Shown in pieces: positions 1 to 37,943 of a stretch of 37,943 nt of DNA. This DNA is from a virus. How positions within the stretch are numbered: position 1 is the stretch's first letter; each line of letters starts with the position of its first letter. The notes beneath the pieces were generated by a model that had not been told where the DNA came from, made no database searches, and saw only the letters and a program-made list of their open reading frames with translations. Both the position numbers and the translations under genes were made by a program. The stretch spans positions 1 to 37,943 of IMG/VR virus record IMGVR_UViG_3300025383_000050, one strand, 5' to 3'.

Positions 1-1
1 A

Positions 2-97
2 ACGCCAAAGACGTGCGACCACGCTGATGCCATACCAGTTCAGACAACCGACGGTTCGTATTTGGTATGCCACTGTGGTGAACAAATAAAGTCATAA
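2..97 (+). CDS. C-terminal end of a small CxCG zinc-binding-type protein (partial)
   Basis: An open frame enters from the left edge and stops at TAA 95-97, leaving 31 residues. A Cys-Asp-His near its start and a later Cys-His-Cys-Gly suggest a small zinc ribbon of the kind common among short phage proteins. The start lies outside the window, so length and function cannot be judged. It ends just before a strong promoter at 99-127, so it is the last gene of a preceding unit. The reading frame is clear; the zinc-binding role is inferred from the Cys/His pattern only. Confidence 0.55.
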   Translation, partial: TPKTCDHADAIPVQTTDGSYLVCHCGEQIKS

Positions 98-98
98 C

Positions 99-127
99 TT
101 GACTTTGCTAGTGCCAGTCTGTATAAT
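99..127 (+). promoter_or_regulatory. Sigma70 promoter, TTGACT-17-TATAAT
   Basis: The -35 TTGACT is at 99-104 and the -10 TATAAT at 122-127, with a 17-bp spacer. Both hexamers are close to or at consensus. Transcription would start near 134-136, giving a leader of about 48 nt before the gene at 183, which has its own Shine-Dalgarno sequence. It probably drives the rightward genes that follow. Confidence 0.85.
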
Positions 128-182
128 GAGTAGGCGCAGTTATGACTGTGTTTTTTGCAATTTACACCTGATAGGAGTGATT

Positions 183-512
183 ATGAATAAGCGCAAAGGC
201 CTCATCTACCACACTGGTCGTTTCCACGCCGCTTGCAAGGCTTGTGAGCAACAACTAAGCCCACAAAACTCTTGGTTTGAGAATATGAACGTTGCACGGG
301 CGTGGCTTGAAACAGAAGAAGGCAACAAGACGTTTGCCGACCACGTTTGCGACCCAGAGTTTGCCGAAATCGTTGAAGCCAAAATGGCTCGCAAGAGGGA
401 AAACTTTGCTAGGAACAAGGCCGCCGACGAGGCTAAGCGGGCGAAACGCCGTGCTACTATCAGCGACACCCCCGCTCCACCTGCTCTCACTCGTATGCTG
501 GGGGGGTTCTAG
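183..512 (+). CDS. Small basic protein of unknown function, 109 aa
   Basis: The open frame extends upstream to 99, but that would overlap the promoter at 99-127. The ATG at 183 follows a good ribosome binding site (TAGGAG, 171-176), so I place the start there. The N-terminal part has a CKAC pair (residues 18-21) and a single later Cys. The C-terminal half is rich in Lys, Arg and Ala, probably helical, and ends in a Pro-rich tail. I do not recognise a family. It is followed 2 nt later by the gene at 515, so the two are probably co-transcribed. The gene is convincing from its promoter, RBS and spacing; its function is unknown. Confidence 0.75.
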   Translation: MNKRKGLIYHTGRFHAACKACEQQLSPQNSWFENMNVARAWLETEEGNKTFADHVCDPEFAEIVEAKMARKRENFARNKAADEAKRAKRRATISDTPAPPALTRMLGGF

Positions 513-514
513 TT

Positions 515-778
515 ATGGCAAATAAAAAGGAAATCACCCCTCGCTACGTTCCCACCTACGAGGTGGCGACCGAGTGGAACGAAATCAACGCTGGCGACCT
601 TGTAAAGATTTCCGGTGAGCGTGGCGAGTTCACGTTCATCAAGGTTCACCTCCGCAACAACGAGGTCACTGACGTAATCGTTCACGGCGGAACGACAGGG
701 AACACCACTATCCGTGCGTTCTATCCCCACCGAGTATCCGCTATCAAAAAGCGCAAAAAGCGTCAAAGCGAAGAATAA
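515..778 (+). CDS. Small phage protein, probable SH3-like beta barrel, 87 aa
   Basis: Starts at ATG 515 directly after the previous stop, with a G-run (GGGGGG) upstream acting as RBS. After a polar N-terminus comes a stretch with alternating hydrophobic residues and Gly turns (GDLVKI, GEFTFIKV, VTDVIVHGG, IRAFYPHRV). This is the pattern of a small barrel seen in short phage proteins of unknown role. The C-terminus is strongly basic (KKRKKR near residues 79-84), suggesting nucleic-acid contact. Together with the gene at 183 it forms a two-gene unit behind the promoter at 99-127. Fold and binding are inference; no catalytic motif is visible. Confidence 0.75.
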   Translation: MANKKEITPRYVPTYEVATEWNEINAGDLVKISGERGEFTFIKVHLRNNEVTDVIVHGGTTGNTTIRAFYPHRVSAIKKRKKRQSEE

Positions 779-911
779 ACAGCACCCCTAGAGCCTCATA
801 CAGCCTCTCTAATGGGTCTGCCTATACCTTCCCCTACCCGATTAGCAAACTAAAAATCCAATTATGGGTGGTAGTCTCTACCCCGTAGGGTCACTAGTCG
901 CTAAGGGCGTT
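779..911 (+). other. Intergenic spacer, no clear element
   Basis: This 133-nt gap separates the two small genes from the tail module. I see no convincing promoter hexamer pair, no long hairpin and no plausible gene. An in-frame ATG at 864 lies in it but has no ribosome binding site. Confidence 0.4.
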
Positions 912-1181
912 ATGGCAAAATCAACACCGTCATACCAAGTTTCAGGCAATTCACCGTTATGGTATAACGGCAAGGTTGCCAACGTTGGTGATGTCGTCAA
1001 TGATATTCCCGGCGAAAGCATCTCGTGGTTGCTCGCAGACGGATTCATTATCCCCGTCGCACAGCCCGTCACGCCTGACGTTGCCCCAGAGCCTAGCGAC
1101 GCACCTGTCGCTGACCCCTCAACCGACCAAACACCTACGGAAAGCGCACCCGTTGAGCCAAGCGCAGAGGCTGGTAACTAA
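912..1181 (+). CDS. Small pre-tail structural-module protein, 89 aa
   Basis: I choose ATG 912 (AAGGGC just upstream) over the in-frame ATG 864, which has no RBS. Residues 1-45 form a compact domain with aromatic and hydrophobic positions and the stretch GKVANVGDVVNDIP followed by SWLLADGFIIPV. This resembles the short proteins of actinophage structural modules that carry a 'PGE-V ... L--AG-I' pattern. The second half is a low-complexity Pro/Ala/Thr/Glu tail. The stop TAA overlaps the ATG of the tail tube gene (TAATG, 1179-1183), indicating translational coupling. Its position suggests a connector or tail-completion role, but that is inference. Confidence 0.7.
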   Translation: MAKSTPSYQVSGNSPLWYNGKVANVGDVVNDIPGESISWLLADGFIIPVAQPVTPDVAPEPSDAPVADPSTDQTPTESAPVEPSAEAGN

Positions 1182-2386
1182 TGCCTAATTTCGTTCACGG
1201 TAAGAATGTACGAGTAGCGTTCATCAACAACTCGGCAAGCGCAACCGTTGTAAATGGTTATGGGCCTCTGGCTATTACGGCAGTAGCGACCTCATCACCT
1301 TCGGCTGGATACACCACTTATACGACCGTTGCGCCACACGGCTTGTATGTCGGTGGAACCGTCACCGTCATCAATATGTTGCCGACCGCTTACAACGCCT
1401 CTGGTGCGACCATTACTGGCGTTGCATCGCCCACCAGTTTCACCATTGCCAACTCTGCCACTGCCGCTATCACGCAGTTGGGTGGCGTTTCGGGTCTGGT
1501 TGGCTACACGGGCTACAACCCTTTTGTCGCAAACCAATATGTGACCGTTGCTGGAAACACCAACTCATCGCTCAACCTGACGGGAACCGTCGCTGGCGCA
1601 AACAACATTGGCTTTTCACTAAGCACAACCGCCACTGTCGCAACGGGAACCGCCGCTACCGGAACTGGTGGAACCGGAACCAGTGTTGCCACTGGCTACG
1701 ACCTCTCGCAGTTCTTTAACGACGCTGGGCTTAGTTTCACGGCGGAAGCCACTGAATCAACCACTTTCCAAACTGGCGGCGTAAAGTCATACATCAAGGG
1801 TCTAAAAGACGGCACAATCACCTTGTCTGGCTACTACGACGGAACGCAACAGGGCGTTGACGCAATTATGACTGAGGCGATTAACAACAACGGCGACGAC
1901 GCAGTTATTGTTTTCCCTTTCGGTGGAAACACTGACAATGAGCGTTGCTGGCTGTCGCAGGGTATTGAGACTAAGTATGAACTGAAGTCGCCTGTTGCTG
2001 GCATTGTGACCATCGATACTGAAATCCAAGCGGACGGTGGCGTTGCTTACGGAACCGGCAAGTCTTTCAGCATTACGGGAACGGGTGCTTCTGCCTCAAC
2101 TGTCGCTCTCAACAACCAGCAGGCTTCTAACAATGGTGGCTTGCTGTTGGTTGCGGTCACCGCTTTGTCCGCAGGGGCAACGTTGAGCCTATATTTCCAG
2201 TCGTCGTCAGACGGCGTAACTTGGACTAGCGGCGCAAGCAGCCAGACCCCAATTGGAAACACGATTTCGGCTGTTGGTGCTGAAATCTACCCGATTTCGG
2301 GAAGCATTTACCAATACACACGTCTTTACTGGACACTCAATAGCGGTGCTTCAGCAACTATTTTCTACGGGTTCGCCCGTTATTAG
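1181..2386 (+). CDS. Major tail (tube) protein 1 with inserted repeat domain, 401 aa
   Basis: The N-terminus (MPNFVHGKN) and a core around residues 175-290 match the next gene's protein: a Phe-Phe-Asn-Asp-Ala-Gly-Leu stretch, then ESTTFQ..GVKSYIKGLK, then SGYYDG, and later QGIETKYELKSPVAGIVTID. This is the tail-tube pattern of siphophages, and the gene lies just before the chaperone pair and tape measure, as expected. Residues about 30-170 are an insertion of the type 'APHGLYVGGTVTV ... AYNASGATITGV ... SFTIANS', the same repeat that fills the giant tail protein at 7984. The C-terminal ~110 residues look like an added beta-sandwich (SDGVTW, a surface-decoration type). It is the longer of two paralogs and may be a decorated or minor tube subunit. 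Confidence 0.8.
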   Translation: MPNFVHGKNVRVAFINNSASATVVNGYGPLAITAVATSSPSAGYTTYTTVAPHGLYVGGTVTVINMLPTAYNASGATITGVASPTSFTIANSATAAITQLGGVSGLVGYTGYNPFVANQYVTVAGNTNSSLNLTGTVAGANNIGFSLSTTATVATGTAATGTGGTGTSVATGYDLSQFFNDAGLSFTAEATESTTFQTGGVKSYIKGLKDGTITLSGYYDGTQQGVDAIMTEAINNNGDDAVIVFPFGGNTDNERCWLSQGIETKYELKSPVAGIVTIDTEIQADGGVAYGTGKSFSITGTGASASTVALNNQQASNNGGLLLVAVTALSAGATLSLYFQSSSDGVTWTSGASSQTPIGNTISAVGAEIYPISGSIYQYTRLYWTLNSGASATIFYGFARY

Positions 2387-2397
2387 AAAGGAATAAA

Positions 2398-3150
2398 ATG
2401 CCTACTTTCCAGCACGGTAAGAACGGTTTTCTAGCGTTGGGATTTGAGAATGTCGGCGGTTTGACTTCCGTGACGACCCTCTCGGCATCGGCAACTGGTT
2501 CACCTTCGGTTCTTTCGCTTACCCCAGCGACGGGAACGTTGTTGGCTGGTGGAAACCCAACCCTCACGGGTGGTTCGGTCTACGGCGGTTTCGTGAACGG
2601 TATCCCATTTGCTACCGCTACGAAGTTCGCTAACGGAACTACGTCATACACCACGTCGGTGAACACCAGCGTTCAGGCGGCATCTGGCTCGCCAGTTCTG
2701 CCAATGATTAACGTTTCACCATACCTGAACGACTTGGGCTTGCCAATCGCCATTGACCCCAACGAAACGACGACGTTCTCACAGCAAGGTGTCAAGACTT
2801 ACATTGTCGGTCTGAAGGGCTACACCCTGTCGTTTAGTGGAATGTACGACCCAACGCCATCGACGGTGGCTTCGTCCGCCTCAACGCCCGGTGGTATGGA
2901 CGCTATCTTGACCGCCATGATTGCTTGGCAGGACAACTACAACACCATCAACGGTATCTACACGCCGAACTTTATCTCGTTCGTGTATGGCCCAGCCACG
3001 CCCGGTGCTTTCACCGGACAGAACCCTGCGCCTCAATACTACGGTCAGGGCATCCTCACCAAGTACGAACTGAAGTCGTCAGTTGCGGGTGTTGTGACGT
3101 TTGACGCTGAACTCCAAATCACGGGCGCAGTCACACGCACCACGCTTTAG
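2398..3150 (+). CDS. Major tail (tube) protein 2, 250 aa
   Basis: Starts at ATG 2398 behind a strong RBS (AGAAAGGA). The start MPTFQHGKN, the YLNDLGL and ETTTFSQQGVKTYIVGLK segments, SGMYD, and the end QGILTKYELKSSVAGVVTFD align well with the preceding protein, so the two are tandem paralogs. This copy lacks the C-terminal extension and most of the inserted repeat domain, and is closer to the usual tail-tube length. Its RBS is stronger than that of its neighbour. A perfect 11-bp stem-loop follows the stop (3165-3205). Which of the two forms the tube cannot be decided from sequence; I favour this one as the main subunit. Confidence 0.82.
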   Translation: MPTFQHGKNGFLALGFENVGGLTSVTTLSASATGSPSVLSLTPATGTLLAGGNPTLTGGSVYGGFVNGIPFATATKFANGTTSYTTSVNTSVQAASGSPVLPMINVSPYLNDLGLPIAIDPNETTTFSQQGVKTYIVGLKGYTLSFSGMYDPTPSTVASSASTPGGMDAILTAMIAWQDNYNTINGIYTPNFISFVYGPATPGAFTGQNPAPQYYGQGILTKYELKSSVAGVVTFDAELQITGAVTRTTL

Positions 3151-3164
3151 TTGTAGTAGTATCC

Positions 3165-3205
3165 ATCCGTCAGGGTTTTAGGCAAATCGTCTAGCCCTGA
3201 CGGAT
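3165..3205 (+). terminator. 11-bp perfect stem-loop after tail tube gene 2
   Basis: ATCCGTCAGGG at 3165-3175 pairs perfectly with CCCTGACGGAT at 3195-3205, enclosing a 19-nt loop. There is no T-run after the stem, so it is not a classical intrinsic terminator. It may be a partial terminator, an RNA-stabilising 3' end for the highly expressed tube mRNA, or a control element for the chaperone gene that starts 13 nt later. Confidence 0.6.
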
Positions 3206-3217
3206 TGGAAACTATTT

Positions 3218-3601
3218 ATGTCTAATCTTAGTGAAATCATTTTTGCCACCAGCGACATTGCTGAGGAAACCATCCACGTCACCTCTTGGAACGTCGACAT
3301 TCTTGTCAAGGCAATGACTGCCCGTGACCGTGCCAAGATGGTTGAGCAGGCTGGTGGTGAAACGGGTATGAACCTCGAACAGATTTTGCCTGACTTGGTG
3401 ATTCTGTGTTCATTTGACCCAGCGACGGGCGAGCGTATTTTCCAGCCCAGCGACCGTGACGCTCTGCTTGCTAAGGCAGCAGACCCCATTGAGCAAATCG
3501 CTATCAAGGCTATGGCTCTTAGTGGAATGTCGCAAGATTCGGTGGACGAAGCGGGAAAAGGCTCATCGCCAACCCCGACCGCCGGTTCATCTTTGAACTA
3601 G
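3218..3601 (+). CDS. Tail assembly chaperone, short form (G-like), 127 aa
   Basis: Lies between tail tube and tape measure, the invariant place of the tail assembly chaperone. The N-terminus carries beta-type sequence (HVTSWNVDILVKAMTARDR) with the 'V-V-LTA-ER' feel of the family, then acidic helices. Upstream 'GGAAACTATTT' gives only a weak RBS. Near the 3' end, codons GCG GGA AAA GGC contain the slippery heptamer GGGAAAA (3553-3559). In frame 0 translation continues for only 13 more codons to TAG 3599-3601; after a -1 slip it continues for 65. The start codon overlaps the stem-loop region and the 9-mer TAGTGAAAT at 3229-3237. Confidence 0.85.
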   Translation: MSNLSEIIFATSDIAEETIHVTSWNVDILVKAMTARDRAKMVEQAGGETGMNLEQILPDLVILCSFDPATGERIFQPSDRDALLAKAADPIEQIAIKAMALSGMSQDSVDEAGKGSSPTPTAGSSLN

Positions 3602-3756
3602 CCGACGCTTTAGGACGAACGGTTGGCGAACTCTTAGAGGGTTCGCCAGCCCATCGCCCCCTATCGTCATCGGAGTTGGTGGAATGGCAAGCGGTTTACA
3701 AACTGCGAGCATTTGAGAACGAGCAAGCCTCAAAGAATTCCAATAACGGGTTGTAG
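3218..3756 (+). CDS. Tail assembly chaperone, -1 frameshift product (GT-like), 179 aa
   Basis: Join 3218..3559 and 3559..3756. Slippage of the GGA-AAA tRNAs by -1 on GGGAAAA (3553-3559) changes the reading to GGG AAA AGG CTC and opens a 65-residue extension to TAG 3754-3756. That extension begins RLIANPDRRF, then IFELADALGRTVGELL, then LSSSELVEWQAVYKLRAFE, a typical second-frame chaperone domain that binds the tape measure. It has no plausible start of its own, and it fills the otherwise unexplained gap before the tape measure gene. In lambda the equivalent is gpG/gpGT on GGGAAAG. Heptamer phase and downstream domain are seen directly; the slippage itself is inferred from the family. Confidence 0.88.
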
Positions 3757-3775
3757 GATTATCCACAGGTGACCA

Positions 3776-6700
3776 ATGGATGAATCCTTACGAATAAAGA
3801 TTATTGGTGACCCCACAGGGGCTATCACCTCTCTAAATCAGGTCAATGCCGTAGCCGCTGGCGTGGCTGGTGGAATGAAAACCGCCTTTACAGGCGTTGG
3901 CGAAATCATCAAGTCGTCACTCGGCTGGTTGGCTGGATTTGAGGCTATCAAAAAAGGTCTTGACCTAGCCTCGTCAAACGAAAGTCTGCTTCGCTCACAG
4001 ACAGCCCTGCTGAAAAATCAGGGCGCACTTGGTGTGGCTCTTGCTGGTGGCAAGAGCGCAATGGCGGACATTGCTGGAACATACGATAAGGTCACCGGCA
4101 AAGCGGATAAGTATTCGACGGTGCTTGCCTCACAGGCGATGGCACTCTCAATGCAAACGGGTATCTCGGATAACGCTATTACCCAAGCGCAGAACCTACT
4201 TATTCCGAACCAAGACCTGCTGAAACTCTTTCAGAACCAGAAAGGTGCGTTCGCAGACACTGTTCAGGCTGCCGCAAACCTTTCTGGTCTTATGCACACC
4301 AGTATGCCAGCGGCCGCTCGCACACTGTCTCGTGTATTGGCTGACCCGGCCAAGAAGATGTCGGGGCTTACTCGCTACGGTTTTTCACTAACACAGACAC
4401 AATTGGCTGGCATCAAGGGCGCAGGTAGCCTTATCAACCAGCAAAAGTTGTTCATCAAGGACATCAACACAACGCTGGGTGGCGTGGCGCAAGCCGGTGT
4501 TTCACCAATGGAAAGGTTGGCTAACGACTTCCAAAACGTTTTGATGCAACTCGGTAAGGGTCTGTTGCCTATCGTTGATGCTTTTGCCACTGTTTTGGCT
4601 AACCCAACATTTATTCAGGGAGTCACCACTGCGTTTACCGGAATGGCGCAAGCAATTGCCCCCATTGCTCAAACAATGGGTGACGCTTTTGGTAGTGCTG
4701 TCGCAGCACTTACACCACTTATTCAGGTCTTTACGCAGGGCGTTGTTCCAGCGATTATGACTGTCGTTCAGCCATTCATCACTGCTGTCGGCTCAATTCT
4801 TGGTTCCATCGGCAAGATTTTCACTACACCAGCCGTTATGAACTTGGTCACAATGATGACCAAACTGGCAAACGTAGTGGTTGCCGCTGTCGGCCCGTCG
4901 CTCAAACTCATCGCCGACACCTTTGACAAAATGAGTAAGAACAATGGGCCTCTTACGCAGTTTTTCACCAGCCTGACGCAATCGCTACAAATCATGGCTC
5001 CGTTGTTGCCAGCATTTGTAAATCTGCTTACACAGTTGCTCGTGGCGTTCTTGCCAATTATGCAAACAATGTTGCCCAGTATCGCTTTCATTGTCCGCAT
5101 AGTTGCTGATGTGGCTAAGGGTATCGCCAACGTGGTCGACTTCATCGCCAAGATGATTGGAAAAGCCCACGGGTTGTTCAAGATTATTTCACTAGCCATC
5201 GGCGTGGTTCTGGCGGTTTGGTTCACTCGTAGCCTGTTCCTGAACCCCGTCATGGCTGCCATCGCTCAACTTCGCTCGTTTATGGCTACCTTGCTGAAAG
5301 TCGGCACGGTGGGCAAGGATGCCTTTGACGGGATGGCAAAGGGTGAAAAGGGTTTCGCCGGTCGCCTAAAGGGCTATCAGGGCGGTGTTGCTAAGGCAAA
5401 GACGTATCTCTTGCAACAGCAGGTAGGTAGGCAGTTCGCAGAGGGCGACATCAACATCCGTGGCTATCGCCGTGAAATGCGCAAAATTCAGATGCAAGGC
5501 CCTGCGTTTGAAGAGGAAATGAAACGCCTGCGTCGCACCAGCAACCCGATTTACGGTCGTGCGTTCGGTCAAGAGGGCGGAGGCATGATTAGTCGCCTAC
5601 AGACTATGTTGCTTGGCCCGAACAAGAAAGTTCTTGCTGACCTAATGGCAGCATCGCAACGGTTTGAGCAAGGCGAGGACGAGAACGACAATGCTCTTAG
5701 TGAAAACACCAATGCGCTTCTAGATGTAAAGACGAACCTAGAAAAAGCCAATGGGATTTTGGGCGGTGCTGGAAACGTCTCTGCGAACGCCGAAATCGCA
5801 AATGCGGCAACGATACAAGAGGAATCAAACGCCAAAGTCGTCACCGCCGTAGAAAGCCTTACGGACAAGACGGCGGAACTTGCTGTTGTGAACCGGCAAC
5901 TCCAAACCTCTAGTCGTCGCACCACTGGTTCGTTCCTCTACCAGTCATCTATTGGTGGCTACGTCAAGTGGGCAAAGGGTATCTACAGCGGTATTGACCG
6001 TGCTGGAAGGCTTTTTGGGCTTGACATCAAGAACTCTGTGGGATACGCCGGTCTTTACATCCAAGACAAGTTCCAGCAGGCAAGCGCAATTATCGTTTCA
6101 TCGGCACAAAAGTTCGGTGGCTTGCTTGCCACAAAGGTGAAAGCAGCGTTCTATCCCATTTCTGTTGTCGCCAAGCAAATTGGAACAACAATTAGTGAAA
6201 AGATGGCGCAAGGGTCGTTTATCCTGCGTGGCGTTGCCGACATTGCCATGAACAAGGTTTCTGCGACCTTTGACACAGCCACTCAAAAGGTGAAAACGGC
6301 GTTTAGTAGTGCCACTGCATTGGTTTCTCAGGCATTTGAAACTGCTGGAAACGCCGTTCAAAGCAAGTTCCTACAAATTGACAACGCACTTAACGGTGCT
6401 ATTTCAGCATCGGCAAAGATTTTGGCAAACGCTGGGCGTGTGGTTGGCGACAACCTTTACTTGGTTGGCTCGGTTCTGGGCGACAAACTAAAGAGTGCTG
6501 GCGAAACCGTCAAGACCGCCATCGGTGTGGCTGGTATTGCCTTTGGTGAAAAGATTACGGGTGCTATGTCCTCAATGTCCGACAGTATCCGCTTGTCGGG
6601 TATGTATCTGCTGGAAACCATTGGCAAGTCGGGTAGCGCACTCGTAAGTGCTGGCGAAACCGTTGCCCTGAAGTTTATGTATGGTGCTGATAAGGCGGTC

Positions 6701-7942
6701 GCCATCCTGAAGGGTGCTGGCTCAATGATTGGTGGCGGCATCGGCAAACTTGGTAGTGGAATCGGCAAGATATTCAGTAGCAAGTTGGGTGCTGGTCTTA
6801 TGGGCGGCTTGGGCTTAGCGTCCTCAATGATTTCCACCCAAACGCTAGACAAGATTATGCCCAAGAATGCGGCTATTGACACCACAGGGGCTTTACAGGG
6901 TGCTTCTATCGGCATGATGTTCGGCCCGTGGGGTGCGGCTATCGGTGCGGCTATCGGTCTAATGAAATCGCTCTACAACACCTGTAAGCCCGTTCACAAT
7001 TTCGTCCACAAGATTGGGACGACGCTCAAAGAGTGGTGGACGAAACACCTGCCGACAATCAAGAAAATCTTTGAGGTTATCGGTAAGACGGTTATGAAGG
7101 TGTTTGGATTTATCCGCACTCACTTGAAGCAAATTGCTGTAATCGCTGCTATCGCCTTTGCGCCTATACTCTGGCCGCTCGAACTTGCCGTCGGCGTGGT
7201 TTTCCTTATTGTCAAGCACTTCAAGGGATTTATGAAAATCGTCAAGGACATTATGCCCGTCCTAAAGGTGATTGGGGCGATACTGCTAAAGGTAGCAATG
7301 TTCCTAGCGAACATGATTATCAAGGCGGTCAAGATTCTCTGGGATATTTTGAAGTTCATCTTTGGTGTTTTCAAGGACATTTGGAACATCCTCTACGACA
7401 TTGGAAAGTTCATTGTGACGGGCATTATCGCCTATGTTCAGTTCTGGTGGAATCTTGCCCAGAACATTGCCCATATATTTGTGACTATGTGGGATGGGCT
7501 GGTGAACGGGGCTAAGGCTGCTTGGGGCTTTATCAAGCGTATGTTCCACTGGATTGAGAACATCGGCGGGACGATTTGGGATGGGCTTTACAACGGGTTC
7601 GTGTGGATTGCCAACAAGATTATTGGGGCATACAACGACACCGTTGGTCTTATTCCGGGTATGTCAATTGGAAAACTGAAGGACATTGGCGGAAGTTCTA
7701 AGCCCGCAAAGGGTGCGGAGGCTGGTAAAAACGCTGGTCACACGCTTGTTGCTGCTCACGAAGCGGTGAAATCCCTGAAGGCAAACAAGGGTTCTGGCAC
7801 GACAAACCTTAATGTTCACCCGAACGCTGTGACTATCAACATCTCTGGAAACGCCGATAAGGCAACCACCGAGCAAATCAAGAAAGTCGTTGACGACCAA
7901 TTCAAGGAACTGCACCGCACCCTGAAGTCAATGGGTAGATAG
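3776..7942 (+). CDS. Tape measure protein, 1388 aa
   Basis: A very long protein following the chaperone pair, with long Ala/Gln-rich helical stretches, a phage tail tape-measure pattern (repeated Phe and Trp at spaced intervals) and hydrophobic segments around residues 468-482 and 1118-1147. The C-terminal third is a dense run of amphipathic helices with Trp (IKILWD, KDIWNILYD, TMWDGLVNGAKAAWGF). By the usual rule of about 1.5 angstrom per residue, the tail would be roughly 200 nm. Start ATG 3776 follows AGGTGA. A perfect but isolated DnaA-box sequence (TTATCCACA, 3759-3767) lies just upstream. No lysozyme or peptidase domain is evident. Confidence 0.92.
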   Translation: MDESLRIKIIGDPTGAITSLNQVNAVAAGVAGGMKTAFTGVGEIIKSSLGWLAGFEAIKKGLDLASSNESLLRSQTALLKNQGALGVALAGGKSAMADIAGTYDKVTGKADKYSTVLASQAMALSMQTGISDNAITQAQNLLIPNQDLLKLFQNQKGAFADTVQAAANLSGLMHTSMPAAARTLSRVLADPAKKMSGLTRYGFSLTQTQLAGIKGAGSLINQQKLFIKDINTTLGGVAQAGVSPMERLANDFQNVLMQLGKGLLPIVDAFATVLANPTFIQGVTTAFTGMAQAIAPIAQTMGDAFGSAVAALTPLIQVFTQGVVPAIMTVVQPFITAVGSILGSIGKIFTTPAVMNLVTMMTKLANVVVAAVGPSLKLIADTFDKMSKNNGPLTQFFTSLTQSLQIMAPLLPAFVNLLTQLLVAFLPIMQTMLPSIAFIVRIVADVAKGIANVVDFIAKMIGKAHGLFKIISLAIGVVLAVWFTRSLFLNPVMAAIAQLRSFMATLLKVGTVGKDAFDGMAKGEKGFAGRLKGYQGGVAKAKTYLLQQQVGRQFAEGDINIRGYRREMRKIQMQGPAFEEEMKRLRRTSNPIYGRAFGQEGGGMISRLQTMLLGPNKKVLADLMAASQRFEQGEDENDNALSENTNALLDVKTNLEKANGILGGAGNVSANAEIANAATIQEESNAKVVTAVESLTDKTAELAVVNRQLQTSSRRTTGSFLYQSSIGGYVKWAKGIYSGIDRAGRLFGLDIKNSVGYAGLYIQDKFQQASAIIVSSAQKFGGLLATKVKAAFYPISVVAKQIGTTISEKMAQGSFILRGVADIAMNKVSATFDTATQKVKTAFSSATALVSQAFETAGNAVQSKFLQIDNALNGAISASAKILANAGRVVGDNLYLVGSVLGDKLKSAGETVKTAIGVAGIAFGEKITGAMSSMSDSIRLSGMYLLETIGKSGSALVSAGETVALKFMYGADKAVAILKGAGSMIGGGIGKLGSGIGKIFSSKLGAGLMGGLGLASSMISTQTLDKIMPKNAAIDTTGALQGASIGMMFGPWGAAIGAAIGLMKSLYNTCKPVHNFVHKIGTTLKEWWTKHLPTIKKIFEVIGKTVMKVFGFIRTHLKQIAVIAAIAFAPILWPLELAVGVVFLIVKHFKGFMKIVKDIMPVLKVIGAILLKVAMFLANMIIKAVKILWDILKFIFGVFKDIWNILYDIGKFIVTGIIAYVQFWWNLAQNIAHIFVTMWDGLVNGAKAAWGFIKRMFHWIENIGGTIWDGLYNGFVWIANKIIGAYNDTVGLIPGMSIGKLKDIGGSSKPAKGAEAGKNAGHTLVAAHEAVKSLKANKGSGTTNLNVHPNAVTINISGNADKATTEQIKKVVDDQFKELHRTLKSMGR

Positions 7943-7983
7943 TAAAATCGCTAAACAGGGGGTAGAGTTAGGGGTGAGCCGCT

Positions 7984-10900
7984 ATGAAAATACTTACTCT
8001 TAACCCTATTTCCACCAGCGCAATAACAGAAAACCTACAGGTTGTTGGTGCGGCTGACGGGGCATCTGCCCAGAACGACCTAACAAAGACTTCGGTTGGA
8101 ACTATCAACAACCCGTATGGTCACGTTGATTCTGTCCACGTTGAGAACTTGGCGCAGTTTTTCACCTCATACACGCAGTTGTCCTTGCCGACGCTGGGTG
8201 TTACGCCTCAAAAATACGGCACTTCACGGTTTTTCAGCCCGTATTACGGTCAGTATTACGCCTTTATCAACGACACGACAAACGTCTCTGGCGCAGACGA
8301 AGTGGTGATTTTGGAAGGCTCAAACGGCTACTCACCCGACTTACTGCTTAGTAGTTACACCACAATGAACGAAACGTTGCCCGTTGTTGGTGCTGGCGTA
8401 ATCCCATTGTCGTCACCATCGCCGTCGGACGTATTTCCCCCTAGTGCCGACCCGTTGCCAGCAACCATCGGTAGTGAAAACTACCCGACCGTTGTTGTGA
8501 ACGCCCCGTGGGAGGACGCACCGCTTTCTACCGCCCAACGCATTATCTCTGACTACTACGTTGCCTCAAACGTAAGTTCTATCCGCCCAAAAGACAACTT
8601 CGGTGGTGGAACCACGACGACCGCCAGTGGCTCAAACATTGTTTCCGTTTTTTCCAATACCGGAATTGTGGTGGGTATGCCCATCTCTGGCGCATACGTT
8701 CCGTCGGGAACCACAGTCACCGCCACAACAAACGTCGCCACCCTAACTGGTGTTACCGCCACGCCGTCTGCTGGAACCTTGACCTACGGCGTTTCTGGCT
8801 ATTCGGCAAGCGCATCTTTCTCAAATGGTGACGCAATTAGCGTGACGAGCGCAACACCATCGTTCTACAACATCCCAACCAGCCTCAACTACACGGCTAC
8901 GGGTGTCACGTCAACCAGTTTCACCACCACCGACCCCAACTTCCAGCCCATTTCGGGCATTACGGCAAACGGCAACCAGATTATTTTTACTACAGCGAGC
9001 GCACACGGCTACTCGGTAGGGCAGAGCATCCTGACGGACGGAACAGGTGTTTCAGCGTTCAACTTCCCCAGCACCCCACAGTTGATTACGGCGGTCAGCA
9101 CCTACACGTTCACTATCTCATCAACGGCTACAGGCTCATACACTTCTGGTGGAAACGCAACTCTTTACGGCACTTGGGTAGCGAGCAACGCCATCGCCAC
9201 AGACAGCAACCAAATTGTTATGTCTAATAACGCCACCGGCAGTAGTGGTGTTTCTTTCCCCAACAACGTTGTGACGTTTGCCAATGGCGACGCAGGCTCA
9301 CTGTCCGTTGGACAGGTGATTGTAAATCGCTACAGCCTGCAAGTTGGCGTTATCTCTAGCGTTGATTCGTCTGGCAACTTTGTGACGCTTACGGGTGCGG
9401 CTGCGATTTCACTAAACAACGAAAACGCACACATCTGCACGTTGATGTCCAATATCGACACGACGAACTCTGGTGCGAACCAGAACACCATGTATGACTC
9501 CTACAGCAATTCCATTACCGTTCTTAGCAATACGGCACAGGTCTATGGGGCTAGTGCTGGGCAGACGACAACGGGCTGGACTGCTGGTGTTAGTGGAACC
9601 ACAGCGATATACCAGACAGCGTCAGGAACGTTCAATAACTACGTTGCTGGGCAACAAGTCACCATTACGGGCTTTGCGAATACGTCATTCAACGGAACGT
9701 TCTATGTCAGCATTGGCACAAATTATACTTTTACTGTTGCCAACTCAACCGCCACCGGAACAACAACTGGAACCGGCACGGTTCAGGCGACCGGAACGAC
9801 CTATTACGGATACAACCAGTTCTACTCTGGGCAGAACGTATCGGTCACTGGTTTCAGCGGAACGGCAACCGCCTTCAACGCTTCTGGCACGGTTATCGCC
9901 CAGAACTCTAACCTTTTCCAAATCGCTTCTAGCCTTACCGCCACTGCGACGGCTAATGCGACGGCTACCGTTTCCACCTCAAACTGGATGGTTCCAACCC
10001 TCACAACGGCGACGCTAACAAGTGCTTCATCGACGGGTTCCAGCACATCTACCGGCTCTGTGACCTACACGGTTTCTGGAACAAATCCATTTAGCGTTGG
10101 TGAAATCGTAAGTATTACGGGCTTCTCTAGCACCGCATACAACCTCACCCTTGCCACTGTTGCTAGTGCCACAACCTCTACGTTCTCAATTTCCACCAAC
10201 AGCATCGCCAGCGCAGGAAACGCAACGGGAACCGGAACAGCGACACTCAACCCAGCGATTTACGACGCTCAGGGGGTTTTTATTGGCTACTCAAAGTCAA
10301 ATCAGGCTGGTGGAACCTACGGAACAATTATCAACAATCCGTCCGTCACGTTCAGCATCCAAAGTAATCCAAACAACGTATCCGCCAGCAATAACAACAA
10401 CACTGGCTCTGGCACAGGGTGGAATAACTACAACCAGACCCTCAACGAAATCGTGGCTGGTCAGTATGTATTCCCAGTTCAGACCTACAACCCTTTCTAC
10501 ACCACCACTAGCCCAGCATTCAACGCGCTGAACTACGACAACAACATCGCTGGCATTTTGCCCGGTATGTGGTTTGCAGGGCTTTACAACAACTCAACGC
10601 AGATTATTCCACCCTGCCTTATCAACTACGTCGACTACACAAATCAGACAATTACGCTGTCGGCATCAGCGGTGGCGAACCTCAGCAACAACACCGCCCA
10701 GCAACCAGCCCTTTTCTGCGTGGCGACCACAAACACTGCTTCCAGCACCCTCTACAACCGTGTTGTGACGGGTTCTAATGCCTACTACGTCACGGCGACG
10801 GCGAACATTACGTCTAGTGGAAACAGTGCCACAGCATCAACGGCATCGGCGCACGGGCTTTCAGTTGGCTCACCAATCACCATTACAGGGGCAAGCGTTA

Positions 10901-13900
10901 CCGCCCAAAATGGAACATTTGCGGTTTATTCAGTGCCTTCGCCAACCTCGTTCGTTTATCTACCACAGGTATCCTCAACTGGCACGTCGGCTGGTGCTAC
11001 ATACACCTCTTGCGGTCTTGATGAAGCGTCTAACGCTTTTAGTCTAGTTAGCGCAACCTCAAATGGCACGAGCGTCACTTTCACCACCGCTGGCGGAACG
11101 TTCAATATCGGTCAATACGTCACCATTACGGGTTGTTTGCCAATCGACTACAACGTGGCGAACGTTCCCGTGACGGCAACTGGAACAAACACCTTTACCG
11201 TCACAATGCCAAACGTCGTGAGTGATGCCTTCAACACCAACTCACTAGCCCCGCAGGCGTATTCAACAATGTCCGTTATGCCCTACAGCAACGACTTTGC
11301 TGATAGCACTACCTTTACACGGGGTCTTGTTTCGGGAAGTAACATCCCAGCCAACACAGTTATTTCACTAAACACGGTGGCAACTGCGAATGGAACGCAG
11401 TATGTAAGTCTCGGTGCTGGAACCGGCTCATACAACATCAACGTTGGCGACTTTGTTTATGGAACGGGTATCCCATTAGGCACACAAATTGCCTATCTGG
11501 GATACACAACGCCTTCTGCTTTCAACACCGCCACTGTTAGTGCCTCTGCTGGAACGGTGACGCTTGTTGGAACGGCAGGCTGGCACAACTCGTCCGCCGG
11601 TCAAACCGTTAGCGTCACGAGTGCGACCTCAAACGCAACAGCAAACCCCAACGCATACAACCTTTCGGACGCATATGTTCAATCAGTAACTACGACAAAC
11701 GTTGTTCTTGTTGACCCCACCGTAGTGAAAATCACGTCTGGCTCAACAACGGGAACGACCGGCAACTACTCGTTTGTTTATGTAACACCTGCCCACAACT
11801 ACCAGAGTGGCGATATTGTTACCGTAAGCAACTTTTCCAGCACGGCGTACAACAAGTCAAACGCCACCATTACAGGCGTTACGCCGACCTCTTTTACGGT
11901 CGGCCCATTCTCGGCTAGTGCCGCTTCTGCCACAGCAACGGCATACGCAACTCAGGTTGTCGGAACCGTTACTGCTGGAAACGGCGGTTATGTAGGAACC
12001 GACCAAATCGTTCAGTTGACCAACAACGCAGCATCTGGCACGATTTCCAATTTCACCATCTACAACGAGTCGTCATACAATACGAACTACAACAATGCGG
12101 CGACTAATTATAACGACAACGGGTATGCCTTATTGAGCCAAGCGGCTACAGGCATTTCACCTAACACGCCCGTTGCTTTTGAGGTCGTCACGCCAGCGGT
12201 AATTGGTAACACGTCTTACAACACGATAATCGTCGGTGGTGGCGGATATTCGTTGAACGAAAACAGCAACGGCAATATTTTGTTCAACAGTAGCCCTGCG
12301 GTTTGGAAGAACAAGGCGTATCTTTCTACTACAAATAACAACAAGTTTTTGTCCAACATCATCAACGTTCCCTCTTTCTACACACCGCTACAACTCATCA
12401 ACACACAATCAACGCCCGTAACGACGATTACGCAAGGTTCCACCTCGTCCGTCATAAATGTGAGCAACGCCTCTGCCTTGACGGTTGGCAACACCTACAT
12501 GATTCAGGGCTTTGTAATTACGGTTATTAGCATCAATGCCCTAAGCAACACGGCGACCGTTTCGCCACCTTTCACCTCTGGTTCGCCACTGGTTCTTAGT
12601 TCCACGCCGTATGCCAATGGTGACGCTGTAAATAACAACATTTACAACTACGAGTCGGCCTTCAGTCAAGGCAGTTTTATCAACTCAACCGACTACGCCT
12701 CTACGGGCGCAGGTGCGATTTCTGTATCCTCGCCCATTACTCGTTATCACCAACAGGGTATGTATCTCGGTTCATACGCTATTGGAAATCGTTACTTCGG
12801 CTCGCAGACCAACCAAGACTTTGAGCAGATTTACATCACCCCACCCGTTCTCGGTAGCCACGTCGGCACGACACTCAACCAGCCGATTTCAGCAAACTTG
12901 GATACGCAGTTCATCGTAAATCCGGCAACCACGACGTTCAACACCTACACGGACACTTTCGGACACACGGTTCAAAACAAAAACTTTATTGACTTGACGC
13001 TCGGTGCGGTCGGCGGTCAGGCTGTTCGCACAAACTATGTCGTCATTGTCGGCTCTGGGGCGACACAAGAGGCTGTGCTGATTAGCGGTCAGTATCAGAC
13101 CACCGACAACTCTGACGTGACACGAAGCGGTTCTGGGCCGGTTTCGTGGCAACTGGCGGATGGTCAGTCGTTCCAATACAACCACTTGGCCGGTGAGCCG
13201 GTCGTAACCCCGAACGTGAACCTTAGTCAAATGGTTATAACGGGCAACGTGGTCTATTCCATTACCGCAATCGCCCCTTCCACCCCGTCGGCTGGATACG
13301 TCCAATACACAACCAATTCGCCACACGGTTTGTCTGCTGGAAACCCCGTGTTTATTACGGGTTGCACCCCAACCTCATACAACACCCCCAGCGGTGGCGC
13401 AACGGTCGTCAGCACTACGCCCTACACCTTCGTTATCGCCAACTCGGCAACAAGTAGCGCAACGGTTCTCGGCACTCTGGCTAGTGAAAACGTCTACATC
13501 AACTCTGGTTTGCAGAGTTTGGAAGTCGGGCAACCCATCTACTCGCTTTACGGCAATATTCCAGCAGGCACGACAATTACGTCAATAGCCCCTGCCGGTA
13601 CTGGTTCAACGCAGGGGCAAATCACCATTAGCAACCTGCCGATTGCCACAAACACGGCGCAGGCATCCATTACGGGCGTTGCACCAGACCCAACAGGAAC
13701 GCTGGCTGTCTATACGGCGAACAACAATTTCTCTGCCGGTCAGCAAGTTTCTATTGCTATGACGGGAACCGCTACTGCTGCTAGTCAGGCACTTGCATTT
13801 GTTCTGTCCGCTACGCCATCAAGTTTCACTACAAGTGGCATCACGCCCAACCCGTTCTCGCCAAGCCAGATTTCCAAAATCGTCACCAACGCCAACAACT

Positions 13901-15966
13901 TGGTTATTACGTCGGCTAGTTATTACGCTGCCTCGCAGACAATTATTTACACCTACAAACTGCCATTTACTCCGGGTGTTGCGCTAGTTAGTGGCGACAC
14001 CGTGACGGTAGGCGGATACACGGGAACGACGAATAGCAAGTTCAACGTCACGAACGCTGTGTTGTTTTCACCTACGGTCGGCTCAGCAACGGGAACCTTC
14101 ACGGTTCGTGTGAACTACATTTCGTCGTCTAACTTCACCATTACTCAATCGGCAACGGCAAATGCCAAGAAATCAACCAGCGTTGCCTATTACGTTCCGT
14201 CACCTACAACCACGCTTACGGCAGGTGAGACAGTCCAAGTGTCGGGTATCACGGTGGCTGGATACAACACGACGTTCAATATCACCAGCACGGCTACGGG
14301 CGGCTACATTACTTACAACAGCACCCAAACCTCGCTGGGCAACGTGAACTCAACGCCCACTGGGCAACTCTCAATCTCCAGCCTCTCTACGGCTAGTGGA
14401 AACGCTACGTCGGTCAATGAACCTCTGGGAACGGGATTTGCAAACACCCACTCGGCATACACCCCAGTGTTGGGCGGCGCCGACTTTGGAACTGTAAGTT
14501 CGCTCGGCTACAACGCTTCACCATCGGTTATTGGAAGCAACCCGTCAAAGACGGAAAACGCTGTGGTGGAAATGCACTCGACCTTCAACCAGCCGTGGCT
14601 TACGGCAGGAACAACGGGCAACGCCAATATTTCCACCACTTTGGCACAAACCGCAAGTGCTGGCTCAACCTCTCTTATCCTTGCCAGCAACGAGAACTTT
14701 CCTGTCGCCTACCCCACGCTCACACAAACAGGCGTGAACTTTCTACCACCGAAACTTGGTCGCTTGGCTGGCTCGGTAGTTGCCAACTCAACAACTATTC
14801 CGTTTGTTATCAACGGCGAACTGCCCGGTGCGTTCCCGTATTCGGTCACGCTGGGTAGTGAAACCCTTGTTGTCGGCTCGCTGGGGCAAAACTCTATGAC
14901 CCTCTCAACGGGTGCGTCGGGAACCTACAACTGCTTGCTCGGTTACTCATTCAGCGGAAGCACCACCGCAAGTAGCGCATCCATTACGAACATCACCTCA
15001 ACCGCCTTCAACTATTTGTCGGTAGGTCAGAGCGTCCAGTGCGCAGGTTTCCCATCAGGAACAACGATTTCCACCATTACGGCATCGGCAAACACGATTA
15101 CGTTGTCCGCAACGGGTCAATACACGGGAACCTATCCGCTGACGTTGGCTACCGTCAATAGCCACACTGACCTCACGCCAGTTCACCTCACGGCTATGCC
15201 GTCAAACGTCCAATACACCGCCCTTGACGTGCCGTATTTCTACCTGTTGCAGAACCTGTCTATTGGCGCAACCTACACGTCACTAACGACAACTCCTGTG
15301 CCGTGCGCTATTCCAGCAGGAACGACGCTCTACATCCAGTCCGGCAACTACTCGCAAGCATTGACGGTCGCCACAGCGATTTCAGCAGGCGCAACAACGA
15401 TTTCGGTCAATTCATTTGTTGCCAATTACGGCTATCTCGCTACGGTTGGCTCGGCTGGCGTAATCACCTCGTCTGGTTCTACGATTAGCGTTGGCTTGGG
15501 AACGTCACTCTCATACGGTCAGACCGTTGTTATGGCGCAAAGCGGAAACTATCAGCAACTTATTGTCGCCAAGCCCGTGTCGGTCAACAACCTGAACGTG
15601 ACGTTCCAGCCGTTCTACGTCACCTACAACTTTACGAGTTCGGCAAACGTGTTCGCCCCGTATGCGATTTCACTAGACACGGGCAACACTTTGGAAACCG
15701 TGTATCCGGTAACGATTCCTGCTTCGCAAAGTGCCGACGGCTACTCAGACCCGTATCTTGTGAACTTGCTTTCACCACTCACTTACGACCACTCGGCTGG
15801 CACGGTTTTCCAATACTATTCGTGGCCTAGCAATCCGGCGTTAGGTGATGTCACCTACCGACCCGATTTGGGCAATTTCTATATGTATGATGGTTCTATC
15901 TGGCGAACCTCCCGTGTCTTGGGGGTACAGGGGGTTTACGGATTGTTAGGTGCCGCCAATGGCTAG
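7984..15966 (+). CDS. Giant repeat-rich tail protein, 2660 aa
   Basis: Nearly 8 kb in a single frame, RBS GGGGTGAG before ATG 7984. Residues ~1-200 form a non-repeated N-terminal part. The body then carries two interleaved repeat types. Type A is about 60-70 residues, pattern 'hGysvGq.VtitGf..taYN.t..V..v..tsFti', roughly ten or more copies. Type B has the pattern 'vG.pisG..ipaGTtIts ... itlS'. A third type 'agsTtl ... G' is near the C-terminus, which ends with YMYDGSIWRTSRVLG. Amino-acid use is dominated by Thr, Ser, Ala, Asn, Gly and Val, as in extended beta-rich fibres. Its place directly after the tape measure is where distal tail proteins lie, so it is probably a tail-tip fibre or receptor-binding structure. 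It overlaps the next gene by 8 nt. Confidence 0.85.
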   Translation: MKILTLNPISTSAITENLQVVGAADGASAQNDLTKTSVGTINNPYGHVDSVHVENLAQFFTSYTQLSLPTLGVTPQKYGTSRFFSPYYGQYYAFINDTTNVSGADEVVILEGSNGYSPDLLLSSYTTMNETLPVVGAGVIPLSSPSPSDVFPPSADPLPATIGSENYPTVVVNAPWEDAPLSTAQRIISDYYVASNVSSIRPKDNFGGGTTTTASGSNIVSVFSNTGIVVGMPISGAYVPSGTTVTATTNVATLTGVTATPSAGTLTYGVSGYSASASFSNGDAISVTSATPSFYNIPTSLNYTATGVTSTSFTTTDPNFQPISGITANGNQIIFTTASAHGYSVGQSILTDGTGVSAFNFPSTPQLITAVSTYTFTISSTATGSYTSGGNATLYGTWVASNAIATDSNQIVMSNNATGSSGVSFPNNVVTFANGDAGSLSVGQVIVNRYSLQVGVISSVDSSGNFVTLTGAAAISLNNENAHICTLMSNIDTTNSGANQNTMYDSYSNSITVLSNTAQVYGASAGQTTTGWTAGVSGTTAIYQTASGTFNNYVAGQQVTITGFANTSFNGTFYVSIGTNYTFTVANSTATGTTTGTGTVQATGTTYYGYNQFYSGQNVSVTGFSGTATAFNASGTVIAQNSNLFQIASSLTATATANATATVSTSNWMVPTLTTATLTSASSTGSSTSTGSVTYTVSGTNPFSVGEIVSITGFSSTAYNLTLATVASATTSTFSISTNSIASAGNATGTGTATLNPAIYDAQGVFIGYSKSNQAGGTYGTIINNPSVTFSIQSNPNNVSASNNNNTGSGTGWNNYNQTLNEIVAGQYVFPVQTYNPFYTTTSPAFNALNYDNNIAGILPGMWFAGLYNNSTQIIPPCLINYVDYTNQTITLSASAVANLSNNTAQQPALFCVATTNTASSTLYNRVVTGSNAYYVTATANITSSGNSATASTASAHGLSVGSPITITGASVTAQNGTFAVYSVPSPTSFVYLPQVSSTGTSAGATYTSCGLDEASNAFSLVSATSNGTSVTFTTAGGTFNIGQYVTITGCLPIDYNVANVPVTATGTNTFTVTMPNVVSDAFNTNSLAPQAYSTMSVMPYSNDFADSTTFTRGLVSGSNIPANTVISLNTVATANGTQYVSLGAGTGSYNINVGDFVYGTGIPLGTQIAYLGYTTPSAFNTATVSASAGTVTLVGTAGWHNSSAGQTVSVTSATSNATANPNAYNLSDAYVQSVTTTNVVLVDPTVVKITSGSTTGTTGNYSFVYVTPAHNYQSGDIVTVSNFSSTAYNKSNATITGVTPTSFTVGPFSASAASATATAYATQVVGTVTAGNGGYVGTDQIVQLTNNAASGTISNFTIYNESSYNTNYNNAATNYNDNGYALLSQAATGISPNTPVAFEVVTPAVIGNTSYNTIIVGGGGYSLNENSNGNILFNSSPAVWKNKAYLSTTNNNKFLSNIINVPSFYTPLQLINTQSTPVTTITQGSTSSVINVSNASALTVGNTYMIQGFVITVISINALSNTATVSPPFTSGSPLVLSSTPYANGDAVNNNIYNYESAFSQGSFINSTDYASTGAGAISVSSPITRYHQQGMYLGSYAIGNRYFGSQTNQDFEQIYITPPVLGSHVGTTLNQPISANLDTQFIVNPATTTFNTYTDTFGHTVQNKNFIDLTLGAVGGQAVRTNYVVIVGSGATQEAVLISGQYQTTDNSDVTRSGSGPVSWQLADGQSFQYNHLAGEPVVTPNVNLSQMVITGNVVYSITAIAPSTPSAGYVQYTTNSPHGLSAGNPVFITGCTPTSYNTPSGGATVVSTTPYTFVIANSATSSATVLGTLASENVYINSGLQSLEVGQPIYSLYGNIPAGTTITSIAPAGTGSTQGQITISNLPIATNTAQASITGVAPDPTGTLAVYTANNNFSAGQQVSIAMTGTATAASQALAFVLSATPSSFTTSGITPNPFSPSQISKIVTNANNLVITSASYYAASQTIIYTYKLPFTPGVALVSGDTVTVGGYTGTTNSKFNVTNAVLFSPTVGSATGTFTVRVNYISSSNFTITQSATANAKKSTSVAYYVPSPTTTLTAGETVQVSGITVAGYNTTFNITSTATGGYITYNSTQTSLGNVNSTPTGQLSISSLSTASGNATSVNEPLGTGFANTHSAYTPVLGGADFGTVSSLGYNASPSVIGSNPSKTENAVVEMHSTFNQPWLTAGTTGNANISTTLAQTASAGSTSLILASNENFPVAYPTLTQTGVNFLPPKLGRLAGSVVANSTTIPFVINGELPGAFPYSVTLGSETLVVGSLGQNSMTLSTGASGTYNCLLGYSFSGSTTASSASITNITSTAFNYLSVGQSVQCAGFPSGTTISTITASANTITLSATGQYTGTYPLTLATVNSHTDLTPVHLTAMPSNVQYTALDVPYFYLLQNLSIGATYTSLTTTPVPCAIPAGTTLYIQSGNYSQALTVATAISAGATTISVNSFVANYGYLATVGSAGVITSSGSTISVGLGTSLSYGQTVVMAQSGNYQQLIVAKPVSVNNLNVTFQPFYVTYNFTSSANVFAPYAISLDTGNTLETVYPVTIPASQSADGYSDPYLVNLLSPLTYDHSAGTVFQYYSWPSNPALGDVTYRPDLGNFYMYDGSIWRTSRVLGVQGVYGLLGAANG

Positions 15967-18900
15967 TTCACACAAGTTCTCAATGTATCTGCTTGACCCA
16001 CTTACGGGTAACAGCACGACCGACGACAGTTTCGTAAGCACGAAATCAACTGCCTATGCCGTTCAGCACGGCGGTTTCCGCTCCAAAGACCCCAATGGCG
16101 ACGAATGGACGGCAGTGGTGTTATCACGGGTGCGTATGCGCCACACGGCGGCTATCCCCCACTCGCAAAAGGTTGGTTTCCGCACTTCCGGCATCCACCT
16201 TCACCACAAGTCTGCCCCTGTCGTGAGCCACATTACGGTTGCCCCCGGAACTCAACTGGTGTTCAAAGAGGGTGCTTCTAACGAAATCCACTGGGTCTAT
16301 GACGACTTTGATGGTGATGAGCAAACGCACTGGCACGTCAAGATATTTGACCAATACACCTACAACTCGCTGGCGTTCTCGGTAAATAACTCAACGCCTA
16401 TGTTTGAGCAGACGGGCAAGGATAAGTCCACCTCTGTGAGCATTGACAGCGCACTTCCGGTGGTTACTGGCACGGGAACTGGCAATACGGGGTTTGTGGA
16501 TGGTGGTGTTTATTACGCCGCCGTTCGGGTGGCAAAAGACCACAACAAAGACCCGTTTTGGAGCGATTGGGCTGTTCAGCAAATCACTGTTTATGTCGAC
16601 CAGCCAAAGCCGCCGCTTCTATCAGTATACACCAATACGTCTAACGCAAGCAATACCCTTGTCATACAATCGTCAGACAACTTGCTGGGCGACAACAATG
16701 GTGGAATGAGCAAGAATCAGGGCGACTGGCAACGCACCACCATTGACGCTTCCTCTGGTCAATCAACAGTTAGTTTCAGCCACACGGCTATTTCCAATAC
16801 GTTGGCACTCACCGACGGACAGGTAATCACCTCTATCCCCGTCGGAACAACTGGCTATATCTCTACGATTGGTGGAATCGCTGCTTCGGGCGTGACGACG
16901 TTCAAGGTTTCTGGCAAGAAAAACGTCAATACGTCAGCACTCGGCTTCCCAACGACCGGCACGTTTTGGATAACCATTGGTAGTGAAAAGTTGCTTGTTC
17001 GCAACCACATGGACGGAACTTCCAAAACCCCCGACACGTTTGATGTAGTTGCTCGTGGATACCTTTCCACCACAGCAACCTCGCACCCACAATGGGCGAC
17101 CGTCACTTACGGTCTGCAACAGGACATTTACACGGGTTCCAATGGTGAAATCGTCCACACCTTTGACGTAAAAAAGTATGGCAAGCCAATTGTTCACCAC
17201 GGCATTACTCGTTGGTACTCAGACGCAACAACGTCTAACAACAGTCCGACTGTTTCCACCATTAGCAAAACAATTCCTATTTATCAGGCGACTGACCCTA
17301 ACGACAAGAAATCTCGCAACCACTTCTGGGTCACCGACCCCGGTGGAACGCTGCAACCCGGTCAGAAAATCCAAATCGTCTATAACACTTGGAACAAGAC
17401 GGTTGTTTCAAATGGCACATACAACCCCACCAATCCAAAGAAAAACGGATTGCGCACTTCCACCACAACGACCGAAAACCTGCATCTCGCCCCACTCCTG
17501 ACGTTTGGAAATGCCCCTGCTGAAACCGTCACTATCAAGTCGGTTGAGACAGACAAAATCGTTACCACGCCATCAAAGGTGGTCGGCACTGTCGCTGGTT
17601 CTGTCTGCGGTGGGCCGGGTCACCCGATTACTCACATTGACATCCACATGGCGACCGACGGAACTGACGCAGGCCCGCAAAACTTCAATGGTGTTGTTCC
17701 AAAGAACACGCCGTTCATTGTTTCATCTGGTGGAAAATCTACGACCGTTTATGTTCAGAAGGACACGTCTTGGTCGGGAACTCGTGTCGGCTTCTGGTTC
17801 TGGGGCTGGGATAAGGTCACGCTTCCTATCCAGCCCGTAGTGAAATGCCCTGCGTTTGCCGTAAATGGTCACACAGACGGTTCTTACTTTGCCTTCCCAG
17901 ACGGCGCAACGGTCACCTCACTGTCGGCATCCAACACGAACGTAAAGAAAATCACCCTAGAGCAGAACTACGGACAAGGCAAGTTCGCCGGTCAAGTCCT
18001 GACGCTCAATGACGTTATTTATCAAACGTCAGCACGAACCGCCAACCCCTCGTCGTCCAACAGCAGCGGTCACTACGTCACCACACCCGGCTCAACGCAA
18101 ACGCCCTCGTGGATTGAGAAGCAAACGGCAGTTTTCCAATTCAAGGTAGACACCCTCGCCTCATCACCACCCGTTTCTTTCCGAAACGCCTCGTATCCTG
18201 CGACGAGTGCGAGTGGCTTTCCGCAGTTCAACACCACGACCGTTACCTTGCCACAGTTCGGTTGCTCTTTTAGCAGTGGCGTTCGTTCCATTACAGCAAA
18301 CTCCAACAGCGACGCTGCGAGTGTGTATGTCGGTATGCCCATTTCTGGCTCTGGTATCCAGCCGGGAACCACCGTGACATCCGTCTACATCACGCCCAGT
18401 AGCAACTCCATTTTGATTTCACTACCAACAACCGCTTCGTCTGCCCCGCTTGGAACAATTGTTTCCGTCACGGCATCAGCACTCTCATACAACAACTACG
18501 AAGTGGTTATGAACGGTGTTCCGCTGGGAACAACAGTCACAAACACTACCGCCTCTGGCAACAATGTTGTTTTGACCTTTTCAGCATCCGGCACGGTTCC
18601 AGTTAGTTCTTACACGTCGTCAGATGTTCCGTCGTATTTCACTACGAACCAGATTACGTTGCTTGCCCCGTCGCTCAATGTAATCCCAGCAGGGTCAATG
18701 AGTATTCCGATTACGCCAATGAAGGTGAATCACAACTACCCAATTCACTGCCCCGTGCGCATCAACTACCCAGCCTTGCTTGGTGATAACGGCATCATCG
18801 TCAAGCCGTCTCCCGCTTCAGGCAACGCCACTGCGGAAGTGTCTTTGGTTCCATCAGCAAACGCCACTTGGACAGCGACCAACAATATCCCCGTCACAGC

Positions 18901-21055
18901 AGGTCAGACCTACGGTTTGGCAGGATACACACGGCGCATTACTGGTGGTGGAACACCATCGTTCGCCCCATTTATTGACTGGTATAACGACTTAGGAAAC
19001 CTTATTTCCACCTCGTCGGGCAACCACAGTGTTATAACGCCATACTTTTACGGCAACGTCACAAGCGGTTCTGCCATTATCACCAGCCTGACGGGAACAA
19101 GCACGGCAGTCAAGGTCGGCAACGGCATCAAGGGCGTTGGTATTCCAGCAGGGGCGACCATTGTGAGCATTAGTGGCACGTCGCTTACGATGAGCGTCAC
19201 CGCCAACGCTACGAACACAAACGTTCGCATTTCCAATTACACAGCAATGGTTATCGGTGCGCCCATCACCTTTACGGGAACTATTGCGAGTGGTAGTCCG
19301 ACAACCATTTCGGGTCTTTCCACCACAACGGGTCTGGCTGTGGGTCAAGTTATCTATGGCTACGGCTTGCCTTTTGGAACGTCTATTTCTAGCATCACCG
19401 CCAGCGCAAGTTCATTGACTATTTCGCAGTCGGCAACAGCGTTCTCTAGCGGCAACTCTTTCCGCACTTGCTCAACTGGTGTAATCATTGGCGAGGTTGG
19501 CGCACCTTACTACCTGTCGCCTATGGGTCAGTATGGTCAGAACTGGACACCAAACGCTATTGTCGGCAAGGCTCCCGACTTACACACTCTTGTTTCCGCC
19601 TGTTACTTCACCTCAAACGGCGACGGGACAACGGGCTACTACACGGTAACCGCAGGCTCTACAACTATTTCACTATCCGCTGGCGCAACCGTGACTGACG
19701 GATTTGGAAATACAATGACCGTTATCCAAGCAGCATCAGCAGGCTCAACAACTCTGGCGGTCGGCTTCAACACAATCCCGTCTAGTTCACCTACCTACCT
19801 GACGGTTGCTGCGACCCGTGCCGTTCCACGCTTCCAGTGGTATAACCCCACGTCAGGTGACGTGTATGCGCTCGCCTCAGTGACGTTCCGTTCCGTGACC
19901 CCGAACTTGCCGAACAGCAACTACGTTCCCCTCGCCACACAGTTGGACACCGTTCAAAAGCCAGTCAGCACGACGGGCTACTCGCCTACGTCAATTATTT
20001 TGAACAAGACGACCAAGACCAACGGTAGTGAAACCGTGTATCTGTTAGACCCAGCAATGGACTACGGCACACGGGAAACAGCACAGGGAGCCTCAAAACA
20101 AGTTCTTTGGACTTTGACAACTAGTGCGGTGAAAAAGAACGCTACGTCTTTGTCCGTGACTGACGTTACGGGACTTGCGCCCGGTTCCACCTTGACCATT
20201 GGCTACGGAACGCCCGGTCAAGAGGACTTGCTTATCTCAACTGGTTGGGGTGGCTACAACCCCGTCACCATTGACCACTCTACGCCTATCAAAAACAATC
20301 ACCCAATCAACGACCGAGTGTATGCCTTCGTCAATTCCCTACAGGGGAACGTTTTTCAGCCACAACTTTCCGGCACACCCGTTGCCGTGTTCAACTGGAA
20401 CAGCGACGGATGGATTAACACGCCACAGGCGACCTACACGTTCACGGTGCAACGTAGTGAAAACAACGGCGCAACATGGACTACGTTGCGTAATGGCGGC
20501 AACCTGACGGTGAATTCAAACGGCGTGGCGACTATTCAGGACTACGAACTCACCCCCGGTGCGACACAGCAGTATCGTGCGTGGGCAACGTGGGTTTCAC
20601 CATCGGGGCAAAAGTGGCAAGGCGAAACGACTTACCAACTCACCGCCCCCGTTATGTCGAACAACCAGTGGTGGATTTCCAGCACCAGCAACCCTGCTCT
20701 GCGTTATCCGTTGCTTGTTCAGAACCAATCAACAGAAACAATGAAGCACCCAAACGGTGTCTTGTATCCTCTCGGCTCTCGCTTCCCAATCACCATCGCT
20801 GGTGTCGTAGGCGGTCGTGACGGCTCTATTGACGTTATGTGGACTGACATTCCAAACTGGCAGAACTTCCTCAACTTCTTGCGTCTTGGTGAAATCTACG
20901 TCTTGCAGAACCCTGTGGAAAACACCAAGTCGTATATCTTTATCAACGATGACGTGACGTGGGAAAACAACGCTTCAAGTCAGCCTTACCGCAAGGTAAC
21001 TATCCCCTACATTGAGGCAGCACCGCCGAACTTTGGCTACACTTACGGAAACTAG
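15959..21055 (+). CDS. Large minor tail protein, 1698 aa
   Basis: ATG 15959 is preferred to the in-frame GTG 15950 because AGGTG lies at a suitable distance; it overlaps the end of the giant tail gene. The N-terminal ~250 residues include beta-sandwich-like stretches (SDWAVQQITVYVD near residue 205), probably fibronectin-like. The middle contains type B repeats shared with the previous protein (VGMPISGSGIQPGTTVTS; VGNGIKGVGIPAGATIVS; VGQVIYGYGLPFGTSISS) and a 'TIGSEKLLVRN' segment. Near the C-terminus a Fn3-like region (YTFTVQRSENNGATW) precedes a conserved-looking 120-residue end with FLNFLRLGEIYVLQNP. It is a tail-tip or adsorption protein; the exact role is inferred from position and repeats. 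Confidence 0.85.
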   Translation: MASSHKFSMYLLDPLTGNSTTDDSFVSTKSTAYAVQHGGFRSKDPNGDEWTAVVLSRVRMRHTAAIPHSQKVGFRTSGIHLHHKSAPVVSHITVAPGTQLVFKEGASNEIHWVYDDFDGDEQTHWHVKIFDQYTYNSLAFSVNNSTPMFEQTGKDKSTSVSIDSALPVVTGTGTGNTGFVDGGVYYAAVRVAKDHNKDPFWSDWAVQQITVYVDQPKPPLLSVYTNTSNASNTLVIQSSDNLLGDNNGGMSKNQGDWQRTTIDASSGQSTVSFSHTAISNTLALTDGQVITSIPVGTTGYISTIGGIAASGVTTFKVSGKKNVNTSALGFPTTGTFWITIGSEKLLVRNHMDGTSKTPDTFDVVARGYLSTTATSHPQWATVTYGLQQDIYTGSNGEIVHTFDVKKYGKPIVHHGITRWYSDATTSNNSPTVSTISKTIPIYQATDPNDKKSRNHFWVTDPGGTLQPGQKIQIVYNTWNKTVVSNGTYNPTNPKKNGLRTSTTTTENLHLAPLLTFGNAPAETVTIKSVETDKIVTTPSKVVGTVAGSVCGGPGHPITHIDIHMATDGTDAGPQNFNGVVPKNTPFIVSSGGKSTTVYVQKDTSWSGTRVGFWFWGWDKVTLPIQPVVKCPAFAVNGHTDGSYFAFPDGATVTSLSASNTNVKKITLEQNYGQGKFAGQVLTLNDVIYQTSARTANPSSSNSSGHYVTTPGSTQTPSWIEKQTAVFQFKVDTLASSPPVSFRNASYPATSASGFPQFNTTTVTLPQFGCSFSSGVRSITANSNSDAASVYVGMPISGSGIQPGTTVTSVYITPSSNSILISLPTTASSAPLGTIVSVTASALSYNNYEVVMNGVPLGTTVTNTTASGNNVVLTFSASGTVPVSSYTSSDVPSYFTTNQITLLAPSLNVIPAGSMSIPITPMKVNHNYPIHCPVRINYPALLGDNGIIVKPSPASGNATAEVSLVPSANATWTATNNIPVTAGQTYGLAGYTRRITGGGTPSFAPFIDWYNDLGNLISTSSGNHSVITPYFYGNVTSGSAIITSLTGTSTAVKVGNGIKGVGIPAGATIVSISGTSLTMSVTANATNTNVRISNYTAMVIGAPITFTGTIASGSPTTISGLSTTTGLAVGQVIYGYGLPFGTSISSITASASSLTISQSATAFSSGNSFRTCSTGVIIGEVGAPYYLSPMGQYGQNWTPNAIVGKAPDLHTLVSACYFTSNGDGTTGYYTVTAGSTTISLSAGATVTDGFGNTMTVIQAASAGSTTLAVGFNTIPSSSPTYLTVAATRAVPRFQWYNPTSGDVYALASVTFRSVTPNLPNSNYVPLATQLDTVQKPVSTTGYSPTSIILNKTTKTNGSETVYLLDPAMDYGTRETAQGASKQVLWTLTTSAVKKNATSLSVTDVTGLAPGSTLTIGYGTPGQEDLLISTGWGGYNPVTIDHSTPIKNNHPINDRVYAFVNSLQGNVFQPQLSGTPVAVFNWNSDGWINTPQATYTFTVQRSENNGATWTTLRNGGNLTVNSNGVATIQDYELTPGATQQYRAWATWVSPSGQKWQGETTYQLTAPVMSNNQWWISSTSNPALRYPLLVQNQSTETMKHPNGVLYPLGSRFPITIAGVVGGRDGSIDVMWTDIPNWQNFLNFLRLGEIYVLQNPVENTKSYIFINDDVTWENNASSQPYRKVTIPYIEAAPPNFGYTYGN

Positions 21056-21057
21056 CC

Positions 21058-22647
21058 ATGTATAAAATGTCCGAAAAGATGACGAAATCCCTAAAGGGGT
21101 CGCACCGACCAATGATTCTGGTCGGCGTGGTGTCGGTTGATGGCACTCAAACGTTTATCCCCATCGACAGCGGAACGGTGACGATTGACCGCACCAGCCA
21201 AGACGTGCGACGCACTCTCAATTTCACTACAGCGAAAGAGGATTTGGTTCCTCTCTACAACTACGACCCGTTGCAGATTTACGGCAACCACGTCTATGTC
21301 TATCGTGGCGTTCTTTGGAACCTTGACGCTATTGACCCCCGACTTTATTCAGCACCCCTACCGTTGGCAAAAGAGTGGCGTGTGCCAGCCAACGGGGCGT
21401 ATGAACTCGTGCCTCTGGGCGTATTCCGTATCAACACCGTTTCCGTTGCTGAGGATAAAGACGGTGACATCAAGATTACGGTTGACGCTTCGGACATCGC
21501 AGCAAACATTGGTAAAAACCACTGGACAAACCCCGTCACAGTTTGGAAAACCAAATACAGCGTTCCCGTCGCCAAGACCGACACAACGCCGGAACAGACC
21601 TACATCGCTTCCAGCACCCAAGAAGCAATCAAAATGCTTATCCAAGACCGTTGGCCTGCCCACAACTCATTCGGGCCTCCGACGTTCAACTTTTCTGGTG
21701 TAAATGACAAGGCGTTGAGCAAGCCAGTGATTATGGGTAGCCAGACCGTTTCCACCAGCGGTTCCAATAGCCCGTGGACAGACATTTCCGCTTTGGCAAC
21801 AGCACTCAACGCCGAACTGTATGTGGATGCCGACGGGGCTTTCACGCTCCACACCGTTCCTGACCCGAACACCATTCCACCAGTTTGGAACTTTCTTGAC
21901 GGCGAGGGTGGTTTGCTCACCAACGCAGAACGCAAAATCCAAGACTCTAAGGTTGTGAACTACGTCATTGCCACTGGTGAAAACACGGGGGCAAAGAAAC
22001 CTATTCGCTCTATCGCAACCGACAACGACCCCAGTTCACCAACGTATTATCTCGGAACATTTGGGCGAGTTGTTGGTATGGAACCCGGTCGCAAGAAACT
22101 GGTCACCCAAGCAGAGGTCGACGATGCCGCTAAGACCTACCTCAACTGGTATGCCGGTGGTGATGAGGAAGTCACTATCAAGGGCGTTGTAAATCCTGCT
22201 CTTGACACGGGCGACGTTATTCGTATTCGTCGTCGTAAGGTCGGCATCTTTGACATTTCAGCAGTTGTGTGCGAACTGGATGTCGAAGTCTTGCAAAGCA
22301 ATACCGTTATGGCTAGCACCCTTGTAGTGAAAAACGTCAAGAAGGATATACCCGTCGGCACTCAACTGCTCGTCAACACCAACTACGGCAGTCAGGCTCT
22401 ACGAGTGGCAAAGACGTGTGCCGCTAAATCAACGCTTTTGTATGTCGACCCGTTCTACCCTGCTGATAACTACCGCAAGGACACGATTATCTGCGACGCA
22501 AAGATTCCGAGTGACGGTGCGGTCAATTACTTTATCGACAAACTGACTATTCCACTAGACCTGACTACGGAAATTGAGATTACTGCCCGTGAGCGTCGTG
22601 TAGGAACCAAGAAGGACGCTGTTCGTATTGCGGAGTACAACCAATAA
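21058..22647 (+). CDS. Minor tail protein, DUF5047-like tail hub, 529 aa
   Basis: Begins 2 nt after the preceding stop. The N-terminal half reads as a hub-type beta domain: RPMILVGVVSVDGTQTF, then 'GTVTIDRTSQDVRRTLNFTT', then ELVPLGVFRINTV and DIKITVDASDIA. This order (short-axis beta strands, 'ID.....RR', 'F-I-----E', then an 'L--AL-ael--D-dG' helix around residues 245-265) matches the DUF5047 family of actinophage minor tail proteins, related to tail-associated hub proteins. The C-terminal half (LDTGDVIRI, ELDVEVLQS, IPLDLTTEIEITARE) resembles the closing hub domain. Its stop TAA overlaps the ATG of the next gene (22645-22649). Confidence 0.78.
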   Translation: MYKMSEKMTKSLKGSHRPMILVGVVSVDGTQTFIPIDSGTVTIDRTSQDVRRTLNFTTAKEDLVPLYNYDPLQIYGNHVYVYRGVLWNLDAIDPRLYSAPLPLAKEWRVPANGAYELVPLGVFRINTVSVAEDKDGDIKITVDASDIAANIGKNHWTNPVTVWKTKYSVPVAKTDTTPEQTYIASSTQEAIKMLIQDRWPAHNSFGPPTFNFSGVNDKALSKPVIMGSQTVSTSGSNSPWTDISALATALNAELYVDADGAFTLHTVPDPNTIPPVWNFLDGEGGLLTNAERKIQDSKVVNYVIATGENTGAKKPIRSIATDNDPSSPTYYLGTFGRVVGMEPGRKKLVTQAEVDDAAKTYLNWYAGGDEEVTIKGVVNPALDTGDVIRIRRRKVGIFDISAVVCELDVEVLQSNTVMASTLVVKNVKKDIPVGTQLLVNTNYGSQALRVAKTCAAKSTLLYVDPFYPADNYRKDTIICDAKIPSDGAVNYFIDKLTIPLDLTTEIEITARERRVGTKKDAVRIAEYNQ

Positions 22648-23717
22648 TGTTCGACATGAAGGACTTGGCGAACTCGTTGGTGAACAACGGAACGTGGGGC
22701 TTTGCGCCCGTAGATACGTTCCGTATGGGCATTGTCGCCGGATACGACCCAGCGTTTTCGTTTGACGACGGGGCGAATACGTTTCCAGCACTAAGCGTTC
22801 AGTTGGCTGGCGACGAACGAATGATGCACGGCTTTCGCTTTGCTGAACACTACGTTCCGCACTTGGGCGACACAGTATGGGTCTTGATTTCACCAGACGA
22901 CCACTGGGTTGTCGGTGCTTTGGCAACCAGCGCAACAGAGCGAGCCAAGCGTTCACCTATGACGTATATGGGGTCTGCCACCGCCGCTGGGCAAACCAAC
23001 CCTGCCGTCACCACCGCCTTGCTTCCAAATCGTTTGTATCGGGTTGAGGGGCAAGTGCATTTCACTACAAGCGGGTCGGGCGCAAACTATGCGGGTCAAG
23101 TAAGCCTCAAAGTCACACAGCCGTATTCCAGCACACCGCTTGTATTGGAAACCCGTGATGTTTTCCCCAATAACTCGTATGTCGTCACCGGAAGTCAAGA
23201 GTGGTCAATCACCGACCAATCCAAATGGTCAAACGGGCTTTGGACGGCGACGAACACAAACTCGGAATACACATGGACGCTAGAGGTGAACTCTCTAGAC
23301 TCAACGCCGTCTTACGCTTCCTACAACGAAAATAACGCTTATAACGCTGGCGACTTGGTGGTCGACACCAACGGACACTATTGGAAGTGCGTTCAGTCGG
23401 TCGCTGGCGTTTGGTCAAGTTCAGCAACTTATTATCCGGGGCAACTTGTTCTTTACCCCGCTCAGAGCGAGTATTTGTTTGCAAACTTCAATAATCAAAA
23501 CATTTCACCTGCGACAACGGCAAATGGCTGGGATTCTAACTTCAACACTCAAACAAACGTTATAACCTCAACACCGTTCTATATGCCAACGTGGACGTTT
23601 ACGGGTGTGTTCGGCGGTTCATTGCCCACTACCCCGTATTTCACTAGGGTTACCCCGCCCACCATTACGGTTACCAGTAGCCGTTTGACCGTTCACGATA
23701 TGGGCGTTGCATCGTAA
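22647..23717 (+). CDS. Tail-tip protein with OB-like domain and carbohydrate-binding-like module, 356 aa
   Basis: Translationally coupled to the hub gene by TAATG. Residues ~20-95 have the pattern of the small OB-fold domain found next to tail hubs (MGIVAGYDP, VQLAGDERMM, 'Y-P-LGDTVWVLISPDDHWVVGALA'). Residues ~230-275 contain NAYNAGDLVVDTNGHYWKC, then a second YYPGQLV. This looks like a carbohydrate-binding module of the CBM5/12 type ('aYn.GdlV...g..Y.c'), which would fit binding of host surface glycans. The remainder is beta-rich. Domain calls are pattern-based and have not been checked by profile search. Confidence 0.75.
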   Translation: MFDMKDLANSLVNNGTWGFAPVDTFRMGIVAGYDPAFSFDDGANTFPALSVQLAGDERMMHGFRFAEHYVPHLGDTVWVLISPDDHWVVGALATSATERAKRSPMTYMGSATAAGQTNPAVTTALLPNRLYRVEGQVHFTTSGSGANYAGQVSLKVTQPYSSTPLVLETRDVFPNNSYVVTGSQEWSITDQSKWSNGLWTATNTNSEYTWTLEVNSLDSTPSYASYNENNAYNAGDLVVDTNGHYWKCVQSVAGVWSSSATYYPGQLVLYPAQSEYLFANFNNQNISPATTANGWDSNFNTQTNVITSTPFYMPTWTFTGVFGGSLPTTPYFTRVTPPTITVTSSRLTVHDMGVAS

Positions 23718-23739
23718 CGGGATTTACAAATCAGCATTG

Positions 23740-23754
23740 TATTATCGTGCTATG
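23740..23754 (+). promoter_or_regulatory. Possible -10 element TATTAT six bases before ATG
   Basis: TATTAT at 23740-23745 sits exactly 6 nt before ATG 23752, the spacing expected for leaderless transcription. No -35 match is seen 17 bp upstream. The site could make a separate transcript of the membrane/holin genes at the end of the tail operon. Confidence 0.4.
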
Positions 23755-24060
23755 GCAAGCACCTATTTAGTCACTGCGATATGCGCTGGAGTTCCAGCAC
23801 TGCTTAGTTCTGTTGCCGCCATCCACGAAATCCACAAGGGGCGCAAGGAGAACAGCGGTGACCACCGCAAAGTTCAGGGCGCATTGGAACGGTTGGACAA
23901 CCGGATGGAACGCCTAGATAACAAGATTGAGGGCGTAGACATCAAGGTGGAAAAGACGGATTTACGCTTTGACGCAATTGAGGATAAGATTGAGCGTCAC
24001 TTAGGGTGGCACAGAAGCCAAGCCGAAACCGATTTGGAAAAGGCTCTAAAGAAAGAGTAG
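23752..24060 (+). CDS. Membrane-anchored coiled-coil protein (DUF2746-like), 102 aa
   Basis: I use ATG 23752, not an upstream in-frame start at 23707 that overlaps the previous gene. Residues 4-24 are hydrophobic (a transmembrane or signal-anchor helix). Residues 45-90 form heptad-rich helices with the repeating pattern 'LERLDNRMERLDNKIEGVD', a probable coiled coil. This layout matches the small DUF2746-type proteins found at the end of actinophage tail/lysis regions, next to holin genes. The next gene begins 2 nt after this stop, so the two are probably translated together. A role in lysis or tail-membrane contact is possible but unproven. Confidence 0.7.
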   Translation: MASTYLVTAICAGVPALLSSVAAIHEIHKGRKENSGDHRKVQGALERLDNRMERLDNKIEGVDIKVEKTDLRFDAIEDKIERHLGWHRSQAETDLEKALKKE

Positions 24061-24062
24061 AT

Positions 24063-24407
24063 ATGCCGGACGCAATCACCACCACCGAAATTCAAGTTGC
24101 CGACCAAGCACTCGCAAAGGCAACTGCCGTTGTAGAGGCAAAGGGTCAGCCACTCGCCCCTACTAACGCCACCAACACCGAAATTGACGAACTGGGCAAC
24201 GACATTGTTCGCTACGTCACGCCGGTTCTGGTTGGTTGGTTCATTACCCTCGCCGCCAAGAAGGGCTTTCACATCAGCACGGCGACCGCCTACCAGCAGG
24301 TCTTTCCGTTCGTGTCGTCGGGATACTTCATCCTCGTTCGCTACCTTGAACAGCACATCCCTGCTCTCGGTCGCTTGCTCGGTATCAAGAAGCCAGCCAA
24401 AAAGTAG
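24063..24407 (+). CDS. Probable holin, two-transmembrane protein, 114 aa
   Basis: Start ATG 24063 lies just after the previous stop. Residues ~51-65 (YVTPVLVGWFITLAA) and ~77-94 (YQQVFPFVSSGYFILVRY) are two hydrophobic helices. The C-terminus is basic and short (KKPAKK). This topology with a charged tail, small size and a position at the end of the late operon before a terminator are typical of phage holins. No endolysin is adjacent; the NlpC/P60-like gene at 29243 is the only visible candidate partner. The holin assignment is inference from topology and context. Confidence 0.6.
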   Translation: MPDAITTTEIQVADQALAKATAVVEAKGQPLAPTNATNTEIDELGNDIVRYVTPVLVGWFITLAAKKGFHISTATAYQQVFPFVSSGYFILVRYLEQHIPALGRLLGIKKPAKK

Positions 24408-24457
24408 TGCTACGTTGGGGATAGAACCCCGACAAGAGTTTGTTTCGTAAGAAACAG

Positions 24458-24500
24458 CAAAACCCCTAGCCAATCCGTTTTGGAAAGGCTAGGGGTTTTG
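24458..24500. terminator. Strong bidirectional intrinsic terminator
   Basis: CAAAACCCCTAGCC (24458-24471) pairs perfectly over 14 bp with GGCTAGGGGTTTTG (24487-24500). A-run and T-run flanks allow it to work on both strands. It lies between the rightward late genes and the leftward Gam-like gene. A smaller 6-bp hairpin (24441-24456, loop GTAA) stands just before it. Confidence 0.92.
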
Positions 24501-24524
24501 TTCTGCGTCACTTTGAGCGACAAT

Positions 24525-24582
24525 CGTGGTGAACGAAACTTGCTATTACGACCGAGTTGGATAGCAAGTTCCGCCCACCACG
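24525..24582. terminator. Second, two-tier hairpin next to the terminator
   Basis: AACTTGCTAT (24537-24546) pairs with ATAGCAAGTT (24561-24570). An outer arm CGTGGTG (24525-24531) pairs with CACCACG (24576-24582), with a 5/5 internal loop between. It begins 8 nt beyond the stop of the leftward gene, so it may be that gene's own transcript end or a structured RNA. Confidence 0.55.
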
Positions 24583-24590
24583 AAACTTTG

Positions 24591-25166
24591 TTAGCCGACC
24601 ACCTTGACGCTGGTGCTAATACCGCCCTCAACTGGGGCTAGACCCTCAACGGCGATTCCTGTGGTCGGGTCAAGAACAGCACCGTCGGCGTAGTCGACGA
24701 ACTTCTTGATTTCCGCAAGGTTCGCCTCACGCTTTACACGCACCCACTCGTCCTTGCCGTAGTGTTCAGCCCACGACAGGAACACGTCAAGGTCGGTCAC
24801 CTCAACCTTTGGCGCAACGACACGGCTCGTCACCTTGCCGTCTGGGAAATCAAGGCTCTTGCGACCGTCAGTGTCGTTCTCACGAACACGCATAAGGTAA
24901 TCGCCCAAGATACGCTCAAAGTAATCAACGGTCTGTGAGTTAGACGTGGTGTTCGCCTCAACCCAAGCGTTGATGCGGTCAAGTTCGACCTGTGCCTGAC
25001 GCTTCACCTCGTCAATACGACGTTGTGCCTGTGCGAGACGGCGCATAGCCCACAAGGCTTCGTCGTCGTTGTTAATGGTGAACGCATTAGGGTTCTCAAA
25101 ACCCGTTGGCTCACCAAGCGAGGCTAGGTAATCCTCTAATGATTGGTCAATTGCTTCGTTCGGCAT
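24591..25166 (-). CDS. gam-like: Gam-like host-nuclease inhibitor / DNA-end-binding protein, 191 aa
   Basis: Leftward gene with start at 25166 and RBS AGAGGG. Residues ~35-75 form a long charged helix (ALWAMRRLAQAQRRIDEVKRQ). The following region (DYLMRVRENDTDGRKSLDFPDGKV in parts, then VEVTDLDVFLSWAEHY, then VRVKREANLAEIKKFV) follows the Mu Gam family order: long helix, 'K-S---P-G---R', 'V-D---l--W', 'vk---n---iKk'. Length is close to the family's ~170-190. Gam proteins bind double-stranded DNA ends and block RecBCD-type nucleases, which would protect phage DNA and suit the nearby Sak4-like ATPase. The Ala/Gly-rich C-terminus is extra. Family assignment is by pattern and was not tested. Confidence 0.78.
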   Translation of the reverse strand: MPNEAIDQSLEDYLASLGEPTGFENPNAFTINNDDEALWAMRRLAQAQRRIDEVKRQAQVELDRINAWVEANTTSNSQTVDYFERILGDYLMRVRENDTDGRKSLDFPDGKVTSRVVAPKVEVTDLDVFLSWAEHYGKDEWVRVKREANLAEIKKFVDYADGAVLDPTTGIAVEGLAPVEGGISTSVKVVG

Positions 25167-25206
25167 TTTGCCCTCTTTCTCTAATCGGTTATAACTGCTT
25201 GATACA

Positions 25207-25235
25207 ACTATACAGGTGTCTAGTGACTAACGCAA
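25207..25235 (-). promoter_or_regulatory. Leftward promoter, TTGCGT-17-TATAGT
   Basis: On the minus strand, -35 TTGCGT (25230-25235) and -10 TATAGT (25207-25212) are 17 bp apart. It lies in the gap between the two leftward genes and would drive the Gam-like gene with a leader of about 35 nt. It shares the CTGTATAGT core with the promoter at 25546-25574. Confidence 0.7.
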
Positions 25236-25239
25236 GTCT

Positions 25240-25512
25240 TTAGGCGGAAATCTTTTCGCCGTTGCGGATTGCGCTCTCAACCATTGTGTCCATAAGGCGA
25301 CGTGCGCTCTCGTAGCGGTCAAGCGGATAAACACCACTACCCGACTTCACAGCGTAGGCACGGCGCAACTCGCCAACATAGGGCGAGATTATCTCAATCG
25401 TGCGCTTGCCACCACGCTTATTTACGAGGGTGACCTTGTTGTCCAGTTCGGCGATTGCGGCATCCTCACGCTGAGCCTTCACCTCAATGTCTGGGTCGTA
25501 TTCGTAGTCCAT
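25240..25512 (-). CDS. Small leftward protein of unknown function, 90 aa
   Basis: Start is ATG at 25512, 5 nt after a perfect RBS AAGGAG; the in-frame GTG at 25515 is too close to it. The N-terminus is acidic (DYEYDPDIE), followed by a helix, a basic beta-like segment (KRGGKRTIEIISPYVGELRRAYAV in parts) and a C-terminal helix with YESARRLMDTMVESAIRN. I recognise no family. It is the first leftward gene of the divergent region at 25.5 kb, opposite the recombination genes, and has its own promoter. A regulatory role would fit that place, but no HTH is obvious. Confidence 0.7.
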   Translation of the reverse strand: MDYEYDPDIEVKAQREDAAIAELDNKVTLVNKRGGKRTIEIISPYVGELRRAYAVKSGSGVYPLDRYESARRLMDTMVESAIRNGEKISA

Positions 25513-25545
25513 CACAACTCCTTATCCGTTATCTGATACTAAACC

Positions 25546-25574
25546 ACTATACAGCATAGGTGCGACAAAAGCAA
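25546..25574 (-). promoter_or_regulatory. Leftward promoter, TTGCTT-17-TATAGT
   Basis: On the minus strand, -35 TTGCTT (25569-25574) and -10 TATAGT (25546-25551) are 17 bp apart. It reads into the 25512 gene. With the rightward promoter at 25618 it makes a divergent control region of about 190 bp. Confidence 0.7.
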
Positions 25575-25617
25575 ATACACACGAAACACCATACAAACAA
25601 AAGGTTTTAGATAACAC

Positions 25618-25646
25618 TTGACGGCGGTTGAGTGAGCGTGTAAGAT
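25618..25646 (+). promoter_or_regulatory. Rightward promoter, TTGACG-17-TAAGAT
   Basis: -35 TTGACG (25618-25623) and -10 TAAGAT (25641-25646) with a 17-bp spacer. Transcription would begin near 25653, giving a ~48-nt leader before ATG 25701, which has an RBS (GAAAGAGAA). It is the likely early promoter for the recombination/replication genes. Confidence 0.75.
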
Positions 25647-25700
25647 TGCCCGTGACGACTCCGACGACAGATGTTAGAGCCTGATTAGAAAGAGAACCAA

Positions 25701-26609
25701 ATGTCCTTATTCACCAAAGCCACAAAGGCGCAGGCAAAAGCCCGTGTCGCCTTCTGTGGCCCATCCGGCGCAGGCAAGACCTATTGGTCACTGCTCTGGG
25801 CAACCAAGTTGGCAGAGGGCGGCAAGATTGCCTTCATTGACACCGAACGTAGTTCAGCATCGTTGTATGCCGACAAGTTCGACTTCGACACCCTCTCAAT
25901 GTCACCGCCCTACCACCCCGACCGTTTGGTTGAGGCAATCCGTTCAGCAGAGGCAGAGGGATACGCCGTAATCGTTATCGACAGCCTCACGCACTTCTGG
26001 CAGGGCAAGGGTGGCGTTCTAGAAATCGTTGATGACGCTAAGGGTCGCTTCGGTGGCAATCAATACATGGCTTGGGGCGTGGGAACACCACTCCAGCAAG
26101 CAATGGTTGATGCCCTACTGGCGTTCAACGGACACGTCATTGTGACTATGCGCTCTAAGACCGAATACACAATGGACAAGAACGAAAAGGGCAAGACCGA
26201 AATCAAAAAGGTCGGTATGGCTCCGCAACAGCGTGACGGTATTGAGTATGAATTCACTCTTGTGTTTGACGTGGATATTCAGCACCGTGCCGTTGCCACC
26301 AAGACACGTTGCGACACGTTGGCAGACCGTTCGTTCCAGCCAAACGCCGCAGAGGAAGCCAGCGACATTTTCCTGAACTGGCTCTCGTCTGGTGACCCGT
26401 TGCTCTCGCAGAACGAGCGTGACGCTATCGACAACAAAATCAAGAGCCTGTCGCCGTCCCAGCGTCGCACTCTCGGTTCTGAGTGGGCGAGCAAGGGCTT
26501 GCCAAAGGTCGGCGCAATGACCGAAAGCCGTAAGGCAGACGCATTAGCGTTGATTGAACGAGCCTCAGAGTTTGACGACGAGGAAACGACCGACGAGGTT
26601 CCGTCGTAA
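25701..26609 (+). CDS. Sak4-like RecA-fold recombination ATPase, 302 aa
   Basis: Walker A GPSGAGKT is at residues 20-27, an IDTERSS strand at 46-52, and Walker B VIVID at 90-94 followed by SLTHFW. Later 'VIVTMRSKTEY' is the next beta strand and 'KVGMAPQQRDGIEYEFTLVFDV' matches the conserved end of the AAA_24/Sak4 fold. These phage proteins are RecA/RadA-related single-domain ATPases that help single-strand annealing together with an SSB. The C-terminal ~90 residues form an extra helical domain (TESRKADALALIERASEF) ending in an acidic tail. Upstream leftward Gam-like and downstream replication genes fit a recombination-dependent replication module. Confidence 0.85.
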   Translation: MSLFTKATKAQAKARVAFCGPSGAGKTYWSLLWATKLAEGGKIAFIDTERSSASLYADKFDFDTLSMSPPYHPDRLVEAIRSAEAEGYAVIVIDSLTHFWQGKGGVLEIVDDAKGRFGGNQYMAWGVGTPLQQAMVDALLAFNGHVIVTMRSKTEYTMDKNEKGKTEIKKVGMAPQQRDGIEYEFTLVFDVDIQHRAVATKTRCDTLADRSFQPNAAEEASDIFLNWLSSGDPLLSQNERDAIDNKIKSLSPSQRRTLGSEWASKGLPKVGAMTESRKADALALIERASEFDDEETTDEVPS

Positions 26610-26651
26610 ATCACCACCAGAGGGGTCTATAAGGCTCTCTCACAGGCGCAA

Positions 26652-26687
26652 CCCCCATTGGGTAGGGATAGACCTACCTGATGGGGG
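26652..26687 (+). terminator. Long hairpin after the Sak4-like gene, probable terminator
   Basis: CCCCCAT (26652-26658) pairs with ATGGGGG (26681-26687). Inside, two G-U pairs are followed by GGTAGG (26661-26666) with CCTACC (26673-26678), closing a 6-nt loop. About 15 bp of stem are followed by ATTTGCCATTT. It is strong as a hairpin but its T-tract is modest, so attenuation rather than full termination is possible. Confidence 0.7.
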
Positions 26688-26732
26688 ATTTGCCATTTAC
26701 GAGCGTAATCACACACAGCGCATCCCGTTTGT

Positions 26733-26759
26733 GTAAGGTGAACAACCTTACGAGAGGAG
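26733..26759 (+). promoter_or_regulatory. Hairpin directly before the RBS of the replisome organizer
   Basis: GTAAGGT (26733-26739) pairs with ACCTTAC (26745-26751) over a 5-nt loop. The strong RBS GAGAGGAG (26752-26759) begins at the next base. The stem could control access of ribosomes to the GTG start at 26766. Confidence 0.45.
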
Positions 26760-26765
26760 TCTCTA

Positions 26766-27623
26766 GTGTCCATCCGGCGGTCGCCTTCAGCACTACGAAA
26801 GAACTACACGGTTCTGAGCAACACCACCCTTGCCGACGAGCGTTTGTCTTGGGAGGCACGAGGCTTATTGGCGTATTTGCTCTCAAAGCCCGACAACTGG
26901 CGTGTGAGCGTCAAGCATCTAGTGAAAATCAGCCCTAACTGCGGTCGGGTAAAGACCTATCGCATTATCAAAGAACTAGAGGACTGCGGATACCTCACCC
27001 AAGAACAGACCCACGACGATGGTGGAAAGTTCGGGGAAATGGAACGCATTGTCCATGAGGTATCCGTAGGTGAAACGCCAGACGTTCTGCCCGACGAAAT
27101 CGACATCACCGTAGTTCCAAAAACCGTAAGCGGCTCAGCCGCAAGCGGCAAAACCGTATGCGGCAAACCCGCACACATAGTAAGTACTGATGATAAACAA
27201 GTACTGATTAGAACAAGTACGGACTTTAGTAATTCTTCATCACCCGATAAATCGGGCGATGGTTTCTCTCCGGAGCCAGTAGTGAAATCTGCTCCACAGC
27301 CGTATCAAGATGAGTTTGAGCAGGTGTGGAAGGCGTACCCTCGCAAAATCGGTAAGGCCGCCGCTTACAAGGTCTTTGTCGCCCGTATGCGTTCCGGCGT
27401 TTCACTACAAGAACTTTTGCAAGCGACCGAAAACTACGCCGACACCCGACGTGGCGAGCCAGACACTTTCACCATGCACGGCTCTACCTTTTTCGGTTCG
27501 TCGTTGCGCTACCAAGACTTCCTTGACAACGGCGTGGCGTTGAACGAAACTGTCGCTCCTGCTGAAAAGCCACACGGGGCAATGTCAGCGATTGAGAACT
27601 TTCTGAAACGGCGAAGTGAGTGA
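26766..27623 (+). CDS. Replisome organizer / replication initiator, 285 aa
   Basis: GTG start at 26766 behind GAGAGGAG. Residues ~10-95 are a winged-helix domain of the phage replication-protein type: YTVLSNTTLADERLSWEARG, then LLAYLLSKPDNWRVSV, then TYRIIKELEDCGYLTQE. A Ser/Gly/Lys-rich linker (~118-180) is encoded by tandem DNA repeats. The C-terminal domain (FEQVWKAYPRKIGKAAAYKVF, then TFFGSSLRYQDFL) is the one found at the end of many phage initiators and binds helicase loader or helicase. The following gene is helicase-loader-like, as in SPP1- and lambda-type systems. Layout matches lambda O, where the origin lies within the linker-coding region. Confidence 0.85.
   Translation: MSIRRSPSALRKNYTVLSNTTLADERLSWEARGLLAYLLSKPDNWRVSVKHLVKISPNCGRVKTYRIIKELEDCGYLTQEQTHDDGGKFGEMERIVHEVSVGETPDVLPDEIDITVVPKTVSGSAASGKTVCGKPAHIVSTDDKQVLIRTSTDFSNSSSPDKSGDGFSPEPVVKSAPQPYQDEFEQVWKAYPRKIGKAAAYKVFVARMRSGVSLQELLQATENYADTRRGEPDTFTMHGSTFFGSSLRYQDFLDNGVALNETVAPAEKPHGAMSAIENFLKRRSE
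27124..27260 (+). repeat. Iteron-like repeats and AT-rich stretch, candidate replication origin
   Basis: Three tandem 15-bp units with the core CCG(T/C)A(A/T)GCGGC occupy 27124-27138, 27139-27153 and 27154-27168, with a partial fourth after. Next comes an AT-rich tract with three spaced copies of AAGTACTGAT (27182, 27199; degenerate at 27215), 16-17 bp apart. Then a hyphenated palindrome follows, CCCGAT-AA-ATCGGG (27243-27256), flanked by CATC/GATG. Iterons, then AT-rich DNA, inside an initiator gene is the lambda-type origin plan. The 15-bp units also encode a five-residue protein repeat, so a purely protein reason cannot be excluded. Confidence 0.55.
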
Positions 27624-28138
27624 TGCAACCACACGAAACAGCAAAAATGTGTTTTATGCTCTCGGCGGCATTTCCGGCGTGGAAAGCCAGCGACGCAACC
27701 ATTGAGATGTATCACGCCATGCTCCAAGACCTTGATAGTGAAATCGTTATGCGAGCCACGCAAGATTGGATTTTGACGAGCGAGAAGTTTCCTACCATCG
27801 CCGGTATTCGGAACAAGTGCGCAGAGGTCGCTGGTGTTCTCGCCCCGTCAGCGACAGAGGCGTGGGGTGAGGTAATGGCGGTATGTGAAAGTTATGGCAT
27901 CTACCAACGCCGACCAGACTGGTCGCACCCGACTATCGCAGACGTGGTGAAAACTATGGGCTACCAACACATCTGCCAGACGGATAACATCGCCACCGTG
28001 CGAGCGCAGTTCGTAAAAATGTATGGCGAGTTGTCCGCCAAAGCCAATGGTGAAATCGTTATCGCAAATTCTTTCGCTCTTGGTGGCGGAAGGGTCGCAT
28101 TACCTAACTCTACTGTGGTAAAGTCGCTATCAGCCTGA
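27623..28138 (+). CDS. Helicase-loader-like replication protein, 171 aa
   Basis: ATG 27623 overlaps the stop of the organizer gene (TGATG), with GAAGTGAG just upstream; an in-frame GTG at 27620 is less likely. The first ~75 residues follow the small helical pattern of G39P-type and related phage helicase loaders: LSAAFPAWKASDATIEMYHAML, then 'DLDSEIVMRATQDWI', then 'FPTIAGIRNKC' (the 'P-t-aeir' signature). Loaders deliver the host replicative helicase to the origin-bound organizer. The C-terminal half is less clear and includes DWSHPTIADVVKTMGYQHIC, which resembles the C-terminal part of similar phage proteins. No Walker A is present, so it is not a DnaC-type ATPase. Confidence 0.68.
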   Translation: MQPHETAKMCFMLSAAFPAWKASDATIEMYHAMLQDLDSEIVMRATQDWILTSEKFPTIAGIRNKCAEVAGVLAPSATEAWGEVMAVCESYGIYQRRPDWSHPTIADVVKTMGYQHICQTDNIATVRAQFVKMYGELSAKANGEIVIANSFALGGGRVALPNSTVVKSLSA

Positions 28139-28166
28139 CCATAGGCTCAAACAGGGAAGGAACCCC

Positions 28167-28655
28167 GTGAATAAACTCACAAAGAATCAAAAAATTGGCG
28201 GCGTTGTAGGCATTGTGGTGATTATCGTTGCTCTCGCAATCGGGAACAGCCACAACAACTCAACGACGACGCAGACGACGCAGACGACGGTTAGCCAGTC
28301 AGCCCTTTGGCAGAACTGGAAAATCACCTTCGACAACACGCTTAGTCAGACTGAGGCGGACTACACAATGACGACCTCAGACCTCAGCAACGGAAACACC
28401 GCTTCTACGAACGCAGACTTCGCTAAGTTGGCGCAGGACGCAGTTGCCCTCACGGCAAACGCCACCAGCCCAGACCCAACGGTCAATGCTGAAATCCGTA
28501 CCGTCGCCCAAGACCTGCAAAGCGTTTCAAGCACGGGTATTCAGGCAATTGCCGCTGGACAGGACACGACGGCGTTCAACGACGCTTGCACTCAGTTCGG
28601 CACAGATTCCACCACCCTCGCCAATTCCATTGGCGCAGACAACAACATTTACTAA
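28167..28655 (+). CDS. Exported, membrane-anchored protein of unknown function, 162 aa
   Basis: GTG start at 28167 with RBS GGAAGGAA. Lysines at residues 3, 6 and 9 precede a hydrophobic helix (~11-26, GGVVGIVVIIVALAIG) and a Thr/Gln/Ser-rich linker. The rest (~45-162) is a polar, mostly helical domain with Asn, Asp, Ala and Thr. It contains only one Cys (near residue 143). There is no lipobox Cys after the helix. The layout is of a single-pass membrane protein with its domain outside the cell, as used in superinfection exclusion, but no known family is recognised. Confidence 0.75.
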   Translation: MNKLTKNQKIGGVVGIVVIIVALAIGNSHNNSTTTQTTQTTVSQSALWQNWKITFDNTLSQTEADYTMTTSDLSNGNTASTNADFAKLAQDAVALTANATSPDPTVNAEIRTVAQDLQSVSSTGIQAIAAGQDTTAFNDACTQFGTDSTTLANSIGADNNIY

Positions 28656-28728
28656 TGGTTTGGTGTGAACTGTGGGCAGTAATAGCCCTTGTAGTGTTAC
28701 TGCTCACAGTTTCCACCTCTAAAAAACC

Positions 28729-29229
28729 GTGACCGACGTAAAGAAATGCCCGACTTGTCGGGAAATCAAGTCTGTATCAGAGTTCACCGCAAGGCGTGAC
28801 GGTTCTGGCAAGTACGCACCACGATGCAACGAGTGTGAACGCGCCAAGCAGGTGAAAAAGCGCAACGAGGCACAAGAACGCCAACGTGAGCGTCAGCGCA
28901 ACAAACCACGCACCGAGATGAAGCGCACCACACTCAAACCAATGAGTGACAAGCGCAAGTTGGTCAATCAGCAACGCCGTGAGGCAATGCTGGAGGCGTT
29001 CGGCCCACGGGAAAAGTGGACGTGTATGGGGCAGAACAAGATGCCACACAAGTGCTTTGGTGGAATAAACGGACACGAAATCAAGTCACGCTCTCGTGCT
29101 GGGCGAACCGACGAAAACTTGCTGGACATGACCGGCATTATCACCATTTGCGACTGGCTGAACGGCTGGATTGAGGATTACCCCCGTGAGGCACACGCTT
29201 TAGGCTTAGCCAAACACGCTTGGGAGTAG
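28729..29229 (+). CDS. Zinc-ribbon plus degenerate HNH-type protein, 166 aa
   Basis: GTG start at 28729; no strong RBS. The N-terminus carries a zinc ribbon CPTC (7-10) and CNEC (33-36) like those at the start of phage recombination endonuclease VII proteins. A basic helical region follows (residues 40-90). The C-terminal part reads C99 ... C109 ... GHEI (H116) ... SRSRAGRTDEN (N130) ... C141-DWLN (N145) ... W. In typical phage HNH proteins the last part is C-x-x-C-H; here the second Cys is Leu and the His is Asn. The 'HNN' arrangement is known to be active in some nucleases, but loss of one zinc ligand may weaken it. Function as a nuclease is therefore uncertain. Confidence 0.7.
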   Translation: MTDVKKCPTCREIKSVSEFTARRDGSGKYAPRCNECERAKQVKKRNEAQERQRERQRNKPRTEMKRTTLKPMSDKRKLVNQQRREAMLEAFGPREKWTCMGQNKMPHKCFGGINGHEIKSRSRAGRTDENLLDMTGIITICDWLNGWIEDYPREAHALGLAKHAWE

Positions 29230-29242
29230 TAGCGTCTGGGGT

Positions 29243-29788
29243 ATGAGCCAGACCCCCAAAATCACAGTCCTGAATAGTGAAATCAAGCCCGGATACATTG
29301 GATTTACTCGCACCACAGGCGTTCTCGGTCGCCTAATCCAAACTGGTGAAAAACTAAAGTTCAAGGACGGCGAATACAACCACGCATTTGTCGTCGTCGC
29401 CGTCGGAACCAGCCCCGATGACGTATGGATTGTTCAGGCAACGCTGAAGGGTGTCGTCTTGTCGCACATGAGCGACCTGTATCCGACAACTAGTGAAATC
29501 CTTATTTGCCCTCCGTCGGCCACCGTTTCCCTCGACAGTGTGGTTGAGTTTGCCAACGCACAGGTAGGCGACCCCTACGGTCTTATGAGCGACATTTGCA
29601 TCGCCGTTGACATTCTTTCACCAGAGTGGTTTTGGTCGGTGCGTCGCAACGGAACGTGGATTTGCTCGGCACTCGCCGCAGAGGCACTTCGTTATGGTGG
29701 AATGCTAGAAAACTGGGGCGACATTTACACAGTCACGCCTACGCAACTAAAAAAGCGATTGGTTGCATCAGCACCGAAAACGGTCTAA
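29243..29788 (+). CDS. NlpC/P60-like (permuted papain fold) protein, 181 aa
   Basis: Residues 17-35 (GYIGFTRTTGVLGRLIQTG) begin the fold. His47 lies in YNHAFVVVA and Cys141 in WICSALAAEALRY. The order His before Cys marks the permuted YiiX-type of the NlpC/P60 superfamily. QVGDPYG at 107-113 and 'DIYTVTPTQLKKRL' at the end are usual for the family. Such proteins cleave amide bonds in peptidoglycan, lipids or proteins; in a phage this one could be an endolysin or tail-associated hydrolase. It is far from the holin-like gene at 24063, and it lacks a cell-wall-binding domain. The fold is well supported; the substrate is not known. Confidence 0.72.
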   Translation: MSQTPKITVLNSEIKPGYIGFTRTTGVLGRLIQTGEKLKFKDGEYNHAFVVVAVGTSPDDVWIVQATLKGVVLSHMSDLYPTTSEILICPPSATVSLDSVVEFANAQVGDPYGLMSDICIAVDILSPEWFWSVRRNGTWICSALAAEALRYGGMLENWGDIYTVTPTQLKKRLVASAPKTV

Positions 29789-29821
29789 CATTATCCTCAC
29801 CACAACAAGGAGAGGGAACCA

Positions 29822-30142
29822 ATGCCCGATAGCAAGCAACCGTTCTACAGCGACGATGAGAAACGCCAGTGGCTACTGAAGTGGTCAAAAGAAATGATTA
29901 CACACGGCAAGCCCGTTGAGCCGAACTGGCGTGAATACGAACGCCCTTCTGGTGTAATCCTCTACACGCCTCACAACTGCGAACGACCCGTAGCCAACGA
30001 AGTGCCACTCGGAACTATCTGGGAGTGCCGTGACTACACCAAGAAATCGCCAGACGGAAACCAACAGGTCTGCTACGACCAGTGGATTACCGAAGTGGTG
30101 AATAATGTTGTCACTTGGGTCTTGTTCAAGCGTTCGTTCTAG
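29822..30142 (+). CDS. Protein of unknown function, 106 aa
   Basis: Strong RBS (AAGGAG, AGGGAA) before ATG 29822. The sequence has aromatic-rich segments (QWLLKWSKEM; PNWREYERP; VILYTPHNCERP; GTIWECRDY; QWITEVVNNVVTWVLF) with three Cys residues. It has no signal peptide and no motif I recognise. The TAG stop overlaps the GTG of the next gene (TAGTG, 30140-30144), so the pair is translationally coupled. Confidence 0.7.
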   Translation: MPDSKQPFYSDDEKRQWLLKWSKEMITHGKPVEPNWREYERPSGVILYTPHNCERPVANEVPLGTIWECRDYTKKSPDGNQQVCYDQWITEVVNNVVTWVLFKRSF

Positions 30143-30342
30143 TGGCACGACCCAAGAAAGCGGTTGCTGAAAAAGCCCCGTCAGAACACGAGGCAAAAGT
30201 CGAGGCTTACAAATCGGCAATGCTGAACACCACTTTGTACGAGCCGTTTTGCCCGTGCGGTTGGTCATCACCCCGTTGTTTCACGGAAAGTCAAGCGGAA
30301 AAGGTCGCAAAGGCGCACGTCGCAGACCCCGGTGCGTGGTGA
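30142..30342 (+). CDS. Small CPCGW zinc-binding-type protein, 66 aa
   Basis: GTG 30142 overlaps the preceding stop; a longer frame from 30115 would overlap the previous gene further and has no RBS. After a basic helical start (MARPKKAVAEK) comes FCPCGWSSPRCF followed by a helix with EKVAKAHVADPGAW. Three Cys and a distal His form a treble-clef-like pattern seen in small phage proteins related to the C-terminal fragment at position 2-97. The role is unknown. Confidence 0.65.
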   Translation: MARPKKAVAEKAPSEHEAKVEAYKSAMLNTTLYEPFCPCGWSSPRCFTESQAEKVAKAHVADPGAW

Positions 30343-30400
30343 ATAAACATTTAGAAATCTAGGTATAGCATTTACGCAGACCCGAAAGGATTACATCACT

Positions 30401-30943
30401 ATGTCCGGTTTTCACCCCGATGAACTAAACCCCAAGTTGTCTCGCTACCCCGTAACAAAGGGTGACGTGCCGGGACACGAGTTTCATGGCAATCAGTACA
30501 CAACCGAAGAGCACCTTGCATACGATGCTATGGGGTTGGCTAACAAGAGCCTTCCCAATCTTGGGACTACCGCCGAACAGCCAACGCTCGGACACATCAA
30601 GGACAACGAAAAGGCGTATTACACCAAGATGGCGCAAGCGCACCGTGAAATTGCCGCTGGACACAAGATTGCTGGTATAAATGTGTGGAATAGACACCGC
30701 GACCCCTCAGTTTCTCATCGCCCGTCGGTGTCATACGCAAGTTCTCATCACTCGGCACAACTCAACCAAGATGCCGCCGATGCACACGACAAGGCAGCCG
30801 ACTTGTATCAAAAGATGGCAGACAAGGTGAGCACTCAAGATGGGCCTGACGAACTCACCAAGTTGGTTGCTCGTAGCCTGACCCTCAGTGCAGCAGTCGC
30901 AAGCAACAAAGCCGCAGGCGGCACCTCACCTTTGGTTGACTAA
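30401..30943 (+). CDS. FHGNQ-tagged protein A, 180 aa
   Basis: RBS GAAAGGA before ATG 30401. The N-terminus has F4-x-x-D7 and L9, then Y16-P-V, then KGDVPGHEFHGNQY at 20-33, a segment shared with the products at 30956 and 37763. After the tag, the sequence is helical and rich in His, Ala, Lys and Asp (MAQAHREIAAGHKIAG; DAADAHDKAADLYQKMADKV), with no catalytic motif. It is followed after 12 nt by tagged protein B. A short N-terminal motif kept while the body diverges suggests a targeting, packaging or processing signal. This is inference; no function is known to me. Confidence 0.78.
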   Translation: MSGFHPDELNPKLSRYPVTKGDVPGHEFHGNQYTTEEHLAYDAMGLANKSLPNLGTTAEQPTLGHIKDNEKAYYTKMAQAHREIAAGHKIAGINVWNRHRDPSVSHRPSVSYASSHHSAQLNQDAADAHDKAADLYQKMADKVSTQDGPDELTKLVARSLTLSAAVASNKAAGGTSPLVD

Positions 30944-30955
30944 AGGAAAACAATC

Positions 30956-31468
30956 ATGACCAACCCATTCTCTACTGACGCACTACTGAAATCAGTATCC
31001 AACTACCCCGTCGCAAAGGGCGATGTCACAGGACACCCCTTTCACGGAAATCAGTACGCCTCAAACCCCTTCAACAAGGACTTTGACCGTTTACGAGAAG
31101 AAGGCGCTGGCTACTCGGCTCGTGAGGCTGCCCGACGTGCTCGTGACCTTTTCCAGCACGGCTTGTCCACTCACGCACAAATCGCTAATGCCCACCGAGC
31201 GGCAGCCTTTGAGCACGGCATTGCTAGCCAAGTGCTGAAAAATGCTCTTGACAAAGAGACTAACCCCGAAAAGCGTGGCGTTCTGAAGGCGGCAATCGCA
31301 GCCCACGACCACGCTGCTGAAGTCCACAACTGGATTGCTACAAAGCAGGCGAACGAAATCTCTGGCCCCATTGCTCGTGACAACACCATGCACGCAGAAG
31401 GTGCCAGTCTGGTTGCCGAACGACTAGGTGCTGCCACGGGTGCCGACACGGGCGCAGAGTTCCGATAG
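30956..31468 (+). CDS. FHGNQ-tagged protein B, 170 aa
   Basis: RBS AAAGGAAAA before ATG 30956. F5-x-x-D8, L10 and Y17-P-V precede KGDVTGHPFHGNQY at 21-34. The body is again helical, Ala/His-rich (AHRAAAFEHGIASQVL; AAIAAHDHAAEVHNWIA) and differs in sequence from protein A. The tag is encoded by clearly different synonymous codons in the three genes, so conservation is at protein level. The proteasome-like gene starts 61 nt downstream, so both tagged proteins may be co-expressed with it. Confidence 0.78.
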   Translation: MTNPFSTDALLKSVSNYPVAKGDVTGHPFHGNQYASNPFNKDFDRLREEGAGYSAREAARRARDLFQHGLSTHAQIANAHRAAAFEHGIASQVLKNALDKETNPEKRGVLKAAIAAHDHAAEVHNWIATKQANEISGPIARDNTMHAEGASLVAERLGAATGADTGAEFR

Positions 31469-31500
31469 TCAAGTCGGGGCAAAATCCCTCAACTCTCGGT

Positions 31501-31522
31501 TAGTGAAATCCGCTAGTAGCCT
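31501..31522 (+). promoter_or_regulatory. TAGTGAAAT motif and -10 element before the Ntn hydrolase gene
   Basis: The intergenic 9-mer TAGTGAAAT (31501-31509) is followed by TAGCCT (31517-31522), which lies 6 nt before ATG 31529. The same TAGCCT-N6-ATG arrangement occurs at 32045. No good -35 is present, so the promoter call is weak, but the spacing suggests a leaderless transcript. Confidence 0.45.
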
Positions 31523-31528
31523 TGCGGT

Positions 31529-32017
31529 ATGACAACTATTGCCGCTTGGAAAGACCGCAAACAGGTATGGATGGCTGGCGACAGCGGTGCGTTTGACGAC
31601 GACACGGTAATCATTTCAGCAGAGCCAAAGGTTTGGAAAACACAAGACAGCCTCATTGGCGTGTCTGGCTCGTTTCGGATGATGGACTTACTGCGCAGTA
31701 ACAACATCAGCAACCCATACAAAATCCGTGACTTTCTCGTTTCCAAAGCAAACGACGTTGGGTTCCCGAACGACGGTTGGGGTGTTCTTGTTGCCGACCA
31801 CACGGGCATCTACGAAATTGGCTCGGACTTCGGCGTAGTGAAATCACGAGAGAACTATGGCGCAACCGGCGCAGGCGCACAAGGCGCACTTGCAGCACTT
31901 TACGCATTGGAAAAAGTCAAAGACATATCACCACAGCATCGTGTTGAGTGGGCAGTCGGCGCAACCATCGCACACTCCACGAACGCACGTCCGCCCGTCA
32001 AAGTGATTTCACTATAA
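31529..32017 (+). CDS. Proteasome-beta / HslV-like Ntn hydrolase, 162 aa
   Basis: After removal of Met, the protein begins TTIAAW, with Thr1, Asp17 in AGDSG and Lys33 in AEPKVW, exactly the proteasome-beta/HslV active-site numbering. GVSGSFRMMDLL gives the usual Gly-rich substrate-cleft segment, and GATGAGAQGALAALYAL corresponds to the late helix following 'G-G'. Length is like HslV (~175) rather than the 20S beta subunit. No HslU, Clp or other unfoldase is present, so it would act with a host partner, self-assemble, or act on small peptides. It sits between two FHGNQ-tagged proteins and an ABC-GNAT gene. The stop region contains the motif ATTTCACTA (32006-32014). Confidence 0.82.
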   Translation: MTTIAAWKDRKQVWMAGDSGAFDDDTVIISAEPKVWKTQDSLIGVSGSFRMMDLLRSNNISNPYKIRDFLVSKANDVGFPNDGWGVLVADHTGIYEIGSDFGVVKSRENYGATGAGAQGALAALYALEKVKDISPQHRVEWAVGATIAHSTNARPPVKVISL

Positions 32018-32050
32018 ACGCTTGACTACTGTAGTAAGGTTTGTTAGCCT
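32006..32050 (+). promoter_or_regulatory. Promoter TTGACT-17-TAGCCT with adjacent 9-mer, leaderless
   Basis: -35 TTGACT (32022-32027) and -10 TAGCCT (32045-32050), 17-bp spacer; the ATG at 32057 lies 6 nt beyond the -10, where transcription would start. The reverse 9-mer ATTTCACTA (32006-32014) is 7 bp upstream of the -35. No Shine-Dalgarno sequence is seen before ATG 32057, in keeping with a leaderless mRNA. Confidence 0.7.
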
Positions 32051-32056
32051 TAGCCA

Positions 32057-33184
32057 ATGACCAATCAACAGACATTTGAGTTGCAGACAACCGACGAGTG
32101 GTTGCCACTACAACGTTCCGCAACGCCGTTGGTTTCAGCACTGCAACTTGACGCAGTGACTATTGACGCTATCGCCCAGTTTGATTATCAGCCCCAAGAG
32201 GCGAAGTTCTACCCGTGGGTAATGCCACCACTACCAGCCGAGTTCGGCGTTGGTCTTATTGTCGGCGGTTCAGGCACGGGCAAGAGTGTTCTTCTCAAAG
32301 AGTTTGGTGAAATCTACGAGCCGGAATGGGGCAAGGACGTTTCGATTGCCGGTCATTTTCCCGATTACCAATGGGCTATGGAAGCGTTTTACGCCGTAGG
32401 TTTATCCTCTGTGCCGACGTGGACAAAGCCGTATCACGTTCTTTCCAATGGTGAAAAGTTTAGGGCAGACCTCGCACGGCAGGTAGGCGACAACGCCGTC
32501 ATTGACGAGTTCACCTCTGTCGTTGACCGCACCGTAGCAAAGGCAACGTCACGAACACTGCGCAAATACGTTGAGCAGAAAGAGGTGAAAAACCTCGTTC
32601 TTGCTTCGTGCCACCGAGACATTATTGAGTGGCTAGAGCCTGACTGGATTATTGACACCGACGCTGGAATGTATTGCCTACAGCCAAAGGAGTGCCTTCA
32701 TAGAGAACCGCTGGTGGCAGACATTTATCAAGTCAAACACACCATGTGGCCGTATTTCATGGAACACCACTACCTCACTTCAGGTCTTAATACCTCTGCC
32801 ACCTGTTTCGTCGCAATCGTCAATGGACAGCCAGCCGGTTTCAGCGCAATCCTCTACTTCCCATCAGGAACAATCCAAAACGCCTACCGTGAATCTCGCA
32901 TTGTGGTGAAACCAGACTTTCAGGGTCTTGGTCTTGGCACACGACTAAGCGACTGGGGCGCAAAGTATTACACCAACGCTGGCTATCGTTTCTTTGGTCG
33001 CACCGCACACGCACGTCTAGGCGAATACCGAGAGTTTTCACCACTGTGGCGAGCAACGAGTAGCAACAAGAAAGCCCGTCTTAGCAACGACCAGTTGCGC
33101 CAAAACGACATTGACCACTGGAGCCACAGCCGACGTTTCGGTTATTCGCACGAGTTTGTAGGTGAAATCCAAACTGGTGGGTAA
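32057..33184 (+). CDS. ABC-type ATPase fused to GNAT acetyltransferase, 375 aa
   Basis: Residues ~60-205 are an ABC ATPase: Walker A GGSGTGKS (70-77), an atypical signature VLSNGEKFRADLAR (128-141), Walker B NAVIDE (146-151) and a switch His in SCHRD (184-188). No membrane segment is present, so it is a soluble ABC protein, not a transporter. Residues ~220-350 are a GNAT domain with the acetyl-CoA loop RIVVKPDFQGLGLGTRL (281-297). Fusions of this kind occur in phages and bacteria, but I know of no established substrate. Expression from its own leaderless promoter suggests separate control. An acetyl-transfer reaction gated by ATP hydrolysis, perhaps on a nucleic acid or protein, is inference. 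Confidence 0.82.
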   Translation: MTNQQTFELQTTDEWLPLQRSATPLVSALQLDAVTIDAIAQFDYQPQEAKFYPWVMPPLPAEFGVGLIVGGSGTGKSVLLKEFGEIYEPEWGKDVSIAGHFPDYQWAMEAFYAVGLSSVPTWTKPYHVLSNGEKFRADLARQVGDNAVIDEFTSVVDRTVAKATSRTLRKYVEQKEVKNLVLASCHRDIIEWLEPDWIIDTDAGMYCLQPKECLHREPLVADIYQVKHTMWPYFMEHHYLTSGLNTSATCFVAIVNGQPAGFSAILYFPSGTIQNAYRESRIVVKPDFQGLGLGTRLSDWGAKYYTNAGYRFFGRTAHARLGEYREFSPLWRATSSNKKARLSNDQLRQNDIDHWSHSRRFGYSHEFVGEIQTGG

Positions 33185-33188
33185 TACT

Positions 33189-33569
33189 GTGAGCGACCCT
33201 ATGGCTAACTCATACACCCTCACTTACGACGTGCGCCCCGACTTCACGCTCAACAAAGAGCGTTCGGTTCACCACATGGTGCGAGCCAAGATTACAAAAG
33301 AGTGGCGTTCAGCGTTCTGCGAGTTGGCGCAAGAGGCAATGATGCCACACATGGAACAGGTGGAAATCACCATCCAGCCCTACGTTCTTTCGGCAAAGTA
33401 TCGCCAAGACGTAGGTGCGTGTTTCCCCCAAGCCAAAGCGGCTATTGACGGGCTGGTTGATGCAGGCGTTCTGATTGACGACAACGCAAAGGTTGTAGTG
33501 AAATTGACCTTCCTTGCCCCCGTGTTCGGCAGAGATGGACTGGAAATGACAATAGTTGAGGTAGAATAA
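33189..33569 (+). CDS. RusA-like Holliday junction resolvase, 126 aa
   Basis: GTG 33189 follows a GGTGG RBS at suitable distance and comes 4 nt after the previous stop; ATG 33201 is an alternative. The C-terminal half has the RusA core: YRQDVGACFPQAKAAIDGLVDAGVL in parts, with D-P-x-x-K-x-x-x-D-G-L and IDDNAKVVV (the metal-binding acidic pair), then 'GLEMTIVEVE' as the last strand. Actinophage RusA proteins often read 'R-P-D-x-x-N-P-x-P-x-x-K-A-A-I-D-G-L-V-D-A-G-V-L-x-D-D'. Here the first metal-binding region is 'QDVGACFPQAK', so the middle Asp-Asn is replaced and activity may be altered. It would resolve branched DNA made by recombination. Confidence 0.72.
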   Translation: MSDPMANSYTLTYDVRPDFTLNKERSVHHMVRAKITKEWRSAFCELAQEAMMPHMEQVEITIQPYVLSAKYRQDVGACFPQAKAAIDGLVDAGVLIDDNAKVVVKLTFLAPVFGRDGLEMTIVEVE

Positions 33570-33641
33570 TTATCCACAGTGTTATGCACAACCTGTGTGA
33601 AAGGCCGAAGTATCTGTATTTCACTATCCCCTGTTGATAAA
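33570..33641. promoter_or_regulatory. DnaA-box pair, candidate replication control region
   Basis: TTATCCACA (33570-33578) and TTATGCACA (33582-33590) both match the DnaA box TTATNCACA exactly and lie in direct orientation 12 bp apart. A weaker inverted match, TGTTGATAA (33632-33640), follows. The 9-mer ATTTCACTA (33618-33626) lies within. The region is intergenic. It may be an origin or a DnaA-controlled promoter for the small gene at 33651. Confidence 0.6.
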
Positions 33642-33650
33642 CTACCCTCT

Positions 33651-33788
33651 ATGGACAAAAGTTCTATCAACGGAAATGACGACGAAAACGTAGTTGTAAG
33701 CCTTGACTACGAATTTGGAAACCACGCTGACCCTAGTGAAATCGCAGCCGCTAAGTTGCGCCATCCGTCAAGCCAGCCAAAGAACTAA
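33651..33788 (+). CDS. Small acidic protein of unknown function, 45 aa
   Basis: I choose ATG 33651 rather than an upstream in-frame start at 33579, which would run through the DnaA-box region. The product (start MDKSSINGNDDENVVVSL) is acidic with a central 'VVVSLDYEF' strand and no recognisable domain. There is no clear RBS; TAAACT at 33638-33643 lies 7 nt before the ATG, so it may be leaderless. The 9-mer TAGTGAAAT at 33734-33742 encodes its Ser-Glu-Ile. Whether it is expressed is uncertain. Confidence 0.5.
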   Translation: MDKSSINGNDDENVVVSLDYEFGNHADPSEIAAAKLRHPSSQPKN

Positions 33789-33836
33789 CACCACCTCAAC
33801 TAACGGCACTACACTATCTACGAAAGGATTTTCCAA

Positions 33837-34100
33837 ATGCCACTAGACCCAATCAACCCGTTGCCCGACCTAGAGCCAATGGACGCTGCCGAGAGCGCAG
33901 AAGTCGCAGGGTTGCTTCAGCACATCAAGGACATCTGCAAGCAGATGCGTGACCACGAAAAGAAGGTCATTGAGTTAGGGCTGGAACGTCGTCAGACCGT
34001 CACCCGTCTGCGTGAAAACGGCGTGACGTGGCGCAAGATTGCTCAGTGGGCTGGAACGACCGACCAAGCACTTTACAAACACCACAATCGGGGCAAGTAA
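33837..34100 (+). CDS. Small HTH DNA-binding protein, 87 aa
   Basis: RBS GAAAGGA before ATG 33837. An acidic N-terminus is followed by a long helix (HIKDICKQMRDHEKKVIELG). The C-terminal ~28 residues form a helix-turn-helix: RLRENGVTWRKIAQWAGTT then DQALYKH, the 'G-v-(t/s)w--IA---G-s-qa-yk-h' pattern seen in small actinophage DNA-binding proteins and sigma region-4-like HTHs. It sits between the DnaA-box region and the helicase gene. It is the clearest candidate in the window for a regulator that could read the TAGTGAAAT motif, but that link is only a guess. Confidence 0.75.
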   Translation: MPLDPINPLPDLEPMDAAESAEVAGLLQHIKDICKQMRDHEKKVIELGLERRQTVTRLRENGVTWRKIAQWAGTTDQALYKHHNRGK

Positions 34101-34103
34101 TAC

Positions 34104-34132
34104 TTGACGGGGCTACAGTTTCCCCGTATAAT
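34104..34132 (+). promoter_or_regulatory. Promoter TTGACG-17-TATAAT, leaderless
   Basis: -35 TTGACG (34104-34109) and a consensus -10 TATAAT (34127-34132) are 17 bp apart. The ATG at 34141 begins 8 nt after the -10, at the expected transcription start, and has no Shine-Dalgarno sequence. It is the strongest promoter of the right half. Confidence 0.85.
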
Positions 34133-34140
34133 AGAGCCTT

Positions 34141-36606
34141 ATGTCTACACCTGATGAAACCCTAATAAAAGCGTTATTAGCGGTCGCAAAAAACTGCGAC
34201 GGGGCTAACACGAACGACGGAAAAGGGTTCAGCGGAACGGACAGCAAGTTTGGCAAGCAGTTGGCTGGTCTGCCCCCAGAGGCGTGGACAGAGCCACTAC
34301 AGCGTCAAACGTGGGAAATGCTACACAAGTATCGTGGGCAAATCACAGCCGCCGGTCTTGATTACGATTCAATCCCAGAGCCACCAGACGGCAAGAAGTC
34401 AAAGGACATACGAGCCATTGACCTAAAGGCTGGCAAGGTGATGGTCTTTATCCCTTACGGCGACATTGCCTATCCCAAGAGCGCACTAAGCGCAATATGG
34501 AATCGTGACCTACGAGGCTGGCAAGTATCACCAAGCAAGTATGGCGTGGTTCAGGCGTGGGCGAAAAGGTTTGATGTTCCAATCACCGACCGTGCCAAAG
34601 CCGTTCTAGAGCAAGCCGAGCCACCGTCACAGCCAGACTACATGGGGACTGTGACATTGGAACACGGACACCTCGTAGTGAAGTTTGATTACAACCCATC
34701 ACTGCTGGACGCTATCCGCACTATCCCCAGCCGACGTTGGAACGCCGAGCATAAAGAGTGGATACTGCCCAAAGAGAGTATCGGTTCGGTTCGCAAAATC
34801 GCTAACGAGTTCAACCTGTTTATGTCGCAAGACGTAAAGGGTCTGCCCGAAATGGATGTCCAAGACGGTGTGCTGATTCGTGTGACGAACGGACATTTCG
34901 CCCTATCGTTCAATTACGACCAAGACGTAATTAGCGAAGTCCGTCAAATGCCCGGTGCGATTTGGAACGCCACTAATAGGGCATGGCTGGTTCCTATTGA
35001 GGCGAGCGACGAGGTGTTGGCGTTCGTTCAGAATCACGGCGCAGTTATCACCCCCGAAGCCCGACAACTTCTCAACGACGCATCCTCTATGCGTGAAATC
35101 ATTGACGCTAGTGCCGCCAAAGACGCAGAAATCACCATACCCGGATTTGGCTCCGAGAAACTACAACTGTTCCCATTCCAGCGAGCAGGCGTGGCGTATG
35201 CGCTAAAGCGTATGGGGTTTGAGTGGCAGGAGAGCAAGTGGGTTCGCACAAACCACATTGACGGCGGTGTGCTGATTGGCGACGAGATGGGGCTAGGAAA
35301 ATCGTGTCAGGGTCTAGCGTTGCTGAAAGCAACCGAGTCGTTTCCAGCCGTAATCGTATGCCCAGCGAGCCTGAAACTCAACTGGAAGCGTGAGGCGGAA
35401 CAGTGGATACCGGGCGTTCAGGTGAAAGTTCTATCAGGAACGAGTGGCAACCTACCTGACGCTGATATTTACGTTATCAACTACGACGTTCTAGACCATT
35501 GGGTTCAGAAGTTCAACAACGTTCAGGGCATTGTTCTAGACGAAAGCCACTACGTCAAGAACGGTCGCACAATCCGTTCTAAAGCCTCTATACAACTCTC
35601 TGACCGTGTTGCCGACGGCGGTATTCGTGTCTGCCTATCGGGAACACCTATCGTCAATCAACCGCTAGAAATTATGACGCAGTTGCGGATTATCTATCGC
35701 CTTGACGAACTGTTTGGCGGTGCGACACAGTTTAGAAACACCTACGGGCGAGCGAGCAAGAAGTCGTTGGCTCTACTCAATCGCAAACTACGTTCGTCGT
35801 GCTACGTTCGTCGGCGCAAGACGGAAGTGCTGACCGAGTTGCCACCTAAGCGTTGGTCGCACGTCATTATCGAGGGCGACCCGAAGGTGATGACCGAGTA
35901 TCGCAAGGCAGAGGCGGACATTGTTCGCTACCTATCGGAACTGGCGATGAAACTGGCATTGGAAAGCGGTGCTGATACAGAGGAAGCCCAGAACGAGGCG
36001 TGGCAACGTGCGCTACGGGCTAGGGCGGCAGAACACCTAGTCTCTATCGCCACCCTAAAGCAACTAGCCGCTAAGGCAAAGATGCAAGCGGCGAAAGAGT
36101 GGATGGACGACTTTCTGGCGCAGGATAAAAAACTCGTGGTGTTCGGTTGGCACAAGAGCGTCGTGGATATGGTCGCAGACGAGTTCTCAAACGGCGTGAA
36201 GATTCAGGGCGGTATCACCATTGAGAAGCGTCAGGCGTATGTCGACCTATTCCAAAACTCTGACGAGCAAAAGGTGATTTCTTGCCAGATAAAAGCGGCT
36301 GGCGTTGGCTTGACTTTGACCGCCGCATCCGACGTGCTGTTCATTGAGCAAGGCTGGACACCAGCCGAGATGGAGCAAGCCGTCGACCGTTGCCACCGTA
36401 TCGGACAACAGGACAGTGTGACCGGCTGGCTTATGCTCACGGCGAACACCATTGACGAGGACATAGCGGCTCTCATTGACGCAAAACGGGCGGTGGTGAA
36501 CCGAGCAATTGACGGCGCACCAGAGAGCGACGACGAGGAAGAAACCTCAATGGTTGGTGACCTGTTGGTTGCCCTAGCCGAGCGTGGTCTGGCGCAGGCT
36601 AGTTAG
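34141..36606 (+). CDS. SNF2-family helicase with three HARP-like repeats, 821 aa
   Basis: The N-terminal third contains three HARP-like repeats: around residues 100-130 (VMVFIPYGD ... SAIWNRDLRGWQVS), 180-212 (VKFDYNPSLLDAI ... RRWNAEHKEWILP) and 253-286 (FALSFNYDQDVI ... AIWNATNRAWLVP). HARP domains make SMARCAL1 an annealing helicase that recognises forks. The SNF2 core follows: motif I GDEMGLGKS (380-388), DESH (467-470), SGTPI (500-504), the AAGVGLTLTAASDVLF strand and QAVDRCHRIGQQDSV (746-760). An acidic tail ends the protein. It is probably involved in phage DNA fork remodelling, and has its own strong leaderless promoter. It meets the next gene tail-to-tail over 8 bp. Confidence 0.92.
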   Translation: MSTPDETLIKALLAVAKNCDGANTNDGKGFSGTDSKFGKQLAGLPPEAWTEPLQRQTWEMLHKYRGQITAAGLDYDSIPEPPDGKKSKDIRAIDLKAGKVMVFIPYGDIAYPKSALSAIWNRDLRGWQVSPSKYGVVQAWAKRFDVPITDRAKAVLEQAEPPSQPDYMGTVTLEHGHLVVKFDYNPSLLDAIRTIPSRRWNAEHKEWILPKESIGSVRKIANEFNLFMSQDVKGLPEMDVQDGVLIRVTNGHFALSFNYDQDVISEVRQMPGAIWNATNRAWLVPIEASDEVLAFVQNHGAVITPEARQLLNDASSMREIIDASAAKDAEITIPGFGSEKLQLFPFQRAGVAYALKRMGFEWQESKWVRTNHIDGGVLIGDEMGLGKSCQGLALLKATESFPAVIVCPASLKLNWKREAEQWIPGVQVKVLSGTSGNLPDADIYVINYDVLDHWVQKFNNVQGIVLDESHYVKNGRTIRSKASIQLSDRVADGGIRVCLSGTPIVNQPLEIMTQLRIIYRLDELFGGATQFRNTYGRASKKSLALLNRKLRSSCYVRRRKTEVLTELPPKRWSHVIIEGDPKVMTEYRKAEADIVRYLSELAMKLALESGADTEEAQNEAWQRALRARAAEHLVSIATLKQLAAKAKMQAAKEWMDDFLAQDKKLVVFGWHKSVVDMVADEFSNGVKIQGGITIEKRQAYVDLFQNSDEQKVISCQIKAAGVGLTLTAASDVLFIEQGWTPAEMEQAVDRCHRIGQQDSVTGWLMLTANTIDEDIAALIDAKRAVVNRAIDGAPESDDEEETSMVGDLLVALAERGLAQAS

Positions 36607-37168
36607 TCTGGCGAGATTTCCAAATCGCAGTTGCATCGGCGGTGGGTTTCAGCACGGAAATCGGCAGGTTGAGGCAGTCAGTCCAAAACTTAGTGCCGTT
36701 GCTAGTGTCGGTTTCACCAGCCTTCCAAATCTTGCCGTTGTTCTCAACAATATGACGATTGGCTACCCCGATTAGGTGGGCGTGACCGTAGCCCCTAGCA
36801 AAGCGTTCAGCAGGGTAATCACGATTGCGCTGGAGGCTCACAAAGCCCCAGTAGGCGACGTTCTGGTGTTCGTGGTTATACATCGGGATGGAAGCGTCAT
36901 AGGACAACTTAGGTATCACCGTGCGGTCTTTGGTCTTGATGTCCAAACGACCCGACCCGACGATTGTGATGTCGTGCGTCGTAGTGAAATCGTCTGTGTA
37001 GGCGACACCCTGTTCGTCTAAATACTCCATGAACACGATTTCACCAAGAACGCCAATGTAGTTGGCCTGCTCGCCACGATAACTGCCCTTGTAAATGGGC
37101 ATCTTGCTTACGGCTTCCTCAGCCCGAAGGTAGTGGTGTTCTTTGAGTGCGATGGAAACGTAAGCCAC
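36599..37168 (-). CDS. PD-(D/E)XK nuclease-like protein, 189 aa
   Basis: Leftward gene converging on the helicase; the overlap CTAGTTAG (36599-36606) holds both stops. The frame can start at TTG 37174, but a -10 TAGTAT lies so that GTG 37168 would be the first transcribed codon, so I choose the latter. Residues ~38-80 have GVLGEIVFMEYLDE (Glu43), HDITI (Asp66) and RLDIKTKD (Asp76-x-Lys78), the E...D...D-x-K core of restriction-type PD-(D/E)XK folds. The rest is without recognised motif. Such proteins cleave or process DNA; a role with the HARP-SNF2 helicase is suggested by position only. No methyltransferase is nearby. Confidence 0.68.
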   Translation of the reverse strand: MAYVSIALKEHHYLRAEEAVSKMPIYKGSYRGEQANYIGVLGEIVFMEYLDEQGVAYTDDFTTTHDITIVGSGRLDIKTKDRTVIPKLSYDASIPMYNHEHQNVAYWGFVSLQRNRDYPAERFARGYGHAHLIGVANRHIVENNGKIWKAGETDTSNGTKFWTDCLNLPISVLKPTADATAIWKSRQTN

Positions 37169-37174
37169 CGGCAA

Positions 37175-37215
37175 ATACTACGGCTGTAATTACGCCGTGT
37201 CCACTCTTTTCACTA
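37175..37215 (-). promoter_or_regulatory. Leftward promoter TGGACA-17-TAGTAT with adjacent 9-mer variant
   Basis: On the minus strand, -35 TGGACA (37198-37203) and -10 TAGTAT (37175-37180) have a 17-bp spacer. GTG 37168 lies 6 nt downstream of the -10 (leaderless). TAGTGAAAA (37207-37215, minus strand) ends 3 bp before the -35, an arrangement like that at 37882-37898. The spacer also contains the palindrome GTAATTAC. Confidence 0.65.
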
Positions 37216-37220
37216 CAGAG

Positions 37221-37763
37221 TTAGATGCCCTCAGCGTGGTTGCCAACGCCAGCGGCATTTTTGGCGTTCTCAACTGCCTTTTCAGCAGCATCAACCCTGT
37301 CTTGCGCCTCGCTCAAACGCTGACCTGTGGCGTGTGCGGAAATAATGCCATTTACGTCGTCGTCGCCCCGTCGGTTTTCTAGCACTTGGGTATCGTGGGC
37401 GACTGCTCGCAGGTTGTTGTGTGCCATAGCGGCATTCTCGTGAGCGTTAGCAACGTCACGCAGTTTTCCAGCCATTGCGCCGGTAGCCTTGTTCGCCAAT
37501 GCGTGATACTGCTGGGCTTCTTGGTGGTGCATATCCGTCTGCCGTTGTGCCCGTGGTTCCACCGAGCGAGCCGCCGCACCGATACTTGTTGCGCCCCAGC
37601 GGAATGGGTCAACGAAACGACCCGGAATTGGCGCACGACCGCCACCGCCGATTCCACCAGAGAACTGGTTGCCGTGAAAAGAGTGTCCTGCCACGTCACC
37701 TTTGAGGATGGCGTGTGCCACAGCAAACGTGGGGGCTAAATCGTCGGTGTGGAACGAGGTCAT
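37221..37763 (-). CDS. FHGNQ-tagged protein C, 180 aa
   Basis: Starts at ATG 37763 on the minus strand; no RBS is seen, but TAAATT lies 6 nt upstream, so it may be leaderless. The N-terminus has F4-x-x-D7 and L9, then LKGDVAGHSFHGNQF at 20-34, the tag of the products at 30401 and 30956. A Gly-rich linker follows, then helices rich in Ala, His, Asn and Gln (HHQEAQQYHALANKATGAMAG; VANAHENAAMAHNNLRAVAHD), ending with a heptad-like coiled coil (RVDAAEKAVENAKN). It is on the opposite strand and 6 kb from the other two, so the tag has spread within this genome. Confidence 0.78.
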   Translation of the reverse strand: MTSFHTDDLAPTFAVAHAILKGDVAGHSFHGNQFSGGIGGGGRAPIPGRFVDPFRWGATSIGAAARSVEPRAQRQTDMHHQEAQQYHALANKATGAMAGKLRDVANAHENAAMAHNNLRAVAHDTQVLENRRGDDDVNGIISAHATGQRLSEAQDRVDAAEKAVENAKNAAGVGNHAEGI

Positions 37764-37808
37764 GCCACTAATTTACACCACAAAAATAGATTAGAGTTAT
37801 TAGAACTG

Positions 37809-37879
37809 TCTGGGGTGGTGTAATGGCAACACAGGAGTCTTTGGAACTCTCGTTCTAGGTTCGAGTCCTAGCCCCAGAG
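37809..37879 (+). tRNA. tRNA-Gln (anticodon TTG)
   Basis: A full cloverleaf folds by eye. The 7-bp acceptor stem is TCTGGGG (37809-37815) with CCCCAGA (37872-37878), and the discriminator is G37879. The D arm is GTG/CAC; the anticodon stem is GGAGT/ACTCT (one G-U) with loop CTTTGGA, giving anticodon TTG for CAA. The T arm is CTAGG-TTCGAGT-CCTAG. No CCA is encoded. It is the only tRNA in the window. Confidence 0.93.
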
Positions 37880-37881
37880 CG

Positions 37882-37922
37882 TAGTGAAATGCTTGACTTT
37901 GGACACCTAACCGCAGTAGTGT
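37882..37922 (+). promoter_or_regulatory. 9-mer TAGTGAAAT beside promoter TTGACT-18-TAGTGT
   Basis: TAGTGAAAT (37882-37890) ends 2 bp before -35 TTGACT (37893-37898). TAGTGT at 37917-37922 is a possible -10 (18-bp spacer), and ATG 37930 lies 7 nt later, fitting a leaderless mRNA again. The 9-mer starts 3 nt after the tRNA. Confidence 0.6.
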
Positions 37923-37929
37923 GTCTCTA

Positions 37930-37943
37930 ATGGCAACCGCACA
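37930..37943 (+). CDS. Start of a further rightward gene (partial)
   Basis: ATG 37930 opens a frame (Met-Ala-Thr-Ala) cut by the window end. The only support is the promoter placed for leaderless transcription just upstream. Nothing can be said about the product. Confidence 0.35.

Follow-up and report, generated by a model that had tools for sequence, protein, structure and literature searches.

To our knowledge, the choice of the proteins that phages load into the head and inject into the host is understood in only a few cases, namely T4, P1, N4, and the giant phages. In T4, the internal proteins IPI-III and Alt carry a capsid-targeting sequence (CTS), a propeptide of 10–20 residues that targets them to the prohead and is removed by gp21 (PMC5694885). 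In P1, the N-terminal 30 residues of DarB, an injected antirestriction protein, are enough to bring a reporter to the capsid, and processing is assumed for DarA (PMC9024508). The polyvalent proteins of phages and conjugative elements are giant fusions of ART, PBECR, InPase, DarA, MuF, and portal domains, for which packaging and injection are presumed (Iyer et al. 2017; PMC5512222). Finally, in MuF polymorphic toxins, a phage head protein is fused to variable effector domains (PMC5576092). Comparative sequence analysis of a phage contig and its relatives now suggests that a conserved peptide, referred to here as the tag, is an undescribed label that marks proteins for loading into the phage head and for delivery to the bacterium.

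The window, i.e., the whole stretch of viral DNA that we analyzed (37,943 nucleotides), encodes three tagged proteins. Protein A (180 aa; positions 30401–30943, plus strand) consists of an N-terminal helix, the tag, and an Ala/His-rich helical body. Its tag, KGDVPGHEFHGNQY (30458–30499, plus strand), is preceded by a candidate targeting helix, FHPDELNPKLSRYPVT (30410–30457, plus strand). Protein B (170 aa; 30956–31468, plus strand) and protein C (180 aa; 37221–37763, minus strand) both combine an N-terminal helix and the tag with a helical bundle. In B, residues 7–16 are predicted to be helical within the pre-tag stretch FSTDALLKSVSNYPVA (30968–31015, plus strand), and the tag itself, KGDVTGHPFHGNQY (31016–31057, plus strand), is predicted to be disordered (AlphaFold2 pLDDT of ~50 or lower). 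The tag of C, KGDVAGHSFHGNQF (37662–37703, minus strand), is also predicted to be disordered and follows the pre-tag stretch FHTDDLAPTFAVAHAIL (37704–37754, minus strand), for which a helix is predicted, with low confidence, at residues 13–20. As reported in the initial annotation, KGDVxGHxFHGNQ(Y/F) is found within residues 20–34 of all three proteins and is encoded by a different set of synonymous codons in each. Apart from these three, six-frame translation of the window yielded no tag; the phage has a fourth tagged gene (L153), which is located beyond the right end of the window, and protein A is also present in L155/L156.

The genes for A and B are flanked by those for an HslV-like Ntn peptidase (31529–32017; phrog_1040, E = 2.7e-19) and a C92 papain-like peptidase (29243–29788; sub-threshold match), surroundings that have similar counterparts in the records G014, G009, and G003. 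The possibility that one of these adjoining peptidases is the tag protease is unsupported, as HslV is unmatched in the array-bearing records G002, G004 (partial), and G007. The gene at 32057–33184 encodes an ATPase-like N-terminal half joined to a GNAT acetyltransferase half (phrog_11143, E = 1.5e-94).

The bodies behind the three tags had been taken to be unrelated. BLASTP alignments are significant over residues 1–36 only (A–B, E = 9e-11; A–C, E = 2e-10; B–C, E = 5e-07), and no Pfam or NCBIfam family is matched above cut-off by any of the three, with weak matches to PHROGs; thus, A, B, and C do not align over their full length as plain paralogs of a known family. However, a profile built from seed L161 recovered B (E = 9.5e-26) and C (E = 1.6e-28), compared to 6.6e-05 for the best reversed-sequence match. 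By this measure, B and C have homologous helical bodies, linked via intermediates and detectable as such by profile alone, and the body of A, with a borderline profile match, is probably homologous to them. An earlier estimate, which placed A and C at ~3e-4 in the profile of B, was dropped, since reversed sequences reached 2e-07. As modeled by AlphaFold2, B and C form similar helical bundles, and in both the tag, mostly with pLDDT <55, lies between a weak N-terminal helix and the confident bundle. At E ≤ 0.001, Foldseek retrieved nothing similar to the fold of B from the PDB or from viral models; generic four-helix bundles alone were retrieved, designed di-iron ones among them, and hence no function was assigned from the fold. 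Accordingly, B and C cannot be counted as having unrelated bodies, although elsewhere the tag is indeed found on truly unrelated ones. The similarities between the three proteins might be attributed to plain paralogy within one helical family, with the N-terminus shared by common ancestry, and the homology of B and C and the likeness of their models would fit such a scenario. We consider it highly improbable, given that many unrelated bodies bear the same tag, often along with the same helix, and that the conservation of the tag far exceeds that of the bodies. As the whole explanation, paralogy of A, B, and C is ruled out by the tag on unrelated bodies.

A search of viral contigs with a degenerate DNA pattern for KGDxxGHxFxGNQ returned at least 120 stretches, many of them multi-copy. 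The tag is present in at least 320 copies in at least 234 non-redundant phage ORFs; the ORF count includes a few with the second tag (see below) alone, the copies are non-independent, since many loci are related, and viral contigs are fragments. In 20 whole records, the GHxFxGNQ DNA pattern had 1–25 matches per record, whereas the reversed pattern had 0 in all 20, which rules out chance as the origin of the tag. The largest numbers of tag copies were found in G002 (69 kb), with 25, followed by G013 (24), G009 (22), and G003 (21). Among ~85,000 cellular species genomes, the strict pattern had no match and a looser pattern had 28, several of which correspond to prophage-like genes. Prophages of Ideonella livida TBM-1 and Hydromonas duriensis contain tagged genes of the PBECR1 and DarA types (L131 and L148). 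Short-query tblastn against 50,697 deposited phages yielded a sole match, Xanthomonas phage Rb1, in a gene annotated as “internal head protein” and encoding InPase and DarA_N domains. Thus, the initial impression that other phage proteins contain comparable peptides was borne out for environmental phages but, with the exception of Rb1, not for deposited ones. There was no tag match in a plasmid collection and no convincing match in a defence-system library, and an exact-string search of one open library retrieved no literature describing either tag. It appears that no curated family and none of the papers searched describes the tag.

The genomic setting is best seen in G014 (85 kb), a syntenic relative of the window. 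Here, an array of ~17 mostly tagged genes is located between the genes for the portal (phrog_113, E = 1.8e-80) and the major capsid protein (phrog_1005, E = 1.5e-96). The array includes a two-tag protein whose second unit is a homolog of B with a 70% identical body, as well as a full-length relative of C that carries the variant tag KYETAGHAFNGNQH and is 54% identical where aligned. The tag arrays of G009 and G003 adjoin scaffold and capsid genes, and those of G002 and G007 are in the head gene module as well. Three records contain both genes; in these, the interval from portal to major capsid gene contains 54 of the 59 tags in 37% of the length. The head module of the window itself is not seen, because the contig starts at the tail genes; A and B are encoded outside such a module, as are some tag copies elsewhere, including one tagged gene of G014 at the place matching A/B, beside an HslV-like gene. 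The scaffold and major capsid genes adjoining the arrays are devoid of the tag; their products are the usual substrates of head proteases. A gene for a DNA-binding protein (L168:8142–8600, corresponding to G014 68142–68600; phrog_3636; Dps-like by eye) is also found inside the tagged head array.

In addition, the tag is fused to head proteins. It follows head maturation proteases in L009, L033, and L010, a ClpP-type head protease in L143, MuF in L023, the portal in L031, Portal_Mu in L151 (E = 8e-34), and DarA_N in L148, and occurs together with DarA_C in L136. In a 2646-residue ORF of G002, tags separate the portal domain, the MuF domain, and later units. Homologs ~75% identical to the L009 protease lack the tag insert, indicating that the protease does not need the tag; a requirement of the tag for head-protease function is thereby ruled out. 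The initial annotation had proposed a capsid-targeting or ejection signal or a processing site. The clustering in the head module, the fusions to head proteins and effectors, and the unrelated bodies all fit this proposal; packaging, cleavage, and ejection are what we infer from the observed distribution, position, conservation, tag swapping, and body types. Given the 54 of 59 tags between portal and capsid genes and the fusions to portal, MuF, protease, and DarA-type proteins, we consider a role of the tag in head cargo to be the probable one.

Tag-like peptides are also encountered in bacterial proteins. Firmicutes proteins of ~160–170 aa (L150:5710–6183, L141:4967–5485, and L139:3602–4120) have an MGxPxGHPFFGNQYTxGGY-like peptide at the extreme N-terminus, besides a hydrophobic segment and a Zn-ribbon, and L150 adjoins apparent conjugation genes. 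Gly/Arg-rich flavobacterial proteins (Kaistella, Chryseobacterium; L128:1467–2324, L149, L125, L130, L145) contain GHPFFGNQYTSGRG in a low-complexity region.

Since no head exists in the case of these Firmicutes and flavobacterial proteins, their GHPFFGNQYT-like peptides count against head cargo. They would instead be compatible with a tag that has nothing to do with the virion and whose binding partner is a host factor or a cellular process, its head-module location reflecting late expression only, and the position of A and B outside the head module points the same way. The fusion of the tag to portal, MuF, head protease, and DarA is difficult to reconcile with such a role, as is the lack of the strict pattern in ~85,000 cellular species genomes, and we regard it as unlikely.

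The bodies carried behind the tag are diverse and include ADP-ribosyltransferases (ADPrib_exo_Tox), DRAT, DUF3626, HipA/PI3K-like kinases, pentapeptide repeats, RelA/SpoT-like proteins, and the PBECR1 nuclease; an Ala/His-rich pattern is present in 63 of 211 tagged ORFs. In L028 and other giant ORFs with tags, domains such as ADPrib_exo_Tox and kinase-like ones are combined in one chain, in contrast to A, B, and C, each of which has a single body. For one RelA/SpoT-like tagged body (L119:7532–8263), which is homologous to bodies behind the second tag, the C-terminal portion of the XopAD/skwp type III effector model gave a partial match (E = 4e-31, scoring far below the cut-off of that model). 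One N-terminally tagged ORF (alignment A2) matches an intein splicing domain (PF14890, E = 9e-09).

The consensus of the tag is [VIL]xKGDxxGHxFxGNQ[YWH]TxG, followed by a Gly/Ser/Ala-rich run, with the residues G, H, F, G, N, and Q being essentially invariant. In 271 copies, the codons of the invariant residues have ~0 bits of variation at positions 1 and 2 but 0.8–1.96 bits at position 3. With the third positions near saturation and the first two fixed, selection acts on the peptide rather than on the DNA, and a DNA-level repeat or selfish insert is ruled out. The motif spans ~17 residues and displays internal covariation: D at −3 is paired with H or R at +4 at a ratio of 253:1, as opposed to 19:27 in the absence of D (Fisher 5e-25, which is no true probability, since the loci are related). 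In the alleles KYE..FNGNQ and GSGA..F(N/E/Y)GNQ, both sides change together. The covariation rule was followed by 46 newly fetched tags (D with H/R in 26 of 26, KYE with N in 3 of 3).

A second tag, with the consensus VxKHGxHDQxTHGxWAxG, was found in at least 199 copies in at least 139 ORFs. Relatives of the contigs bearing the first tag have KHxxHDQxTHGRRKTxG at the same joints; for instance, QEYKRRGGTYxKPVxKGDxPGHEFRGNQ in one protein corresponds to QEYKRRGGKYKxVAKGGVGLAKHVEHDQSTHGRRK in another, and YENVKKGDYVGHPFRGNQ to YENVKKHASHDQKTHGRRK. The bodies joined to the second tag belong to the same classes, including MuF, XkdF-type head protease, zeta toxin, ADP-ribosyltransferase, PARP, and GNAT. 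Among the 116 first-tag loci listed, 6 also have the second tag, each with one copy of the first; thus, each phage uses mostly one of the two dialects. The swapping of both tag types at homologous joints, the free recombination of bodies and tags, and the clean insertion of tag plus body in L009 relative to its homologs might indicate that the tag is a spacer that only marks points of module exchange, akin to the VENN-type boundary of contact-dependent toxins. However, the nearly saturated third codon positions and invariant residues bespeak selection for the peptide and not for DNA identity, and the presence of the tag at the N-terminus of stand-alone proteins needs another reason; exchange alone strikes us as a rather unlikely explanation.

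Tags are located either at the N-terminus of small proteins or between the domains of giant ones, with up to 8 copies in one reading frame; internal copies outnumber N-terminal ones (188 vs 116). The stretches preceding N-terminal tags show the signatures FxxDxL, EIxxWV, or LxPxW. This helix signature accompanies 68 of the 116 N-terminal copies but only 10 of the 188 internal ones, whereas the tag is equally conserved at both kinds of site. A helix signature that is mainly N-terminal and a tag that is conserved everywhere point to one address per polypeptide and one tag per unit. In the G014 array, some genes have the helix signature without an N-terminal tag. At least 201 homologous pairs link a body that follows a stand-alone N-terminal tag in one phage to its counterpart after an internal tag in another, and the alignment often starts directly after the tag.

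We therefore envisage a head-cargo system of uncultured tailed phages, the unit of which would consist of the tag, a flexible linker, and a body, with stand-alone units usually having an N-terminal amphipathic helix too and other units being chained in one polypeptide. Cargo would enter the procapsid by means of the N-terminal helix or by fusion to portal, MuF, or protease. The tag at each joint is probably recognized within the procapsid, where, as our first choice, a head-located protease would cut at the tag and release the body from helix, carrier, or neighbor. The bodies would then be ejected together with the DNA; some would be effectors (ADP-ribosyltransferase, kinase, RelA/SpoT-like, nuclease), and others, like A, B, and C, small helical-bundle proteins of unassigned activity. 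Cutting at the tag is favored by the presence of one helix per polypeptide and one conserved tag per unit, even behind proteins already in the head; against it counts that known prohead cleavage motifs are shorter and less fold-like, and we regard cutting as plausible, at somewhat less than even confidence. Alternatively, the motif might fold on a partner inside the head (scaffold, portal, or a dedicated adaptor) and load or hold the cargo uncut, the chained units being multivalent. The long, information-rich motif, its absence from scaffold and capsid proteins, the −3/+4 covariation, which was upheld in the 46 new sequences and suggests a compact bound shape, and the near-exclusive dialect of each phage, as expected for a co-evolving receptor, all speak for such docking. 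Conversely, docking leaves it unexplained why tags are fully conserved right behind portal, MuF, and protease domains, and why internal tags are conserved as strongly as N-terminal ones. Docking is possible, if on the unlikely side, and we lean toward processing.

A broader, tentative interpretation is that the tags constitute a head-cargo code common to many uncultured phages, in which the dialects GHxFxGNQ and HDQxTHG and the sub-alleles KGD, KYE, and GSGA would be read in the procapsid by a co-evolving phage factor, such that interchangeable effector units could be loaded, separated, and injected. If true, this would represent a general, swappable, previously undescribed format of protein delivery. 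With a tag marking hundreds of head-linked effector units, injected proteins, many of them of unknown function, would become predictable from sequence alone, and the two interchangeable dialects offer a natural route to the factor that reads the tag.

In comparison with the described systems, the tag is used far beyond MuF, and the MuF toxin paper mentions no boundary motif or linker (PMC5576092). Giant tagged ORFs resemble polyvalent proteins in joining several unrelated enzymatic domains in one chain, which, judging by gene position, may be packaged and injected. They differ in that the tagged units share one separator peptide and that many units are small separate genes; in the polyvalent-protein text searched, neither “linker” nor “GNQ” was matched, and no such separator was found (PMC5512222). 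The likeness to the P1 Dar system consists in the DarA_N/DarA_C domains that accompany the tag in L148, L136, and Rb1; none of A, B, and C matches Pfam above cut-off, and P1 phage records were not matched in the tag searches (deposited phages, short-query tblastn). Beyond phages, the tag invites comparison with the cargo-loading peptides of encapsulins and the repeat motifs of the carboxysome protein CsoS2, in which a short conserved motif with a flexible linker loads cargo into a protein shell. This is an analogy only, as shell, motif, and position differ. For the T4 CTS, no sequence match to the tag was established. In both cases, a short N-terminal element is common to otherwise different proteins, for which we infer a head location in the tagged set, and the tagged genes are in the head assembly module (54 of 59 tags in three records), with A and B of the window outside it. 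Distinct from the CTS, the tagged phages have a separate 17-residue motif after the helix, in two dialects, which also occurs inside chains, and there more often than at the N-terminus (188 vs 116 copies).
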